Under the pieces are notes generated by a model. It was not told where the DNA came from. It saw only the letters and a program-made list of their open reading frames with translations, and searched no databases. Source: Nanoarchaeota archaeon (GTDB lineage: Archaea > EX4484-52 > LFW-46). From it: a DNA stretch of 9,033 nucleotides. Location of the stretch: NCBI GenBank assembly GCA_018897155.1, contig JAHILE010000039.1, positions 1 to 9,033 on the forward strand. Direction: 5' to 3'. This document shows, in pieces, positions 1 to 9,033 of this stretch. Position numbers and translations under genes: made by a program. Positions within the stretch are counted from its first letter, which is position 1; the number at the start of each line of letters is the position of its first letter.

Positions 1-141
1 GAACTGCTTGGAAAGCATGATATTCGCAACAAACAGAAACAAGCTTCCTGCAAAAGCCGCAAGAAAGAGCATTCCGCTGTCCTTTATCAGTGCGGATTCT
101 TCCATTATCGAAGTAATATAGCCGTTGATTTTCGCTTTCAT
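1..141 (-). CDS. Probable polysaccharide flippase, N-terminal 47 residues (cut by window edge)
   Basis: The minus strand has an open frame from an ATG at 141 to the window edge, giving 47 residues that begin MKAKINGYITSIMEESALIK. The end of the fragment is a hydrophobic segment (FLAAFAGSLFLFVANIML). The pattern of a short cytoplasmic lead, then a 'KDSGMLFLAAFAGSLFLFVANIMLS' -like stretch (residues 20-44), resembles the first helix of Wzx/MurJ-type oligosaccharide flippases, which move lipid-linked glycans across the membrane. It starts 5 nt after the stop of the DUF1616 gene, so it is probably the next gene of the same operon. A GTG at 150 is in frame and would overlap that stop; I chose the ATG, though no strong ribosome site decides it. 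The family call rests on one helix and could be another multi-pass membrane protein. Confidence 0.55.
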   Translation of the reverse strand, partial: MKAKINGYITSIMEESALIKDSGMLFLAAFAGSLFLFVANIMLSKQF

Positions 142-146
142 AACAT

Positions 147-1670
147 TCACTGCGTTATATTAAATGTTTCGATTATCGCCCTGTTTTCTTTATCCATCGG
201 TCCAAAAAGTATCGGCATTCTTTTTTTGGTGCCGGATGAATCATACAATCCCAATCGTATTGTGTAGTTTCCAGCAGCAACATTAGGCACTTTAACATCA
301 TATTCCTCTGCAATAACATCACCTTTTCTCCAAAGTGATGTTTTTAATGGCAACCCGTGGTCCTGCTGGAATCCCATTGAACCCGTGGCATTCGTAATGT
401 GCACAAAAACAGTATAGTTTATATCAACTTTATCAAGCGATTTCCAATAATATATTATATGGAATGATTCTCCGGATTTGAGATTTGTTTTGTTGATTGA
501 GTATCCTAGAAGGGCTATTGAGTTGTTAAAATTCACAACTACGGGATTTTGTATCTTTATTTCACTTGTTAGCTGCGCGATTTTTTTCTGCGGATAGTAT
601 CTTTTAACAAGCATGCTCTCGTTATACAAATCTGAAAAAATCAGAACCTGCTTAATCACCTTCAGCGTATTAATCACAGCTCTGTTCTGGCTGTCAATAA
701 AACTTCCTGACGTCACGCTTGCATTGAAAAGCCCGACACGGACTAAATACGTCCCTTCATTTATTGCAGGAACCCTTACATCATATTCTTCCATCAAAAC
801 ATCGCCTTTATTTAATCGAAGAAGCTTGTGGTCCTGCTTGAAAATTATCTTTCCCGCTGCATCTGTTATGTCAACTGTCACTGTATATTCCTTGTCTGTC
901 TCATTTACGCTCATCCAATAATAGTCAATATGAAGAGAATTTCCCACACTCACTGTCGCATTCTTTATCGAGTGGCTTAACAGGGCAATCTTGCTGTCAA
1001 AAATAACAACTGATGTCGGAGGTATTGTCACATTTGTGATTGTTTCAGCAATCCCTTTCTGCGGATAGTATCTTTGCACATCCATTCTATTGCTGTAAAG
1101 CTCTTCAAGTGAAAACTTTTGCATCGGATTTTCTTCTTCTATCGCATTGCTTACAAGATACGGATAAAATATATCCAGAAGGAATATGAACAGTATTAAG
1201 CCCCCGCCCATTAATATATACGTTGTCCTTTTCGGCACTTTTATTGCAGGCATCCTAGACAATCCATAGAACGCACCGCATATTGCTAGTATCTCAAAAA
1301 CAATCGTTTGGAAATTAATCGGAATCTTCAATGCCAAATTGGAAAACATCACAGTCAGGACAACTAAAGAAATGCTCAGCCCGATAGACAAAGCAAGCCG
1401 TTCAATTTCATCAATCTCATCCTTAAAGAACGCAAAAGTAGCAATATAGCCCGGGATAAACAATACAAAAACAAGCCCCAGAACAGCACGAAGAACCCTG
1501 TAAATGGCATCAAATCCAAGATAATAAAAAATAATATCAATAACTACCAAAGCAACAAAAGCAATCAAAAGATTCTTATTCATCCCAGTACGCTCTTGAT
1601 TAAACTCGTATGAGAACTTCCTGCGTTCTGGCTTCTTAGGTTCTTTATATGTGTATTCGTATTTTTTCAT
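147..1670 (-). CDS. DUF1616 membrane protein with two tandem extracellular beta-sandwich-like domains
   Basis: This 507-residue protein has a basic N-terminus and about five membrane helices (roughly residues 33-51, 58-82, 91-114, 120-137, 150-173). The segment VLFIPGYIATFAF followed by EIERLALSIGLSISL is the recognisable core of DUF1616, an archaeal membrane family often found near surface glycan genes. Outside the membrane it carries two copies of one domain, about residues 190-340 and 347-507. Each copy opens with RYYPQK..IA, has a central YYW.S, then QDH, the KGDV..EEYDV.VP motif and G.Y..R.GL[FY], and ends near NRA.I.T. Similar modules occur in archaeal and bacterial glycosyltransferase-like membrane proteins, but the biochemical role is unknown. 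Several N-x-S/T sequons lie in the exposed part. It starts 4 nt after the HEPN gene stop, so the two are probably co-transcribed. Confidence 0.75.
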   Translation of the reverse strand: MKKYEYTYKEPKKPERRKFSYEFNQERTGMNKNLLIAFVALVVIDIIFYYLGFDAIYRVLRAVLGLVFVLFIPGYIATFAFFKDEIDEIERLALSIGLSISLVVLTVMFSNLALKIPINFQTIVFEILAICGAFYGLSRMPAIKVPKRTTYILMGGGLILFIFLLDIFYPYLVSNAIEEENPMQKFSLEELYSNRMDVQRYYPQKGIAETITNVTIPPTSVVIFDSKIALLSHSIKNATVSVGNSLHIDYYWMSVNETDKEYTVTVDITDAAGKIIFKQDHKLLRLNKGDVLMEEYDVRVPAINEGTYLVRVGLFNASVTSGSFIDSQNRAVINTLKVIKQVLIFSDLYNESMLVKRYYPQKKIAQLTSEIKIQNPVVVNFNNSIALLGYSINKTNLKSGESFHIIYYWKSLDKVDINYTVFVHITNATGSMGFQQDHGLPLKTSLWRKGDVIAEEYDVKVPNVAAGNYTIRLGLYDSSGTKKRMPILFGPMDKENRAIIETFNITQ

Positions 1671-1674
1671 ATAT

Positions 1675-2097
1675 TCACGTCTTTAAAATGATCGACTTTG
1701 CCAACGTAAGAATATCTTCAGCAATCATCAGATAATGTTTAACCTCAGATTTGGAAAACATTCTTCCCTGAACATAGCCCGCAGTATGCAGGGCTGATGC
1801 CACTTCAAGATATTTATTCGAAACATCACGGCTTATCTTATTTGTATTGACAAGATTATCCCTGATCAAAAATTGCAATGCAAGCCGACCTGTGAAATTT
1901 TTATCCCTGCCCGGATATTCTATGTTCTTTATGCCCTGGTGAAAAAGCAGTGCCTCAAGCGATGCCTCTATTGCCCTGAAAGTCTCTTCTGCGGCAGGGA
2001 ATAACCGGCCTGCTTCAAAGTTCAAGCTTGCAGATGAAAAGTATTCTTCTGCTTTCTGCAGCGACCACTTAACCAATTCTTCTCGGCTTTGAACCAC
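1675..2097 (-). CDS. HEPN domain protein, partner of the upstream nucleotidyltransferase
   Basis: A 140-residue, largely helical protein. The segment AAEETFRAIEASLEALLFHQG (about 35-55) and the C-terminal SKSEVKHYLMIAEDILTLAK (115-134) match the usual HEPN pattern of helices packed around an Ala-rich face. HEPN proteins usually sit beside a minimal nucleotidyltransferase, as here, and some such pairs are toxin-antitoxin systems in which HEPN is an RNase. The RNase signature R-x4-6-H of the HepT type is not seen: the only R-then-H near the right place is R112 to H121, with too wide a gap. A toxin role is therefore not supported. The start is a GTG at 2097, preceded by AGGTA at 2107-2111 (9 nt gap). 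An ATG at 2099 is in another frame. The gene overlaps the end of the nucleotidyltransferase gene by 29 nt, implying translational coupling. Confidence 0.75.
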   Translation of the reverse strand: MVQSREELVKWSLQKAEEYFSSASLNFEAGRLFPAAEETFRAIEASLEALLFHQGIKNIEYPGRDKNFTGRLALQFLIRDNLVNTNKISRDVSNKYLEVASALHTAGYVQGRMFSKSEVKHYLMIAEDILTLAKSIILKT

Positions 2098-2689
2098 ATA
2101 AAATCTTACCTTTTGCCTGTGCTTCTATTATCAGGCTGTTATTGACAAGCCCTTTTTTATAATAATCTTCTGAAACTACAATCGGATATATTGATATCCC
2201 ATATGTTTCGATTATCTCCGAATTTATATGTCCGATTAATGCTTCTTTAAAGTTTTTTATGTCTGAATCTTTCTTAACAACGAAAATAAGGTCTATATCA
2301 CTTGGAGCTTCAACAATATCGCTTCTAACAGCTTTTTTGGAAAGGCTCCCTATAAGGATTACGCATGCGATTCCGAACCTTTTTGTTGAGAATTTAACCA
2401 GGTTTCCTGCAATTTCTTCATATATGAGATTCAAATCCCTGAATATGCCGAAAAGCGGCTTGAAAAGGAAGTGATTTTCATTTATCCGGTATATCTTTAC
2501 TTTGGCCATTTTCTGGAATCGCACCAGATTTGATTTAACAAGATCGCCTATTTGCCTGTTGATTTCGGATAAAGAGCATCCGGACTCTCCTGCAAGCTCC
2601 TTTTCAAAGTATGATCTTCCGGGATTGGTTATAAGGACAGATAATATGTTTATCTTAGTTGTACTTCCAAGCAGTTTAGCAAGGTACAT
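2069..2689 (-). CDS. Winged-helix plus minimal nucleotidyltransferase (MNT-like) protein
   Basis: A 206-residue protein of two parts. Residues 1-75 look like a winged helix-turn-helix: KINILSVLITNPGRSYFEKEL, the turn ESGCSLSEINRQIGDLVKSN, and a wing KVKIYRIN. Residues 105-140 hold the nucleotidyltransferase core, with G114-S115 and the metal-binding pair D131-I-D133 followed by LIFVV. In minimal nucleotidyltransferases the spacing is GS-x10-DxD; here it is GS-x15-DxD, and the usual ARG after GS is replaced by LSKKA. No clear third carboxylate is seen in the later strand (ISIYPIVV, 165-172). Catalysis may be altered or lost. The start ATG is set by AGGTGA at 2694-2699, 4 nt away. With the overlapping HEPN gene it forms an MNT/HEPN pair. 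The DNA-binding domain and the palindrome just upstream suggest it represses its own operon. Confidence 0.8.
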   Translation of the reverse strand: MYLAKLLGSTTKINILSVLITNPGRSYFEKELAGESGCSLSEINRQIGDLVKSNLVRFQKMAKVKIYRINENHFLFKPLFGIFRDLNLIYEEIAGNLVKFSTKRFGIACVILIGSLSKKAVRSDIVEAPSDIDLIFVVKKDSDIKNFKEALIGHINSEIIETYGISIYPIVVSEDYYKKGLVNNSLIIEAQAKGKILCGSKPRRIG

Positions 2690-2709
2690 CAGTTCACCTT
2701 TATGGTTTT

Positions 2710-2725
2710 CCGAATTATAATTCGG
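2710..2725. promoter_or_regulatory. 16-bp perfect palindrome, candidate operator
   Basis: CCGAATTATAATTCGG is an exact inverted repeat with 8-nt arms and no spacer. It lies 20-36 nt before the nucleotidyltransferase start and just after the transcription start expected from the TATA-like box at about 2749-2758. A site there would block transcription when bound. The adjacent gene encodes a winged-helix protein, which makes self-repression the simplest reading. Binding is inferred. Confidence 0.55.
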
Positions 2726-2748
2726 TTTTCAATATTATTGACCACGGG

Positions 2749-2758
2749 AATTTATAAG
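2749..2758 (-). promoter_or_regulatory. TATA-like box of the nucleotidyltransferase/HEPN operon
   Basis: On the minus strand this reads CTTATAAATTC. It lies about 60 nt before the gene start, which would place transcription initiation near 2727-2730, right beside the palindrome, and leave an untranslated leader of about 40 nt carrying the AGGTGA ribosome site. It overlaps the stop codon of the possible small reading frame at 2752-2865. Confidence 0.5.
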
Positions 2759-2865
2759 CTTTTTTGTACCGCAGGTACGGACAAATCAATACGCTCAATC
2801 ACAAGTTCCGCCTTTTTCCGGGCGCTTAGAAGGACAATCACACCTATAATCACCAGGGATGTCAA
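2752..2865 (-). CDS. Possible small single-helix membrane protein downstream of archaeosortase
   Basis: A short open frame begins at a TTG (2865) that overlaps the archaeosortase stop, or at GTG 2853. It would give 37 or 33 residues: a hydrophobic helix LVIIGVIVLLS, a basic ARKK stop-transfer, then AELVIERIDLSVPAVQKSL. The order of helix, positive charges and soluble tail is protein-like, and the overlap would couple it to the archaeosortase. Against it are the non-ATG starts, lack of a clear ribosome site and the small size. It could also be chance coding in an intergenic region. I recognise no family. Confidence 0.3.
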   Translation of the reverse strand: MTSLVIIGVIVLLSARKKAELVIERIDLSVPAVQKSL

Positions 2866-3809
2866 TCCTTATATCGATAAGGGTGTTTTTTATTGCTGAC
2901 ATCCCCTCCGGTATCTTTCAGGGCGATCATCCAGAATATTGTTATCCATATGAAAAATATTATCCATCCAAGATGCGTATGCACTGTAAGCAGTGCACTT
3001 GCTCCATAATAATACCCCACAAGGAAAAGGATCACAACACGGATGATGTTTGCAAAAAATGTGCCAATAATGCCCATTGCAAAAAGAGCGGCCTTTCTTG
3101 CATGCGAAACTTTCAAGTCATACGACATTGCGATGAATGCCGCAATGAAGACAGCCATTGAAGTGACTCCGGAACAGAACGCTCCGACAAAGACCCTGAA
3201 TTTTGTATCTGATGCGATCAAAGTATATCCCCCTATTGCTGAAACCGAATAAACCGGGATTCCAAGAAGATTGACAACCTTTTCTGTTATATAGGTAATC
3301 AGCCCTATCAGCGGCATGTAAAGTGCTTCAAATTGAAAATTAACGCTTCCGGTCATCCCGTATTCATAGCCTGCCGCAGGCAGTATCAGGATTCCAAGCA
3401 CTATGAAGAATCTTGAAGAAAATCTTATCATCGGGTTTTCTGATCTTGTTATGCTTGAAAGAAAGTCTTTTTTCACCATAAGGAATACTGCTGTGCCAAA
3501 ATAGGCCGCAGCCAGAAGAAGCGGAACTATTGTTCCGCTGTTTCTTGTATAAAATATCGCAAAAAGCATTAGCACACTCAGCCCTAAAAAAGAGCCCATC
3601 TCAAAAAGCTCCTTTTTCTTTACAGTGCCTTCAAGCATCTGGTAACCGATGAGCAATCCTCCGCTTGCGAATAAAAGCAGGAATGTGAGTATTATCTGGA
3701 CTTTGTTGAAATCGCCCTGCACAAAGCCGTGATAGAATATCTCAAAGAGATAAAGAAACGACCCAAGGAGCAATACAATGCTTAATATCTGAATTCTTTC
3801 GAGCTTCAT
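2862..3809 (-). CDS. Archaeosortase/exosortase family protein (multi-pass membrane transpeptidase)
   Basis: A 315-residue membrane protein with about eight or nine helices. The archaeosortase active site is visible in order: Cys212 in VGAFCSGVTS, Arg257 in FFANIIRVVILF, and His in TVHTHLGW (H277 or H279) before the last helix. Archaeosortases act on the outer face of the membrane, cleaving secreted proteins within a C-terminal tripartite signal and, where studied (ArtA of Haloferax), helping attach them to lipid. The His at the third position is like most exosortases; haloarchaeal ArtA has Arg there. The five genes starting 250 bp away and pointing in the opposite direction all carry PEF-like tails, so they are the obvious substrates. 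An ArtC-like (PEF-CTERM) specificity is inferred from those tails, not from the enzyme. The ATG at 3809 lies about 27 nt from a TATA-like box, suggesting a leaderless message. Confidence 0.9.
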   Translation of the reverse strand: MKLERIQILSIVLLLGSFLYLFEIFYHGFVQGDFNKVQIILTFLLLFASGGLLIGYQMLEGTVKKKELFEMGSFLGLSVLMLFAIFYTRNSGTIVPLLLAAAYFGTAVFLMVKKDFLSSITRSENPMIRFSSRFFIVLGILILPAAGYEYGMTGSVNFQFEALYMPLIGLITYITEKVVNLLGIPVYSVSAIGGYTLIASDTKFRVFVGAFCSGVTSMAVFIAAFIAMSYDLKVSHARKAALFAMGIIGTFFANIIRVVILFLVGYYYGASALLTVHTHLGWIIFFIWITIFWMIALKDTGGDVSNKKHPYRYKD

Positions 3810-3830
3810 AAGTGGATATATTAAAGCAAT

Positions 3831-3841
3831 GGATTTAAAAA
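3831..3841 (-). promoter_or_regulatory. TATA-like box of the archaeosortase gene
   Basis: The minus strand reads TTTTTAAATCC, centred about 27 nt before the archaeosortase ATG. That is the usual archaeal distance from TATA box to transcription start, so the message probably begins at or next to the start codon. No ribosome site is seen, which agrees with leaderless translation. Confidence 0.5.
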
Positions 3842-3918
3842 GCTATGTTTAATACCGCTAAATAGTGAAACATTAAAAAAACGTCAGATGTCTTATGTTT
3901 TTGCAAAATAATGAAAAG

Positions 3919-4029
3919 ATTTAAATAGGGATCAAGAATAGTATAGTAATTATTTCAAATCCGCTCCTGATTCGTCAACACATAAATTTAAATACTTCAC
4001 TCTAGCATAGTGCATAGGTTTAAATACTT
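3919..4029 (+). promoter_or_regulatory. Promoter region with twin TATA repeats before the first sorted protein
   Basis: The 254-bp space between the archaeosortase and the first substrate gene holds no convincing gene. The element TTTAAATACTT occurs twice on the plus strand, at 3987-3997 and 4019-4029, 32 nt apart, each followed by an (A/G)CATAG motif. The second would start transcription near 4046, leaving a short leader with GGTGA at 4054-4058, 5 nt before the ATG at 4064. The first would start near 4014. A third AT-rich box, ATTTAAAT at 3919-3926, is symmetrical and could serve either strand. Confidence 0.5.
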
Positions 4030-4063
4030 TAACATAGTAAAAGTAAACTATCTGGTGAACGCC

Positions 4064-4579
4064 ATGAAAAAACAACTGTTATTTTCTGCAATAATTGGAA
4101 TGATGCTTTTTGCAGGATTTGCTTTCGCAAACCTGACAATAAAAATAACTCCAAACCCTGTAATTGTTATGGTTGGCACAACAGGAAATGCTGTTGTACA
4201 GATAATAGACACAGACGTGACCGGCAATCATGATGTATCAATAGATGGATACATATGCAAAGATACTGACGGAAACAGAAACACATGTGAATCCACTTTT
4301 ATAAATCAGGTAAACGCAGAAATGTATGTTACATTTGACAACGGGCTTCTTGGAGCAGTAACAAATTCAACTGATGAAGCTTTGTTAAATATAACACTTA
4401 GTGCAAATGCTCCGTCAGACGTAAATTATCTTTTCATAGTCCGCTCCAAACTTGGATGGCAAGAAGCAGTTGTAACTGGTGAAACCACTTCAGTTCCGAT
4501 ACCGGAATTCCCATCATTTGCAGTTCCTGCAGTGCTTTCAATGATAAGCATGGGGCTTGTAAGAATGAAATACAGATAA
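4064..4579 (+). CDS. Secreted protein with PEF-CTERM-like sorting tail, family A (copy 1)
   Basis: A 171-residue exported protein. Residues 1-22 are a signal peptide (MKKQLLFSAIIGMMLFAGFA-FA). The ectodomain, about 23-145, looks beta-rich and contains the acidic loop C65-KDTDGNRNT-C75-E, where the two Cys could form a disulfide and the D/N residues could bind calcium; both ideas are inferred. A second family mark is GWQEAVVTGE (131-140). The tail is IPEFP (146-150), a hydrophobic helix with Ser and Met, then VRMKYR at the very end: the three-part archaeosortase signal. Several sequons suit N-glycosylation. The start is chosen at 4064 because it has a signal peptide directly after it and GGTGA 5 nt before; an in-frame ATG at 4010 would add 18 polar residues and lies before the likely transcription start. 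It is a paralogue of the gene at 6398-6916. Confidence 0.88.
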   Translation: MKKQLLFSAIIGMMLFAGFAFANLTIKITPNPVIVMVGTTGNAVVQIIDTDVTGNHDVSIDGYICKDTDGNRNTCESTFINQVNAEMYVTFDNGLLGAVTNSTDEALLNITLSANAPSDVNYLFIVRSKLGWQEAVVTGETTSVPIPEFPSFAVPAVLSMISMGLVRMKYR

Positions 4580-4587
4580 ATTAAAAT

Positions 4588-4612
4588 ACGGGCTGGGTTT
4601 CCAGCCCGTTTT
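4588..4612 (+). terminator. Hairpin terminator after the first sorted protein
   Basis: A perfect 9-bp stem, ACGGGCTGG / CCAGCCCGT, with a GTTT loop is followed by four T. It sits 8 nt after the stop codon. Nearly the same hairpin follows the next gene, so the terminator seems to have been copied along with the gene. Confidence 0.6.
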
Positions 4613-4616
4613 AAAG

Positions 4617-4651
4617 TATTTAAATTAATGAGCTCATAATAACAACAGGTG
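4617..4651 (+). promoter_or_regulatory. Promoter and ribosome site of the second sorted protein
   Basis: TATTTAAAT at 4617-4625 is a TATA-like box. About 17 nt later comes TCATAATAACAACA (4634-4647), an exact 14-nt match to the same position before the third sorted protein, where transcription should begin. AGGTG at 4647-4651 is the ribosome site, 7 nt before the ATG. Confidence 0.5.
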
Positions 4652-4658
4652 TGGAATT

Positions 4659-5159
4659 ATGAAAACCTCTGCAATATTGATTTCTGCGATTTTTGGATTA
4701 ATGCTTCTCTCAGGAGCAGTAATGGCCTGCGGCGGCGACTATTGCCAAGAGGATCTTCTTGAAGTGTCAATACTTTCCCCGGATGACGATGAAACCACTG
4801 GTTCTTCAGTAGTTATAGTTGCTGAGGCAACATACAACGGCTCAATCAATGAGAATATTACTTGCATAGCCATGGTGTATTTAGACGAACCGGGTGCTGA
4901 TGACTCAGATACAGTATATTTAATGAATTATAGTGGTGGTACATATACTGCATTAATTACCGGTCTTTCACCAAGTGATTCTGCATACGAGGTAGAAATA
5001 AAGTGCAATATAGCTGTGAATGGATGCAACTATGAAGAAGAGGACTTAGAACACTGGTATGTTGAAGAACCTCCGGCAATACCGGAATTTCCGACATCCG
5101 TAGCACCAGTAATTCTTTCAATGCTAAGCATTGGCTTAGTCAGAATGAAATATAAATAA
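4659..5159 (+). CDS. Secreted protein with PEF-CTERM-like sorting tail, family B (copy 1)
   Basis: A 166-residue exported protein: signal peptide about 1-23 (MKTSAILISAIFGLMLLSGA-VMA), an ectodomain of about 110 residues, then the tail IPEFP (141-145), a helix, and VRMKYK. The ectodomain follows the family B plan: a first strand ending in ..SP followed by TTGSSV, a central Cys, the turn ITGLSPSDSAYEVEIKC, and a final E..HWYVEEPP. This resembles an Ig-like or fibronectin-type beta-sandwich, though I cannot name a family. It has five Cys after cleavage (C24, C29, C69, C116, C123) and is very acidic. C24 directly after the probable cleavage site is reminiscent of a lipobox, but VMAC is a poor match. 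Its last 26 codons closely match those of the gene at 6398-6916 in DNA as well as protein, pointing to recent copying or gene conversion. Confidence 0.87.
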   Translation: MKTSAILISAIFGLMLLSGAVMACGGDYCQEDLLEVSILSPDDDETTGSSVVIVAEATYNGSINENITCIAMVYLDEPGADDSDTVYLMNYSGGTYTALITGLSPSDSAYEVEIKCNIAVNGCNYEEEDLEHWYVEEPPAIPEFPTSVAPVILSMLSIGLVRMKYK

Positions 5160-5166
5160 ATTAATT

Positions 5167-5189
5167 CGGGCTGGGTTTTCAGCCCGTTT
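5167..5189 (+). terminator. Hairpin terminator after the second sorted protein
   Basis: CGGGCTG / CAGCCCG form a 7-bp stem around GGTTTT, followed by TTT and an A-rich stretch. It is almost identical to the hairpin at 4588-4612. Confidence 0.55.
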
Positions 5190-5214
5190 AAAAATATTCT
5201 GAACCAATACAAAG

Positions 5215-5264
5215 ATATATAAATTATGATTTCATAATAACAACATACAATAACAACGTAGGTG
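5215..5264 (+). promoter_or_regulatory. Promoter and ribosome site of the third sorted protein
   Basis: ATATATAAATT (5215-5225) is a TATA-like box, followed by the shared 14-nt element TCATAATAACAACA at 5232-5245. A second AATAACAAC appears at 5249-5257. AGGTG at 5260-5264 lies 5 nt before the ATG. Confidence 0.5.
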
Positions 5265-5269
5265 TAGTT

Positions 5270-5713
5270 ATGAAAATCTCAACAATATTGATTTCTCTTA
5301 TTTTTGGACTAATTTTTACAGCAGCATTTGTATCTGCAACTCCCACAGCAGATAAAGTAACAATAACAAATCCGACTAGCGGCTCAACAACAGATTCTTC
5401 TGTAGAGCTTAATGCAACATCCACAGCAAACGCAATTTGTGAATATATGGTTGATGGCGGCGGTTGGACTGTTATGGACATAACTGGCGGTACAAATCAC
5501 GGCCAACTTCTATCCGGATTAAGCGCAGGATCACACAACGTTCATGTTCACTGCTGTAAATTTGATAATCCCGGCCAAGGTTGCGGCCAGGCTATGAACG
5601 ATCATGTTATATGGGATGTCCAAGAGCCTCCGGCAATACCGGAATATCCGAGCGCAGCAGTCCCTGTGATTCTTTCTATGCTGAGTTTTGGCATCATAAA
5701 AATGAAAATGTAA
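5270..5713 (+). CDS. Secreted protein with PEF-CTERM-like sorting tail, family B (copy 2)
   Basis: A 147-residue exported protein and the shortest of the five. Signal peptide about 1-23 (MKISTILISLIFGLIFTAAF-VSA). The family B ectodomain is easy to trace here: VTITNPTSGSTTDSSVELNA, CEYMVDGGGW, LLSGLSAGSHNVHVHC and HVIWDVQEPP, matching a single Ig-like beta-sandwich of about 95 residues. It has a CC pair (95-96), two further Cys (57 and 105), and several His and Gly residues in the second half. The tail is IPEYP (123-127), with Tyr in place of Phe, then a helix containing SMLS and a short basic end IIKMKM. No terminator hairpin follows, and only 46 nt separate it from the next gene, so some read-through is likely. 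Confidence 0.87.
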   Translation: MKISTILISLIFGLIFTAAFVSATPTADKVTITNPTSGSTTDSSVELNATSTANAICEYMVDGGGWTVMDITGGTNHGQLLSGLSAGSHNVHVHCCKFDNPGQGCGQAMNDHVIWDVQEPPAIPEYPSAAVPVILSMLSFGIIKMKM

Positions 5714-5717
5714 AAAA

Positions 5718-5754
5718 ACTATATATGCTTTTAAAGCCATATTTCTATCGGAGA
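5718..5754 (+). promoter_or_regulatory. TATA-like box and ribosome site of the fourth sorted protein
   Basis: ACTATATAT at 5718-5726 comes directly after the previous stop. GGAGA at 5750-5754 is a strong ribosome site, 5 nt before the ATG, and differs from the GGTG sites used by the other four genes. Confidence 0.45.
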
Positions 5755-5759
5755 TATGA

Positions 5760-6209
5760 ATGAAAAGAACATGCATTTTCATTTCTGCGATGTTTGGATT
5801 GATGCTCGCCTCAGGCGTTGTTATGGCTGCTTGCAATAACGAACTTCTGATGGATATAAGATACCCTGTGGAAGATTCCACAACAAATTCTACAATAAAG
5901 CTTATTGCAAATGTGAGTGATGAAGATACAGATTGCATGTACACGCTTGACGATAGCGCTGTTTCATACATAATGTTTAGAACACCTTCCGGAAAAATAC
6001 ATAATGCAACAATCTCAGGCCTAACACCGGGCAAGCACAAAATTGAAGTATACTGCATAAGAGAACTAACATCTTGCACTTATGAAGCCGAAAAAGATGT
6101 TGAATGGCATGTGGAAGGAAATTCACCGTCAATACCCGAATACCCGACAGCAGTATTGCCGGCAATGCTTTCAATATTGAGCCTTGGGCTTGTGAAAATG
6201 AAAAAATAA
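5760..6209 (+). CDS. Secreted protein with PEF-CTERM-like sorting tail, family B (copy 3)
   Basis: A 149-residue exported protein. Signal peptide about 1-24 (MKRTCIFISAMFGLMLASGV-VMAA). The family B plan is seen again: MDIRYPVEDSTTNSTIKLIA, CMYTLDD, ATISGLTPGKHKIEVYC, and VEWHVEG before the tail. Cys residues at 25, 59, 99 and 106 correspond roughly to those in the other two B copies, suggesting conserved disulfides. The tail is IPEYP (125-129), a helix with Ser and Met, then VKMKK. As in the first B copy, a Cys follows the likely signal-peptide cleavage site (MAAC), a weak lipobox resemblance only. A hairpin with a T-run lies immediately downstream. Confidence 0.86.
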   Translation: MKRTCIFISAMFGLMLASGVVMAACNNELLMDIRYPVEDSTTNSTIKLIANVSDEDTDCMYTLDDSAVSYIMFRTPSGKIHNATISGLTPGKHKIEVYCIRELTSCTYEAEKDVEWHVEGNSPSIPEYPTAVLPAMLSILSLGLVKMKK

Positions 6210-6242
6210 AGAAATTGTATAAAGCAATTTCTATCTTTTTTT
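6210..6242 (+). terminator. Hairpin and T-run terminator after the fourth sorted protein
   Basis: AGAAATTG / CAATTTCT form a perfect 8-bp stem (6210-6217 with 6225-6232) around a 7-nt loop. A run of seven T follows at 6236-6242. This hairpin is unrelated in sequence to the GGGCTGG terminators of the first two genes. Confidence 0.6.
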
Positions 6243-6344
6243 AGACGAAGTCTAAAAAGCTTGCTGAGATTTACTCGGCATGATTTTCAGTTTGGATAAT
6301 CCGCAGCAAGCGGACCAAACTGAAAAATAATCGACAGTTGCCGA
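6238..6344. other. Cluster of potential hairpins in the 188-bp gap before the fifth sorted protein
   Basis: Three further inverted repeats follow the terminator. TTTTTAGAC / GTCTAAAAA (6238-6258) is a perfect 9-bp stem with a GAA loop. TGCTGAG / CTCGGCA (6262-6280) is a 7-bp stem with one G-U pair. TTTTCAGTTTGG / CCAAACTGAAAA (6284-6326) is a perfect 12-bp stem enclosing a second 5-bp stem TCCGC / GCGGA. An alternative pairing, GCTTGCTG (6259-6266) with CAGCAAGC (6304-6311), would exclude the last two. No reading frame explains this region. It could be a small RNA, a bidirectional transcription barrier, or a remnant of a small mobile element. Confidence 0.45.
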
Positions 6345-6354
6345 AAAAAAGGCG

Positions 6355-6393
6355 TATATATACTTTCGAGCACCACATAATTAGCCCGGTGGA
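6355..6393 (+). promoter_or_regulatory. TATA-like box and ribosome site of the fifth sorted protein
   Basis: TATATATAC at 6355-6363 is the TATA-like box; GGTGGA at 6388-6393 is the ribosome site, 4 nt before the ATG. The stretch GGTGGACGCTATGAAAAAA closely matches the start region of the first sorted gene (GGTGAACGCCATGAAAAAA), showing the copy includes the ribosome site. Confidence 0.5.
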
Positions 6394-6397
6394 CGCT

Positions 6398-6916
6398 ATG
6401 AAAAAAATCTCAACAATATTTTCAGCAATTTTCGGATTAATTTTAATCGGCAACTTAGTTTCTGCAGATATGTCTATAAGCATGATTCCAAATCCTGTGA
6501 CATCAATTATTAATTCCACCACAACAGCCACAGTACATGTTAATTCAAGCACAGAAACAAACGTTTATGTGTATATTGATTCCTGGATATGCAAAGACAC
6601 TAACGGAAATAGAAACACATGTGAAGGCCCATTGCTTTCAAACGGCGGCGGTGAAATAAAAGTCACTTTCGCAAACAACCTTTTTAGTTCGCAAACTGAT
6701 TCTTCCGGCAACGCCGGATTAAAAATAGCTCTTGGTCCTGGCGCCGATGCAGGTGCAAACTACCTCTTTAAAATAAGGGCAAACAACGGCGGATGGCAGG
6801 AAGCAGTTGTGACAGGAGAAAGCAATGCGGTTCCGATACCGGAATTCCCGACATCTGCGGCTCCCGTAATTCTTTCAATGCTAAGCATCGGCTTAGTCAG
6901 GATGAAATACAAATAG
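6398..6916 (+). CDS. Secreted protein with PEF-CTERM-like sorting tail, family A (copy 2)
   Basis: A 172-residue exported protein, co-linear with the family A protein at 4064-4579. Signal peptide about 1-23 (MKKISTIFSAIFGLILIGNL-VSA). It shares PNPV near the mature start, the loop C65-KDTNGNRNT-C75-E, the [VT]TFxN segment, NYLF.[IV]R and GWQEAVVTGE. The tail is IPEFP, a helix with SMLS, and VRMKYK. The strict conservation of the C-x9-C acidic loop while the rest has drifted marks it as the functional or structural core of family A; calcium binding is only a guess. An in-frame ATG at 6338 would add 20 residues with charged ends and would lie upstream of the TATA-like box, so I reject it. The gene ends 1 nt from the end of the convergent DUF457 gene, with no terminator between. 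Confidence 0.88.
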   Translation: MKKISTIFSAIFGLILIGNLVSADMSISMIPNPVTSIINSTTTATVHVNSSTETNVYVYIDSWICKDTNGNRNTCEGPLLSNGGGEIKVTFANNLFSSQTDSSGNAGLKIALGPGADAGANYLFKIRANNGGWQEAVVTGESNAVPIPEFPTSAAPVILSMLSIGLVRMKYK

Positions 6917-6917
6917 A

Positions 6918-7454
6918 TCATCCATTAATTGCTTTCTTTAGAGTATAGCGCGCCTTGACAATCCTGCGCCTGTTTCTAAGATAAAGAACGTCTTCTACAA
7001 AGAATGCGGAGAGCATTATCATTGAATATATTGCCAATGCTATCCCATCCCTTGATATCAAAGGAGAATAAAACGCGTTTGTTGCAAGCAGCTCAAATTT
7101 TGGAATAAGAACCACTTCTGAAGAAAATGGATAAAACAGCTTGACCTCGCCGCCATAAAACATATCTGCAGTAACATGTCCTGTAAGCATCACAAGAAGG
7201 ATGAGCGCGTATGTCTGCAGGCGTATCGATGTCTTTCCTTCATACTTATGGAATGTAAAAAACGCTATCAATGGAATAAGAACAACAATGAATATGTTGT
7301 GGAGCGTTCCTCTGGCAGCCATGCCGAAAAAATGATCTGCATCAATCAATACTGACAGGAAAGCCAATAATATTATGGGCTTAAGCCTGCGCTCCCCCCG
7401 GAAGACCGCCATTCCAGCCATCAAAGAAAAGAAAAAATGAAAAAGCGTGTCCAT
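6918..7454 (-). CDS. DUF457/YdjM-like membrane-bound putative metal-dependent hydrolase
   Basis: A 178-residue membrane protein with about five helices. The family's likely metal ligands are present: H6 in the first segment, D38-A-D40-H41 (SVLIDADHFFG), H52 in RGTLHN, and H93 with D97 in TGHVTADMFYGG. This pattern is typical of DUF457/YdjM (LexA-binding inner-membrane hydrolase-like) proteins, which share the metal-site layout of membrane-embedded hydrolases acting on lipids, though the substrate is not known. Its length is normal for the family. The ATG at 7454 lies about 23 nt from the TATA-like box TATATTTATT (7472-7481, minus strand), so it is probably leaderless. It converges on the fifth sorted protein. 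A role in membrane lipid or surface chemistry would fit the neighbours, but this is conjecture. Confidence 0.78.
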   Translation of the reverse strand: MDTLFHFFFSLMAGMAVFRGERRLKPIILLAFLSVLIDADHFFGMAARGTLHNIFIVVLIPLIAFFTFHKYEGKTSIRLQTYALILLVMLTGHVTADMFYGGEVKLFYPFSSEVVLIPKFELLATNAFYSPLISRDGIALAIYSMIMLSAFFVEDVLYLRNRRRIVKARYTLKKAING

Positions 7455-7471
7455 ACAATAACATAGACGGC

Positions 7472-7481
7472 AATAAATATA
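7472..7481 (-). promoter_or_regulatory. TATA-like box of the DUF457 gene
   Basis: The minus strand reads TATATTTATT, centred about 23 nt before the ATG at 7454, the distance expected for a leaderless archaeal transcript. The rest of the gap to the transposase (about 7482-7599) holds no gene; it contains a distant 9-bp inverted repeat, AATTCAATA (7524-7532) with TATTGAATT (7571-7579), which is AT-rich and may be chance. Confidence 0.4.
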
Positions 7482-7599
7482 TAGTTAAATCGGGTCTGCC
7501 CAATTTTTCCGTGATAAAGCGATAATTCAATAACCTCTATTTCCATTGCAACTTATTCTATAATTGAGTGTATTGAATTTTGGAATCAAATAGCCTCGA

Positions 7600-7661
7600 C
7601 TATATAAATGCGAAACCGCATATTGTTACCATAGTAAAACAATAGCAACAGAGGCGGTTTC
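7600..7661 (+). promoter_or_regulatory. Transposase promoter with inverted repeats in the leader
   Basis: CTATATAAA at about 7599-7608 is a TATA-like box. GAAACCGC (7612-7619) pairs perfectly with GCGGTTTC (7654-7661), and inside it ATTGTT (7622-7627) pairs with AACAAT (7638-7643). The right arm begins at the last base of GAGG (7651-7654), the only ribosome-site candidate before the ATG at 7663. The outer repeat may be part of the element's left end or a control structure limiting transposase production. Confidence 0.4.
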
Positions 7662-7662
7662 A

Positions 7663-9033
7663 ATGAAATTATTGGCGGCAAACTTAATAAACTATTCGCA
7701 TGTTTCCCAAATATATCAACATGCAACGATTTTAAATACGAAAATCTATGTAAGCGCTGACAAAGTGATACATGCCGAACGGATTGATTGTCCTGTTTGC
7801 GGCAGCAAATGCAGCTACAACGGCTCAAACAATTCCGGCAATATTGTTTCACGCTCAATAGATTCATTTTTCAAAAAAGGGCAGCAGTATTGCAAATATT
7901 GCGATAAGACCTGCCAAACCGAAAACGAATTTGTGGATTCGGTAAAAAACGATTTGGATCAAATGGTTCTTTCTGTTGCGCTTTCTTTGCGCAAAATATT
8001 CGCAAGCTATCCGGACATTTCAAAGCATATTTCCGAAGTGTATGGAATCAGTATCAGTGAATCTACTTTGAAAACAATTTGCGAAAAGAAATTATATGAT
8101 TTTAACGATCTTGAGATTGATTTTGCTGTGGAAGATGATTTTTACGGATATGACGAGCAATATTTGACAGTTGGCGGCAAGAAAGCATATCGGATTGTTA
8201 TTTTTGATTTCAAGAACAACAAGCCCATTTATGAGGCAAAGCATGAAGATCTGACAAAGGATACTTTGAAAGGCATATGATACTTTGAAAGGCATATTGA
8301 AAGACGTGTTTTCGGATAAATCGCCAAAAGGCTTTGTTTTTGACATGAAAACAATGTATCCTGACGCATTCAAAGAAGTTTTCGGAAAAAAGATACAGCT
8401 TCAATATTGCGTTTTTCACTTGAACAAGCTGATTTTGGACGAATATCAAAAGGCTCTTAAAGTCGGAAAAAAGGTGAAGTGGAATATTATCCACTGCCGC
8501 AATATGTATTCGCTGTTTGACACATTTTATGACCGCAAGCAGGAACTTGATTTGATAGAAACTTTGGAAAAAGAGCTGAACAAATATAATGAAAAGCTTA
8601 AAGGAATAGAGGACCTTGATACTCATTTCAAAAACGCGCAATTTTCAAATAAATGCAAAACACGTGAAAACAAAATTGCCTATTGCACACGATTATATGA
8701 AAAAGAGCTTATGTCTGTTTTTAGGGATCATTTGTATGCCGAAAAACTGAGGCGAAAAAGAGAAAAAACAGGATTAAAGCCAAGAGCAAAAGACGATGCA
8801 AGAAACCGGCTGGATAAAATTATTAAAAAGAGCGCATACTATCCAAAGGCTTTGCAGAAGCGCATTCAGAAAATCAATGATAATTTTGATCTGTTTACCG
8901 GCTCAGACGGCGCATACCTTACAAACAATATGCTGGAAGGCTTTTTCGGCTCAACGCTCAAAAAATTCAGAAAAAAAGAATTTCATTCCGACGAGGGCTT
9001 GAAGACTTATTTCACTTTCAGAAAAATAAAGCA
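7663..9033 (+). pseudogene. Zinc-ribbon DDE transposase, frameshifted by a 19-bp duplication and cut by window edge
   Basis: The first frame gives 205 residues to a TGA at 8278-8280. The protein continues without further stops in another frame from 8279 to the window end. Dropping one of two adjacent 19-bp copies joins them into about 450 residues. The N-terminus has a zinc ribbon: CPVCGSKC (43-50) and CKYCDKTC (77-84). Next comes a helical DNA-binding part (about 95-145), then a DDE core: D164 in YGYDEQYLTVGGKKAYRIVIFD, D221 in GFVFDMKTMYPDAF followed by YCVFHLNKL, and E419 in TNNMLEGFFGSTLKKFRKK (numbers for the repaired protein). The layout resembles IS6- or ISL3-type archaeal transposases, but I cannot assign the family. 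As read, the protein stops before the second and third catalytic residues and would be inactive, unless the duplication is a sequencing or assembly error. Confidence 0.85.
8260..8297 (+). repeat. Exact 19-bp tandem duplication inside the transposase
   Basis: GATACTTTGAAAGGCATAT occurs twice back to back (8260-8278 and 8279-8297). Nineteen is not a multiple of three, so it shifts the frame and creates the TGA at 8278-8280. With one copy removed, the reading passes smoothly from KDTLKGI into LKDVFSDK. Confidence 0.95.

Follow-up and report, generated by a model that had tools for sequence, protein, structure and literature searches.

An ArtC-like archaeosortase gene clustered with five putative substrates in a probable Nanohaloarchaeota draft genome

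The stretch of DNA analysed here (the window, 9033 bp) is a complete contig (C39) of a draft genome which is 1.43 Mb in size and 96% complete. In a draft assembly a contig of 9 kb may have been misbinned, and tetranucleotide composition was non-discriminating. Beyond the window, the genome was covered by sequence searches and by inspection of the regions flanking their hits. We found that an archaeosortase gene on the minus strand (2862-3809) lies divergent from five consecutive open reading frames on the plus strand (4064-6916) which encode small secreted proteins, so that a first-pass annotation of this DNA had correctly described the enzyme as facing its array. Two further membrane proteins are encoded on the minus strand on either side of these genes: a DUF1616 protein (147-1670) and a YdjM-type protein (6918-7454). 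A HEPN/MNT-type pair, also on the minus strand, sits between the archaeosortase and DUF1616 genes; it consists of a HEPN-domain protein (1675-2097, PF05168 at 30 bits) and an overlapping winged-helix plus nucleotidyltransferase-like protein (2069-2689). Two plus-strand frames at the far end (7663-8280 and 8285-9031) were read as one transposase-like protein with a frameshift near 8280; the second frame has a weak MULE match and the end of the contig falls inside this protein. A sigma-70 promoter scan of the window performed at chance level, is not relevant to archaea and was discarded.

The minus-strand enzyme is 315 amino acids in length, with about 9 hydrophobic segments by hydropathy. It passed the superfamily cut-offs of PF09721 (Exosortase_EpsH, 55 bits against 25.7) and TIGR04178 (52.8 bits against 23), and it carries the Cys, Arg and His residues of the exosortase/archaeosortase superfamily in membrane segments. 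The first-pass annotation had called it a complete archaeosortase from C212, R257 and H277/H279; these residues are where it had put them, and all four are kept in every relative whose sequence covers them. Homologues which are 43-58% identical also share the motifs CSG, NxxR and HTHLGW wherever their sequence covers these positions. When the enzyme was profiled against the named subfamilies, ArtC (TIGR03762) was the closest at 90.1 bits, missing the cut-off of 100, followed by general models at 53 and 44 bits, while ArtA, B, D and E gave no match at E ≤ 1. The ArtC alignment covers profile positions 100-274 only, and the relatives of the enzyme score 50-63 bits against this profile, also below the cut-off. 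Enzyme relatives in named genomes were all from Nanohaloarchaeota MAGs, which makes a DPANN member of this phylum the most likely source of the genome. No relatives were found in viral contigs. It should be noted that the enzyme gene is broken by a stop codon in G019 (isolate GLR72; L014 2111-2113) and frameshifted in the CSMAG_1836 assembly (L018 near 5972), each of which reflects either decay or assembly error.

All five secreted proteins contain a signal-peptide-like N-terminal stretch. Substrate 1 (4064-4579, 171 aa) has a beta-rich domain containing CKDTDGNRNTC and a tail at 4499-4576, and substrate 5 (6398-6916, 172 aa; tail 6836-6913) is its paralogue. Ig-like bodies were found in substrate 2 (4659-5159, 166 aa; tail 5079-5156), substrate 3 (5270-5713, 147 aa; tail 5636-5710; weak Big_7) and substrate 4 (5760-6209, 149 aa; tail 6132-6206). 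The starts of substrates 1 and 5 given here are corrected from those of the longest open reading frames, which begin at GTG 4010 and TTG 6338 respectively: because all five ATGs (4064, 4659, 5270, 5760 and 6398) follow a GGTG/GGAG-like element, with an AT-rich TATA-like stretch also identified by eye, the true starts are probably ATG 4064 and ATG 6398. A GC-rich hairpin and possible terminator follows substrate 1 (4588-4609; the scanner assigned it to the minus strand, although the hairpin is symmetric) and a near-identical copy follows substrate 2 (5167-5186), so the substrate genes may be separately transcribed.

After removal of the tails, substrates 1 and 5 formed one family, which includes tailed proteins of three other genomes (G006, G020 and G033), and substrates 2, 3 and 4 formed a second. 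Structure prediction gave substrate 2 a beta fold of seven strands (pLDDT 80), which has weak matches to glycosidase Ig-like domains (best E 1.6e-3, TM about 0.4-0.6). The model of substrate 5 is beta-rich and of low confidence (pLDDT 65), and for this reason the antibody-like matches of the substrate 1/5 domain model were taken to mean only “beta-rich”. Overall the substrates have the appearance of small domains, Ig-like or of another beta-rich kind. This is in keeping with display at the surface without pointing to a lattice in particular, and the surface-coat role proposed in the first pass is putative.

The proteins had been described as sharing an ending of IPE[FY]P, a short helix and [RK]MK, and this held for all five, each of which ends in VP/PA/PS-IPE[FY]P, the helix and [RK]MK. 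Within the tail 12 of 28 columns are invariant, and conservation exceeds that expected of hydrophobicity, extending to I-P-E-[FY]-P plus fixed P, L, S, S and G positions. A tail profile searched against the whole genome matched the five window genes alone, at E 1e-16 to 1e-19 against 0.76 for the next hit; this excludes chance as the source of the tails and leaves the window genes as the sole carriers of such tails in this genome. The exact pattern ATHCCNGARTWYCCN was found at 10 sites in the genome, 5 of them in the window; the others (C40, C45 twice, C58 and C62) were rejected, each being antisense, out of frame or away from the C-terminus of any secreted open reading frame. Against the PEF-CTERM model (TIGR03024, cut-off 23 bits), substrates 2 and 5 scored 15.1-15.3 bits and substrate 1 scored 11.3, with no match for substrates 3 and 4; the tripartite PEF-CTERM layout of motif, helix and basic residues is nonetheless present at the extreme C-terminus of these secreted proteins. 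The tails of substrates 2 and 5 are 95% identical (88% in DNA) on unrelated bodies, which suggests that neighbouring genes in the array have exchanged tails or undergone gene conversion. A hydrophobic helix with a basic end can anchor a protein alone, and processing of the tails is a prediction here; they could be plain membrane anchors that are never processed, with the enzyme nearby for other reasons. We consider this highly improbable because the motif is kept beyond hydrophobicity and because, as described next, the tails recur in relatives next to enzymes of this family.

We compared the window to a phylum sample of 34 genomes, 8 of which contain the window enzyme. Tails, of which the weaker (E 0.002-0.06) were taken by eye using one rule for all genomes, were found in 7 of the 8 enzyme genomes versus 4 of the 26 others (Fisher: P = 4e-4; this and the other co-occurrence tests across the 34 genomes ignore phylogeny). 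For the five genomes with strong tails alone, the association between enzyme and tails was not significant (P = 0.07). Contrasts within genus or family agree: the window's genome (G000) versus its congener G001, which lacks both enzyme and tails; G019 versus most of family f4; and G006 and G011 versus G016. The first-pass annotation had proposed looking for the same neighbourhood in related genomes, and enzyme and tails do adjoin in three: two tail genes are divergent from the enzyme in G019, as in the window, one tail gene is immediately upstream of the enzyme in G011, and the order in G006 is tail, DUF1616, enzyme. In some relatives the two are no longer linked. The enzyme of family f7 lies among unrelated genes with weaker tails on other contigs, in G023 the enzyme is present with tails undetected, and the ArtC-like enzyme was undetected in G020 and G030, which have tails, and in G015 and G022, which have strong tails in clusters near contig ends.

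The window enzyme is the only ArtC-like enzyme in its genome. A genome-wide search for other archaeosortases, suggested in the first pass as a check on the pairing, did find one (C58:4109-4705; L068 4109-4708; 199 aa; TIGR04178 50-52 bits), but it is a much poorer match to ArtC, scoring 18.5 against 90 bits. Its best named match is exosortase H (XrtH, 57 bits versus a cut-off of 86), it falls under the cut-off of every named subfamily, and Cys, Arg and His motifs are present by eye. It represents an unnamed phylum-wide family, with members in 29 of the 34 genomes (some matches weak), including one at 69% identity in the congener G001; in both G001 and the window's genome it adjoins coiled-coil and pilin-like genes. 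As a real archaeosortase-family protein found in nearly all relatives, including the four genomes (G015, G022, G020 and G030) in which tails were found and the ArtC-like enzyme was undetected, it might be the enzyme which processes the tails, leaving the window enzyme to serve other targets. Its distribution makes this very unlikely: many genomes that encode it have no PEF tails, its presence is not associated with tails across the 34 genomes (Fisher: P = 0.47), it was undetected in G019, where tails and the ArtC-like enzyme both occur, and no PEF tail was found in its neighbourhood. It seems to be the phylum's general enzyme, with the window enzyme as the accessory one. The pairing of window enzyme and substrates is therefore favoured by the exclusive tails, the worse second archaeosortase and the three linked relatives, and is weakened by the loss of linkage elsewhere.

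In family f7 we also observed a secreted protein with SPG[LI]G, a helix and a basic end (PGF-CTERM-like) adjoining the small archaeosortase (tailed proteins at L102 2379-2900, L103 2252-2860 and L104 2209-2814). The window's genome contains no tail of this PGLG type (best E 0.025, within an open reading frame of 57 aa).

The locus had been described as self-contained, and one enzyme with five substrates is indeed present; however, the DUF1616 and YdjM-type genes also belong to it. The DUF1616 membrane protein (PF07760, 44.2 bits) has one or more Wzt_C-like ectodomains (PF14524, 40.2 bits, two stretches) and was found in all 8 enzyme genomes versus 1 of the 26 others (Fisher: P = 5e-7, phylogeny ignored), its gene adjoining the enzyme in G006, G019 and both G011 copies. 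The YdjM-type protein (PF04307, 35.6 bits) is a predicted metal-dependent hydrolase; six homologues share the invariant residues H6, DxDH (D38/D40/H41), RGTxHN and HxxxD (H93/D97), as predicted for a metal site. Its gene abuts the tail genes in the window, G006, G015 and G022 and is away from the tails in G004 and G020. A text search of open-access papers found neither protein linked to archaeosortases or exosortases, the sole co-mention being a DUF1616 protein listed as a glycoprotein (PMC8241124). Both are probable partners of the sorting system.

Taken together, we are confident, short of certainty, that the locus encodes a compact archaeosortase system which has diverged from ArtC/PEF-CTERM, is so far found only in Nanohaloarchaeota and would process five tails for surface display. 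We call it divergent because ArtC is the best model and yet enzyme and tails miss the curated cut-offs. There is a serious possibility, somewhat short of an even chance, that it is instead a standard ArtC/PEF-CTERM system which scores below the cut-offs only through DPANN sequence divergence, a narrower filing of the same mechanism; no other named subfamily comes near the ArtC score and the tails resemble the PEF-CTERM IPEFPT, but the cut-offs are missed by the enzyme, its relatives and the tails alike, and the match is limited to part of the ArtC profile. More doubtful is the proposal that this is a separate Nanohaloarchaeota archaeosortase subclass with its own tail signature and with recurring partners (the glycan-binding-like DUF1616/Wzt_C protein and the YdjM-type metal hydrolase) that would contribute to anchoring, perhaps by offering a glycan or a lipid as acceptor, in which the five-gene array would shuffle surface Ig-like modules for host-cell contact.

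In the divergent system that we favour, Sec signal peptides would export the five small proteins, and the tails would halt them in the membrane. The enzyme, which is polytopic and has a Cys-Arg-His site, would then cut at or near IPE[FY]P, remove the helix and couple the exposed C-terminal end to a lipid of the membrane or to another acceptor, so that the small Ig-like and beta-rich domains would end up displayed on the cell surface. By analogy with ArtA, removal of the helix and attachment of the substrates to the membrane surface by the window enzyme is most likely; the cleavage site, lipid transfer, the roles of the partners and a display or coat function are putative. We know of no biochemistry on the enzyme of this lineage.

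The targets of one archaeosortase are often scattered, which makes specificity hard to dissect; one enzyme and five targets in a single 4-kb stretch come close to a minimal test system. The locus also offers a clue to the means by which DPANN archaea may present proteins to their partner cells, and the DUF1616 and YdjM-type proteins are candidate partners in C-terminal sorting. In the open-access literature, which was the scope of our search, archaeosortases and Nanohaloarchaeota are co-mentioned in a single paper, and there not as a joint finding.

Among known systems, the closest is Archaeosortase C/PEF-CTERM (TIGR03762/TIGR03024; Haft et al. 2012, as cited in PMC5244752), which is the best-scoring enzyme subfamily and has the same IPEFP-like motif, helix and basic end. 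ArtC-bearing ANME genomes contain a handful of substrates each, as does the window's genome (PMC5244752). Unlike that system, the window enzyme and its tails score under the cut-offs, the substrates are in tandem beside the enzyme, DUF1616 and YdjM-type genes are neighbours, and the lineage is Nanohaloarchaeota. In Haloferax volcanii, experiments showed that substrates require ArtA for processing of the C-terminus and for attachment to lipid (PMC7157517). Archaeosortase A/PGF-CTERM can serve as a working model of a polytopic enzyme with C-terminal cleavage and lipid attachment; it differs in its tail motif and the window enzyme has no ArtA match. Exosortase E/VPEID-CTERM, a bacterial enzyme which Haft et al. 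reportedly described in 2012 as dedicated to a single neighbouring target, is similar in that dedication and differs in being bacterial and in having one target rather than five. The C58 archaeosortase belongs to the same superfamily and is distinct from the window enzyme in being phylum-wide, smaller and XrtH-like, with pilin-like neighbours and no PEF tails. The chemistry and the type of signal are already known; what is new is the lineage, the exclusive and clustered layout of one enzyme with five substrates, the divergence of both halves to below the cut-offs and the DUF1616 and YdjM-type genes that recur as neighbours.
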